Source of the DNA: Prochlorococcus sp. AG-402-G19
GTDB lineage: Bacteria; Cyanobacteriota; Cyanobacteriia; PCC-6307; Cyanobiaceae
NCBI GenBank assembly: GCA_003279455.1
Contig: QCHU01000007.1
Location: 1-45,229 of the forward strand
DNA: 45,229 bases
Reading direction: 5' to 3'
A program made the translations under genes and the position numbers. Every line of letters starts with the position of its first letter. Position 1 is the stretch's first letter. The notes under the pieces are model-generated. The model was not told the origin of the DNA. It did no database searches and worked only from the letters and a program-made list of their open reading frames with translations. This document shows positions 1-45,229 of the stretch, piece after piece.

Positions 1-89
1 CATCTTCATGGAGACTTCCTAATACGATGGGATAAACAAATTATTTACATATCAAACAAGACTTAATAATAGAGACAAATATTCTGTTA

Positions 90-2039
90 TTAGCTAATTG
101 CAGATCTGCGACGTCTTGTTCTTCCAGATGGCATTTCCTCTGTATTATTTTCGCTATTTGTTTTTTGTTCAGATGTTCCATTTTTATCTTGATTGGTTAC
201 GGATACATTGCTTTGCTTAAGGGGTGTATCAGCATTTTTCTTAACTACTTGTCGTGAGTCTGGCTGTTGATCAAGTTGAGGTTTATATGCACGAGTTCCA
301 CCAGGAGCAGGTTGAACAAGGCAAAGAATTAATGGCTCAGCTTGAACCTCCCTTCTTAATCGACGAGATAATCCTGATTCAACTTCTCTTTGCAAACCAA
401 TCCAATCGACCTCAACCGACTTACCTCCTGTCTTAAGAACAAGCTGTTTCCATCGATTTTCTAAGACCCAATTAATCTCTCTTTCAGTCCAATTGACCAT
501 TGTTTTAGCATCAACATTAGTAATAACACCACGTAGATTGACCCTCGGAGGTGCAACCATTACGCCATCAGTGCTAATAGGAGTAAGAACAGTAATAACT
601 CCATCATCAGCCAGTTGCTGACGTTCTTTTAAGACGCGAGTATCTACAACCCCTGTTCTAGAGGAATCGAGTAATTCAACTCCTGATTTAACTGGTGAGC
701 CTTGAACAAGAGAATCTGGCCTTAATTCAGCAACGTCCCCATTTTCCATCACTAAAACATTCTCTGGATCAACCCCCATTGATACAGCAGTTTTTCCATG
801 AAGAACTTGCATTCTGTACTCTCCATGCACAGGAATAAAGTATTTAGGTCTAATTAATCCAAGCATCCATTTTTGATCTTCTTGACATCCATGGCCTGAT
901 ACATGAATACCTTTATCTTTCCCATAAATAACTTTTGCACCCAATTTGATTAATTTATCAATCGTATGCATCACGGAAATAGTATTTCCAGGAATTGGAC
1001 TAGCCGAAAAAATTACAGTATCACTGGTTTTCAACTGAACATGTTGATGTTCTCCCCTAGAGATACGACTCAAAGCTGCCATTGATTCTCCTTGACTACC
1101 TGTCATCAATAAAAAAGTCTCTCTATCAGGCAAATCTCTTATCTGCTTAATTGGGAAAAACAAATCATCAGGGAAACGCATATATCCAAGCTCTCTTGCT
1201 TTCCCAACCACATTCAGCATTGAACGGCCTAGCAAGCCAACTTTTCTACCATTTTTCATCGCTAACTCTAGAAGCATAGCTACGCGATGAGTTGAACTAG
1301 CAAATGTAGTGACCATCACTCTGCCTTCAGCAGTAGCAATATATCTATCTAAATTTGGAAAAACAGAATATTCAGAGGGCGTGAAACCTGAGACTTCAGA
1401 GTTGGTTGAATCAGATAAAAGACAAAGAACACCTTTATCTCCATAGTGAGCCATTCTTGCTAAATCTGAAGGCTGTCCATCAGGTGGCGTATGGTCGAAC
1501 TTAAAATCACCAGTAAAAAACACTACTCCCACTGGAGTAGTTACTGCGAAGGAATAACTATCCGAAATTGAATGTGTATTTCTTACAAATTCAACTGAAA
1601 AATGTTGTCCAACTTTAATAACTTCTCTTGGTCCACATACTTGAATTGTTGTTCGATCAGCAACTCCTGCTTCCTCCATTTTGCCCCTAAGCATAGACAT
1701 AGCAAGGGGAGGGCCGTAAATAATTGGAATATTAAATTTCTTTAAATGATGAGAAATCCCACCAATATGATCTTCATGTCCATGGGTTACTACTAAACCT
1801 CTTATTCGACTTTGATTTTCACGTAAATAAGTGGTGTCTGGCATCACAACATTTACTCCATGCATCCCGTCGGTTGGGAAAGCCAAACCAGCATCAAGAA
1901 TCATGATGTCATCACCATATTCAAATACGCAGGTATTTTTTCCAATTTCTCCGAGGCCACCTAAAGGAATAATCCTTAAACAAGGAGATTTTGATTGATT
2001 ATTTTTTGAAACTTGAGAATTCATTGAACTTGATGTCAT
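90..2039 (-). CDS. rnj: Ribonuclease J
   Basis: RNase J is a cytoplasmic metallo-beta-lactamase-fold nuclease (beta-CASP family) with endo- and 5'-3' exonuclease activity in mRNA decay and RNA maturation. The 649-residue product has the metal-binding motif HGHEDH at about residues 86-91, preceded by a typical N-terminal strand region (IIPLGGLGEIGKN). Further signature segments are FTGDFKFD, the PVHGEYRM stretch and SGHGCQED. The last 60 or so residues are low-complexity, rich in Gln, Asn and Thr, and end in an Arg-rich RTRRRR tail; such a tail is usual in cyanobacterial RNase J. The ATG start fits the family N-terminus. It lies 72 bases downstream of dapA on the same strand, so it may share the asd-dapA transcript. 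Identification is firm; the symbol rnj is the common one for cyanobacteria with a single RNase J. Confidence 0.95.
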   Translation of the reverse strand: MTSSSMNSQVSKNNQSKSPCLRIIPLGGLGEIGKNTCVFEYGDDIMILDAGLAFPTDGMHGVNVVMPDTTYLRENQSRIRGLVVTHGHEDHIGGISHHLKKFNIPIIYGPPLAMSMLRGKMEEAGVADRTTIQVCGPREVIKVGQHFSVEFVRNTHSISDSYSFAVTTPVGVVFFTGDFKFDHTPPDGQPSDLARMAHYGDKGVLCLLSDSTNSEVSGFTPSEYSVFPNLDRYIATAEGRVMVTTFASSTHRVAMLLELAMKNGRKVGLLGRSMLNVVGKARELGYMRFPDDLFFPIKQIRDLPDRETFLLMTGSQGESMAALSRISRGEHQHVQLKTSDTVIFSASPIPGNTISVMHTIDKLIKLGAKVIYGKDKGIHVSGHGCQEDQKWMLGLIRPKYFIPVHGEYRMQVLHGKTAVSMGVDPENVLVMENGDVAELRPDSLVQGSPVKSGVELLDSSRTGVVDTRVLKERQQLADDGVITVLTPISTDGVMVAPPRVNLRGVITNVDAKTMVNWTEREINWVLENRWKQLVLKTGGKSVEVDWIGLQREVESGLSRRLRREVQAEPLILCLVQPAPGGTRAYKPQLDQQPDSRQVVKKNADTPLKQSNVSVTNQDKNGTSEQKTNSENNTEEMPSGRTRRRRSAIS

Positions 2040-2111
2040 GGAAAAATTTATGTAAGAAACTTGGTTGATACCTAAATGAAAGTCGGATCCACTCGAGAAC
2101 GAGGAAATAGA

Positions 2112-3020
2112 TCAAATCAATCTCATAGAAGAGAGTGTCTTCAGGAGTTCTTCTTTCATTTCACTGTTTAATGAGACTAGAGGACTTCGAGGAGGTCCAA
2201 CAGACCAACCGATAAGTTGAAGTGCCGCTTTAACAGGAATAGGATTTGTGGTTGCAAAAAGGGATTTAAAAAGAGGTTGTAATGTCTCATGGAAATAAAG
2301 TGATTGGTCATATTTACCTTCAAAAAAACTCTCAATCATTTTCTTCAAATGAAGACCAACTATATGACTTGCCACACTAACAACACCTACTGCACCTACT
2401 GCAAGCATTGGTAAAATTAAAGCATCATCACCGCTATAAATAGCTAAATCTGATCCGCAATAGTTTCTTAATTGAGTCACTTCGTCTGTTGTTCCACTTG
2501 CAGCTTTGAAACTGACTACATTACTGCAATCCATAAGCTTACTTACAATACTAGGTGATATCGAGCAACCTGTCCGTCCAGGTATGTTATACAGCATTAA
2601 AGGTAACTCCGGCGCGGCATTAGCGATAGAGCGAAAATGAATTTCTAATCCTTCTTGCGGTGGTTTGTTGTAATAAGGAACAACAACCAATGCCCCATCA
2701 GCACCTAAATTGGCTGCTTCTTTGGTAGCTTCGATTGCCTCAGAGGTAGAATTGCTTCCTGTCCCAGCCAAAACTTTAGCTTTAGAGCCTAAAGAATTTC
2801 TCACTGTTTCCAGCATCTTTTTTTGTTCTTGCCAAGTTAAAGTCGGCGATTCTCCTGTCGTTCCGCATACAACGATGCCATCTGAACCTTGATCTACTAA
2901 ATAACTTGCCAAATCAGCAGCTAGGCCATAATCAACTTTCCCATTTTCATCAAAGGGGGTAACCATTGCGGTTAAAATCCGTCCAAAAGGTGCGCGTGAT
3001 AGTAAAGCCGAATGACTCAT
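2112..3020 (-). CDS. dapA: 4-hydroxy-tetrahydrodipicolinate synthase
   Basis: DapA condenses pyruvate with aspartate semialdehyde, the first committed step of diaminopimelate and lysine synthesis. The 302-residue length is normal. Visible family features are the GTTGESPT segment (residues 53-60, with the Thr pair of the proton relay), Tyr144 in YNIPGRTG, and the Schiff-base Lys172 in SFKAASG. The ATG start overlaps the asd stop by four bases (ATGA), so the gene is translationally coupled to the enzyme that makes its substrate. No truncation or odd composition is seen. Confidence 0.97.
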
Positions 3021-4051
3021 GATTTTTTTGGCAATAAAAGTTCAGCAATTTGTATTGCATTAAGTGCGGCTCCTTTTCGTATTTGATCTCCACATAACCA
3101 TAGTTCCAAAGCATTAGGGTTACTGATGTCCTTCCTTATACGGCCAACTGATATTGGATCTCTACCCGTTACATCTTGTGGCATTGGAAAACGATTTTTA
3201 TCAAAATCCTCAAGAATCTCAACTCCAGGAGAAAATTCCAAAATCTCATACGCTTCTTCTACTGGAAACGGCTTTTCAAATTCAATATTTACTGCTTCAG
3301 AATGTGCTCGTAAAACTGGAACTCTTACACACGTTGCTGTCAAAGCAAGTTCTGGGGCTCCAAGAATCTTTCGAGTTTCATTAACCATTTTCATTTCCTC
3401 CTCGCAATAATTATTTGATTGCAAGGGTGAATTATGCAAAAAAAGATTAAATGCTAAGGAATAAGGAAGAACTTTACTTTTTGGTGATCCTCCATCTAAA
3501 ACTTCTTGACTTAATTTTTCTAATTCTTCCATTGCCATTGCACCTGCACCACTAGCCGATTGATAGGTTGAGACAACAATTCTCTTAATAGGGATATGCC
3601 TATTCAATGGAGCTAGAACCAATGCCAATAAAATAGTCGTGCAATTAGGATTAGCAATTAAACCTTTGTGCTTACTTGCATCGTTAGGATTAACTTCAGG
3701 CACAACTAAAGGGACATCATCGTCCATTCGAAATGCACTTGAATTATCAATCATCAATCCTCCATAACTTTTGATCGTATCTTTCCACTTCCGAGATATT
3801 GAACCACCTGCCGAAGCTAAAACTAAATCTACATTTTTAAAACTCTCTTGAGTTGTTTCCTGCACTATTAATGTGTTTCCACAAAAGTTCTGAAGCTCAC
3901 CAGCAGAGCGATGAGAAGCTAATAAAATTAATTTCTCAATTGGGAAAGACCTTTCTTCAAGCAAAGCCAATAATTCCTTGCCTACAGCCCCACTTGATCC
4001 AAGGATGGCAACTGTAAGAGGTCTATTTGGTAGAAGAAACTGTGGGTTCAA
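3017..4051 (-). CDS. asd: Aspartate-semialdehyde dehydrogenase
   Basis: Asd reduces aspartyl phosphate to aspartate semialdehyde with NADPH, feeding lysine/DAP, threonine and methionine synthesis. The 344-residue protein opens with a Rossmann dinucleotide site ([11 protein letters not shown], residues 14-24), has the catalytic Cys137 in NPNCTT, and carries the substrate-binding [12 protein letters not shown] segment near residue 242. The start is a TTG; no ATG is available before the Rossmann strand, so TTG is accepted. It is the first gene of a probable asd-dapA-(rnj) unit and is divergent from tig across a 153-base AT-rich spacer that must hold both promoters. Confidence 0.96.
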
Positions 4052-4204
4052 ACTTGATAAAGAGAATAAAAAGGTTTAACAAAAAATTTTTTCTTATTGG
4101 AAAAATCAACAAATAACAAATTTTTCGATACTTTTTAGGCCACAATAGCTTTGGAAGTGAATTAACGCTTTCTTACGCTAACCAAATTTGAGAATTCTGT
4201 TTCA
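4052..4204. promoter_or_regulatory. Divergent asd/tig promoter region
   Basis: This 153-base spacer separates divergent asd and tig, so by layout it should contain promoters for both. It includes an AAAAAATTTTTT self-complementary run near 4081-4092. I see no clear -35/-10 pair, riboswitch or open reading frame in it. The call rests on gene orientation only. Confidence 0.4.
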
Positions 4205-5623
4205 ATGAGTGCTGCCAAATTAAAAGTATCAACCAGTTCGAAACCCAATAGCAGAATTGCTGTAGAGGTCGAGGTGCCCGCAGATCGATGCAAAAATAGT
4301 TATAACGAAGCTTTAAGTAAACTCAGCAGGTCTATCTCAATCCCAGGTTTTCGCAAAGGTAAAGTTCCAAAAGCAGTCGTCATTCAGCAGCTTGGAATCA
4401 AAAGAATACAAGCCTCTGCACTAGAATCACTTTTGCAAAAAGTATGGACAGAAGCACTAGATCAAGAAGGTATTGAACCTTTATGTGAGCCAGAGCTGGA
4501 AGATGGTTTTGAAACAATTTTGGAAAATTTTAATCCTGAAAAAATTCTTAAGTTAAAACTTGAAACTGATATCGCCCCCATACCAACTTTAAAAAAATCT
4601 TCAGGTCTAACTGCTGAAGTGGAAACTTTAATCTTTGATCCAAAAAAAGTAGATGAACTTATTGAGCAATCTAGATCTCAACTTGCAACTAAGGTCCCAA
4701 TTAGTGATCGAGCCGCAAAAAAAGGAGATATTGCGCTGGTAAGTTTTAAAGGGAATTTCTCAGATGATGGAAGCGAAATTGAAGGCGGAAGCGCAGATTC
4801 AATAGAAGTAGAACTTGAAGAAGGCCGAATGATTCCGGGGTTCATTGAAGGGGTAATTGGAATGAATATAAATGATGAAAAAATATTAAAGTGTGAATTT
4901 CCCAAGGATTATCATCAAGAAGATGCCAAAGGCAGAAGGGCTGAATTCAAAGTAAATCTAGAAGATTTAAAAATAAAAGAATTACCTGAACTAAATGACG
5001 ATTTTGCCAAGCAAGCGAGTGATAAAGAAAATATGACTGACTTACGCGCAGATCTTGAAAAGAGGCTTAAAGAAGACACTGATAGAAAACAAACAAAAAA
5101 TCGTCAGGACTCACTTCTCGACGCTTTAGTTCAAGAGCTTGAAGTTGAGTTACCAAAAAGTCTTATTGACCAAGAAGTGCGTTTAATTGTTGAACAAACA
5201 GCACAAAATTTTGCTCAACAAGGAATTGATGTCAAATCAATGTTTACTCCAGAACTTGTGAAATCTTTAATGGAGTCTTCAAAAGGGGAAGCAGAGAAAA
5301 AGCTTCGTCAAAAACTTGCTTTAAATGCTTTAGCCAAGTCTGAAAAAATTGAAGTTTCACAAAAAGAAATCCAATCAAAGCTGAAAGAAGTACAAGCTGA
5401 TATAAAACTTTCAAATGAAAAAAACATCGACGAAGACCGTCTTAAAAATGCTATTTCTGATGATTTATTGGAAGAAAAATTATTTGCTTGGCTTGAAGAG
5501 AATAATACTATTGTAGAAAAAGCCTCGGAAAAAACAAAGGATCAAAGCTCGGCGAAAAGTTCTAAAAAGAAAACAACAAAAACAAATAAAGAAAATAAAA
5601 GTTCTAAAAAACCCAAATCCTAG
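4205..5623 (+). CDS. tig: Trigger factor (ribosome-associated chaperone, peptidyl-prolyl isomerase)
   Basis: Trigger factor binds the ribosome exit tunnel and shields nascent chains. The 472-residue protein shows the N-terminal ribosome-binding signature GFRKGKVPK (about residues 50-58). A FKBP-like PPIase domain follows (around 165-255, with the segment EGRMIPGFIEGVIGM), then a long helical C-terminal chaperone region. The final 35 residues are a Lys/Ser/Thr-rich low-complexity tail, common in picocyanobacterial homologues. It heads a plus-strand run tig-clpP-clpX-dnaX with gaps of 37, 103 and 103 bases, the conserved bacterial chaperone-protease order. The gene contains three A7 runs (4591-4597, 4642-4648, 4717-4723) that all stay in frame. 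Confidence 0.96.
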   Translation: MSAAKLKVSTSSKPNSRIAVEVEVPADRCKNSYNEALSKLSRSISIPGFRKGKVPKAVVIQQLGIKRIQASALESLLQKVWTEALDQEGIEPLCEPELEDGFETILENFNPEKILKLKLETDIAPIPTLKKSSGLTAEVETLIFDPKKVDELIEQSRSQLATKVPISDRAAKKGDIALVSFKGNFSDDGSEIEGGSADSIEVELEEGRMIPGFIEGVIGMNINDEKILKCEFPKDYHQEDAKGRRAEFKVNLEDLKIKELPELNDDFAKQASDKENMTDLRADLEKRLKEDTDRKQTKNRQDSLLDALVQELEVELPKSLIDQEVRLIVEQTAQNFAQQGIDVKSMFTPELVKSLMESSKGEAEKKLRQKLALNALAKSEKIEVSQKEIQSKLKEVQADIKLSNEKNIDEDRLKNAISDDLLEEKLFAWLEENNTIVEKASEKTKDQSSAKSSKKKTTKTNKENKSSKKPKS

Positions 5624-5660
5624 TTTCTACGCATAGATTAAAAGTGTTAACTACTAAACT

Positions 5661-6323
5661 TTGAAGTTGATTGAAGCAAGACAAAATCATCCCATTAATA
5701 ATTTCTGGAATAACTCTTGTCTATTCTCAGGACCGGGCGTTCTACCAACAGTAATTGAACAATCAGGTCAAGGTGATCGGGCATTTGATATTTATTCTCG
5801 ATTACTGCGTGAAAGAATCATCTTTCTAGGGACGGATGTAAATGATCAAGTTGCCGATGCATTGGTGGCTCAAATGCTTTTTTTAGAAGCTGATGATCCA
5901 GAAAAAGATATTCAATTGTACATAAACTCCCCAGGAGGATCAGTAACTGCTGGGCTAGCCATCTATGACACCATGCAGCAAGTAAGTCCTGATGTCATAA
6001 CAATTTGCTATGGACTGGCTGCAAGCATGGGGGCTTTTCTTCTCTCTGGAGGGACTAAAGGTAAAAGACTTGCATTGCCCAATTCCAGAATAATGATTCA
6101 TCAACCTCTTGGTGGAGCTCAAGGTCAAGCTGTTGAAATTGAAATTCAAGCCAAAGAAATTCTCTACTTAAAAGAAACACTTAATTCACTTTTAGCTGAG
6201 CATACTGGTCAAAATATTGAAAAGATTTCAGAAGACACTGATCGAGACCACTTTCTTTCTCCTGAAGAAGCGGTTGAATATGGCCTGATCGACAAAGTGG
6301 TTTCCAATCTCAACTCCATATGA
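5661..6323 (+). CDS. clpP: ATP-dependent Clp protease proteolytic subunit (ClpP2 type)
   Basis: ClpP forms the barrel-shaped serine protease fed by ClpX. The catalytic triad is visible: Ser122 (GLAASMGAF), His147 (MIHQPLGG) and Asp196 ([13 protein letters not shown]), counting from the first TTG. The core begins at about residue 29 ([22 protein letters not shown]). Two in-frame TTG codons, at 5661 and 5667, compete as start. The second gives MIEARQNHP and may be the real one; no ATG is near. The 35-residue N-terminal extension ahead of the core may be a processed pro-sequence. Cyanobacteria carry several ClpP/ClpR paralogues; the copy next to clpX is usually called clpP2. Confidence 0.94.
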
Positions 6324-6426
6324 ATCATTAAGGAAAGCTGACAAGGCATCAATCCTCAATGATCCTATTAACTGAGACTGAATAAATTAATGATCGGTCC
6401 ATCCAACCTGTTTTTTTTAGAGCTCG

Positions 6427-7785
6427 ATGGCAAAGTTTGAGGCCCATCTTAAATGCTCCTTTTGTGGCAAAGCCCAAGATCAAGTGAGGAAACTCATTGC
6501 TGGTCCAGGAGTTTACATATGTGATGAATGTATCGACTTATGTAACGAAATTTTAGATGAAGAACTTATTGATACTCCAAATCATCAAAGAAGTGGATCT
6601 GAACAAAGCCGTAAAGCAAAAGCTGCCACATCATCTACAACCAAGCCTGCTCCGACTTTGGCTTCCATACCAAAGCCCATTGAAATTAAAAAATTTTTAG
6701 ATGATCAAGTGGTTGGGCAAGAACCAGCGAAAAAAATCCTTTCAGTTGCTGTCTACAATCACTATAAAAGACTTGCATGGAAAGGAGACGGTTCTGGCGA
6801 GACTGATCTCACAGCAACGAAATTACAAAAATCCAATATCTTACTAATAGGACCAACTGGATGCGGCAAGACGTTACTTGCTCAAACCCTAGCTGAAATG
6901 CTTGATGTTCCATTTGCTGTCGCTGATGCAACAACTCTTACTGAGGCTGGATATGTTGGTGAAGATGTAGAAAACATTCTGTTACGACTCTTGCAAAAAG
7001 CAGAGATGGATGTGGATTTAGCACAAAGAGGAATTATTTATATCGATGAAATTGACAAAATTGCTAGAAAAAGTGAAAACCCCTCGATTACCAGGGATGT
7101 GTCGGGAGAGGGCGTCCAGCAAGCCCTGTTAAAAATGCTCGAGGGCACTACGGCTAACGTCCCACCACAAGGAGGCAGAAAACATCCCTACGGTGATTCT
7201 ATTCAAATTGATACAAGCCAAATACTGTTTATCTGTGGCGGAGCATTTGTTGGTTTAGACGATGTAGTGCAAAAAAGACTTGGCAGAAATTCAATTGGTT
7301 TCATACCAAATGAAAATCGGGCTAGAAGCAAAACCAATCGTGAACGAATTGGTGCAGACTTAATTAATGACCTTGAGCCTGACGATTTAGTGAAATATGG
7401 CCTAATTCCAGAATTTATTGGGAGAATGCCTGTCACTGCAATATTAGAACCATTAAATGCTAAAGCTCTTGAATCTATATTGACAGAACCTAGAGATGCC
7501 TTGATAAAACAATTCAGAACCTTATTAAGTATGGATAATGTAGAACTTTCATTTGATGAAGAGGCTGTTGAGGCAATTGCACAAGAAGCTTACAAAAGAA
7601 AAACTGGAGCTAGAGCTTTGCGAGGAATTGTTGAAGAAATTATGCTAGATCTCATGTATAGCCTTCCATCTCAAACTAAGATAAAAAACTTCAATGTAAC
7701 AAAAAAAATGGTCGATGAAATTACAGGCGGAAAGGTAGTGCCTCTATTATCAAATGAAAAAAGAATTGTTAAGGAATCTGCCTAG
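6427..7785 (+). CDS. clpX: ATP-dependent Clp protease ATP-binding subunit ClpX
   Basis: ClpX is the AAA+ unfoldase that delivers substrates to ClpP. Visible features in order are an N-terminal zinc-binding domain with Cys10, Cys13, Cys32 and Cys35; Walker A GPTGCGKT at 142-149; Walker [11 protein letters not shown]; the RKH pore motif (GGRKHP); and the IGF loop (NSIGFIP) that docks ClpP. At 452 residues it is slightly longer than E. coli ClpX because of a Ser/Thr/Lys-rich linker around residues 55-80. The IGF loop confirms that it partners a ClpP, matching the adjacent clpP gene. An A8 run near the 3' end stays in frame. Confidence 0.97.
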
Positions 7786-7888
7786 AGAAATAAACTTTTC
7801 AAACTTAAAATTAGCCAAGTATTTCAGCAATAATTATCAACTTTTGAATATGATCAAAAATGAAAATCAAATGCATATTTATCTGTAA

Positions 7889-9571
7889 GTGCAAATGATA
7901 AATATTTATGAGCCATTACACAATAAATATCGACCCACAAGCTTTGACGAGCTTGTGGGTCAGGATCCAATTACAGCCACACTCAAACAAGCATTAATCA
8001 GCAACCGTATTGCCCCTGCCTATATATTTTCAGGGCCTAGAGGAACAGGGAAAACATCCAGTGCAAGAATTTTCGCGAAATCTTTAAATTGCTTAAAAAG
8101 TGAAAAAGCTACAACCGACCCTTGCGGAAAATGTGAACTATGTAGAGGAATTAATTCTGGAAATGCCTTGGATGTAATTGAAATTGATGCAGCATCTAAT
8201 ACGGGTGTTGAAAATATTCGTGAACTAATAGAAAGGTCTAGATTTGCTCCTGCAAAAGCTCGCTGGAAAGTTTATGTAATAGATGAATGTCATATGCTTT
8301 CAACTGCGGCTTTTAATGCACTTCTAAAAACACTAGAGGAACCTCCGCGACAAGTAGTCTTTATTCTTGCGACAACAGATCCTCAACGCGTTTTACCGAC
8401 AATTCTTAGTAGATGCATGCGCTTTGATTTTCGAAGAATAAGTCTGATTCATTTAGAAAGTCATTTAACCAATATTGCTGAAAAAGAAAAAATTGTAATC
8501 AACGAAGAGGCGATCTCCTTAATTGCGAAGCATTCCCAAGGTGGTTTAAGAGATGCAGAAAGCTTACTTGATCAAGTCAGCTTGCTTTCTCCGCCAATAA
8601 CTAAATCAAATATCATTAATCTTATAGGGGCTGTACCCGAAGAAGAATTAATAACATTAGCTAAATCGTTAATAAATAAAGATCCTAATTCTATTTTAAA
8701 TATTTGCAATCGCCTAATTAATAGAGGGAAAGAACCAATTGCAATTTTACAAGGAATAGCATCTATATTAAGAGACTTAGTTGTCACAAAAGTCACAAAT
8801 GAACCAACTGATTTATGTGAAATTTCTCCAGAGAATAAAGAAGATTTAAATGACTTAGCAAAGTCTATTCAACTTGATCAAATACTAAGCATACAGTCTA
8901 AATTAAAAGGATCAGAAAACAATATTAGAAATAGTAACCAGCCTAGATTATGGCTAGAAATTCTTTTACTTGGAATGCTTTCAGATGAAGATTTCAAACA
9001 AGAAAATAAAACAAAAGAAACCATCTCAAGTAATTCTTATCCTCAAATCAAAACATCAAATCAGATAGCCTCAATTAACAAACAAGAAAAAATTCAAGAA
9101 ATATCTATTCAAAAAGAATCCAAACCCAGCCACGACAGTAATCTTGATCAAATTTGGGAAAAAGTTCTAGCGATGCTTGAGCTTCCTTCAACAAAAATGC
9201 TACTTTCACAACAAGCTAAATTAATAAGTTTGAACTCAAATTCTGCTGAAATAGCAATCTCAGAAAAATGGATAAATATGATTCAAAGTCGTAAAAACCT
9301 TATTGAAGATGCTTTTTATAAAGCAAGAGGATCATCAACCAAAGTTCTTTTAATAGAACAAAAAGATAGTTTATCTAATAATAGAAAAGAAGAAAGAATT
9401 CCTCAAAAAATAGAACCAAGCAATCACTTTAAAGTTGATCAAAATCGAGCTAAAAATAATTTTACAGAAGAGAAAGTAGAATCAAAAAATAATTTAGAGA
9501 CAAATTCTATTGATCTAAAAGCCAAGCAATTTGCAGACTTTTTTAATGGAGAAATTGTAAATCTTGAATAA
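7889..9571 (+). CDS. dnaX: DNA polymerase III subunit tau/gamma
   Basis: DnaX is the AAA+ clamp-loader subunit of the replicative polymerase. The 560-residue protein has Walker A GPRGTGKTS (49-57), a four-Cys zinc module (Cys68, 79, 82, 85), the DECH box (IDECHMLS, near 131) and sensor 1 (ILATTDPQRVLPTILSR). The region after about residue 365 is a Lys/Asn/Ser-rich linker with a small folded segment around 415-485, poorly conserved as in other tau C-termini. Start choice is GTG at 7889 or ATG at 7895 (MINIYEPLHNKYRP); the ATG is at least as likely. I found no A7-A9 slippery run in the domain III/IV region, so production of a short gamma form by slippage is not evident, and no intein is present. 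Confidence 0.95.
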   Translation: MQMINIYEPLHNKYRPTSFDELVGQDPITATLKQALISNRIAPAYIFSGPRGTGKTSSARIFAKSLNCLKSEKATTDPCGKCELCRGINSGNALDVIEIDAASNTGVENIRELIERSRFAPAKARWKVYVIDECHMLSTAAFNALLKTLEEPPRQVVFILATTDPQRVLPTILSRCMRFDFRRISLIHLESHLTNIAEKEKIVINEEAISLIAKHSQGGLRDAESLLDQVSLLSPPITKSNIINLIGAVPEEELITLAKSLINKDPNSILNICNRLINRGKEPIAILQGIASILRDLVVTKVTNEPTDLCEISPENKEDLNDLAKSIQLDQILSIQSKLKGSENNIRNSNQPRLWLEILLLGMLSDEDFKQENKTKETISSNSYPQIKTSNQIASINKQEKIQEISIQKESKPSHDSNLDQIWEKVLAMLELPSTKMLLSQQAKLISLNSNSAEIAISEKWINMIQSRKNLIEDAFYKARGSSTKVLLIEQKDSLSNNRKEERIPQKIEPSNHFKVDQNRAKNNFTEEKVESKNNLETNSIDLKAKQFADFFNGEIVNLE

Positions 9572-9588
9572 TTAAAATAATTTAATTA
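9569..9588. terminator. Hairpin spanning both stop codons of dnaX and the convergent glycosyltransferase gene
   Basis: A perfect 8-base inverted repeat (TAATTAAA, loop ATAA, TTTAATTA) covers the 14-base gap and the stop codons of both convergent genes. It is pure AT, so the stem is weak and termination activity is uncertain. Confidence 0.35.
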
Positions 9589-10902
9589 AGATCCAATATG
9601 ATCGGTTTTTTCCCAAATCAATGTTTTACGAAATAATGACATTTTAATAACTATAAATGGTATGACAATAAACCAATGCGCAAGGTAAATTGTTGCTCCA
9701 AGTATATTAAGAAAATTAGGAGATGGTAAGTTTGGGCCTTCACTGTTTTGAGAACATCCTTTCCAATAAGCTATACTGGAAATAGCAAATGCAACAATAG
9801 ATAAAGGCCAATATAATGGCATCTCAAATAAAATAGTTGATACAATACAATCTATAAATGATACAACTGGTAAAACATATTGCAATAAGAAAAAGCAAGA
9901 TAAATCTATTTTTTTAAAGTTGGATAATCGTTTTGAAAATAACAAGGGCCAATAATCAAAAAACCTTTGTAAACCTCCTTCAGCCCACCTTTTTCTTTGT
10001 CGAAATAAAGCCGGCAATGATTCAACTGCTTCCTCTTGAATAGGTGGATCCCACATTATGACTATTGGCGATCGAGTTAATAAAAACCGGAAACTTAAAT
10101 CTAAATCATCAGTGATAGTTTGTTCATTAAATCCTCCACAAGATTCAAGAACTTTTCTATTGATTAATTGACCATTGCCTCTTAACTCAGAAACCCCACC
10201 ACAAGCAAGTCTGCCTCGTTGAATAACAGCATCCATTGCCATCTCCATTGCTTGATACACAGCAATTTGATTTAACTCACAATTCACAACTGATTTTCTT
10301 AACTGCACACCAGACCATCCACCATTCAAGGCAAGAGCTATGGCCCTAAGTAATACATTGCTCTGTAATTGAGCATCAGCATCAAGAATAAATAACCATT
10401 CTCCATCAGTTTTATTCAATGCAGAATTCAAGGCTCCTGATTTACCTCCACCACTCATTATTGGACGACTTAATACATTAATCCTAGAGAAATTTGTACT
10501 TAATTTTTGTAATAAATAAGGGGTACGATCTTGACTCCCATCATCAATTATCCATAGAGAAAGCTTCTCCTCTGGATATTCAATTGATAAAAGTCTTGAA
10601 ACTAATCGCTCTATTACATTTTCTTCATCGCGTGCTGCCACCAACACATCAACTTTGGGAAGAGTTTTAAAAAAATTTTCATTATTGATTAGATACTCTT
10701 TTTTCAATTGATAATTTTCTCTACTATCTCTTAAAACGACCCTTAACCCATAGCCACCCAGCAAGACAGCCAAAGTAATGGACGGGAATAAATTATTGCT
10801 AGGCTCCAGAAAATGAGGAAAAATTCCTACAAAAATGCAGCAAATCAAAAACAATATTGATTTAATGCGTCGGTTTTCTCCACTGATTTTGGCTAAAGCC
10901 AT
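9586..10902 (-). CDS. mgdA: Membrane family-2 glycosyltransferase, MgdA-like (monoglucosyldiacylglycerol synthase)
   Basis: The protein resembles cyanobacterial MgdA (Sll1377 type), which glucosylates diacylglycerol as the first step to the thylakoid lipids MGDG and DGDG. The 438 residues comprise two N-terminal membrane segments (about 15-55) and a GT2 catalytic domain with VLVAARDEENVI, DDGSQDRTP, DADAQ and ITDDLDLSFR. The processive-type motif QRKRWAEGG follows, and then several C-terminal membrane segments. Segments GGGKSGALN and SELRGNGQ are, as I recall them, typical of the MgdA group rather than cellulose synthases. The start is ATG. It lies downstream of the SpoIID-like gene on the same strand and is convergent with dnaX. 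GT2 membership is certain; the MgdA assignment is from memory of the family and could be tested by tree placement. Confidence 0.75.
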   Translation of the reverse strand: MALAKISGENRRIKSILFLICCIFVGIFPHFLEPSNNLFPSITLAVLLGGYGLRVVLRDSRENYQLKKEYLINNENFFKTLPKVDVLVAARDEENVIERLVSRLLSIEYPEEKLSLWIIDDGSQDRTPYLLQKLSTNFSRINVLSRPIMSGGGKSGALNSALNKTDGEWLFILDADAQLQSNVLLRAIALALNGGWSGVQLRKSVVNCELNQIAVYQAMEMAMDAVIQRGRLACGGVSELRGNGQLINRKVLESCGGFNEQTITDDLDLSFRFLLTRSPIVIMWDPPIQEEAVESLPALFRQRKRWAEGGLQRFFDYWPLLFSKRLSNFKKIDLSCFFLLQYVLPVVSFIDCIVSTILFEMPLYWPLSIVAFAISSIAYWKGCSQNSEGPNLPSPNFLNILGATIYLAHWFIVIPFIVIKMSLFRKTLIWEKTDHIGS

Positions 10903-10947
10903 GGAGTAGTCCTTTTATCAACTAATGACTCTAAGAGTCTTTCATCA

Positions 10948-12519
10948 CTAAGGCAAAAATCCATATTTAGTATTTGGATAATAATGAGAAAGAATTTGTT
11001 TGGTAGTCCATCCATTTTTTGCTAAATCTATAGCCCCAGACTGAGACATTCCTGCTCCATGACCAAAACCTCCACCAGAAAAAAGCCATTTACCTTCTTT
11101 AATTTCTTTAACAACAAATAATGTGCTTGGTAATTGTCTTAAGACACGACGAATGTCATCAAGTTTAAGAAAAATTTCTGATCCAGTATGTCCGTCAATT
11201 TTCAACGACGTAACTCGCCCACTACTTCCTCGACTTACAACCTTAATTTTACTTGGATAGAAAGTACTACTAACTTTTTGAGCTTGATTGAGCTGTTTAG
11301 CTATTTTAGAGGCATCTAGCGTCCTCTCCCATCTAAAAAGGGGATGATCAGAACCAAAAGCCTGAGACTTAGAAAATAAAAAAGATCTCAAATATTTCTC
11401 ATTTGATAGAGGTAAATCAACCGTCCGAATCCACTGCTTTGGTCCATCCAAGCGCATTTGTAAATATGGAACTTGATTAATTGACCATGCTTCATCAACA
11501 GAAGCCATTACCCCACCATTTGTTGCATGATAAACAGTATTGATTGGCTTTTGATTCCAAGTAAGAATTTTACCAGTAGTTTTTTTGATAGCCTTTTTAA
11601 TTTTTTGATCGGCCTTAGATGGATTCTTATAAACCTGACATTGTGTATCGCTGCAGAGATTATATCCATCAACTTTGAATCTATGGCTATTAGCAAAGGC
11701 CCATGTTCGAGCTAATATTGCCTGAGCTGCAAGTGCTGCTTCAGGAGAGCTTGCTCCTATTTCGTGAGGAATTACTCCATTTAAATATCTCTCAATAGGG
11801 ACATGTTCAACTAATGTCCAACTTCCATATGCATCTGACTGAATTGAGAACGGACCCAAATAAATCCCCCCACCCAAGCGCAACCCATCAGGGGCTTGCA
11901 AAGAGATAGGACCCTTGAGGCCAATCTTTCCACTATTTCCATTTAAATAAGGAAAAACAATCTTTGAAACTTTTATTTTCTGATAAGTCGACTTGATAGA
12001 TCGTGGAATCTTGATCTCACCTGACACCCAAACCTCCCAATCCAACGGATGAGCAATAATTGATTCAATACCTTTATCTTTTAAATCATTTGCCACTCTT
12101 TCAGCAGACTCGAAACTTGAGAAGGGCCCAATTTTGTTGCGGGCAAACACTTGTGGATTTGATAATTGTTTTGCTCGCCAACCAATATTAATTTCTTTAG
12201 CTGTTCGAACGACTCCATCCGCATCTTTCAAAATCAAATTTCTACCATTACTTAAAAGCTTTAAAACTGGCGAAAAATTGTCACTCATTACTTCCTTTCC
12301 TAGATATGGCTTAATCCCAATAAGCAGTACATTTTTTTCTAAACTTATAAGAGGTGTTTCTGGTGGCACCTGATGAGTTGCAAAAAACTTAACTTTGCGA
12401 GGATTGGCAATACAAACTTGGTAGGAATAATGGACACCAATCAAGAGAAACAAACCAAGAACAAAAAAACGCTTTTTATCCTGTAAATAGCTTTTAATCA
12501 CAACAAAAATCTTCTCCAA
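10948..12519 (-). CDS. SpoIID/LytB-domain protein, exported
   Basis: SpoIID/LytB proteins act on peptidoglycan (in SpoIID, as a lytic transglycosylase on denuded glycan) or stimulate amidases. This 523-residue protein has an N-terminal signal or membrane anchor (about residues 18-36). A SPOR-like segment (GPFSSFESAERVANDLKDKG) follows near 127-146, and then the SpoIID domain from about 235, with PIERYLNGVIPHEIGASSP, the LAARTWA-like segment AILARTWAFAN, and the C-terminal block GGGFGHGAGMSQSGA. The start is TTG. It is divergent from rpmI and 45 bases upstream of the glycosyltransferase gene, possibly co-transcribed. A cell-wall role in a non-sporulating cyanobacterium is inferred from the domain, with no substrate known. 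Confidence 0.85.
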   Translation of the reverse strand: MEKIFVVIKSYLQDKKRFFVLGLFLLIGVHYSYQVCIANPRKVKFFATHQVPPETPLISLEKNVLLIGIKPYLGKEVMSDNFSPVLKLLSNGRNLILKDADGVVRTAKEINIGWRAKQLSNPQVFARNKIGPFSSFESAERVANDLKDKGIESIIAHPLDWEVWVSGEIKIPRSIKSTYQKIKVSKIVFPYLNGNSGKIGLKGPISLQAPDGLRLGGGIYLGPFSIQSDAYGSWTLVEHVPIERYLNGVIPHEIGASSPEAALAAQAILARTWAFANSHRFKVDGYNLCSDTQCQVYKNPSKADQKIKKAIKKTTGKILTWNQKPINTVYHATNGGVMASVDEAWSINQVPYLQMRLDGPKQWIRTVDLPLSNEKYLRSFLFSKSQAFGSDHPLFRWERTLDASKIAKQLNQAQKVSSTFYPSKIKVVSRGSSGRVTSLKIDGHTGSEIFLKLDDIRRVLRQLPSTLFVVKEIKEGKWLFSGGGFGHGAGMSQSGAIDLAKNGWTTKQILSHYYPNTKYGFLP

Positions 12520-12594
12520 GCAATAATTTAATAATTTTGGGTTGGCTTAAGTGAGCTCAAGGACGTATTCTTATAGATCAACTATGCTTTATCC

Positions 12595-12792
12595 ATGCCA
12601 AAGCTCAAGACCCGCAAAGCTGCCGCAAAGCGGTTCAAAGCAACAGGCACTGGCAAGTTTATGAGACGTCGTGCATTTCACAATCACTTACTCGACCATA
12701 AGAGTCCTAAATTAAAACGACACCTTAAAACAAAAGCAGTCGTAGACGAACGTGATGCAGAAAACGTAAGCCTTATGCTTCCCTACGCTTAA
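12595..12792 (+). CDS. rpmI: 50S ribosomal protein L35
   Basis: L35 is a small basic protein of the large ribosomal subunit. The 65-residue product has the family signature [18 protein letters not shown] and the conserved [14 protein letters not shown] segment. It is followed after 52 bases by rplT, the standard bacterial pairing. No infC lies upstream here, so the L20-mediated control known from the infC-rpmI-rplT operon of other bacteria would have to act within the 75-base leader or the short rpmI-rplT spacer; I see no clear pseudoknot by eye. Confidence 0.98.
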
Positions 12793-12844
12793 GACTTCTT
12801 CGGAACGTTTATTAGTTCAATTTCTTGATTTCTAATTTTTAATT

Positions 12845-13189
12845 ATGGCACGAGTTAAAAGAGGTAATGTTGCTAGAAAACGTAGAAACAAAATCCTTCG
12901 TCTAGCCAGAGGGTTCAGAGGAGGAAATGGTACTCTTTTCCGAACTGCAAATCAAAGAGTAATGAAAGCTCTTTGTAACGCTTATAGAGACAGAAGAAGA
13001 AGAAAGCGTGATTTCAGAAGACTTTGGATTGCAAGAATCAATGCAGCTGCGAGATTAAATGGGTTAAGTTATAGCAAGTTGATGGGTGGCTTAAAGAAAG
13101 CAGATGTAAGAATCAACAGGAAAATGTTGGCTCAATTAGCAGTAACAGATCCTCAAACATTCACAAATATCGCAGTTAATGCAAAATGA
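12845..13189 (+). CDS. rplT: 50S ribosomal protein L20
   Basis: L20 binds 23S rRNA early in large-subunit assembly. The 114-residue basic protein shows the characteristic start [18 protein letters not shown], the RGFRGG segment, and [18 protein letters not shown] in the globular half. Length is normal. It is the second gene of the rpmI-rplT pair. Downstream is a 152-base AT-rich spacer before the TPR gene in which I see no gene and no convincing terminator. Confidence 0.98.
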
Positions 13190-13341
13190 TAAATTAGCTT
13201 GAGTATTGTTTTTCTTCTTTAAAGCCATGCAGGAATGATTAATTAAGATAAAAAAATACAGAAGAAATTCCAAAAATTAAGAATATGCTAATAATAAATA
13301 ATTACTATAAAATCAACAAATTAGTATTTTAGTTTTAGTCG

Positions 13342-13899
13342 ATGATAGTTAATCTTCCTCAAACTTATCTAATAGGACTTTGTTTACTATTAGTAATTAT
13401 TGCTATTTTAGTAGGAAGACAACTATTTAAAGTAAGAAAAGATGAAATGAAACTTATAAAATTAGAAAAAGAAGATTCAAATACAAAAGAAGACTCAGCT
13501 AAAATGTATGAACTAGCATCTGTTCAATTAAAGAAAAGATTGTATCCTCAAGCCACATCAACTTTAAAACAAGCCCTTAAGAAACTTGATGGCGAACCAA
13601 AAGAAGCTAAAGCACTTATAGAAAATGCATTAGGATTTGCACTTGCTGCTCAAAATGACTTTAAATCAGCAGTAATTCATTACAAAAAAGCATTAACAGC
13701 AAAATCTGAATATCCAGTTGCACTTAATAATCTTGGTTTTGCTTATCAACGTTTACTAAAAGAAGATGAAGCTTATAAAAATTATCAAGAGGTCTTAAAA
13801 CTAGATCCAAAAAACAAAACCGCGATTTCTCAAATTAAAAGACTTGAACGTATAATTGGAAAGGATAAAGATGAATTATTAAATAAAAAAGGTTTCTGA
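13342..13899 (+). CDS. ycf37: Membrane-anchored TPR protein, Ycf37-like
   Basis: The 185-residue protein has one N-terminal transmembrane helix (about residues 8-26, LIGLCLLLVIIAILVG). A charged linker follows, and then two or three tetratricopeptide repeats from about 50 to 165 (for example YPVALNNLGFAYQRLLKEDE and YKNYQEVLKLDPKNKTAI). This size and architecture match cyanobacterial Ycf37, a thylakoid protein that assists photosystem I assembly or stability. The assignment rests on architecture and genome type, since TPR motifs alone do not fix function. It sits 28 bases before thiG on the same strand. Confidence 0.6.
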   Translation: MIVNLPQTYLIGLCLLLVIIAILVGRQLFKVRKDEMKLIKLEKEDSNTKEDSAKMYELASVQLKKRLYPQATSTLKQALKKLDGEPKEAKALIENALGFALAAQNDFKSAVIHYKKALTAKSEYPVALNNLGFAYQRLLKEDEAYKNYQEVLKLDPKNKTAISQIKRLERIIGKDKDELLNKKGF

Positions 13900-13927
13900 A
13901 TAAATCTTAATTCGTCATACTTTACCC

Positions 13928-14734
13928 ATGCAAAAAACAAATCAATTTCTCAAAATAGGAAATAAAGAATTCAACAGTCGGCTGCTTATTGGAACTGGTA
14001 AATACTCATCCTTAGAGGTAATGCAAAAAAGCCTAGTAAGTACAAAATGTGAAATAGTTACTGTAGCAGTCAGAAGAATTCAAGGACTAGAAAATGGACA
14101 TAAAGGGTTAATGGAATCAATAGACTGGAAAAGCATATGGATGCTTCCAAACACTGCAGGGTGCTCAAATGCTGAAGAAGCTATTCGAGTAGCAAGACTG
14201 GGTAGAGAATTAGCAAAGTTAGCAGGTCAAGAAAATAATAATTTTGTCAAATTAGAGGTTATTCCTGACAAAAAATATTTATTACCCGACCCGATTGGAA
14301 CTTTAAAAGCAGCAGAAAAATTAGTTAAAGAAGGATTTACTGTTCTTCCATATATAAATTCTGATCCATTAATTGCAAAGCAACTTGAAGAAATTGGATG
14401 TGCAACTGTTATGCCTCTTGGCTCTCCCATTGGATCTGCTCAAGGCATAAGAAATGCAGCAAATATTGCCATGATTATCGAAGAATCTCGAATTCCAATT
14501 ATTGTTGATGCAGGTATTGGAGTTCCAAGTGAAGCAGCTCAAGCATTGGAAATGGGTGCTGATGGGGTTTTAATCAATAGTGCTATTGCCTTAGCAAAAG
14601 ACCCAGTTTTAATGGCTCAAGCCTTCTCAAAGGCAACTGAAGCTGGTAGAGAAGCTTTTTTATCTGGAAGGCTCCAAGAGAGCCAACTTGCCAATCCAAG
14701 CTCCCCATTAGATGGAGTTATTTCAAAAAATTAG
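13928..14734 (+). CDS. thiG: Thiazole synthase
   Basis: ThiG builds the thiazole phosphate of thiamin from 1-deoxyxylulose phosphate, dehydroglycine (or iminoglycine) and the ThiS thiocarboxylate. The 268-residue protein has the family N-terminus [12 protein letters not shown] (residues 18-29), VTVAVRR, the MLPNTAGC segment, KLEVIPD, and the C-terminal phosphate-binding part of the TIM barrel ([30 protein letters not shown]). Length is normal. No TPP riboswitch sequence was recognised in the short 28-base gap before it, and no other thi gene is in the window. Confidence 0.96.
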
Positions 14735-14784
14735 AGTAATTCGTTAAAAATTAGTAACGTTCTAAGCTAATAAACAAAAAAAGC

Positions 14785-14952
14785 ATGGCAGTCACTAAGG
14801 AAAGTCAAGGCAGACTTAATGTTTTTGCGGATGAACCAAGAATTGAAATCCTTACAAAAGAAAGCAGTGGCAACAAAGGTTCTTGGCTTTTTACCCTTGC
14901 TGGAGTTATCCTTGTAATTGGGCTTATCGCATATTCTTTAACAATCAAGTGA
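14785..14952 (+). CDS. Psb34 / ssl1498-family small membrane protein
   Basis: A 55-residue open frame from ATG 14785 to TGA 14952. The soluble N-terminus contains GRLNVFADEPRIEIL (residues 9-23), resembling the GRLNxFAxEP signature I recall for the ssl1498 (Psb34) family of light-harvesting-like proteins. It ends with one hydrophobic helix (about 34-53, WLFTLAGVILVIGLIAYSL). Psb34 binds a photosystem II assembly intermediate in cyanobacteria. The frame lies in the thiG-sqdB gap, about 50 bases after thiG, and uses AT-rich codons like its neighbours. Family placement is from a short motif, so moderate confidence; that it is a real gene is more likely than its exact name. Confidence 0.65.
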   Translation: MAVTKESQGRLNVFADEPRIEILTKESSGNKGSWLFTLAGVILVIGLIAYSLTIK

Positions 14953-15008
14953 AACCCTTGTAGTAGCTTGAATAAAATGAGCATTTGCTCTTTCTTTTGG
15001 AGTTTAGA

Positions 15009-16202
15009 GTGAAAGTTTTCGTTCTTGGTGGTGACGGCTTCTGCGGATGGCCTTGTGCAGTCAATCTTGCTGACAAGGGTCATGATGTATTCATCGTGGA
15101 TAATCTCAGTCGTCGAAAAATCGATATAGACCTTGAGGTTGAATCCTTAACTCCAATAACAAGTATTGGTGAAAGGATTAAAGCTTGGTCTGAGATAGGT
15201 GGAAGACCTATTAAATTTATTCATTTAGACCTTGCCTCTGAATATCAAAAGCTTTTAGATCTTTTGATCGAGGAAAAGCCTAATTCAATAATTCATTTTG
15301 CTGAACAGCGAGCTGCTCCATATTCTATGAAAAGCAGCGCAACCAAGAGATATACAGTTGATAACAATGTCAATGGTACTCATAATCTCTTGGCCGCAAT
15401 TGTTGAATCTCAATTAGATATTCACATTGTTCATCTTGGGACAATGGGGGTTTATGGCTATGGGTCTCATAGAGGCGCAACCATTCCTGAAGGTTACTTA
15501 AAAGTGGAAGTTCCCCAACCAGATGGCAGTCGTTTTGAAGAAGAGATTTTACATCCAGCGAGTCCTGGAAGCGTTTATCACATGACAAAAACGCTTGATC
15601 AATTGCTTTTTCTTTACTACAACAAAAACGACCAGATAAGAATCACTGACTTGCATCAGGGAATTGTATGGGGAACAAATACTGATGTCACAAGCCGTGA
15701 CCCAAGACTGACTAATCGATTTGACTATGACGGAGATTACGGGACCGTATTAAATCGATTTTTAATGCAAGCTGCCATTGGATATCCATTAACAGTCCAT
15801 GGTACGGGTGGACAAACAAGAGCTTTTATTCATATTCAAGATTCAGTAAGATGTGTTCAGCTTGCATTGGAGAACCCTCCAGAAAAAGGTGAAAGAGTGA
15901 AAATTTTCAACCAAATGACAGAAAGTCACCAAGTCGGAGAATTAGCAAAAAAAGTAGCCTCTCTAACTGGAGCGAAAATTAATTATCTTCCAAACCCAAG
16001 AAACGAAGCAGTAGAAAATGATTTAATAGTTGATAATCGATGTTTTCTTGAACTTGGATTAGACCCGACAACACTAGATAATGGACTTTTAGAAGAAGTT
16101 GTTAATGTTGCGAAAAAATTCTCTAATCGCTGCGATTTAAAACGAATACCTTGTGTATCTGCATGGACATCAACCCAAGCAAAAGCAATCAATAAATCCT
16201 AA
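15009..16202 (+). CDS. sqdB: UDP-sulfoquinovose synthase
   Basis: SqdB makes UDP-sulfoquinovose from UDP-glucose and sulfite, the headgroup donor for the thylakoid sulfolipid SQDG. The GTG at 15009 gives MKVFVLGGDGFCGWP, the conserved extended-SDR start with the family's GGDGFCGW nucleotide loop; an in-frame upstream start at 14985 would add eight unsupported residues. From the GTG the product is 397 residues. Thr145 (HLGTMGVYG) and the Tyr190-His-Met-Thr-Lys194 pair form the SDR catalytic set. It is followed after 36 bases by sqdX, the enzyme that uses its product, so the two are very likely an operon. Confidence 0.97.
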   Translation: MKVFVLGGDGFCGWPCAVNLADKGHDVFIVDNLSRRKIDIDLEVESLTPITSIGERIKAWSEIGGRPIKFIHLDLASEYQKLLDLLIEEKPNSIIHFAEQRAAPYSMKSSATKRYTVDNNVNGTHNLLAAIVESQLDIHIVHLGTMGVYGYGSHRGATIPEGYLKVEVPQPDGSRFEEEILHPASPGSVYHMTKTLDQLLFLYYNKNDQIRITDLHQGIVWGTNTDVTSRDPRLTNRFDYDGDYGTVLNRFLMQAAIGYPLTVHGTGGQTRAFIHIQDSVRCVQLALENPPEKGERVKIFNQMTESHQVGELAKKVASLTGAKINYLPNPRNEAVENDLIVDNRCFLELGLDPTTLDNGLLEEVVNVAKKFSNRCDLKRIPCVSAWTSTQAKAINKS

Positions 16203-16238
16203 ACCTAATTAATCCAAAATCTTGAAAAGACACGCTCA

Positions 16239-17387
16239 GTGAAAATAGCTTTCTTTACAGAAACTTTCCTACCAAAAGTTGATGGGATAGTCACGCGTTT
16301 AACTAAAACAATTCAAAATTTAGTTGATTCAGGTGATGAGGTTACCGTTTTTTGTCCAGAAGGCTGTCCATCCAGCTATATGGGTGCAAAAGTTGTAGGT
16401 GTCCCAGCGATGCCATTACCCTTGTATCCAGAACTCAAATTGGGGCTACCCGGTCCAGGTGTTTCAGATGAATTAGAAAACTTTAAACCAGACCTCATTC
16501 ATGTCGTGAACCCAGCTGTTCTGGGATTAGGTGGCATTTGGCTAGCCAAAACAAACAATATTCCACTTGTAGCCAGTTACCATACTCACTTACCTAAGTA
16601 CTTAGAACACTATGGAATGGGGATGTTAGAGCCGCTTTTATGGGAGTTGTTAAAAGCTGCTCATAATCAAGCAAGCCTAAATCTGTGTACTTCCACTGCA
16701 ATGGTTCAAGAGCTCTCAGACAAAGGAATTCAAAATACCGCTTTATGGCAAAGAGGAGTTGATACAGACATTTTCAAACCTGAACTAAGAGACGAACAAA
16801 TGAGAAAGCGTCTTTTAGGAAAATTTAGTGATGAAGGTTCTTTATTGATATATGTTGGCAGACTCTCAGCAGAAAAACAAATTGAAAGAATAAGACCTGT
16901 ACTTGAAGCATTGCCAAGCACTCGACTAGCTCTTGTTGGAGATGGTCCACATAGACAACAATTAGAAAAATTTTTCCAGGGAACCTCTACTACATTTGTG
17001 GGGTATTTAAGTGGGAATGAATTAGCAAGTGCTTATGCATCTGGCGATGCTTTCTTATTTCCTTCAAGTACAGAAACTCTGGGATTAGTCCTTTTAGAAG
17101 CAATGGCTGCTGGATGCCCAGTCGTTGGAGCAAATAAAGGGGGAATCCCAGATATCATTTCAGATAGAGAAAATGGATGTTTGTACAATCCTGATGGAGA
17201 TGATGATGGAGCTTTAAGTTTAATTGAGGCTACAAAAAAGTTATTGGGGAACGAAGTAGAACGAACAGCAATGAGAAAAGCCGCTCGTTCAGAAGCTGAG
17301 AGATGGGGTTGGGGAGGAGCTACAAAACAATTAAGACGTTATTACGAAGGCGTACTAGATCAAAAACAATCAAAGCTTGCTGCTTAG
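16239..17387 (+). CDS. sqdX: SQDG synthase (UDP-sulfoquinovose:diacylglycerol sulfoquinovosyltransferase)
   Basis: SqdX transfers sulfoquinovose to diacylglycerol at the membrane. The 382-residue protein is a GT4-type, GT-B fold glycosyltransferase. It has N-terminal FFTETFLPKVDGIVTRL, the SYHTHLPKYLEHYG segment typical of the SqdX group, and the C-terminal nucleotide-sugar domain with VGRLSAEKQIE, ALVGDGPHR and the EX7E region SSTETLGLVLLEAMAAG. The start is GTG. It follows sqdB by 36 bases. Its stop is three bases from the stop of the convergent 85-residue gene, inside a short inverted repeat. Confidence 0.95.
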   Translation: MKIAFFTETFLPKVDGIVTRLTKTIQNLVDSGDEVTVFCPEGCPSSYMGAKVVGVPAMPLPLYPELKLGLPGPGVSDELENFKPDLIHVVNPAVLGLGGIWLAKTNNIPLVASYHTHLPKYLEHYGMGMLEPLLWELLKAAHNQASLNLCTSTAMVQELSDKGIQNTALWQRGVDTDIFKPELRDEQMRKRLLGKFSDEGSLLIYVGRLSAEKQIERIRPVLEALPSTRLALVGDGPHRQQLEKFFQGTSTTFVGYLSGNELASAYASGDAFLFPSSTETLGLVLLEAMAAGCPVVGANKGGIPDIISDRENGCLYNPDGDDDGALSLIEATKKLLGNEVERTAMRKAARSEAERWGWGGATKQLRRYYEGVLDQKQSKLAA

Positions 17388-17400
17388 TTTTTACGCAGCA
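17378..17400. repeat. Inverted repeat covering sqdX and convergent gene stop codons
   Basis: TGCTGC at 17378-17383 pairs with GCAGCA at 17395-17400 around an 11-base loop that contains both stop codons. Both proteins therefore end in Ala-Ala. There is no strong T tract, so it is only a possible bidirectional terminator. Confidence 0.35.
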
Positions 17401-17648
17401 TGAGGAGGAGTTGGGGAATCAAATGATTGCAAAGGTAATACCAAAGTTGCCCATTTAGAAAGCTTGGCTGGCCTTTGTTTCTTAGGCTGACGAACCCCAA
17501 ATGGAACCCTAACTACATTAGTTCCAGCAACTTGTAAAAGTTCTCCTTTATTTAAAAGAGATTCCAAGCAATTAGAAAAAGAGGGCAAGGATAAGTCATC
17601 CCTTTTTTTCATTTGATCTGGAAGATCAAAAGATGTTTTTTTACTCAT
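17391..17648 (-). CDS. Conserved-looking hypothetical protein, 85 residues
   Basis: I do not recognise a domain. The 85-residue product is soluble, without a signal or membrane segment. Its charged N-terminal third ([18 protein letters not shown]) is followed by a central part with LLQVAGTNVVRVPFGVR and a Pro-rich end. The central beta-like stretch followed by the basic QPKKQRPAK could be a small folded core with a basic patch. Its ATG overlaps, by ATGA, the stop of an upstream hydrophobic open frame (17645-17821), suggesting coupling. It is convergent with sqdX with only three bases between stops. Composition matches its neighbours, so it is likely a real lineage-specific gene. Confidence 0.7.
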   Translation of the reverse strand: MSKKTSFDLPDQMKKRDDLSLPSFSNCLESLLNKGELLQVAGTNVVRVPFGVRQPKKQRPAKLSKWATLVLPLQSFDSPTPPHAA

Positions 17649-17821
17649 TTGGTCCCCATATAATTTAAAGCCGTGGCAAAGATTAATAAAAAAATTGCAA
17701 AACAGCCTAAAAAAACCAATAATTTGGTTTTCGCTTGAAATTTAACTAATAAAACAAGTTTTAACCAGTCTTTAAATAGAATTAATATTTTCCAAATCTT
17801 GAACAGAAGGACAACTACATA
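17645..17821 (-). CDS. Possible tiny membrane protein, start unresolved
   Basis: A frame open from 17821 down to a TGA at 17645-17647 fills the gcvP to 85-residue-gene spacer and overlaps the last 50 bases of gcvP. It reads [20 protein letters not shown], followed by a strongly hydrophobic run ([15 protein letters not shown]) and a short NYMGTK tail, like a single-pass membrane peptide. The TGA overlaps the next ATG (ATGA). No ATG or GTG precedes the hydrophobic part; candidate starts are a TTG within the frame, a CTG at 17804-17806, or ATT codons. Two A7 runs lie inside it. It could be a real coupled small gene, a decayed one, or chance. Confidence 0.35.
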
Positions 17822-20678
17822 TCAAATTCCTGTCTCCATAAGCATTATTGATACGTGAAACTGATGGCCAAACCTTATATTTTTCTTGATCTGGCAATGG
17901 ATAAGCTGCTTCTTTACGAGAATAAGGTCTATCCCAATTATCAGATGTAATTGTTTTTAAAGTATGCGGAGATTGTTTTAAAGGATTATTAATAGGATCA
18001 ATCTTACCTAATTTTATTTGTTCGATTTCTTCTCTTATTCCTATCATCGCGTCACAAAAACGATCTAGTTCAGTCAAACTTTCACTCTCTGTTGGTTCAA
18101 CCATCAAAGTTCCTGCAACAGGCCAACTGATGGTTGGAGCATGAAATCCATAATCCATCAATCTCTTTGCAACATCCTCAACTTCGATACCTAACTGACT
18201 CTTTAAAGGTCTTAAATCTAATATGCATTCATGAGCCACCAAACCATTTGGATCTTTAAATAAAACTGGATAATGAGGATCAAGTCGTTTTGCCAAATAA
18301 TTAGCAGAGAGAATCGCGATTGAACTTGCCTTGCGTAACCCATCTCTACCCATCATCCGAATGTACATCCAACTAATGGGCAATATTCCAGCACTGCCAA
18401 ATGGAGCTGCAGAGACCGCTGAAATAGCCTTTTCGCCTCCACACTTAACAATTGAATGTCCAGGAAGATAAGGAACCAAATGACTTGCTACAGCTATGGG
18501 ACCTACGCCTGGGCCTCCTCCTCCATGAGGAATTGAAAAAGTTTTGTGAAGATTTAAATGGCACACATCTATTCCATAAGACCCAGGCCTGCAAATACCT
18601 ACTTGAGCATTAAGATTGGCGCCATCCAAGTAGACCTGACCTCCCGCTTGATGAATGACTTGGCATATTTCACGAATATTTGGCTCAAATACACCATGAG
18701 TTGAAGGGTATGTAACCATCAATGCAGCCAAATTATTTGAATGAATCTTTGATTTATTTCTTAAATCTTCTAAATCAACGTTACCGTACTCATCACATTT
18801 AACAGAAACAACTTTGAAGCCAGACATGACTGCGCTAGCTGGATTTGTACCATGTGCACTGGTTGGAATCAAGCAAATATTTCTATGCCCCTCCCCATGA
18901 GACTGATGCCATGAACGTATTACAAGCAAACCAGCAAATTCTCCTTGAGAACCTGCATTGGGCTGAAGCGAAACCCCCTTAAAGCCAGTTAAAGCAGATA
19001 GCCAAGCTTCAAGGTCATTAATTATTTCCTGGAAACCAACTAATTGGGCCTGAGGAGCAAAAGGATGAACAGAAGCAAACTCGCTCCATTCAATGGGTAA
19101 AAGTTCCGCAGCTGCATTCAATTTCATGGTGCAACTACCAAGAGGAATCATTCCTTGAACTAAAGTAAAATCTTTAGACACTAGAAAATGTATGTATCTC
19201 ATTAAATTGGTCTCGCTTTGGTATTTATGAAATACCGATTGTTGAAGCCAAGGTTTGTCGCGAAGTGGAATATCTATTAACGGTTCATTTTCATTTGTTA
19301 AAATAGAAAAATCATTGATATTTTTTCCTTTAACTTTTGCAAGTATTTGATGTAATTTATAAATTTCTTCATCGCAAGTTAATTCATCAAAAGTCACACC
19401 AAAACCCTTAGCATTTAAAACATCTGATCCAATAGGAAGCACTCTGAGATTATATCCTTCTTCATAAGCTAACTGAATAACTTTTGATGCTTCTGGACAA
19501 TAAATATCTATACTATCAAACCTGGGATATCTATCTAAAGGATATTCTAAATTACTTATGATTGATTCAAAATATGATCTATATTTGACAATCTTTTTTG
19601 CTATTTGTTCAAGACCATTTGGACCATGATGTACTGCGTAAAAAGAAGAAAGAACAGCTAATAAAACTTGAGCAGTACAAATATTACTGGTTGCTTTATC
19701 TCTTCGAATATGTTGCTCTCTCGTTTGAAGAGCAAGCCTCAAAGCTTGATTGCCTTCAAGGTCAACTGATTGACCGATTATTCTTCCTGGTATTTGCCTT
19801 TTATATATTTCTTTTGTTGCAAAAAAAGCTGCATGTGGTCCACCTAATGCAATAGGAACTCCAAATCTTTGCGCGCTTCCAACAACAATATCTGCACCGA
19901 ATTCTCCCATAGGTTTAATCAAAACTTGAGCCAATGGATCAATTGCAATGGTTGCAATTGCATCACATTTGTGTACCTGATTAATTATTGAAGTTGGGTC
20001 CCAAATACGACCATTTTTGCCAGGCAACTGAATAAGTATTCCGAAGATATTATGGTCAATTTCACAGTTGTTGTTATCAAAGATCTCCAATCGAATTCCG
20101 AGTGGTTCACAACGAGTTTTTAACACATCAAATGTTTGAGGCAAAATTTCTTGATCTACTAAAAATTTATTAGCTTTTTTGTTTTTTCTAACAGCAAAAC
20201 TTAAACTTAGTGCCTCTGCTGCTGCAGTTGATTCATCAAGCAAAGACGCATTTGATATGGGAAGACCTGTTAATTCACTTATTAAAGTCTGAAAATTAAA
20301 TAAAGCCTCTAATCTACCTTGCGATATTTCTGCTTGATAAGGAGTATAAGCAGTATACCAATTTGGATTTTCTAGAACATTTCTTTGTACAACAGGAGGT
20401 ATGACTGTTGAATGGTAACCAAGGCCAATTAGGGAACGATATTCAACATTTTTCTTTGCAATTATTTTAATTTCTTTTAACGCTTCATTTTGGTTACAAC
20501 CATCTGGAATAGAGGCAGAATTGTTTTCTGAATCAAAGATTTCATCAGGAATTACGGAAGAAATGAATTCTTCCGAATTTTTAAAACCAAGATGTTGAAG
20601 CATTAAAGCTTCATCTTCATTAGTTGGACCTATATGGCGAGACTTAAAAGTGAGATCCTTTAATTCTGCTTTTGACAT
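17772..20678 (-). CDS. gcvP: Glycine dehydrogenase (decarboxylating), P protein
   Basis: GcvP is the PLP-dependent P protein of the glycine cleavage complex, decarboxylating glycine and loading the aminomethyl group on lipoyl-GcvH; in cyanobacteria this recycles photorespiratory glycine. The 968-residue single-chain form is full length. Visible features are N-terminal [31 protein letters not shown], the glycine-rich [10 protein letters not shown], and the PLP Lys712 in [17 protein letters not shown] chose the ATG giving MSKAELKD; an in-frame TTG eight codons upstream is possible. gcvH follows upstream on the same strand after about 100 bases. The third partner gcvT is 20 kb away at 40.6 kb. 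Confidence 0.97.
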
Positions 20679-20779
20679 GAGCTTGTTCTCAAGCACAAGC
20701 AAATTAAGTTATTTGAGTGAAGGCCAGTGTAGAGAAAAATTTCCTAATTTGTTGTAAGAAAAAATTATTCAGTAAAATT

Positions 20780-21166
20780 TTACTCACCAATTTTCTTTGA
20801 ATAAGTTTCAGAATCCATAAGCTCTTTTAATTGATCAGGGTTATCAGGACGAATTATTAATAACCATCCCTCGCCATGTGGATCATTCTGAAGTTCCTCT
20901 GGACTTGCCAAAACAGAATTGTTTCTATGAACAATTTCCCCACTTATAGGAGCATACATATCTTCAACAGCCTTTACAGATTCAACTGAGCCAAAGGTTT
21001 CTCCTTTGGCTATTGCTGTACCTTCTTCTGGTAGGTCAACAAAAACTATATCTCCTAACTGATCTACTGCAAATTCACTTATACCAATTCGAACTAGAGA
21101 ATCATCAGCATGAGCATATTCATGACTGTCAGCAAAACGAAAATGATTTGGGAAGGAAAAAGCCAT
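20780..21166 (-). CDS. gcvH: Glycine cleavage system H protein
   Basis: GcvH shuttles the aminomethyl group between P, T and L proteins on a lipoyl arm. The 128-residue protein has the lipoylation site Lys65 in GSVESVKAVEDMYAP, preceded by GDIVFVDLPEEG, and the conserved NDPHGEGWLL near the end. Length is normal. It is transcribed in the order MGL-family gene, gcvH, gcvP, with 20 bases between the first two and about 100 bases between gcvH and gcvP, so P and H are probably co-expressed. Confidence 0.97.
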   Translation of the reverse strand: MAFSFPNHFRFADSHEYAHADDSLVRIGISEFAVDQLGDIVFVDLPEEGTAIAKGETFGSVESVKAVEDMYAPISGEIVHRNNSVLASPEELQNDPHGEGWLLIIRPDNPDQLKELMDSETYSKKIGE

Positions 21167-21186
21167 CGCGTCAAAACGTAAAACGC

Positions 21187-22452
21187 TTAATCATTCTGGG
21201 GCAATTTGATCAATCCTGCCTGAAATAAATTGGATAGTGCATGAATCAAAGCAATTTTGACATGCGAGCGATGGGATCCTCCTTGAATAAAAAGATCAAA
21301 TGGAGGTTTCATCGGAGCATCAGCAGAAAATTCACTAGTACTACCATCTATGAAAGTTCCTCCAGCCATGACTAAGTTATTTTCATACCCTGGCATTGGG
21401 GCAGGTATTGGGTCGAGAAAAGATCCAACGGGTGATTTTTCTTGAAAAGACCTACAAATAATTTGCAATATCTTTGAGTCGCCTATTCTTACTATTTGAA
21501 TCAGATCACTTCTCATAGTACCTGAGGTTGGCAACACTTCAAAGCCCAATTCGCTAAATGTAGTTGCAATAATTTCAGCACCAATTAAAGCCTCAGCAAC
21601 CATTTGAGGTGCGAGAAAAAGTCCTTGTAAAATAGTTCTATTTAGATCAAAAGTAACACCACCCTCAGATCCAATACCTGGAGCAGTCAAGCGGCAACAT
21701 GCTTTATCAACCAAATCAGCTTTCCCCGCAATATATCCACCAGTAGGAACGATAGTTCCCCCTAAATTTTTTATTAAAGAACCTGCAATTAAATCCGCTC
21801 CTACTGATGTTGGTTCTTTATTTTCAACGAATTCTCCATAGCAATTATCAACAAAACAAATACAATTAGGTTGCATCTTGTGACATAAATAACAAATCTT
21901 CTTGATAACTTCAATACTCAAAGATGGACGCCATGTATAACCACAACTACGTTGTATAAAAATTAATTTTCTAGGTCTTTTTAAAGCTTTTTCTAAAGCT
22001 AGAAAATCTATATTACCATCTTTTTTTAAAGATATTTCTTCATAGTTAATACCAAAATCAATCAAAGATCCTTGACCATTACCCCTTAATCCAATCACTT
22101 GTTCAAGTGATTCATAAGGCTTTCCGGTAACAGATAAAAAATCATCTCCTGGTCTTAAAACACCAAACAAACATGACGTAATGGCATGGGTTCCGCTTAC
22201 AAACTGGAGCCTTACTGCCGCTTTTTCACAATCTAAAATATTTGCAAATATTTTATCAATTACCTCTCTCCCTAAATCTCCATGTCCATATCCTGTGATA
22301 GAAGCAAAATGTTGTACATTTAAATGAGAATTAGAAAAAGCATCTAATACTTTTTCTAATTTCAATGTTACACTATCAGTCTTTTCTTGAATAGATAAGT
22401 ATAATTTTTTTTCTATATTTTCAATAAAATTCTTAGCAGAAGAGTTGAACAT
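21187..22452 (-). CDS. Methionine gamma-lyase family PLP protein (so-called aluminum resistance protein)
   Basis: The 421-residue protein belongs to the fold-type I PLP enzymes related to cystathionine/methionine lyases (the COG4100 group, often annotated aluminum resistance protein). Visible are FASITGYGHGDLGRE, FVSGTHAI near the cofactor site, CFVDNCYGEF with the PLP-binding Asp, and the likely Schiff-base Lys in AGSLIKNLGG. The C-terminal half has MVAEALIGAE and PAPMPGYENNLVMAGGTF. The natural substrate is not known to me, and the aluminum label should not be taken as function. It lies 20 bases upstream of gcvH on the same strand, so a link to glycine or sulfur amino acid metabolism is possible but only inferred. 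Confidence 0.85.
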   Translation of the reverse strand: MFNSSAKNFIENIEKKLYLSIQEKTDSVTLKLEKVLDAFSNSHLNVQHFASITGYGHGDLGREVIDKIFANILDCEKAAVRLQFVSGTHAITSCLFGVLRPGDDFLSVTGKPYESLEQVIGLRGNGQGSLIDFGINYEEISLKKDGNIDFLALEKALKRPRKLIFIQRSCGYTWRPSLSIEVIKKICYLCHKMQPNCICFVDNCYGEFVENKEPTSVGADLIAGSLIKNLGGTIVPTGGYIAGKADLVDKACCRLTAPGIGSEGGVTFDLNRTILQGLFLAPQMVAEALIGAEIIATTFSELGFEVLPTSGTMRSDLIQIVRIGDSKILQIICRSFQEKSPVGSFLDPIPAPMPGYENNLVMAGGTFIDGSTSEFSADAPMKPPFDLFIQGGSHRSHVKIALIHALSNLFQAGLIKLPQND

Positions 22453-22489
22453 ATAATTTTTTAATATAGCTTAAATAAGTTTTAGGAAG

Positions 22490-23227
22490 TTAATCTGAAA
22501 AAATAATTTCTAATTTTTCTTGATCTTTCAGTAGTAAACCTCTTTGGCGTAGATTTTCCAAAAAGTTATCAGCACCTTGCAAATTATTTGTATTCAACAA
22601 TTTATTTGTTTCGTGTAAATCTAACAATTCACCATCCAGTTCTTCAGCTGTGTAATCTTTTAAACCGGCCATAACTGCTTCAAATCTCTCTCTTCGTTGT
22701 TTTTTACTTACTGGATATGCTGACATAACTTGTTGTCTACAGTTTCTCCAAGATCTACCTTTACACAAATAATCAGCCAAAGCAGCACTGAGCACAGGTG
22801 CCTCAGCTTCTTCAATAAACCAATCAAAAGAGGAAGGCAAAGAGGCTAAACCAACAAAAATCTCAAAAAAGTCCCCTGCAGAAAGTGGATTACCATCATT
22901 ACCCTCAACAGCAATAGCCGATTCTTGAAGTGATTTATGCAGCTCAGGATGAGCGCTTGATATTTGACTTTCTATATTTTCTAAACCACGAGAAAGTACT
23001 TGATTTACTTTCCCCAACGCAAAAAATACTTCAGGACTTGGAGATACAAGTTTTCCATTTCTTAGATTTGAAATCTGAGAACTATGAACCCTCCCTAAGT
23101 CCAAACATTCAGCCAAAGCTGGCAAAACTTTATGAGACCAGCCATTACGCTCATGCCACACATGCACAAGATGAGCCATCGCCCTTCTACCTGCATTCAA
23201 TTGCTCCCGAAAACTAGAAGAGGTCAC
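22490..23227 (-). CDS. Hypothetical protein with helix-turn-helix-like N-terminus
   Basis: The 245-residue product (GTG start) has an N-terminal segment from about 30 to 80, including LAECLDLGRVHSSQISNLR and NGKLVSPSPEVFFALGKVN. This resembles an XRE-type helix-turn-helix (Leu-Ala spacing, Ser-Gln-Ile-Ser recognition helix, Pro-Ser-Pro-Glu after). The rest is helical with no motif I know; one stretch (DWFIEEAEAPVLSAALADYL) repeats small and acidic residues. It is divergent from the desaturase gene across about 80 bases, and 37 bases upstream of the MGL-family gene on the same strand. A local regulator role is plausible but unproven. Composition matches its surroundings. Confidence 0.65.
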   Translation of the reverse strand: MTSSSFREQLNAGRRAMAHLVHVWHERNGWSHKVLPALAECLDLGRVHSSQISNLRNGKLVSPSPEVFFALGKVNQVLSRGLENIESQISSAHPELHKSLQESAIAVEGNDGNPLSAGDFFEIFVGLASLPSSFDWFIEEAEAPVLSAALADYLCKGRSWRNCRQQVMSAYPVSKKQRRERFEAVMAGLKDYTAEELDGELLDLHETNKLLNTNNLQGADNFLENLRQRGLLLKDQEKLEIIFSD

Positions 23228-23306
23228 AAATCACATTCAAGATTAATCGCAAGACCTGATTAGGATCCTTATCGTATATTATATACACCAAGTAGACGGA
23301 TCACTA
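23228..23306. promoter_or_regulatory. Divergent promoter region upstream of the desaturase gene
   Basis: The 79-base spacer between the HTH-like gene and the desaturase gene contains a TATATTATATA block at 23275-23285, about 22 bases before the desaturase ATG, which could supply a -10 element. AGGTC at 23221 and GACCT near 23253 form a spaced inverted repeat. No transcription start is known. Confidence 0.35.
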
Positions 23307-24236
23307 ATGGTTTCAAGTTTAATCGAGGCTTCGGCTCCATTAAAAAAACCAGTTGCTGCTGAAAAAGCAATGGCTGCATCCAAAAAGCTCCAGGGACATG
23401 TACCCAGAAGAATCCAGAACCAAAGATCCAGGAGGAGATGGGGAACAGTTATATTTATGTTCACAATCCATGCTCTAACAATATTTACCTTGCAAGCTCA
23501 ATTTTGGAGCTGGCTAGCATTTTCTGGATTTATTTTCTTGTATTGGGTAACTGCTTGCTTGGGAGTAACAACAGGATATCATCGCCTTCTTTCACATCGT
23601 TCTTTTCAAGTTCCAAAATGGCTTGAAAGATTTTTTGCAACTTGTGGAGCATTAAGTTGCCAACATGGGCCAATTGATTGGGTTGGTCTTCATAGGCATC
23701 ATCACACTTTTTCTGATACTGAAGCTGATCATCATGACAGCAACAAAGGATTTTGGTGGAGTCATATGGGATGGATGTTTGAAGATGTTCCTGCCATGAA
23801 AGCCGTTCCGAGACTTTCTGGAGATTTAATCAAAGATCCTTACTATCGCTTCTTAAATAAAAATTTTTTACTGTTGCAAATACCTTTAGGTGCAACACTT
23901 TATTTAATTGGCCAATCAGCTGGGGTTGGTGGATGGTCAATGGTCCTATGGGGGATTCCTTTAAGACTTGTTTTTGTTTATCACATAACTTGGCTCGTTA
24001 ATTCAGCAACTCATTGCTGGGGTACTACTGCATATGAAAGTGGAGACAACTCAAAAAACAACAAATGGGTAGCCGCGCTGACATTTGGTGAAGGTTGGCA
24101 TAATAATCACCATGCTTTTCCTAATTCTGCAAAGCACGGCCTTCAACGAAGGCAAATAGATCTGACATGGCAACACATACGTTTTTTGAAAGCAATTGGT
24201 TTAGCTAAAAAAATTAGACTCCCTATCGCATCGTAA
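23307..24236 (+). CDS. desC: Acyl-lipid delta-9 type fatty acid desaturase
   Basis: The 309-residue integral membrane protein has the three histidine boxes of acyl-CoA/acyl-lipid delta-9 desaturases in order: HRLLSH (about 96-101), HRHHH (about 133-137) and HNNHH (about 272-276). Hydrophobic helices lie between them (around 50-85 and 190-230). It would use ferredoxin electrons to put the first double bond in membrane lipid acyl chains. The first 45 residues are basic and poorly conserved. Picocyanobacteria often have more than one such desaturase, so desC versus another delta-9 paralogue cannot be settled here. It is followed by rplI after about 40 bases. Confidence 0.88.
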   Translation: MVSSLIEASAPLKKPVAAEKAMAASKKLQGHVPRRIQNQRSRRRWGTVIFMFTIHALTIFTLQAQFWSWLAFSGFIFLYWVTACLGVTTGYHRLLSHRSFQVPKWLERFFATCGALSCQHGPIDWVGLHRHHHTFSDTEADHHDSNKGFWWSHMGWMFEDVPAMKAVPRLSGDLIKDPYYRFLNKNFLLLQIPLGATLYLIGQSAGVGGWSMVLWGIPLRLVFVYHITWLVNSATHCWGTTAYESGDNSKNNKWVAALTFGEGWHNNHHAFPNSAKHGLQRRQIDLTWQHIRFLKAIGLAKKIRLPIAS

Positions 24237-24277
24237 TATTATCAACATGACTAAAAGTATTAATTCATTTGCAATCC

Positions 24278-24736
24278 ATGGCTAAGAGAGTTCAAGTTGT
24301 TCTTAATGAAGACATAAAAAGTCTTGGCAAAGATGGTGACCTGGTTGAGGTCGCTCCTGGCTTTGCAAGAAACTTTTTATTACCCAATAAAAAAGCATTA
24401 CCAGTAACGCCCACTGTCTTAAAACAAGTTGAACATAGAAGAGCAAAACAAGCCGAAAAAGAAGCTGCTAAAAAGCAAGAAGCCATTGATTTTCAAACAG
24501 CTCTTACAACAATTGGAAGATTTACTGTCAAAAAACAAGTAGGAGAAGATGGTGTCTTATTTGGAACGGTAACAAATGGTGATGTAGCAGAAGCTGTTAA
24601 AGAGGCAACTAAAAAGGAAATAGATCGTAGAGACATATCTGTCCCAGAGATACATGGTGTTGGCAAATATAAAGTACAAATCAAGCTTCATAATGAAGTG
24701 AATGCTGAAATAAACCTTGAAGTTACAAGTTACTAA
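24278..24736 (+). CDS. rplI: 50S ribosomal protein L9
   Basis: L9 is a large-subunit protein that bridges to neighbouring ribosomes and limits frameshifting. The ATG at 24278 gives [20 protein letters not shown], the usual start; an upstream in-frame TTG at 24269 would add three residues. The 152-residue product shows the N-terminal motif [16 protein letters not shown], a helical connector of alternating charge, and the C-terminal domain ([16 protein letters not shown]). It precedes dnaB by 57 bases, the usual rplI-dnaB pairing. Confidence 0.97.
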
Positions 24737-24793
24737 TAGTTGCATCTTTATCTGAACAGGCCAAAGTAAGTGTCCTTGTCCAACAAGCAATAA

Positions 24794-26212
24794 ATGATAA
24801 GCACCCCCTCTTCAAATAACGGGGATTTTTCAAAACAAACTAGAGATTTTGGAGCTTTTAATAATTCCAAGATTGATAAGCCCCGTTTTGAAGCTCCACC
24901 TGATCAAATACCACCACAAAATTTGGAAGCAGAAGAATCTGTTCTTGGTGGAATTTTATTGGATCCTGATGCAATTGGACGAATAGCTGATTTGCTACAA
25001 GCTGAAGCTTTTTACATATCTTCTCATCGAGAAATATATAGAACCGCATTAATGCTTCATAGCCAAGGAAAGCCTACAGATTTAACAGCGATGAGTGCTT
25101 GGCTAGCCGATACAAATTCTTTAGAAAAAGTTGGAGGAAATAATCGATTAGTTGAACTAGTTGAGAAGGTTACATCTACAGCCTCAATCGAACAAGTTGC
25201 TAAATTAATAAGCGATAAATTTCTTCGCAGACAACTAATCAAATCTGGGAATGATGTGATCAAATTGGGTTTTGATCAAAGCCTCCCAATGGAGGAAGCC
25301 ATTGATCAAGCGGAGCAGAAGATCTTTGCTATTAGCCAAGAACAGCCATCAAAAGGTTTAACACCTACTGCAGAAATCCTTACAAGTACTTTCAATGAAA
25401 TAGAAAGTAGATCACTTGGCACATCAGTAGCAGGCATACCAGTTAATTTTTACGATCTGGATGCAATGACACAAGGACTTCAAAGGAGCGACCTCATAAT
25501 TGTTGCAGGACGACCAGCAATGGGAAAAACTTCAATTGTTTTGAATTTGGCTAAAAACGTAGCTCAACTTCATGATCTACCTGTTTGTGTATTCAGTCTT
25601 GAGATGAGTAAAGAGCAACTAACTTACAGACTGCTATCAAGCGAGGTAGGTATTGAGAGCAGTAGATTAAGAACAGGGCGTTTGCAACAAGATGAATGGC
25701 CATTACTTGGTCAAGGTATTAACACCCTTGGTCAATTACCAATCTTCATTGACGATAAACCCAATTCAAGTGTTCTTGAGATGAGGTCATTGTGTCGTCG
25801 CCTAATCGCTGAGCAAGGCAAAGAACTGGGACTAATAGTGATTGATTATCTACAACTAATGGAAGGTACTTCGCCAGATAATCGAGTTCAAGAAATCTCA
25901 AGGATTACTCGAGGTCTGAAAGGTATGGCAAGAGAACTTAAAGTCCCTGTTATAGCTTTATCTCAATTAAGTAGAGGAGTTGAATCAAGAACCAATAAAA
26001 GACCAATGCTTAGTGATCTTCGTGAATCAGGTTCAATAGAACAAGATGCAGACTTGGTCCTAATGATTTATAGGGATGAGTATTACAATCCAGAAACTAC
26101 TGATAGAGGCATTACAGAAGTTATCGTGACAAAACATAGAAATGGACCTGTTGGAACAGTTAAATTACTTTTTGAACCCCAATTCACTAGATTTAGAAAT
26201 CTTGCCGCTTAA
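24794..26212 (+). CDS. dnaB: Replicative DNA helicase DnaB
   Basis: DnaB is the hexameric fork helicase. The 472-residue protein has the N-terminal domain (PPQNLEAEESVLGGILLDP, about 40-58), a linker, and a RecA-like C-terminal domain. That domain carries Walker A GRPAMGKTS, Walker B LGLIVIDYLQLM, and the late motifs SQLSRGVESR and SDLRESGSIEQDADLV. No intein interrupts the Walker A site, although inteins occur in some cyanobacterial DnaB. It is co-directional with rplI upstream and mnmG downstream. Confidence 0.97.
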   Translation: MISTPSSNNGDFSKQTRDFGAFNNSKIDKPRFEAPPDQIPPQNLEAEESVLGGILLDPDAIGRIADLLQAEAFYISSHREIYRTALMLHSQGKPTDLTAMSAWLADTNSLEKVGGNNRLVELVEKVTSTASIEQVAKLISDKFLRRQLIKSGNDVIKLGFDQSLPMEEAIDQAEQKIFAISQEQPSKGLTPTAEILTSTFNEIESRSLGTSVAGIPVNFYDLDAMTQGLQRSDLIIVAGRPAMGKTSIVLNLAKNVAQLHDLPVCVFSLEMSKEQLTYRLLSSEVGIESSRLRTGRLQQDEWPLLGQGINTLGQLPIFIDDKPNSSVLEMRSLCRRLIAEQGKELGLIVIDYLQLMEGTSPDNRVQEISRITRGLKGMARELKVPVIALSQLSRGVESRTNKRPMLSDLRESGSIEQDADLVLMIYRDEYYNPETTDRGITEVIVTKHRNGPVGTVKLLFEPQFTRFRNLAA

Positions 26213-26246
26213 TTATTCGAAAATTAAAGTCCTAAATGCTTAATTG

Positions 26247-28217
26247 ATGATTACTAAACAATCCTCAAATGAAAGTTTTGATGTAATTGTTGTTGGAGGT
26301 GGTCATGCAGGCTGCGAAGCTGCCCTGACTTCTTCCAGATTAGGATTGAATACAGCTTTATTTACACTCAATTTAGATCGAATCGCATGGCAACCATGTA
26401 ATCCTGCAGTAGGGGGGCCGGCTAAAAGTCAATTAGTTCATGAAGTTGATGCGCTGGGAGGAATAATTGGAAAATTAGCCGATTTAACTGCTCTGCAAAA
26501 AAGAGTACTGAACGCTAGCAGAGGTCCAGCAGTTAGGGCATTAAGAGCACAAACAGATAAGCGTTTATATGCACATGAAATGTTGAAAATTCTTCAAAAC
26601 GCTCCAAACCTAAAAATCAGAGAAGCAATGGTGACTGGGCTAGAAATTGAACATTATCCCAATACGATCAAAGAACATAAACCAGAAATTCAAGAAAGAA
26701 TTGGATGCATAAAGGGAGTTAAAACCTATTTTGGAAGCGTTTTTCATGCAAAAGCAGTTGTACTTACAACAGGAACATTTCTAGGAGGCAGAATTTGGAT
26801 TGGCAATCAATCCATGAGTGCAGGTCGAGCAGGAGAACAAGCCTCTGAGGGGTTAACTGAAGAATTACAAAAGTTAGGCTTTATTACTGATCGTTTAAAA
26901 ACAGGAACACCTGCTCGAATCGATAGACGCAGTATTGATCTCAGTTCTCTTGATGAGCAATTAAGCGATGCTTCAGATAAATTTTTTTCTTTTGATCCTC
27001 TTTCGTGGAGAAGTGGAGAACAAATGAGTTGTCATATCACTAGAACAACACAAGAAACTCACCAACTTATTAAAAATAATCTTCATTTAACTCCTATTTA
27101 TGGAGGTTTTATTGACAGCAAAGGTCCAAGATATTGCCCTTCCATTGAAGACAAAATTGTACGTTTTGCTGACAAAGATTCACACCAAATTTTCTTAGAG
27201 CCAGAAGGTAGAGATACTCCAGAAATATATGTACAAGGTTTCTCAACTGGACTACCCGAAAACTTACAATTAGAACTTTTAAGGACCCTGCCAGGTTTAC
27301 AAAAATGTGTAATGCTTAGGCCTGCTTACGCTGTAGAATATGACTATATACCAGCAACACAATTAGAGGGAACACTAGAAACAAAAAGAATAAGTGGTTT
27401 ATTTAGCGCGGGTCAACTAAATGGTACAACAGGTTATGAAGAAGCTGCTGCACAAGGTTTAGTAGCAGGTTTAAATGCTGCAAGATTAGTAAACAATCAA
27501 GAAGGAATTATTTTTGAAAGAGAAAGTAGTTATATAGGAACTATGATTAATGATTTGGTCACAAAAGATTTAAAAGAACCATATAGAGTATTAACTAGTA
27601 GAAGTGAATATCGATTAATTTTAAGGGGTGATAATGCAGATAGGCGCTTGACCCCATTAGGCTACAAATTAGGATTAATTGATGAGAGAAGGTGGAAAAT
27701 CTTTAATACTAAGCAAAAATTGATAGACGAAGAGAAAGCAAGATTAGAAAAAGTACGTATAAAAGAAAGTGATAAATGTGCACAGAAAATATATTCCTCA
27801 ACTGGAACACCTATAAAAGGTTCAATAACTCTAGCAAATTTCCTTAGAAGAACAAATATTCACTATAAAGACTTAATTAATTATCATTTAGCATCAAAAA
27901 GTATTCCTTTAGATGTTGAAGAAGGAGTTGAAATAGATATTAAGTATACCGGTTATTTAGAAAGACAAAAAGCTCAAATAAATCAATTAAAACAGCAAAG
28001 TAAAAAATTATTACCAAAAAATTTAAACTATAATAATATAAAAACACTATCGAAAGAAGCAAGAGAAAAGTTAACAATTTCACAGCCTAAAAGCCTTGGG
28101 CATGCCGCACAACTTCCTGGCGTGAGCAAAGCTGACCTCACGGCACTTCTTGTATGGTTAAAAATAGAGCAAATGAAAAAAGCTGAGAGAAAAGATCCAC
28201 TTAAAATATCAAACTGA
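26247..28217 (+). CDS. mnmG: tRNA uridine-5-carboxymethylaminomethyl(34) synthesis enzyme MnmG
   Basis: MnmG (GidA) works with MnmE to modify U34 of tRNAs that read two-codon boxes. The FAD-binding N-terminus is clear ([20 protein letters not shown]). [20 protein letters not shown] and the [11 protein letters not shown] segment follow, and the C-terminal helical MnmE-binding domain ends with the conserved [16 protein letters not shown]. The ATG at 26247 directly follows a TTG at 26244 and is preferred, giving 656 residues. A Lys/Asn/Ile-rich stretch from about 480 to 610 is richer in A than the rest but in frame. A chorismate-lyase-family gene follows after five bases. Confidence 0.96.
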
Positions 28218-28222
28218 TAAAA

Positions 28223-28810
28223 GTGAATTCACATCAATCTCAATTACCTTCCCCTGAAGTGATTTGGAAAGCCTCGAAAGAAAGTGTTCTTTCAGGAAAA
28301 GGTAACTATAAACTATCTGGAGCATGGCAGTTAATGCTATTGGGTGATGGCAGCCCAACCAGGCATTTGAAGCTTTTAACAGGACATGAGGTTGCCATAA
28401 AGGTTATATCTATGGAAATGGAAAATAATAATCAAAATGGAGTGCCAGAAGAAGTTAATGAGCTAGAGCCACCTTTAATAAGAAGACAAGTTTGGCTTAC
28501 ATGTAGAGATTTAACCCTGGCATGGGCTGAAAGCTGGTGGAATTATCAAGAAGCAGAAAAACATCTACAAAATAAGGATCAACCAATCTGGAAAAGCTTG
28601 ACCCAAGGACGCTCAGAACTTTTTAGAGAAGTAGATGGATTGGGATTAGTCAATGCCAACTGGCTGAAAGAGGAATTTAATGAAGATGGACCTTTTTGGA
28701 GCAGGCATTATCGATTTTTTCGTCAACAAAAAGAATTAACTGTAATCAGAGAAGTGTTCAGCCCAAAGCTAGAAAAGTGGTTAGGACCAATACCAAGAAA
28801 GGCTTTTTAA
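28223..28810 (+). CDS. Chorismate lyase family protein (DUF98, Ycf21-like)
   Basis: The 195-residue product (GTG start, five bases after mnmG) resembles the cyanobacterial Ycf21/Sll1797 chorismate lyase group. That enzyme removes pyruvate from chorismate to give 4-hydroxybenzoate, the ring precursor of plastoquinone in cyanobacteria. Supporting segments are LMLLGDGSPTRHLKLLTG (about residues 37-54), the RRQVWLTC strand with a conserved-looking Arg, LAWAESWWN, and PIWKSLTQGRSELFREV. A catalytic Glu is expected near the C-terminus in this family, but I cannot pick it with certainty. Family recognition is by these blocks from memory; sequence search would settle it. Confidence 0.75.
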   Translation: MNSHQSQLPSPEVIWKASKESVLSGKGNYKLSGAWQLMLLGDGSPTRHLKLLTGHEVAIKVISMEMENNNQNGVPEEVNELEPPLIRRQVWLTCRDLTLAWAESWWNYQEAEKHLQNKDQPIWKSLTQGRSELFREVDGLGLVNANWLKEEFNEDGPFWSRHYRFFRQQKELTVIREVFSPKLEKWLGPIPRKAF

Positions 28811-28816
28811 AAACAA

Positions 28817-29350
28817 CTAATATTTTCTTCGACTAGATCTTGGTATGTTTTTTCTTCTTTGTGGAGTTCGTTCGTTTAAAAAAGAATCGTCTAAATCAAG
28901 GGAATTTTGCTTAATTAAATTATCTTTTCTTTCCCACTTATTTACTTTAAAAGATTTATCATCTGGCCATTCATCAAGTTCGTCTGACTTTTTTCTCCTT
29001 CCTTCAATCTTAGGCGGCAAGGCTTTAGGAGCTCTTAAGGAAATAGCACTTAAAGGTTTTTTTAAATTGATTGTACTTTCTTGCAGCGGCTCATCATCCA
29101 AGTCTTCATGATCCAACCAATCCTCATCATCCTCAAAAAACCAATCAATTTTCTCTTCCATCCAACGACCAACTTTTTCGAAATTTGCTGAAGTCTCTTT
29201 ATCTTGCCACCCTCTCCTCCGTTGACCAGGGCGATTACCTGCCACGCCATCAACCACCTGTTTTCCAGTTTGTATCCATTTATCCATTCTGCGATCAAGT
29301 GGTTCTCGAGATCGCCGGCGAATTTGATGACGATTTTTATATGAGCTCAT
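28817..29350 (-). CDS. Hypothetical charged protein, 177 residues
   Basis: I recognise no family. The product has a very basic N-terminus (NRHQIRRRSREPLDRRMDKW), and a middle segment with aromatic and acidic residues (EEKIDWFFEDDEDWLDHEDL, about residues 68-87). The second half is disordered-looking, Lys/Asp/Leu-rich, and ends in the basic RKNIPRSSRRKY. There is no signal peptide or membrane segment. Basic ends around an acidic core suggest nucleic-acid or protein binding, but this is only inference. It is convergent with the chorismate-lyase-like gene, with six bases between stops. An antisense frame of 107 codons (29071-29394) is judged a shadow. Confidence 0.65.
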   Translation of the reverse strand: MSSYKNRHQIRRRSREPLDRRMDKWIQTGKQVVDGVAGNRPGQRRRGWQDKETSANFEKVGRWMEEKIDWFFEDDEDWLDHEDLDDEPLQESTINLKKPLSAISLRAPKALPPKIEGRRKKSDELDEWPDDKSFKVNKWERKDNLIKQNSLDLDDSFLNERTPQRRKNIPRSSRRKY

Positions 29351-29438
29351 CTTATAAATTTAACGCTTTTAAACCAACTAGTGAAACAACGTAATGATGA
29401 AATTATTCCAAAATTAAAACAAGTCGATTAAAAAATAT

Positions 29439-29987
29439 TTATGTACTTCTAGAAAAAGGTTGAAATTCAAGTACACATTTTTGATCCCATCGACCTGCAA
29501 AATAATTATTGCAACAGCTGCGACAGGCAGCGCCTTTAACAATACGACGATAACTAAAACTTCTTTTACATAAAGGACAAGTTGCCACCCATTTGGGGAT
29601 TCTTTGTGAAACTGGGAAAGAATGACGAACTGTTACTTGGAAATCACTTTGAATCGAATTGATCACTGCCATACGTTGATGAAAATTTGGCCCATGTGCC
29701 TCTTCAACTTTTAAGACAAGATCTATCCATGCATGAATCATTTCGTGGCATAAGGTACTCATCAATGCATGTTGTGGAAGATTCTCCAATACTGGTCTAG
29801 ATAAAATTATTTCACTAGCTTTCACTCCGAAAAAATTCGTTTGCCTTCTATACATCCCAGCCGTTGTACGCATACGGCCATCACTCCAACGAACCGAGAC
29901 TCGAGGAACTCCTTTCTCAAACAAGGAGTTCTCAAAAAACTGTCTGTTTAATTTTAGAAATAATGGTAAAACAGGTATTAAAGACAT
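29439..29987 (-). CDS. SprT-like zinc metalloprotein
   Basis: SprT-like proteins share the fold of the Spartan DNA-protein crosslink protease, although bacterial members are largely uncharacterised. The 182-residue form from the ATG at 29987 (MSLIPVLPLFLKLN) matches the family start; a longer frame to 30053 lacks support. The zinc motif HEMIHAWI is at about residues 93-100, with the third ligand His about 20 residues on in HGPNFHQRM. The C-terminal part has a zinc-ribbon with CPLC and CRSCC pairs around residue 140-160. It is divergent from the NTF2-like gene and about 90 bases upstream of the charged hypothetical. Confidence 0.85.
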   Translation of the reverse strand: MSLIPVLPLFLKLNRQFFENSLFEKGVPRVSVRWSDGRMRTTAGMYRRQTNFFGVKASEIILSRPVLENLPQHALMSTLCHEMIHAWIDLVLKVEEAHGPNFHQRMAVINSIQSDFQVTVRHSFPVSQRIPKWVATCPLCKRSFSYRRIVKGAACRSCCNNYFAGRWDQKCVLEFQPFSRST

Positions 29988-30103
29988 TGATGCGGAGAAC
30001 TCATAAGCTTTATTATTCCGATAACATTCTGTCTGACTATCAATAACAAACAAGCTAATCTCATGGCTAATAAGTCAGAATCTTTAATTAAACGGAGTTA
30101 AAA

Positions 30104-30526
30104 ATGGATAGTGCTCTTGTCAAAGCAATTGGATTAAAAGCTCTCTTGTTTGGAGTTGGCGCACTTCTCCTGTTTTGGACTTTTAACGCAATTAAACTCG
30201 TTATAAGTGCCAGAGGCATTAATCCTCTTGTGAAAAAGTTTTTTGATCAGATTGCAGCTGGCCGAATAGATGGAGCTTATAGACTTACGACAAAAGCTTA
30301 TAAAACACATGTCAATAGACAAGACTTCATAAAATTTTTGGGTAGCTTGCAATTAAATCGATATAGAAACTTGAAGTCAGGGCGTCCAAGGATAGAAGAC
30401 AATCAAATAATGCTCACACTAAGCTTGAAATCAGAAGATAAGAAAAATGAAATGCCGCTGGACTTCACTTTTATTAAAATCAACGAAAATTGGCAAATAG
30501 ATCGTATTGCAAAAGCCAATACATAA
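30104..30526 (+). CDS. Membrane-anchored hypothetical protein, NTF2-like
   Basis: The 140-residue product has an N-terminal transmembrane helix (about residues 10-32, ALLFGVGALLLFWTFNAIKL). A small domain follows that reads like an NTF2/SnoaL-type fold (FFDQIAAGRIDGAYRLTTKA, then FIKFLGSLQLNRY, and a C-terminal beta pair ending in NENWQIDRI). This pattern resembles the DUF4864/DUF4878 group, a tentative assignment. No catalytic motif is visible; such domains often bind ligands or partners. It precedes ligA by 18 bases on the same strand. Confidence 0.7.
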   Translation: MDSALVKAIGLKALLFGVGALLLFWTFNAIKLVISARGINPLVKKFFDQIAAGRIDGAYRLTTKAYKTHVNRQDFIKFLGSLQLNRYRNLKSGRPRIEDNQIMLTLSLKSEDKKNEMPLDFTFIKINENWQIDRIAKANT

Positions 30527-30544
30527 TGAAGCCAAATTTGATAA

Positions 30545-32617
<2,073 letters not shown>

Positions 32618-32636
32618 AAATAATTACAATTTCAAA

Positions 32637-32795
32637 ATGGATAAGTATCCGATCTTTTCCTTAATTAAAACAGAATGTGGACGAGCAAAATATGAGATGC
32701 TAGTTTCTAAAAAAGGTATATTTAATCGCATAAGACTTTATTGGTTCATCATATTTGCAGCGATTGAAGATTGGAATTTAAAAGCTGATGATTAA
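32637..32795 (+). CDS. Small hypothetical protein, 52 residues
   Basis: From the ATG at 32637 the product is MDKYPIFSLIKTECGRAKYE followed by a basic stretch (LVSKKGIFNRIRLYW), a hydrophobic patch (FIIFAAIEDW) and an acidic end. I know no family. The hydrophobic patch is short for a full membrane helix, so an amphipathic surface helix is possible. It begins 20 bases after ligA and overlaps the stop of the convergent TVP38-family gene by four bases. Reality of the gene is inferred from coding-like composition and tight spacing. Confidence 0.5.
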   Translation: MDKYPIFSLIKTECGRAKYEMLVSKKGIFNRIRLYWFIIFAAIEDWNLKADD

Positions 32796-33416
32796 TCTAG
32801 TTTTTGAGAATCCTGATTAAGTTTTCTTGTTGAACGTAAAACTAAAATAACAACTAAAATAGTCGATAAAATACTAATTAAGCTCCAAATAAATGAACTA
32901 GTATCAGATCTTCCTGAGAGTACTTCACCAAAACTTGAAACTTTGAGTGCTAAAGAACCTAAGCTGCAATATAAAATTGTGCCTGGTAATATACCAATCA
33001 TTCCAAGAGTAAAATCACGAACTTTTACCTCACTCAAGCCATATGTAAAATTAAGCAAGCCAAATGGAAAAAGAGGAGAAAGTCTTGTGAGAAGAATAAC
33101 TTTTAGACCCTCGCGTTTAACAGCTTTCTCCATTATTTGAACTTTTGGAAAATTGGAGACCTTTTTTTGAGCCCATTCTTTTAAAAAAGTTCTCCCTAAA
33201 TAAAAAGTTAGATGAGCTCCAAGAAAAGCACCTACAAACACAACCGAACTTCCAAGCCAGGTGCCATACAGAAAGCCAGACAACATGGAAAGCCATGAGC
33301 CTGGCAACAAACAAGACACCCAAAAAACATACACCAAAGCAAAAAAACAAAATTCCAAAAGGGCTACTTAAAAAAGGAATGAAATTATTAACAAGAGTTT
33401 CTAAGTTGTTAGACAT
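32792..33416 (-). pseudogene. TVP38/TMEM64 family membrane protein, frameshifted at an A7/T7 run
   Basis: TVP38/TMEM64 (DedA superfamily) proteins are multi-pass membrane proteins with a reentrant-loop fold, linked to lipid scrambling or solute handling. The 3' frame (33358-32792) has LLPGSWLSMLSGFLYGTWLG, GAFLGAHLTFYLGR and the TRLSPLFPFGLLNFTYGL block. The true N-terminus lies in another frame from ATG 33414-33416 (MSNNLETLVNNFIPFLSSPF). Deleting one base of the seven-base run at 33341-33347 joins them through GILFFALVYVFWVSCLLPGS, giving 207 residues. As read, translation from the first ATG would leave frame after about 26 residues. It could be sequencing error, a real lesion, or rescued by slippage. 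Confidence 0.8.
33341..33347. other. A7 homopolymer at the TVP38-gene frameshift
   Basis: Seven A on the plus strand (seven T in the gene). Six would restore the frame. This is the site where the two coding frames of the membrane protein meet. Confidence 0.85.
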
Positions 33417-33428
33417 AACTTAAAGAGT

Positions 33429-36230
33429 TCAATCCAATCCCATTAAACGCTCTTTGACAAGGTGAACTTGCGCTTCTGACTCCTTTAAATTTGCTCTGCA
33501 TTCCTCAACGACCTCTTTGGGAGCTTTATCAACAAAATTCTTATTTGCTAGACGTCCAGAAAGACTTTCTATTTCCTTTTGAGCTTTATTTAAATCTTTT
33601 TCAAGCCTTGATCGTAAAGAAGCTATATCTATCAATCCTTCAATAGGAAGAACCACCTCTAGCTCGCCACTTACGCCGGCTACAGCTTTCATAGAAGGTA
33701 ATGATTTTGCTTGCTCTGGAGATAATATTTGAACTTCCTTAGCCTTAGTCAAAGCAGCAATATCATTGATTGATGTTTTTAGGGTGTTTTGCAAGACTTC
33801 CTTGCCAGAGACCAACATAACAGGAGCTTTTTGAGAGGGTTTCAACCCAGCAACTGCTCGTAGATTGCGAATTAATCTGATAGATGCAAATAAATCAGAG
33901 AAAGAACTCTCTAAATCAATATTCAAGTCGTGTTCATTTGATTTTGGCCAAGGCTGCAAAGCTAGAAATTGATCCTCAGCTAAACCTGTTAATCCATGCC
34001 AAAGCTCCTCTGTTAAATGGGGCATTAAAGGATGAAGCATAATCAAAAGATCACTTAAAACTTTGAATAAAATACTTTTCGCTATTTTTTGATCTAATAA
34101 TTCATCAGGAGACAAATTTCTTGAAGTATTCAGTCGACGTTTAATTAATTCTAAATACCAATCACAAAAATCATTCCAAGCAAACTCATATAATCCCTTA
34201 GCCGCCTCTCCTAAAGCATAATTTTCATATCGATTAGCAGTCTCGCGATTGACTCGAGCAAGTCTTGATAAAATCCACTTATCTGATAATTGCAACTGAG
34301 AAGAATCATATTTATCCAAATTTTCAAAATCTTGATCCTCAAGATGGATAAGAGCAAATCTAGTTGCATTCCAAAGCTTGTTAGCAAAATTTCGAGAGGC
34401 CTCAACCGTTACTGAAGTTTGATTTTTGCGATCAAAATCAAGACGTATATCTTGTCCCGCACCTGCAACTTCACGAACAAGAGCAAACCTCAAAGCATCT
34501 GTTCCATATTTTTCTATTAGTAATAAAGGATCAATACCATTTCCTGCGCTTTTACTCATCTTTCGATTCTGCTCATCTCTAACAAGTCCATGAATATAGA
34601 CGTCAGAAAATGGCATCTTCTCCGTAAAGACTCCAGCCATCATTGTCATTCTTGCTACCCAAAAGAAAATAATGTCAAAGCCAGTAACTAGAGTATTTGT
34701 GGGATACCAACGTTGAAAATCAGGATGTGTTTCATCAGGCCAACCTAATGTAGAGAAAGGCCATAAACCACTGGAAAACCATGTATCTAGAACATCTTCA
34801 TCTTGCTCAATTTTGACTGTATCTCCATATTTTTCTCGTGCTAATTGCTTCGCTTCATCTTCTGTACGAGCAACAATGTAAGGTGTTTCATTAACAACTT
34901 TATTATCTGTTTGACTAATTACAAACCAAGCCGGAATGCGATGTCCCCACCACAATTGTCTACTAATACACCAATCTCTTATATCAGTTAACCAATCTCG
35001 ATAAACTTTAGACCATCTATTAGGAATAAATTTAGGTTGCCCTTGATCAAAAAATTCAGAACAACTAGTCGCAAGAGGATCCATTTTGACAAACCACTGA
35101 GTGGAAAGGAGTGGCTCTACTGGTACTTTCCCCCTATCAGAGAAAGGAACACTATGTTTATAAGCGTCAATCTTTGTTAAAAGACCAATTTCCTTTAAAG
35201 AATCAATAACAGCTTCACGAGCCTCAAAACGATCAAGGCCTTCAAATTGACCTGCGTTATGATTCATAGTTCCTTTTTTAGTCATGACTGTTATTTGAGG
35301 TAAGTCATGTCTTTGGCCTATCTCAAAATCATTAGGATCATGAGCTGGAGTAACCTTGACACATCCAGTTCCAAAATCTTTATCTACATGAGGGTCTCCA
35401 ATAACGGGAATAGTTCTACCAACAAGAGGCAAAGTAACTTTCTCCCCTATGAGATCTTTATATCTTTCATCTGATGGGTTAACCGCAACTGCGACATCAC
35501 CAAGCATCGTCTCTGGACGCGTAGTCGCTACTTCTAAATAACTAATTTTTCTTGCACTTGATACAGATGGTGTGACTAACGGATATCGAAAATGCCATAG
35601 ATGTCCATCTACTTCTTTCATTTCAACTTCTAAATCACTCACAGCCGAACCCGAGGCAGGGCACCAATTAACTAAATATTCTCCTCTATATATCAAACCC
35701 TTCTCATGTAAACGAACAAATGCTTCGGAAACAGCTTTACTCAGGCCCTGATCCAATGTAAATCTCTCTCTACTCCAGTCTACGGAATATCCCAAACGCT
35801 TTAATTGATCAACAATTCTTCCACCACTTTTTTCTTTCCACTCCCAAGCTTTTTCCAAAAAGGACGCTCTACCAAGATCACGACGATTTATACCTTTTTC
35901 CTTAAGTTGTCTCTCGAGAATAGTTTGAACTGCAATTGAAGCATGGTCTGTTCCTGGAAGACAAAGCACATTATTTCCTTTTAATCTCTTGTACCTGACA
36001 ACTGTATCGATTAAAGCAGTATTAAATGCATGCCCCATATGCAGACTCCCTGTGACATTTGGAGGAGGGATAACTACGGAGAATGGATCTCCAGAGGCTT
36101 CTGGATCAGCTTTAAAAGCTCCTTTTTCTTCCCAAGCTTTCTGCCAGCGATTTTCAGTGCCAGCTGGATCATATGTTTTAGAAAGCCCTAAGGCTTCCGA
36201 TAATTTAGTCGTTTTTGCCCGCTCGATCAC
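33429..36230 (-). CDS. valS: Valyl-tRNA synthetase
   Basis: ValS charges tRNA-Val and edits mischarged threonine. The 933-residue class I synthetase (GTG start) shows the HIGH motif as HMGH (residues 64-67, in [13 protein letters not shown]), the editing domain segment [49 protein letters not shown], and the KMSKSAGNG loop. An anticodon-binding domain follows, and then the C-terminal coiled coil (about 865-933, Lys/Glu-rich). It starts 12 bases from the frameshifted TVP38 gene. The tRNA-Val gene lies about 1.2 kb beyond its 5' end, which is coincidental as far as I can see. Confidence 0.97.
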
Positions 36231-36303
36231 AGAAAAAAAATGTGTTTAATTTAATTTACTCATTCCCGAGAAAAGTTTTACATCATTCTTGCTTTTCCTA
36301 AAT

Positions 36304-36768
36304 TCAAATGTCATTTTTCACATTCCAAGGAATCGAAACAATTGAATCATGCCTTTCCCATTTAGTAGAAGATAAAGAAACCTTTTCACTTAAACCAATC
36401 GTTTTTAAGGCTTGAACTATATCCATATCATTAATCTCCTTATCTAAAGCTATAGGCATTAGCAAAACTTGTGCTTCTGCAGGATCAGCCATCACATGTA
36501 TTGATAAATCTTCTAAAGCTCGTTCAAAAAATATTTTTCTCATTCGACTTGTTAAAGGAGAACCCATGGCTTTCGCAAATAATTCCAGGCTTTCTTTGTC
36601 TCCAGAAAGCCCACAATTTAAACTTAACCAGATTAAAAATTTAACCCAGCTATCCACGCTCCACAGTGGCTGAAAGCTATCTCGCTTACTATAAATTAAT
36701 TCCATCAATGCGAACTCAAATGCTTTTGCTTGAATAGACGTGCGAGATATTTGTTCCATAGAAGACAT
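36304..36768 (-). CDS. Hypothetical protein, 154 residues
   Basis: I recognise no family. From the ATG at 36768 (MSSMEQISRTS) the product is 154 residues and mostly alpha-helical: MELIYSKRDSFQPLWSVDSW, WVKFLIWLSLNCGL, and RMRKIFFERALEDLSIHVMA. It ends in a short non-helical tail. No membrane segment is long enough to be certain. An in-frame TTG three codons upstream and an ATG three codons downstream are alternatives. It lies upstream of valS on the same strand (about 75 bases) and is divergent from the 82-residue gene. Leu/Ser/Ala-rich helical composition looks coding. Confidence 0.65.
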   Translation of the reverse strand: MSSMEQISRTSIQAKAFEFALMELIYSKRDSFQPLWSVDSWVKFLIWLSLNCGLSGDKESLELFAKAMGSPLTSRMRKIFFERALEDLSIHVMADPAEAQVLLMPIALDKEINDMDIVQALKTIGLSEKVSLSSTKWERHDSIVSIPWNVKNDI

Positions 36769-36822
36769 TTTCTCCAACTACAGCCAAACTAGTGTTTATT
36801 GTTCATTATCTGTTTATTTGTC

Positions 36823-37071
36823 ATGGATCTGAACGACCCTGAACTTGAGTTCTCCGATCTTGTCTACGCATATCAAAGCTGGGTAATTGCAGTAATCAAC
36901 GATGAAAAATTAAATAGTAAGGAGAAGTTACTTACAGAAGAAATATCAGATGATGCTTTAAATGCTATGAGATTCTTACCTGGTGAAGTCACTAGCGCAA
37001 TTGAGACAAGTTTAGCTCGCGTCTATGAAGTTGATTCTGATGAACTTTCTTCGATCTTGTTTCCAGAATAA
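36823..37071 (+). CDS. Hypothetical acidic protein, 82 residues
   Basis: From the ATG at 36823 (MDLNDPELEFSDLVYAYQSW) the product is 82 residues, acidic and helical, with LTEEISDDALNAMRFLPGEV in the middle and SDELSSILFPE at the end. There is no signal or membrane segment, no Cys, and no motif I can name. A longer frame from 36799 adds eight hydrophobic residues (MFIICLFV) that look like leader sequence rather than protein. It is divergent from the 154-residue gene and convergent with the HesB-like gene. Composition and clean start suggest a real lineage-specific gene. Confidence 0.65.
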   Translation: MDLNDPELEFSDLVYAYQSWVIAVINDEKLNSKEKLLTEEISDDALNAMRFLPGEVTSAIETSLARVYEVDSDELSSILFPE

Positions 37072-37101
37072 TAGAGTCAATTCTCTAATTGTTTTAAAAA
37101 A

Positions 37102-37452
37102 TTATTGAGCTTTTGCAAGTTTTCTAAAGCCTGATCCACATGGAGAAGCTTCTGCCCCTTTTGGCGTACTAATCAGAAATCCACCTCCACTTAAATCACC
37201 AAAATAATTCAGCTTTAGACCTTGAAAAAATTGGACTTGATCTTGACGAGCATACAAAGTAATCCCTTCAGCTCTAGCGAGGGGAACACCATCATTTTTC
37301 CCTGGCCTAATTCTTATAAATTTCCATCCTTCTCCACACTTATCATCAAGTAGATCAATATGCATAACTCCTGGTGTTCCAGTAAAAGCAGCTTGCCTAT
37401 TTAACTCTGCTACTGCTGTTGCTGAAATTTTTAATCCAGGACCATTTTGCAT
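37102..37452 (-). CDS. HesB-like (A-type iron-sulfur carrier related) protein
   Basis: A-type carriers (IscA/SufA/HesB) hold an iron-sulfur cluster on three cysteines, one mid-chain and two in a C-terminal CGCG. The 116-residue product has the family outline: LKISATAVAEL start, strand VMHIDLLDDKCGEGW with a Cys at about 39, LKLNYFGDLSGGGFLISTPK, and the C-terminal PCGSGFR. The last motif keeps one Cys instead of two, so cluster binding is doubtful or different. This divergent HesB-like type may serve as an Fe-S scaffold or an unrelated role. It is convergent with the 82-residue gene and 20 bases from tRNA-Val on the same strand. Confidence 0.75.
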   Translation of the reverse strand: MQNGPGLKISATAVAELNRQAAFTGTPGVMHIDLLDDKCGEGWKFIRIRPGKNDGVPLARAEGITLYARQDQVQFFQGLKLNYFGDLSGGGFLISTPKGAEASPCGSGFRKLAKAQ

Positions 37453-37472
37453 AAATTGAAAAATAATCTAGA

Positions 37473-37544
<72 letters not shown>

Positions 37545-37553
37545 ATATATTTT

Positions 37554-37569
37554 TTAGTCCTAGGACTAA
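37554..37569. repeat. 16-base perfect palindrome upstream of tRNA-Val
   Basis: TTAGTCCTAGGACTAA reads the same on both strands. It lies 10 to 25 bases before the tRNA-Val 5' end (tRNA read leftward). It could be an operator, part of the tRNA promoter or leader, or the upstream end of a rightward terminator; its function is unknown. Confidence 0.5.
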
Positions 37570-37626
37570 TTCATTTACTTTATACCTCAAGCTGCTCTGA
37601 TGTTGAGAATTAATCATAATTAGATC

Positions 37627-37669
37627 AACGATTCAAAAAAAATCGTTTTAGGAGCTTCATTACAGCTCT
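37627..37669 (+). promoter_or_regulatory. Two adjacent hairpins in the mazG leader
   Basis: AACGATT (37627-37633) pairs with AATCGTT (37641-37647) around a seven-base A-rich loop and is followed by TTA. GAGCT (52-56 of the 37600 block) pairs with AGCTC (64-68) around a seven-base loop just before the mazG start region. The first hairpin could terminate weakly; the pair could form a small leader structure. By-eye prediction only. Confidence 0.35.
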
Positions 37670-37685
37670 CTCAGGACAACTAAAA

Positions 37686-38499
37686 ATGAAAAACACAAAC
37701 CAATTAAATTTAGACAAAAAAATCAATAAACTCCTTGAAGTGGTTTCAGACCTAAGAGATCCAATCAATGGTTGTCCTTGGGATCTCAAGCAAACTCATC
37801 GTTCGTTGATCCCATATGTTTTAGAGGAAGCCTATGAAGTTGCTCACGCAATACGAGAAGGCAATCCTGACGAATTAAAGGAGGAGCTTGGAGATCTCTT
37901 ATTACAAATAATTTTGCATGCTCAAATAGCAAAAGAAAAAAACTTATTTGATATAGGAGATATCATTGACATAATCACTGAAAAGCTAATTCGCAGGCAT
38001 CCACATGTATTTGAAAAAAAAGCAACAATAAGTATCAAAGAAGTGGAATACTCATGGGAAAAAATCAAGAATAAAGAGAGGCCATCAAATAACTCAAAAA
38101 CTCCAATTAGTGACCGATTAAAATTAAAGATACGACCTCAACCTTCAACAAAAGCAGCACTAATAATCTCTAACAAAGCCTCAAAAAACGGATTCGAATG
38201 GGAAAAAAGTGATCAGATTTGGGATAAATTATATGAAGAATTAGAAGAATTAAAAGATGCATTAAAAAAACGAAAATACTTCCGATGCTGAAACTGAAAT
38301 AGGAGACGTATTATTTACATTGATCAATATTGCAAGATGGCATAAAGTATCTATAGAAGAAGGATTAGCAAAAACTAATAAAAAGTTCCTTGATCGATTA
38401 ACATATATAGAAGAAAATATAGATGGCGCGTTACATTCGCAATCAAAAAAGAAATTAGAAAAATACTGGGAATTAGCGAAGATCAATCTCAAGCATTAA
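37686..38499 (+). pseudogene. mazG: Nucleoside triphosphate pyrophosphohydrolase MazG, frameshifted at an A7 run
   Basis: MazG hydrolyses NTPs to NMPs and PPi and is proposed to clear aberrant nucleotides. The N-terminal domain is clear: GCPWDLKQTHRSLIPYVLEE and EELGDLLLQIILHAQIA with the EExxE...ExxD metal-binding set. As read, the frame stops at 38291 after EELEELKDALKK. Removing one A from the A7 run at 38264-38270 continues as LKNENTSDAETEIGDVLFTL and on to a stop at 38497-38499, giving about 270 residues, the normal two-domain length. The second EIGD metal motif lies beyond the shift, so the read form would lack half of the C-terminal domain. It starts the mazG-speE-speB cluster. Confidence 0.85.
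38264..38270. other. A7 homopolymer at the mazG frameshift
   Basis: Seven A in the codon context tta aaa aaa cga; with six the frame continues into the second MazG domain. This is the exact point where the two reading frames join. Confidence 0.85.
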
Positions 38500-38509
38500 T
38501 ATAGTAATT

Positions 38510-39376
38510 ATGAACGACAAACTAAAAACAAGTTCAGAGTGGCTTGACGAATATCATCAAGGCGTTAGATATGGGCTACAGGGAAAAGTAATACTAGAAG
38601 AGTCAAGTCCTTTTCAAAAGATTACCATATATGAAAGCAACAGATATGGGACAGCATTATTACTTGATGATTGTTGGATGACCGCAGAAAAGTCTGAAAA
38701 GTATTATCACGAATGTCTTATTCATCCTGCCTTGTGTTGTTCTAAACAAATAGAGAATATTTTAATTATCGGAGGAGGTGATGGGGGTAGTGCAAGAGAA
38801 TGTTTAAAATATAAAGATGTTAAATCTATCGATTTAGTTGAAATCGATATAAGAGTTATTGAATTAAGTCAAAAGTATTTGCCAACTATTGGAAGCAATG
38901 CATGGTCTGATTCAAGATTGAATTTACAAATCAAGAATGGTATTGATTGGGTAAAACATACAAAAGAGAATTCATATGATGTGATTGTTATTGATGGAGC
39001 AGATCCTATTGGACCATCTAAAGAATTATTCAGCAATTCTTTTCTAAAAGATTGCAAACGAATACTTAAACCAGGAGGGGTTTTGGCAACACAAAGCGAA
39101 TCCCCAGAATCTTTTCAGCAAGTTCATATGAATATTGTCAAAGTTCTTCGTGAAATTTTTGACTACGCAGATCCAATGTATGGATCTGTATCTATATACC
39201 CAAGCGGTTTATGGAGCTGGACATTTGCATCTATGGAGCAGCCAAAATATATGCATCCAAGAAAAAGTCGCGTAGAAGAGATCTCCGAAAATTGTCAGAT
39301 TTGGAGTGAGCGATTGCAAAAAGGAGCATTTAACACTATCCCTGCATTCATAGAAAGAGAGCTAGCAAAAATATGA
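38510..39376 (+). CDS. speE: Spermidine synthase
   Basis: SpeE transfers an aminopropyl group from decarboxylated S-adenosylmethionine to putrescine. The 288-residue protein has the N-terminal strand domain (YGTALLLDDCWMTAEKSEKY), the Rossmann-like IIGGGDGGSARECLKY nucleotide-binding block (about 82-98), the acidic DLVEIDIRVI, and the catalytic-site IDGADPIGPSKELF. It overlaps speB by four bases (ATGA), coupling it to the enzyme that makes its substrate putrescine, and starts 10 bases after the restored mazG stop. Confidence 0.95.
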   Translation: MNDKLKTSSEWLDEYHQGVRYGLQGKVILEESSPFQKITIYESNRYGTALLLDDCWMTAEKSEKYYHECLIHPALCCSKQIENILIIGGGDGGSARECLKYKDVKSIDLVEIDIRVIELSQKYLPTIGSNAWSDSRLNLQIKNGIDWVKHTKENSYDVIVIDGADPIGPSKELFSNSFLKDCKRILKPGGVLATQSESPESFQQVHMNIVKVLREIFDYADPMYGSVSIYPSGLWSWTFASMEQPKYMHPRKSRVEEISENCQIWSERLQKGAFNTIPAFIERELAKI

Positions 39377-40281
39377 CCAAATCCAACCTCAAAGATCTAT
39401 CACTATTTAATAATGATGGTGCAATATTTATGGGTGCACAAAGAGGGATCGATAAATGCAGAGTATCGCTTTTAGGAGTTCCATATGATGGGACTTGTTG
39501 CTTTAGGCCTGGTGCAAGATTTGGTCCTTCTGCTGTCAGGGAAGATAGTTATGGAATTGAAACATATTGTCCGCAATTAAATTTAGACTTAGAGGATATA
39601 AACTTTGCTGACGTAGGTTCATTAGATGTTCCCATTGGAGATGCAAGGTTAACACTGAATTATATAAGAGATGCTACAGATATATTACTTAAAAATAATT
39701 TAAAGCCGCTTATTATTGGTGGAGAACATTCAATAACAAGTGGGGTTATTAAATCAATAATTACTAATTATCCTGAATTGATTATTATTCAATTAGATGC
39801 TCATGCAGACCTTAGAGATGAATGGTTAGGTAGTAAATTTAGTCATGCATGTACTATGAAAAGATGTTTAGAAATACTACCTAGCAAAAAGATTTTTCAA
39901 ATAGGAATAAGAAGTGGAACAAAATCAGAATTTCTTGAAATGAATAATACTAAAAGATTAATTCATCATACTTTAGGAGGGAATGGAAAATCTTTAGAAG
40001 AGGCTCTAAAAAGTTTTAAAGGGACCCCAATCTATTTAACTTTTGATTTAGATTGGTTTGATCCATCTATAATGCCAGGAACAGGAACTCCTGAGCCGGG
40101 AGGCTATTTCTGGGGAGATTTTGCAGCAATAATAGATGTGATTAAGTCTCATAACTTAATTGGTGCTGATGTAGTCGAATTATCTCCCAAATTAGATAAC
40201 ACTGGTATTAGTAGTATCCTTGCTGCAAAAGTTATACGTTCATTAATTATGTTATTGGACAAATCATCCTCAAAAATTTAA
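39373..40281 (+). CDS. speB: Agmatinase
   Basis: SpeB hydrolyses agmatine to putrescine and urea. The 302-residue ureohydrolase has the three metal-binding blocks of the arginase fold: GGEHSITSG (about 116-124), DAHADLRDEW (about 140-149), and FDLDWFDPSIMPGTGTPEPG (about 225-244). The PEPGG end of the last block favours agmatinase over arginase. The ATG overlaps the speE stop by four bases. Together with an unseen arginine decarboxylase this completes arginine to spermidine. Confidence 0.93.
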   Translation: MTKSNLKDLSLFNNDGAIFMGAQRGIDKCRVSLLGVPYDGTCCFRPGARFGPSAVREDSYGIETYCPQLNLDLEDINFADVGSLDVPIGDARLTLNYIRDATDILLKNNLKPLIIGGEHSITSGVIKSIITNYPELIIIQLDAHADLRDEWLGSKFSHACTMKRCLEILPSKKIFQIGIRSGTKSEFLEMNNTKRLIHHTLGGNGKSLEEALKSFKGTPIYLTFDLDWFDPSIMPGTGTPEPGGYFWGDFAAIIDVIKSHNLIGADVVELSPKLDNTGISSILAAKVIRSLIMLLDKSSSKI

Positions 40282-40291
40282 ATTTAAATTC

Positions 40292-40507
40292 TCATTGAAC
40301 TAATACCTTTTCAAAATCGAGTTGTTGATCAACAGACCTTTCAGAAATCTTTGGGAAATAAGGTTCTTTTTTTATCCAATGACCACAAGAAACAAATGAA
40401 GATATCTCAGAATGTATTTTTATCTTTCTAAGTTTGCACCATGAGAATGAATCAAAATGACTTGAAACACACTGATTGCAGCTCATACAAGATCTTTTAA
40501 GAGTCAT
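40292..40507 (-). CDS. Small Cys-rich hypothetical protein, 71 residues
   Basis: I recognise no family. From the ATG at 40507 (MTLKRSCMSCNQCVSSHFDS) the 71-residue product has a CxxCxxC cluster at residues 7-13, and single Cys at about 24 and 42, the latter in SFVSCGHWIKKEP. Five Cys with nearby His suggest metal binding, possibly zinc or iron-sulfur, as inference only. An in-frame TTG just upstream is the other possible start. It is convergent with speB (10-base gap) and divergent from gcvT (130 bases). The Cys cluster makes a chance frame unlikely. Confidence 0.6.
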   Translation of the reverse strand: MTLKRSCMSCNQCVSSHFDSFSWCKLRKIKIHSEISSFVSCGHWIKKEPYFPKISERSVDQQLDFEKVLVQ

Positions 40508-40637
40508 CAAGTCTTAACCCAAGACTCATAGAGTAGTAAAACTTTCCGGATCGAGCCACAAAGCATTAAATTTAGTTCTAGAAATTCTTATGGGTTCACG
40601 TTTTTACTAGTGAATTTCTTTAAACGTTCAGGAAAAA

Positions 40638-41757
40638 ATGAAATTACTTAAAACTCCTCTTTACGAAGAATGCCAAAAATTAGGGGCTAAAATGGTTCCT
40701 TTTGCAAATTGGGAAATGCCTGTTAGTTTTTCTGGGTTAATAGAAGAACACAATGCAGTAAGAAAAAAATGTTGGAATGTTCGACATATCTCATATGGGT
40801 GTTGTGCAAGTAAAAGGTAAAAATATCAAGAGCTCATTACAAAATTTAGTTCCTTCAGACGTCTTTCGAATAGGACCTGGGGAAGCGTGTTATACAGTTT
40901 TTTTAAAAGAAAATGGAGGAATTCAAGACGATCTAATCATTTATGATCAAGGAATTTTAGACACAAATGAAGAAAGCATACTTTTAGTTATTAATGCCGC
41001 AAGAAAAGAATCAGACATTGAATGGTTAAATTCAAATGTTTCAACAAAAGAAATCACAATATCCGAATTCATGCCTCACGGTGCATTAATTGCCATCCAA
41101 GGTCCACAATCAATCCGTGCATTTGAGGAAATTCTTCAAGAGTCTTTATCAGATTTACCACGCTTTGGGCACAAAACTATTATTTCTAATCCCAATTTAA
41201 TTAACGGAAAAGACTCAATTTTTATTGCACGAACTGGGTATACAGGAGAGGAAGGTTTCGAATTTTTGTCATCGCCAGAAACAGCACAGTCCATCTGGAA
41301 GAATCTCATCGCATCGGGGGTTACTCCATGCGGGCTTGGAGCAAGAGATACACTTCGATTAGAAGCTTCTATGCATCTATATGGCAACGATATCGACCTA
41401 GATACCACTCCCTTTGAAGCTGGCTTGGGTTGGTTAGTTCATTTAGAAATGCCTCATGATTTTATAGGCAGAAAAGCTCTAGAAAAACAAGCCGAAAATG
41501 GAACAGGGAAAAAACTTGTTGGTATTAAGGTGCAGGGTAAAGGAATCGCAAGAAAAGGATATCCAGTTTTATACAACAACGAAACCGTTGGGCAAGTTAC
41601 TAGCGGAACTTGGTCTCCAACACTGAAAGAACCTATAGCTCTTGCGTATGTGCCTAGCAAAATTGCAAAAACAAATACTAAATTAGAAGTAGAAATCAGA
41701 GGGAAGAAACATCCTGCAATAATCGTAAAAAGACCTTTCTATAGAAAAGGTTTTTGA
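40638..41757 (+). pseudogene. gcvT: Glycine cleavage T protein (aminomethyltransferase), frameshifted at an A7 run
   Basis: GcvT transfers the methylene group to tetrahydrofolate in the glycine cleavage system. Frame one from ATG 40638 reads [20 protein letters not shown]...EEHNAVRKK and stops at 40820. Frame two holds [14 protein letters not shown] onward, with YTGEEGFE, GLGARDTLRLEASMHLYG, GLGWLVH and the C-terminal barrel domain. Removing one A from the A7 run at 40763-40769 gives [15 protein letters not shown], the typical sequence, and a 372-residue protein. As read, no full-length T protein could be made without slippage, although gcvP and gcvH here are intact. Sequencing error, a true mutation or slippage rescue remain open. 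Confidence 0.88.
40763..40769. other. A7 homopolymer at the gcvT frameshift
   Basis: Seven A between the Arg codon and the Val-Gly-Met-Phe-Asp segment; six restore the family-typical reading. This is the third such run in the segment. Confidence 0.85.
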
Positions 41758-41831
41758 GCAAGTAGAAACTGTGTTGTGCATAAAAGCCGTTCTTTATGGG
41801 AAACTCATTATTCATGATGATTGAGAATTTC

Positions 41832-43652
41832 ATGCGCAATAAGACTTGTGGAGAACTACGAGCTTCCGCAATTGGCGCAAATGTTCAACTATGTGGTTGG
41901 GTTGATCGCAGGAGAGATCATGGCGGGGTAATTTTTATTGATCTAAGAGACCGCTCTGGAACAATTCAAATAACAGTAGATCCAGATCAAGGCCAAAATC
42001 TTTTTAGAATCGCTGAAAGTCTAAGAAATGAGACTGTTCTTCAAATTAATGGATTAGTTAGAGCAAGACCTGAAGAAGCTATTAATACAAAAATCCCAAC
42101 CGGTGAAGTAGAAGTCTTAGCTGAAAATATAAAAATTCTTAATGCTGTTACTAGTACACTCCCCTTCTCCGTTTCAATTCATGATGAGGAGAGTGTTAAA
42201 GAAGAAATCAGGCTGAAGCATAGATATTTAGATCTAAGAAGAGAAAGAATGAATACAAATCTTAGATTGAGACATAACACAGTTAAAGCGGCTAGAAATT
42301 TTCTTGAAAACGAAGGATTTATAGAAGTTGAAACACCTATTTTGACTCGATCAACTCCTGAAGGAGCAAGAGATTACTTAGTTCCCTCAAGAGTATGCGG
42401 TGGCGAATTTTTTGCATTGCCGCAATCACCACAATTATTCAAACAATTATTGATGGTTGGTGGCATTGAACGTTATTACCAAATCGCACGCTGCTTTCGT
42501 GATGAGGATTTACGCGCAGACAGGCAACCAGAATTTACTCAATTAGATATTGAAATGAGCTTTATGGAGGAAACAGAAATAATTGATTTAAATGAGAGGT
42601 TAATTGTAAATATCTGGAAAAAAATTAAAGGAATTGATCTCCCAACTCCATTTCCAAGAATGACTTGGCAAGAGGCTATGGATCGGTTTGGAACTGACAG
42701 GCCTGATACTCGATATGGAATGGAACTTGTTAATACAAGTGATTTATTTTCTAAAAGTGGATTTAAAGTTTTTTCAAATGCAATTTCTTCTGGTGGATGC
42801 GTCAAATGCATCACCATTGAGGAAGGAAATAATTTAATTAGTAATGTAAGAATAAAACCAGGTGGAGATATTTTTAGCGAAGCCCAAAAAGCTGGCGCTG
42901 GCGGGCTAGCCTTTATTAGAGTTAGAGAGAATGAAGAAGTCGATACTATTGGAGCCATAAAAGAAAATTTAACTACCTCACAGATAAAAGAACTCCTATC
43001 AAAAACCCAAGCGAAAGCTGGTGATTTAATCCTTTTTGGTGCAGGACCCACAAATATTGTTAATAGAACTTTAGATAGAGTGCGTCAATTTATAGCTCAA
43101 GATTTAAAAATTATTTCCGACAACAGATTAAAAACACAATGGAATTTTCTTTGGGTCACTGATTTCCCTATGTTTGAATTCAATTCTGATGAAAATCGTC
43201 TGGAAGCCATTCATCATCCTTTCTGCGCTCCGAAGCCTGAGGATATTGGTGAAGCAAAAAGCTTGTGGAAAGACAAATTACCCAGGTCAAATGCACAAGC
43301 TTATGATCTAGTTCTCAATGGACTTGAGATTGGTGGGGGATCTTTAAGAATTCACAACTCGGAACTTCAAAAAACTGTACTTGAAGTAATTGGTCTATCT
43401 AGCAGTGAGGCAGAAGAGCAATTTGGTTTTTTAATTGATGCACTTTCAATGGGTGCTCCTCCACATGGTGGGATTGCATTTGGACTTGACAGAATAGTTA
43501 TGCTTTTAGCCAATGAAGATTCAATTAGAGATACTATTGCTTTCCCAAAAACACAACAAGCTCGTTGTTCCATGGCTAAAGCCCCTGCAATGGTAGAAAG
43601 CAAACAATTAGAAGACCTCCATATAGCCTCGACTTGGATCGAACCTGATTAA
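41832..43652 (+). CDS. aspS: Aspartyl-tRNA synthetase
   Basis: AspS attaches aspartate to tRNA. From the ATG at 41832 ([11 protein letters not shown]) the product is 606 residues, the length of bacterial-type AspRS; an upstream frame start at 41796 adds 12 unsupported residues. Visible are the OB anticodon domain ([20 protein letters not shown]), class II motif 2 ([20 protein letters not shown]), the bacterial GAD insertion domain around 290-420, and motif 3 ([20 protein letters not shown]). Whether it also charges tRNA-Asn cannot be told from sequence by eye. It sits between gcvT (74 bases) and pyrG (103 bases). Confidence 0.97.
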
Positions 43653-43755
43653 ATTGATAGAAATTAGCAGCAAAAACACTATCCTAAAGAGAAAATATGT
43701 AAATTCCTTGGCGTTTAGCTGGATCAAGGTAGCTTAAAGAATGATTGAAAAGTAA

Positions 43756-45229
<1,474 letters not shown>

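What the first reader, a model, noticed from the sequence alone, without database searches (positions are those of the whole stretch)
33341..40769. Three same-direction +1 shifts at A7 runs in one 7.5-kb stretch
Seen: all three broken genes need exactly one A/T removed from a seven-base run. LigA next door has five A7/A8 runs in frame, and tig has three, so long runs are not all affected. Known: polymerase slippage at poly(A) tracts rescues frameshifted genes in AT-rich endosymbionts such as Buchnera. Inferred choices: homopolymer over-calling in a low-quality segment; relaxed selection on non-essential genes (none of the three is a replication or translation gene); or slippage-tolerant or slippage-regulated genes.
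Basis: partly seen in the sequence, partly recalled or inferred. Interest (0 to 1): 0.75.

Follow-up and report, generated by a model that had tools for sequence, protein, structure and literature searches.

The report
Likely sequencing errors in single-cell genome
Three broken genes close together in a marine cyanobacterium's draft genome are most likely amplification, sequencing or assembly errors at short single-letter runs, because the relatives compared lack these breaks and the same draft has similar ones in a gene the cell should need.

Summary
The three +1 frame breaks are in the sequence: a VTT-domain membrane protein (A7 at 33341), mazG (38264) and gcvT (40763). They are private to this genome among the relatives that could be compared. 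At mazG, 7 of 22 relatives carry the same A7 in frame; the extra letter is a C beside it. The window is contig 7 of a 1.28-Mb, 67%-complete, 45-contig Prochlorococcus-like draft whose last contigs are just over 2,000 bases, which looks like a single-cell amplified genome (inferred). Against a closed relative, 522 aligned genes (478 kb) gave five private interior frame breaks that I kept, all +1 at homopolymers: these three, and two 10 kb apart on contig 8, in G runs of argB (no other copy over the cut-off) and a signal-peptidase-like gene. None of the kept breaks is in an A/T run of 8 or more (150 such coding runs), mutS is intact, and private substitutions are not raised in the stretch. Best reading: local indel errors; the workflow used for neighbouring genomes reports on average 3 indels per 100 kb. 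The density here is higher, so local clustering of errors must be assumed. Slippage rescue and phase variation fit poorly. Real mutations in one cell cannot be excluded without reads.

The parts
32792..33416 (-). VTT-domain (TVP38/DedA-like) membrane protein gene, frame broken near its N-terminus
   Evidence: Pfam PF09335 in the downstream frame, 93.5 bits; relative's 204-aa protein matches in frames -3 (1-36) and -1 (25-204)
33341..33347 (+). A7 run (T7 in the gene) where the VTT gene changes frame
   Evidence: of 19 other genus genomes matched by the pattern, 18 are one letter shorter and one (G014) lies about 1 kb from the homologous place and was dropped
37652..38499 (+). mazG (nucleoside triphosphate pyrophosphohydrolase) gene, frame broken at about 72% of its length
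   Evidence: PRK09562 and TIGR00444 in the first frame; split match 2-206 and 206-282
38264..38271 (+). A7 run followed by a private C at the mazG frame break
   Evidence: 7 of 22 relatives have the same A7 directly followed by G; of 35 other genomes with a match, 34 (alignments of 290 bases or more) are one base shorter over the aligned stretch and one (G013) matches over 29 bases only
40638..41757 (+). gcvT (glycine cleavage T protein) gene, frame broken at about 12% of its length
   Evidence: TIGR00528, 349 bits, in the downstream frame; the only place found in the assembly, as two pieces
40763..40769 (+). A7 run at the gcvT frame break; most relatives have A6, others forms of the same total length
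   Evidence: 24 of 24 other genus genomes matched by the pattern are one letter shorter
33429..36230 (-). valS, intact, between the first two breaks
   Evidence: PRK05729, 1204 bits over 18-928 of 933 aa
38510..39376 (+). speE (polyamine aminopropyltransferase), intact, between the last two breaks
   Evidence: PRK00811, 324 bits
39373..40281 (+). agmatinase-family gene, intact, between the last two breaks
   Evidence: TIGR01230, 253 bits

Best explanation
The three frame breaks are most likely not in the cell's genome. They are single-base insertion errors at or beside short homopolymers, introduced when one cell's DNA was amplified, sequenced and assembled, and they survived where few independent molecules or reads covered the locus. 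Shown: privacy among the genomes compared, +1 direction, homopolymer sites, local clustering, and a second similar pair on contig 8 that includes argB. Inferred: that the genome is a single-cell amplified genome, that coverage was locally thin, and which step (polymerase, read or assembler) made the errors.
For: No compared genome shares any of the three states: mazG 34 of 34, gcvT 24 of 24, VTT 18 of 18 after the dropped matches named under parts. Over 522 genes and 478 kb of the assembly aligned to a closed relative, five private interior frame breaks were kept out of 13 interior events, all +1 at homopolymers: three in 7.4 kb of contig 7 and two in 10 kb of contig 8. A 3+2 grouping this tight of five random events arises in 0.0003 of simulations. 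One contig-8 break is in argB, for which no other match over the family's cut-off was found; 14 of 14 other matched genomes are one letter shorter there. At argB and VTT the +1 goes with a base change into the run, and at mazG the extra letter is not the run's. mutS is intact and none of the kept breaks is in an A/T run of 8 or more (150 coding runs), which argues against a slippage mutator. The assembly (45 contigs, 66.7% complete; last three contigs 2,011, 2,241 and 2,317 bases) fits the 2,000-base cut-off of the single-cell workflow used for neighbouring genomes, which reports on average 3.0 indels per 100 kb over three benchmark cultures (PMC6122165, passages).
Against: No reads or coverage were seen. 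Private substitutions are not raised in the stretch: 94 in 33,501-40,500 (about 13 per kb) against 156 in the rest of 28.5-45.2 kb (about 16 per kb), and the replacing share (0.51) lies within the range of the 22 other genomes tabulated (0.33-0.59). The same region in 26 distinct other loci, 23 of them with single-cell-style names, held one interior frame-changing gap (a 4-base one) in 382 gene copies and 381 kb, so such errors are rare in this kind of data. The benchmark authors say P. marinus drafts tended to have the fewest indels (PMC5519541, passages). At 3 per 100 kb, three or more in a given 7.4 kb has probability 0.0016, so local clustering must be assumed. A further event beside an A9 run (L073:8443) was set aside as probably upstream of a gene start; its privacy was not tested.
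Confidence: 0.77

Rival explanations
1. Real, recent mutations in this one cell: an error-prone synthesis tract or a damaged cell gave clustered +1 insertions, and the cell was a dead end.
For: Local clusters on two contigs would also fit short tracts of error-prone copying. Substitution levels look normal, as for otherwise well-read DNA.
Against: The argB break should be lethal or nearly so for a free-living photosynthetic cell (established biology, not tested). mutS is intact (mutL not tested). The contig-7 stretch has no excess of private substitutions, which error-prone copying would usually leave; contig 8 was not tested for this.
Confidence: 0.12
2. Ongoing gene loss: the lineage no longer needs the VTT protein, mazG and gcvT, and the breaks are young pseudogenes.
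For: gcvT has more replacing than silent private changes (16 to 8).
Against: No copy of these genes in the 26 control loci has an interior frame break (copies cut by contig ends are partial). The VTT gene (3 silent, 0 replacing) and mazG (3, 5) show little sign of relaxation, and unbroken speE has 2 silent and 7 replacing. argB and a signal-peptidase-like gene are hit too. Loss of three neighbouring, apparently unrelated genes by the same kind of event would be a coincidence.
Confidence: 0.08
3. Slippage-tolerant or slippage-regulated genes: RNA polymerase slips on the A7 run and part of the transcripts are back in frame, as argued for Buchnera and Blochmannia.
For: The sites are poly(A) runs and the rest of each frame is conserved.
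Against: No compared genome shares the state. Runs are 7 long, while the Blochmannia paper counts tracts of 9 or more as its long tracts (PMC3017870, passages). At mazG the extra letter is a C beside the run. A transcript-error survey detected no case of a transcription error restoring a frame in Buchnera (PMC5574713, passages).
Confidence: 0.03

Closest known systems
Residual indel errors in single-cell amplified genome drafts (Bigelow SCGC workflow; PMC5519541, PMC6122165)
   Same: Private single-base indels; the 2,000-base contig cut-off and partial completeness match
   Different: The clustering is stronger than an even rate would give; reads not seen
Poly(A) frameshifts rescued by transcriptional slippage in Buchnera and Blochmannia
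   Same: Single-base shift in or beside an A run in an otherwise conserved gene
   Different: Runs of 7, not shared with any compared relative, one site not in the run itself, about 36% G+C and nearest to Prochlorococcus, which is free-living
Phase-variable homopolymer (contingency) loci
   Same: A run-length change switches a reading frame
   Different: No out-of-frame length variant in the compared relatives; none of the three is a surface gene of the usual kind (recalled)

Membership tests
Single-cell draft assembly error | State private to one assembly | tested here: met
   34 of 34, 24 of 24 and 18 of 18 other genomes differ, after dropping G013 and G014; genomes without a match are not counted
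Single-cell draft assembly error | Similar breaks elsewhere in the assembly, also in genes the cell needs | tested here: met
   argB and a signal-peptidase-like gene on contig 8; need for argB is established biology, not tested
Single-cell draft assembly error | Raised private substitutions in the same stretch | tested here: not met
   No rise in 33.5-40.5 kb; not required if errors are confined to homopolymers
Single-cell draft assembly error | Thin or mixed read support at the sites | not testable with these tools
   Reads not available here
Slippage-rescued poly(A) frameshift | Long tract (the paper read counts 9 or more as long) | tested here: not met
   All three are A7
Slippage-rescued poly(A) frameshift | Frameshift kept across related strains | tested here: not met
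   Private in the comparisons made; no other genome of the same species was seen in them (closest about 93-94% identical)
Slippage-rescued poly(A) frameshift | Mixed-length transcripts | not testable with these tools
   No RNA data
Homopolymer phase variation | Out-of-frame length variants among relatives | tested here: not met
Mismatch-repair mutator | Lost or broken mutS | tested here: not met
   One mutS1 match, 821 bits, open frame of 927 aa; mutL not tested

The most novel reading that the evidence does not exclude
The clusters are real: short tracts of one cell's chromosome were copied by an error-prone process that adds single bases at homopolymers, leaving blocks of +1 breaks in about 10-kb patches.
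Probability: 0.06. Interest if true: 0.55.

Novelty: not a real feature. Interest (0 to 1): 0.13.

Why it matters
It warns against reading pseudogenes or slippage rescue from single-cell drafts: a handful of +1 breaks can cluster in adjoining genes and look like biology. The simple checks used here (privacy among relatives, a count over the rest of the assembly, whether needed genes are hit) help to sort such cases out.

Tried and rejected
Slippage mutator: rejected because none of the kept private breaks is in a coding A/T run of 8 or more (150 runs) and mutS is intact. Generally poor segment with many wrong bases: rejected by flat private substitution counts. The automatic list of private insertions came out empty because gap placement varied among pairwise alignments; it is not evidence of absence and was not used.

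One search found 40 net frame-changing gap groups; 27 lie in the first 6% or last 8% of their ORF and were not examined further, so breaks close to gene ends are not counted. Of the 13 interior ones, eight were not counted as private breaks: L061, L083 and L091 (ORFs of 309-369 bases with complex or repeated gaps), L072 and L076:4716 (at 89% and 91% of the gene, one frame over nearly all of the protein; the signal-peptidase-like break at 88% was kept because its second frame matches the tail), L073:4934 and L073:8443 (at 6-7% of the ORF, probably upstream of the true starts; the first is ambiguous, the second is beside an A9 run), and L092 (run length shared by two other genomes). The privacy of the set-aside events other than L092 was not tested. 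A first pass on part of the reference (360 genes, 332 kb) is superseded. In one search some control loci were the same contigs under two names; one search counts 26 distinct ones, typed in from the table. In one search the match of G014 (23 letters) was dropped because it lies about 1 kb from the homologous place implied; the other 18 agree in place or 24 except G054, which could not be checked. In one search the 29-base match of G013 was dropped. An earlier count said that gcvT is A6 in all relatives; that is too broad, as searches show.

Paper searches (0 papers; 1 paper, unrelated by title) found no report on this exact issue; of the papers listed only passages of PMC6122165, PMC5519541, PMC5574713 and PMC3017870 were read.
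Full report
What the window is. The window is the whole of contig 7 (45,229 bases) of a 1,282,444-base assembly in 45 contigs, 66.7% complete. Its speE gene finds 27 loci, 26 of them titled Prochlorococcus and one Synechococcaceae, most with single-cell-style names such as AG-402 and AG-409; the closest is about 92-93% identical over the region. G+C is 32-39% in 2-kb steps. The last three contigs are 2,011, 2,241 and 2,317 bases long, which fits the 2,000-base cut-off of the Bigelow single-cell workflow (PMC6122165 and PMC5519541, passages).

The observation. Three genes change frame at A7 runs: a VTT-domain membrane protein (A7 33341-33347), mazG (38264-38270) and gcvT (40763-40769). A closed relative's proteins match each gene in two frames meeting at the run. 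The shift is +1 in all three. Between them valS, speE and an agmatinase-family gene are intact. At mazG, 7 of 22 relatives carry the same A7 in frame with a G after it, and the window has an extra C there. At the VTT gene most relatives have A5CC and one has A6C, so a substitution goes with the +1. gcvT is a plain A6 to A7 against most relatives, though L006 has an in-frame A7 by substitution.

Privacy. Across the genus set (41 genomes, own included): mazG had 35 other matches, of which 34 with alignments of 290 bases or more are one base shorter and one is a 29-base match. 24 of 24 others matched by a gcvT pattern are one letter shorter. Of 19 others matched by a VTT pattern, 18 are one letter shorter and one was dropped as not homologous in place. 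Genomes that did not match the exact flanks are not counted, and the closest genome seen is about 93-94% identical, so no sister of the same population was compared. In 26 distinct control loci covering the same region (382 gene copies, 381 kb; interior taken as 5-93% of the gene), one frame-changing gap was seen, a 4-base one in L042.

The rest of the assembly. I aligned 1,584 ORFs of the closed relative to 771 kb of the assembly (60% of it, the window included); 522 genes and 478 kb aligned. Of 40 net frame-changing gap groups, 27 lie near ORF ends and were left; of 13 interior ones, eight were set aside for the reasons given under tried and rejected. The other five are the three in the window and two on contig 8, 10 kb apart, both +1 in G runs. 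One is in argB (TIGR00761; two pieces within C8:19156-19861, the only other match under the cut-off), where 14 of 14 other matched genomes are one letter shorter. The other is in a gene that looks like signal peptidase I (label recalled from its motif), where 7 of 7 others are one letter shorter. An A8/A7 difference on contig 22 is shared by two other genomes and is not private.

Statistics. 3 of 41 coding A/T runs of 7 or more in the window are privately broken (mazG beside its run) against 0 of 426 elsewhere (Fisher p = 0.0006). None of the kept breaks is in an A/T run of 8 or more (150 runs); one set-aside event near a gene start lies beside an A9 run. A 3+2 grouping this tight for five random events occurs in 0.0003 of simulations. 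These tests were chosen after seeing the data. The sign (five of five +1) alone is not significant (two-sided 0.06). At the published average of 3.0 indels per 100 kb, 14 would be expected in 478 kb, 1.4 in the window and 0.22 in 7.4 kb. The total is therefore unremarkable and only the local density stands out (0.0016 for three or more in a given 7.4 kb). The benchmark's P. marinus drafts tended to have the fewest indels, so the average may overstate the expectation.

Substitutions and selection. Positions where no relative shares the window's base number 94 in 33,501-40,500 (about 13 per kb) and 156 in the rest of 28.5-45.2 kb (about 16 per kb). The share of replacing changes among private ones is 0.51, within the 0.33-0.59 of the 22 other genomes tabulated. 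gcvT shows 8 silent and 16 replacing private changes, a mild hint of relaxed constraint, but unbroken speE shows 2 and 7, and the other two broken genes show 3 and 0 (VTT) and 3 and 5 (mazG).

Reading. The simplest account is indel error at homopolymers in two poorly supported patches of a single-cell draft. The argB break is the strongest point: a free-living photosynthetic cell without argB should not be able to make arginine (established biochemistry, not tested), yet the break has the same form. mutS is intact, so a mutator is unlikely. Slippage rescue, as argued for Blochmannia (PMC3017870, passages), is not needed and not supported; a survey of transcript errors detected no restored frames in Buchnera (PMC5574713, passages). 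Real mutations in a doomed cell remain possible, and only the reads can settle it.

Noticed in passing
L076:19072-19987 (contig 8 of the same genome): argB carries a private +1 at a G run in a glycine-rich stretch (active-site role recalled); no other match over the family's cut-off in the incomplete assembly.
   Followed up: yes
L077:9135-9828 (contig 8 of the same genome): A gene that looks like signal peptidase I (label recalled) has a private +1 at a G run about 88% along it.
   Followed up: yes
L092:1447-2873 (contig 22 of the same genome): A 475-aa gene of the closed relative is split at an A run that is A8 in two matched genomes and A7 in three, own included; possibly a real frame polymorphism in the genus.
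   Followed up: partly
L073:3369-5056 and L073:8411-8931 (contig 5 of the same genome): One-base differences near the starts of two conserved genes, 3.5 kb apart, one beside an A9 run; unclear for the first whether it lies before the true start.
   Followed up: partly
L042 (G014:C8), ligA: A net 4-base frame-changing gap at about 41% of ligA in this more distant relative.
   Followed up: no
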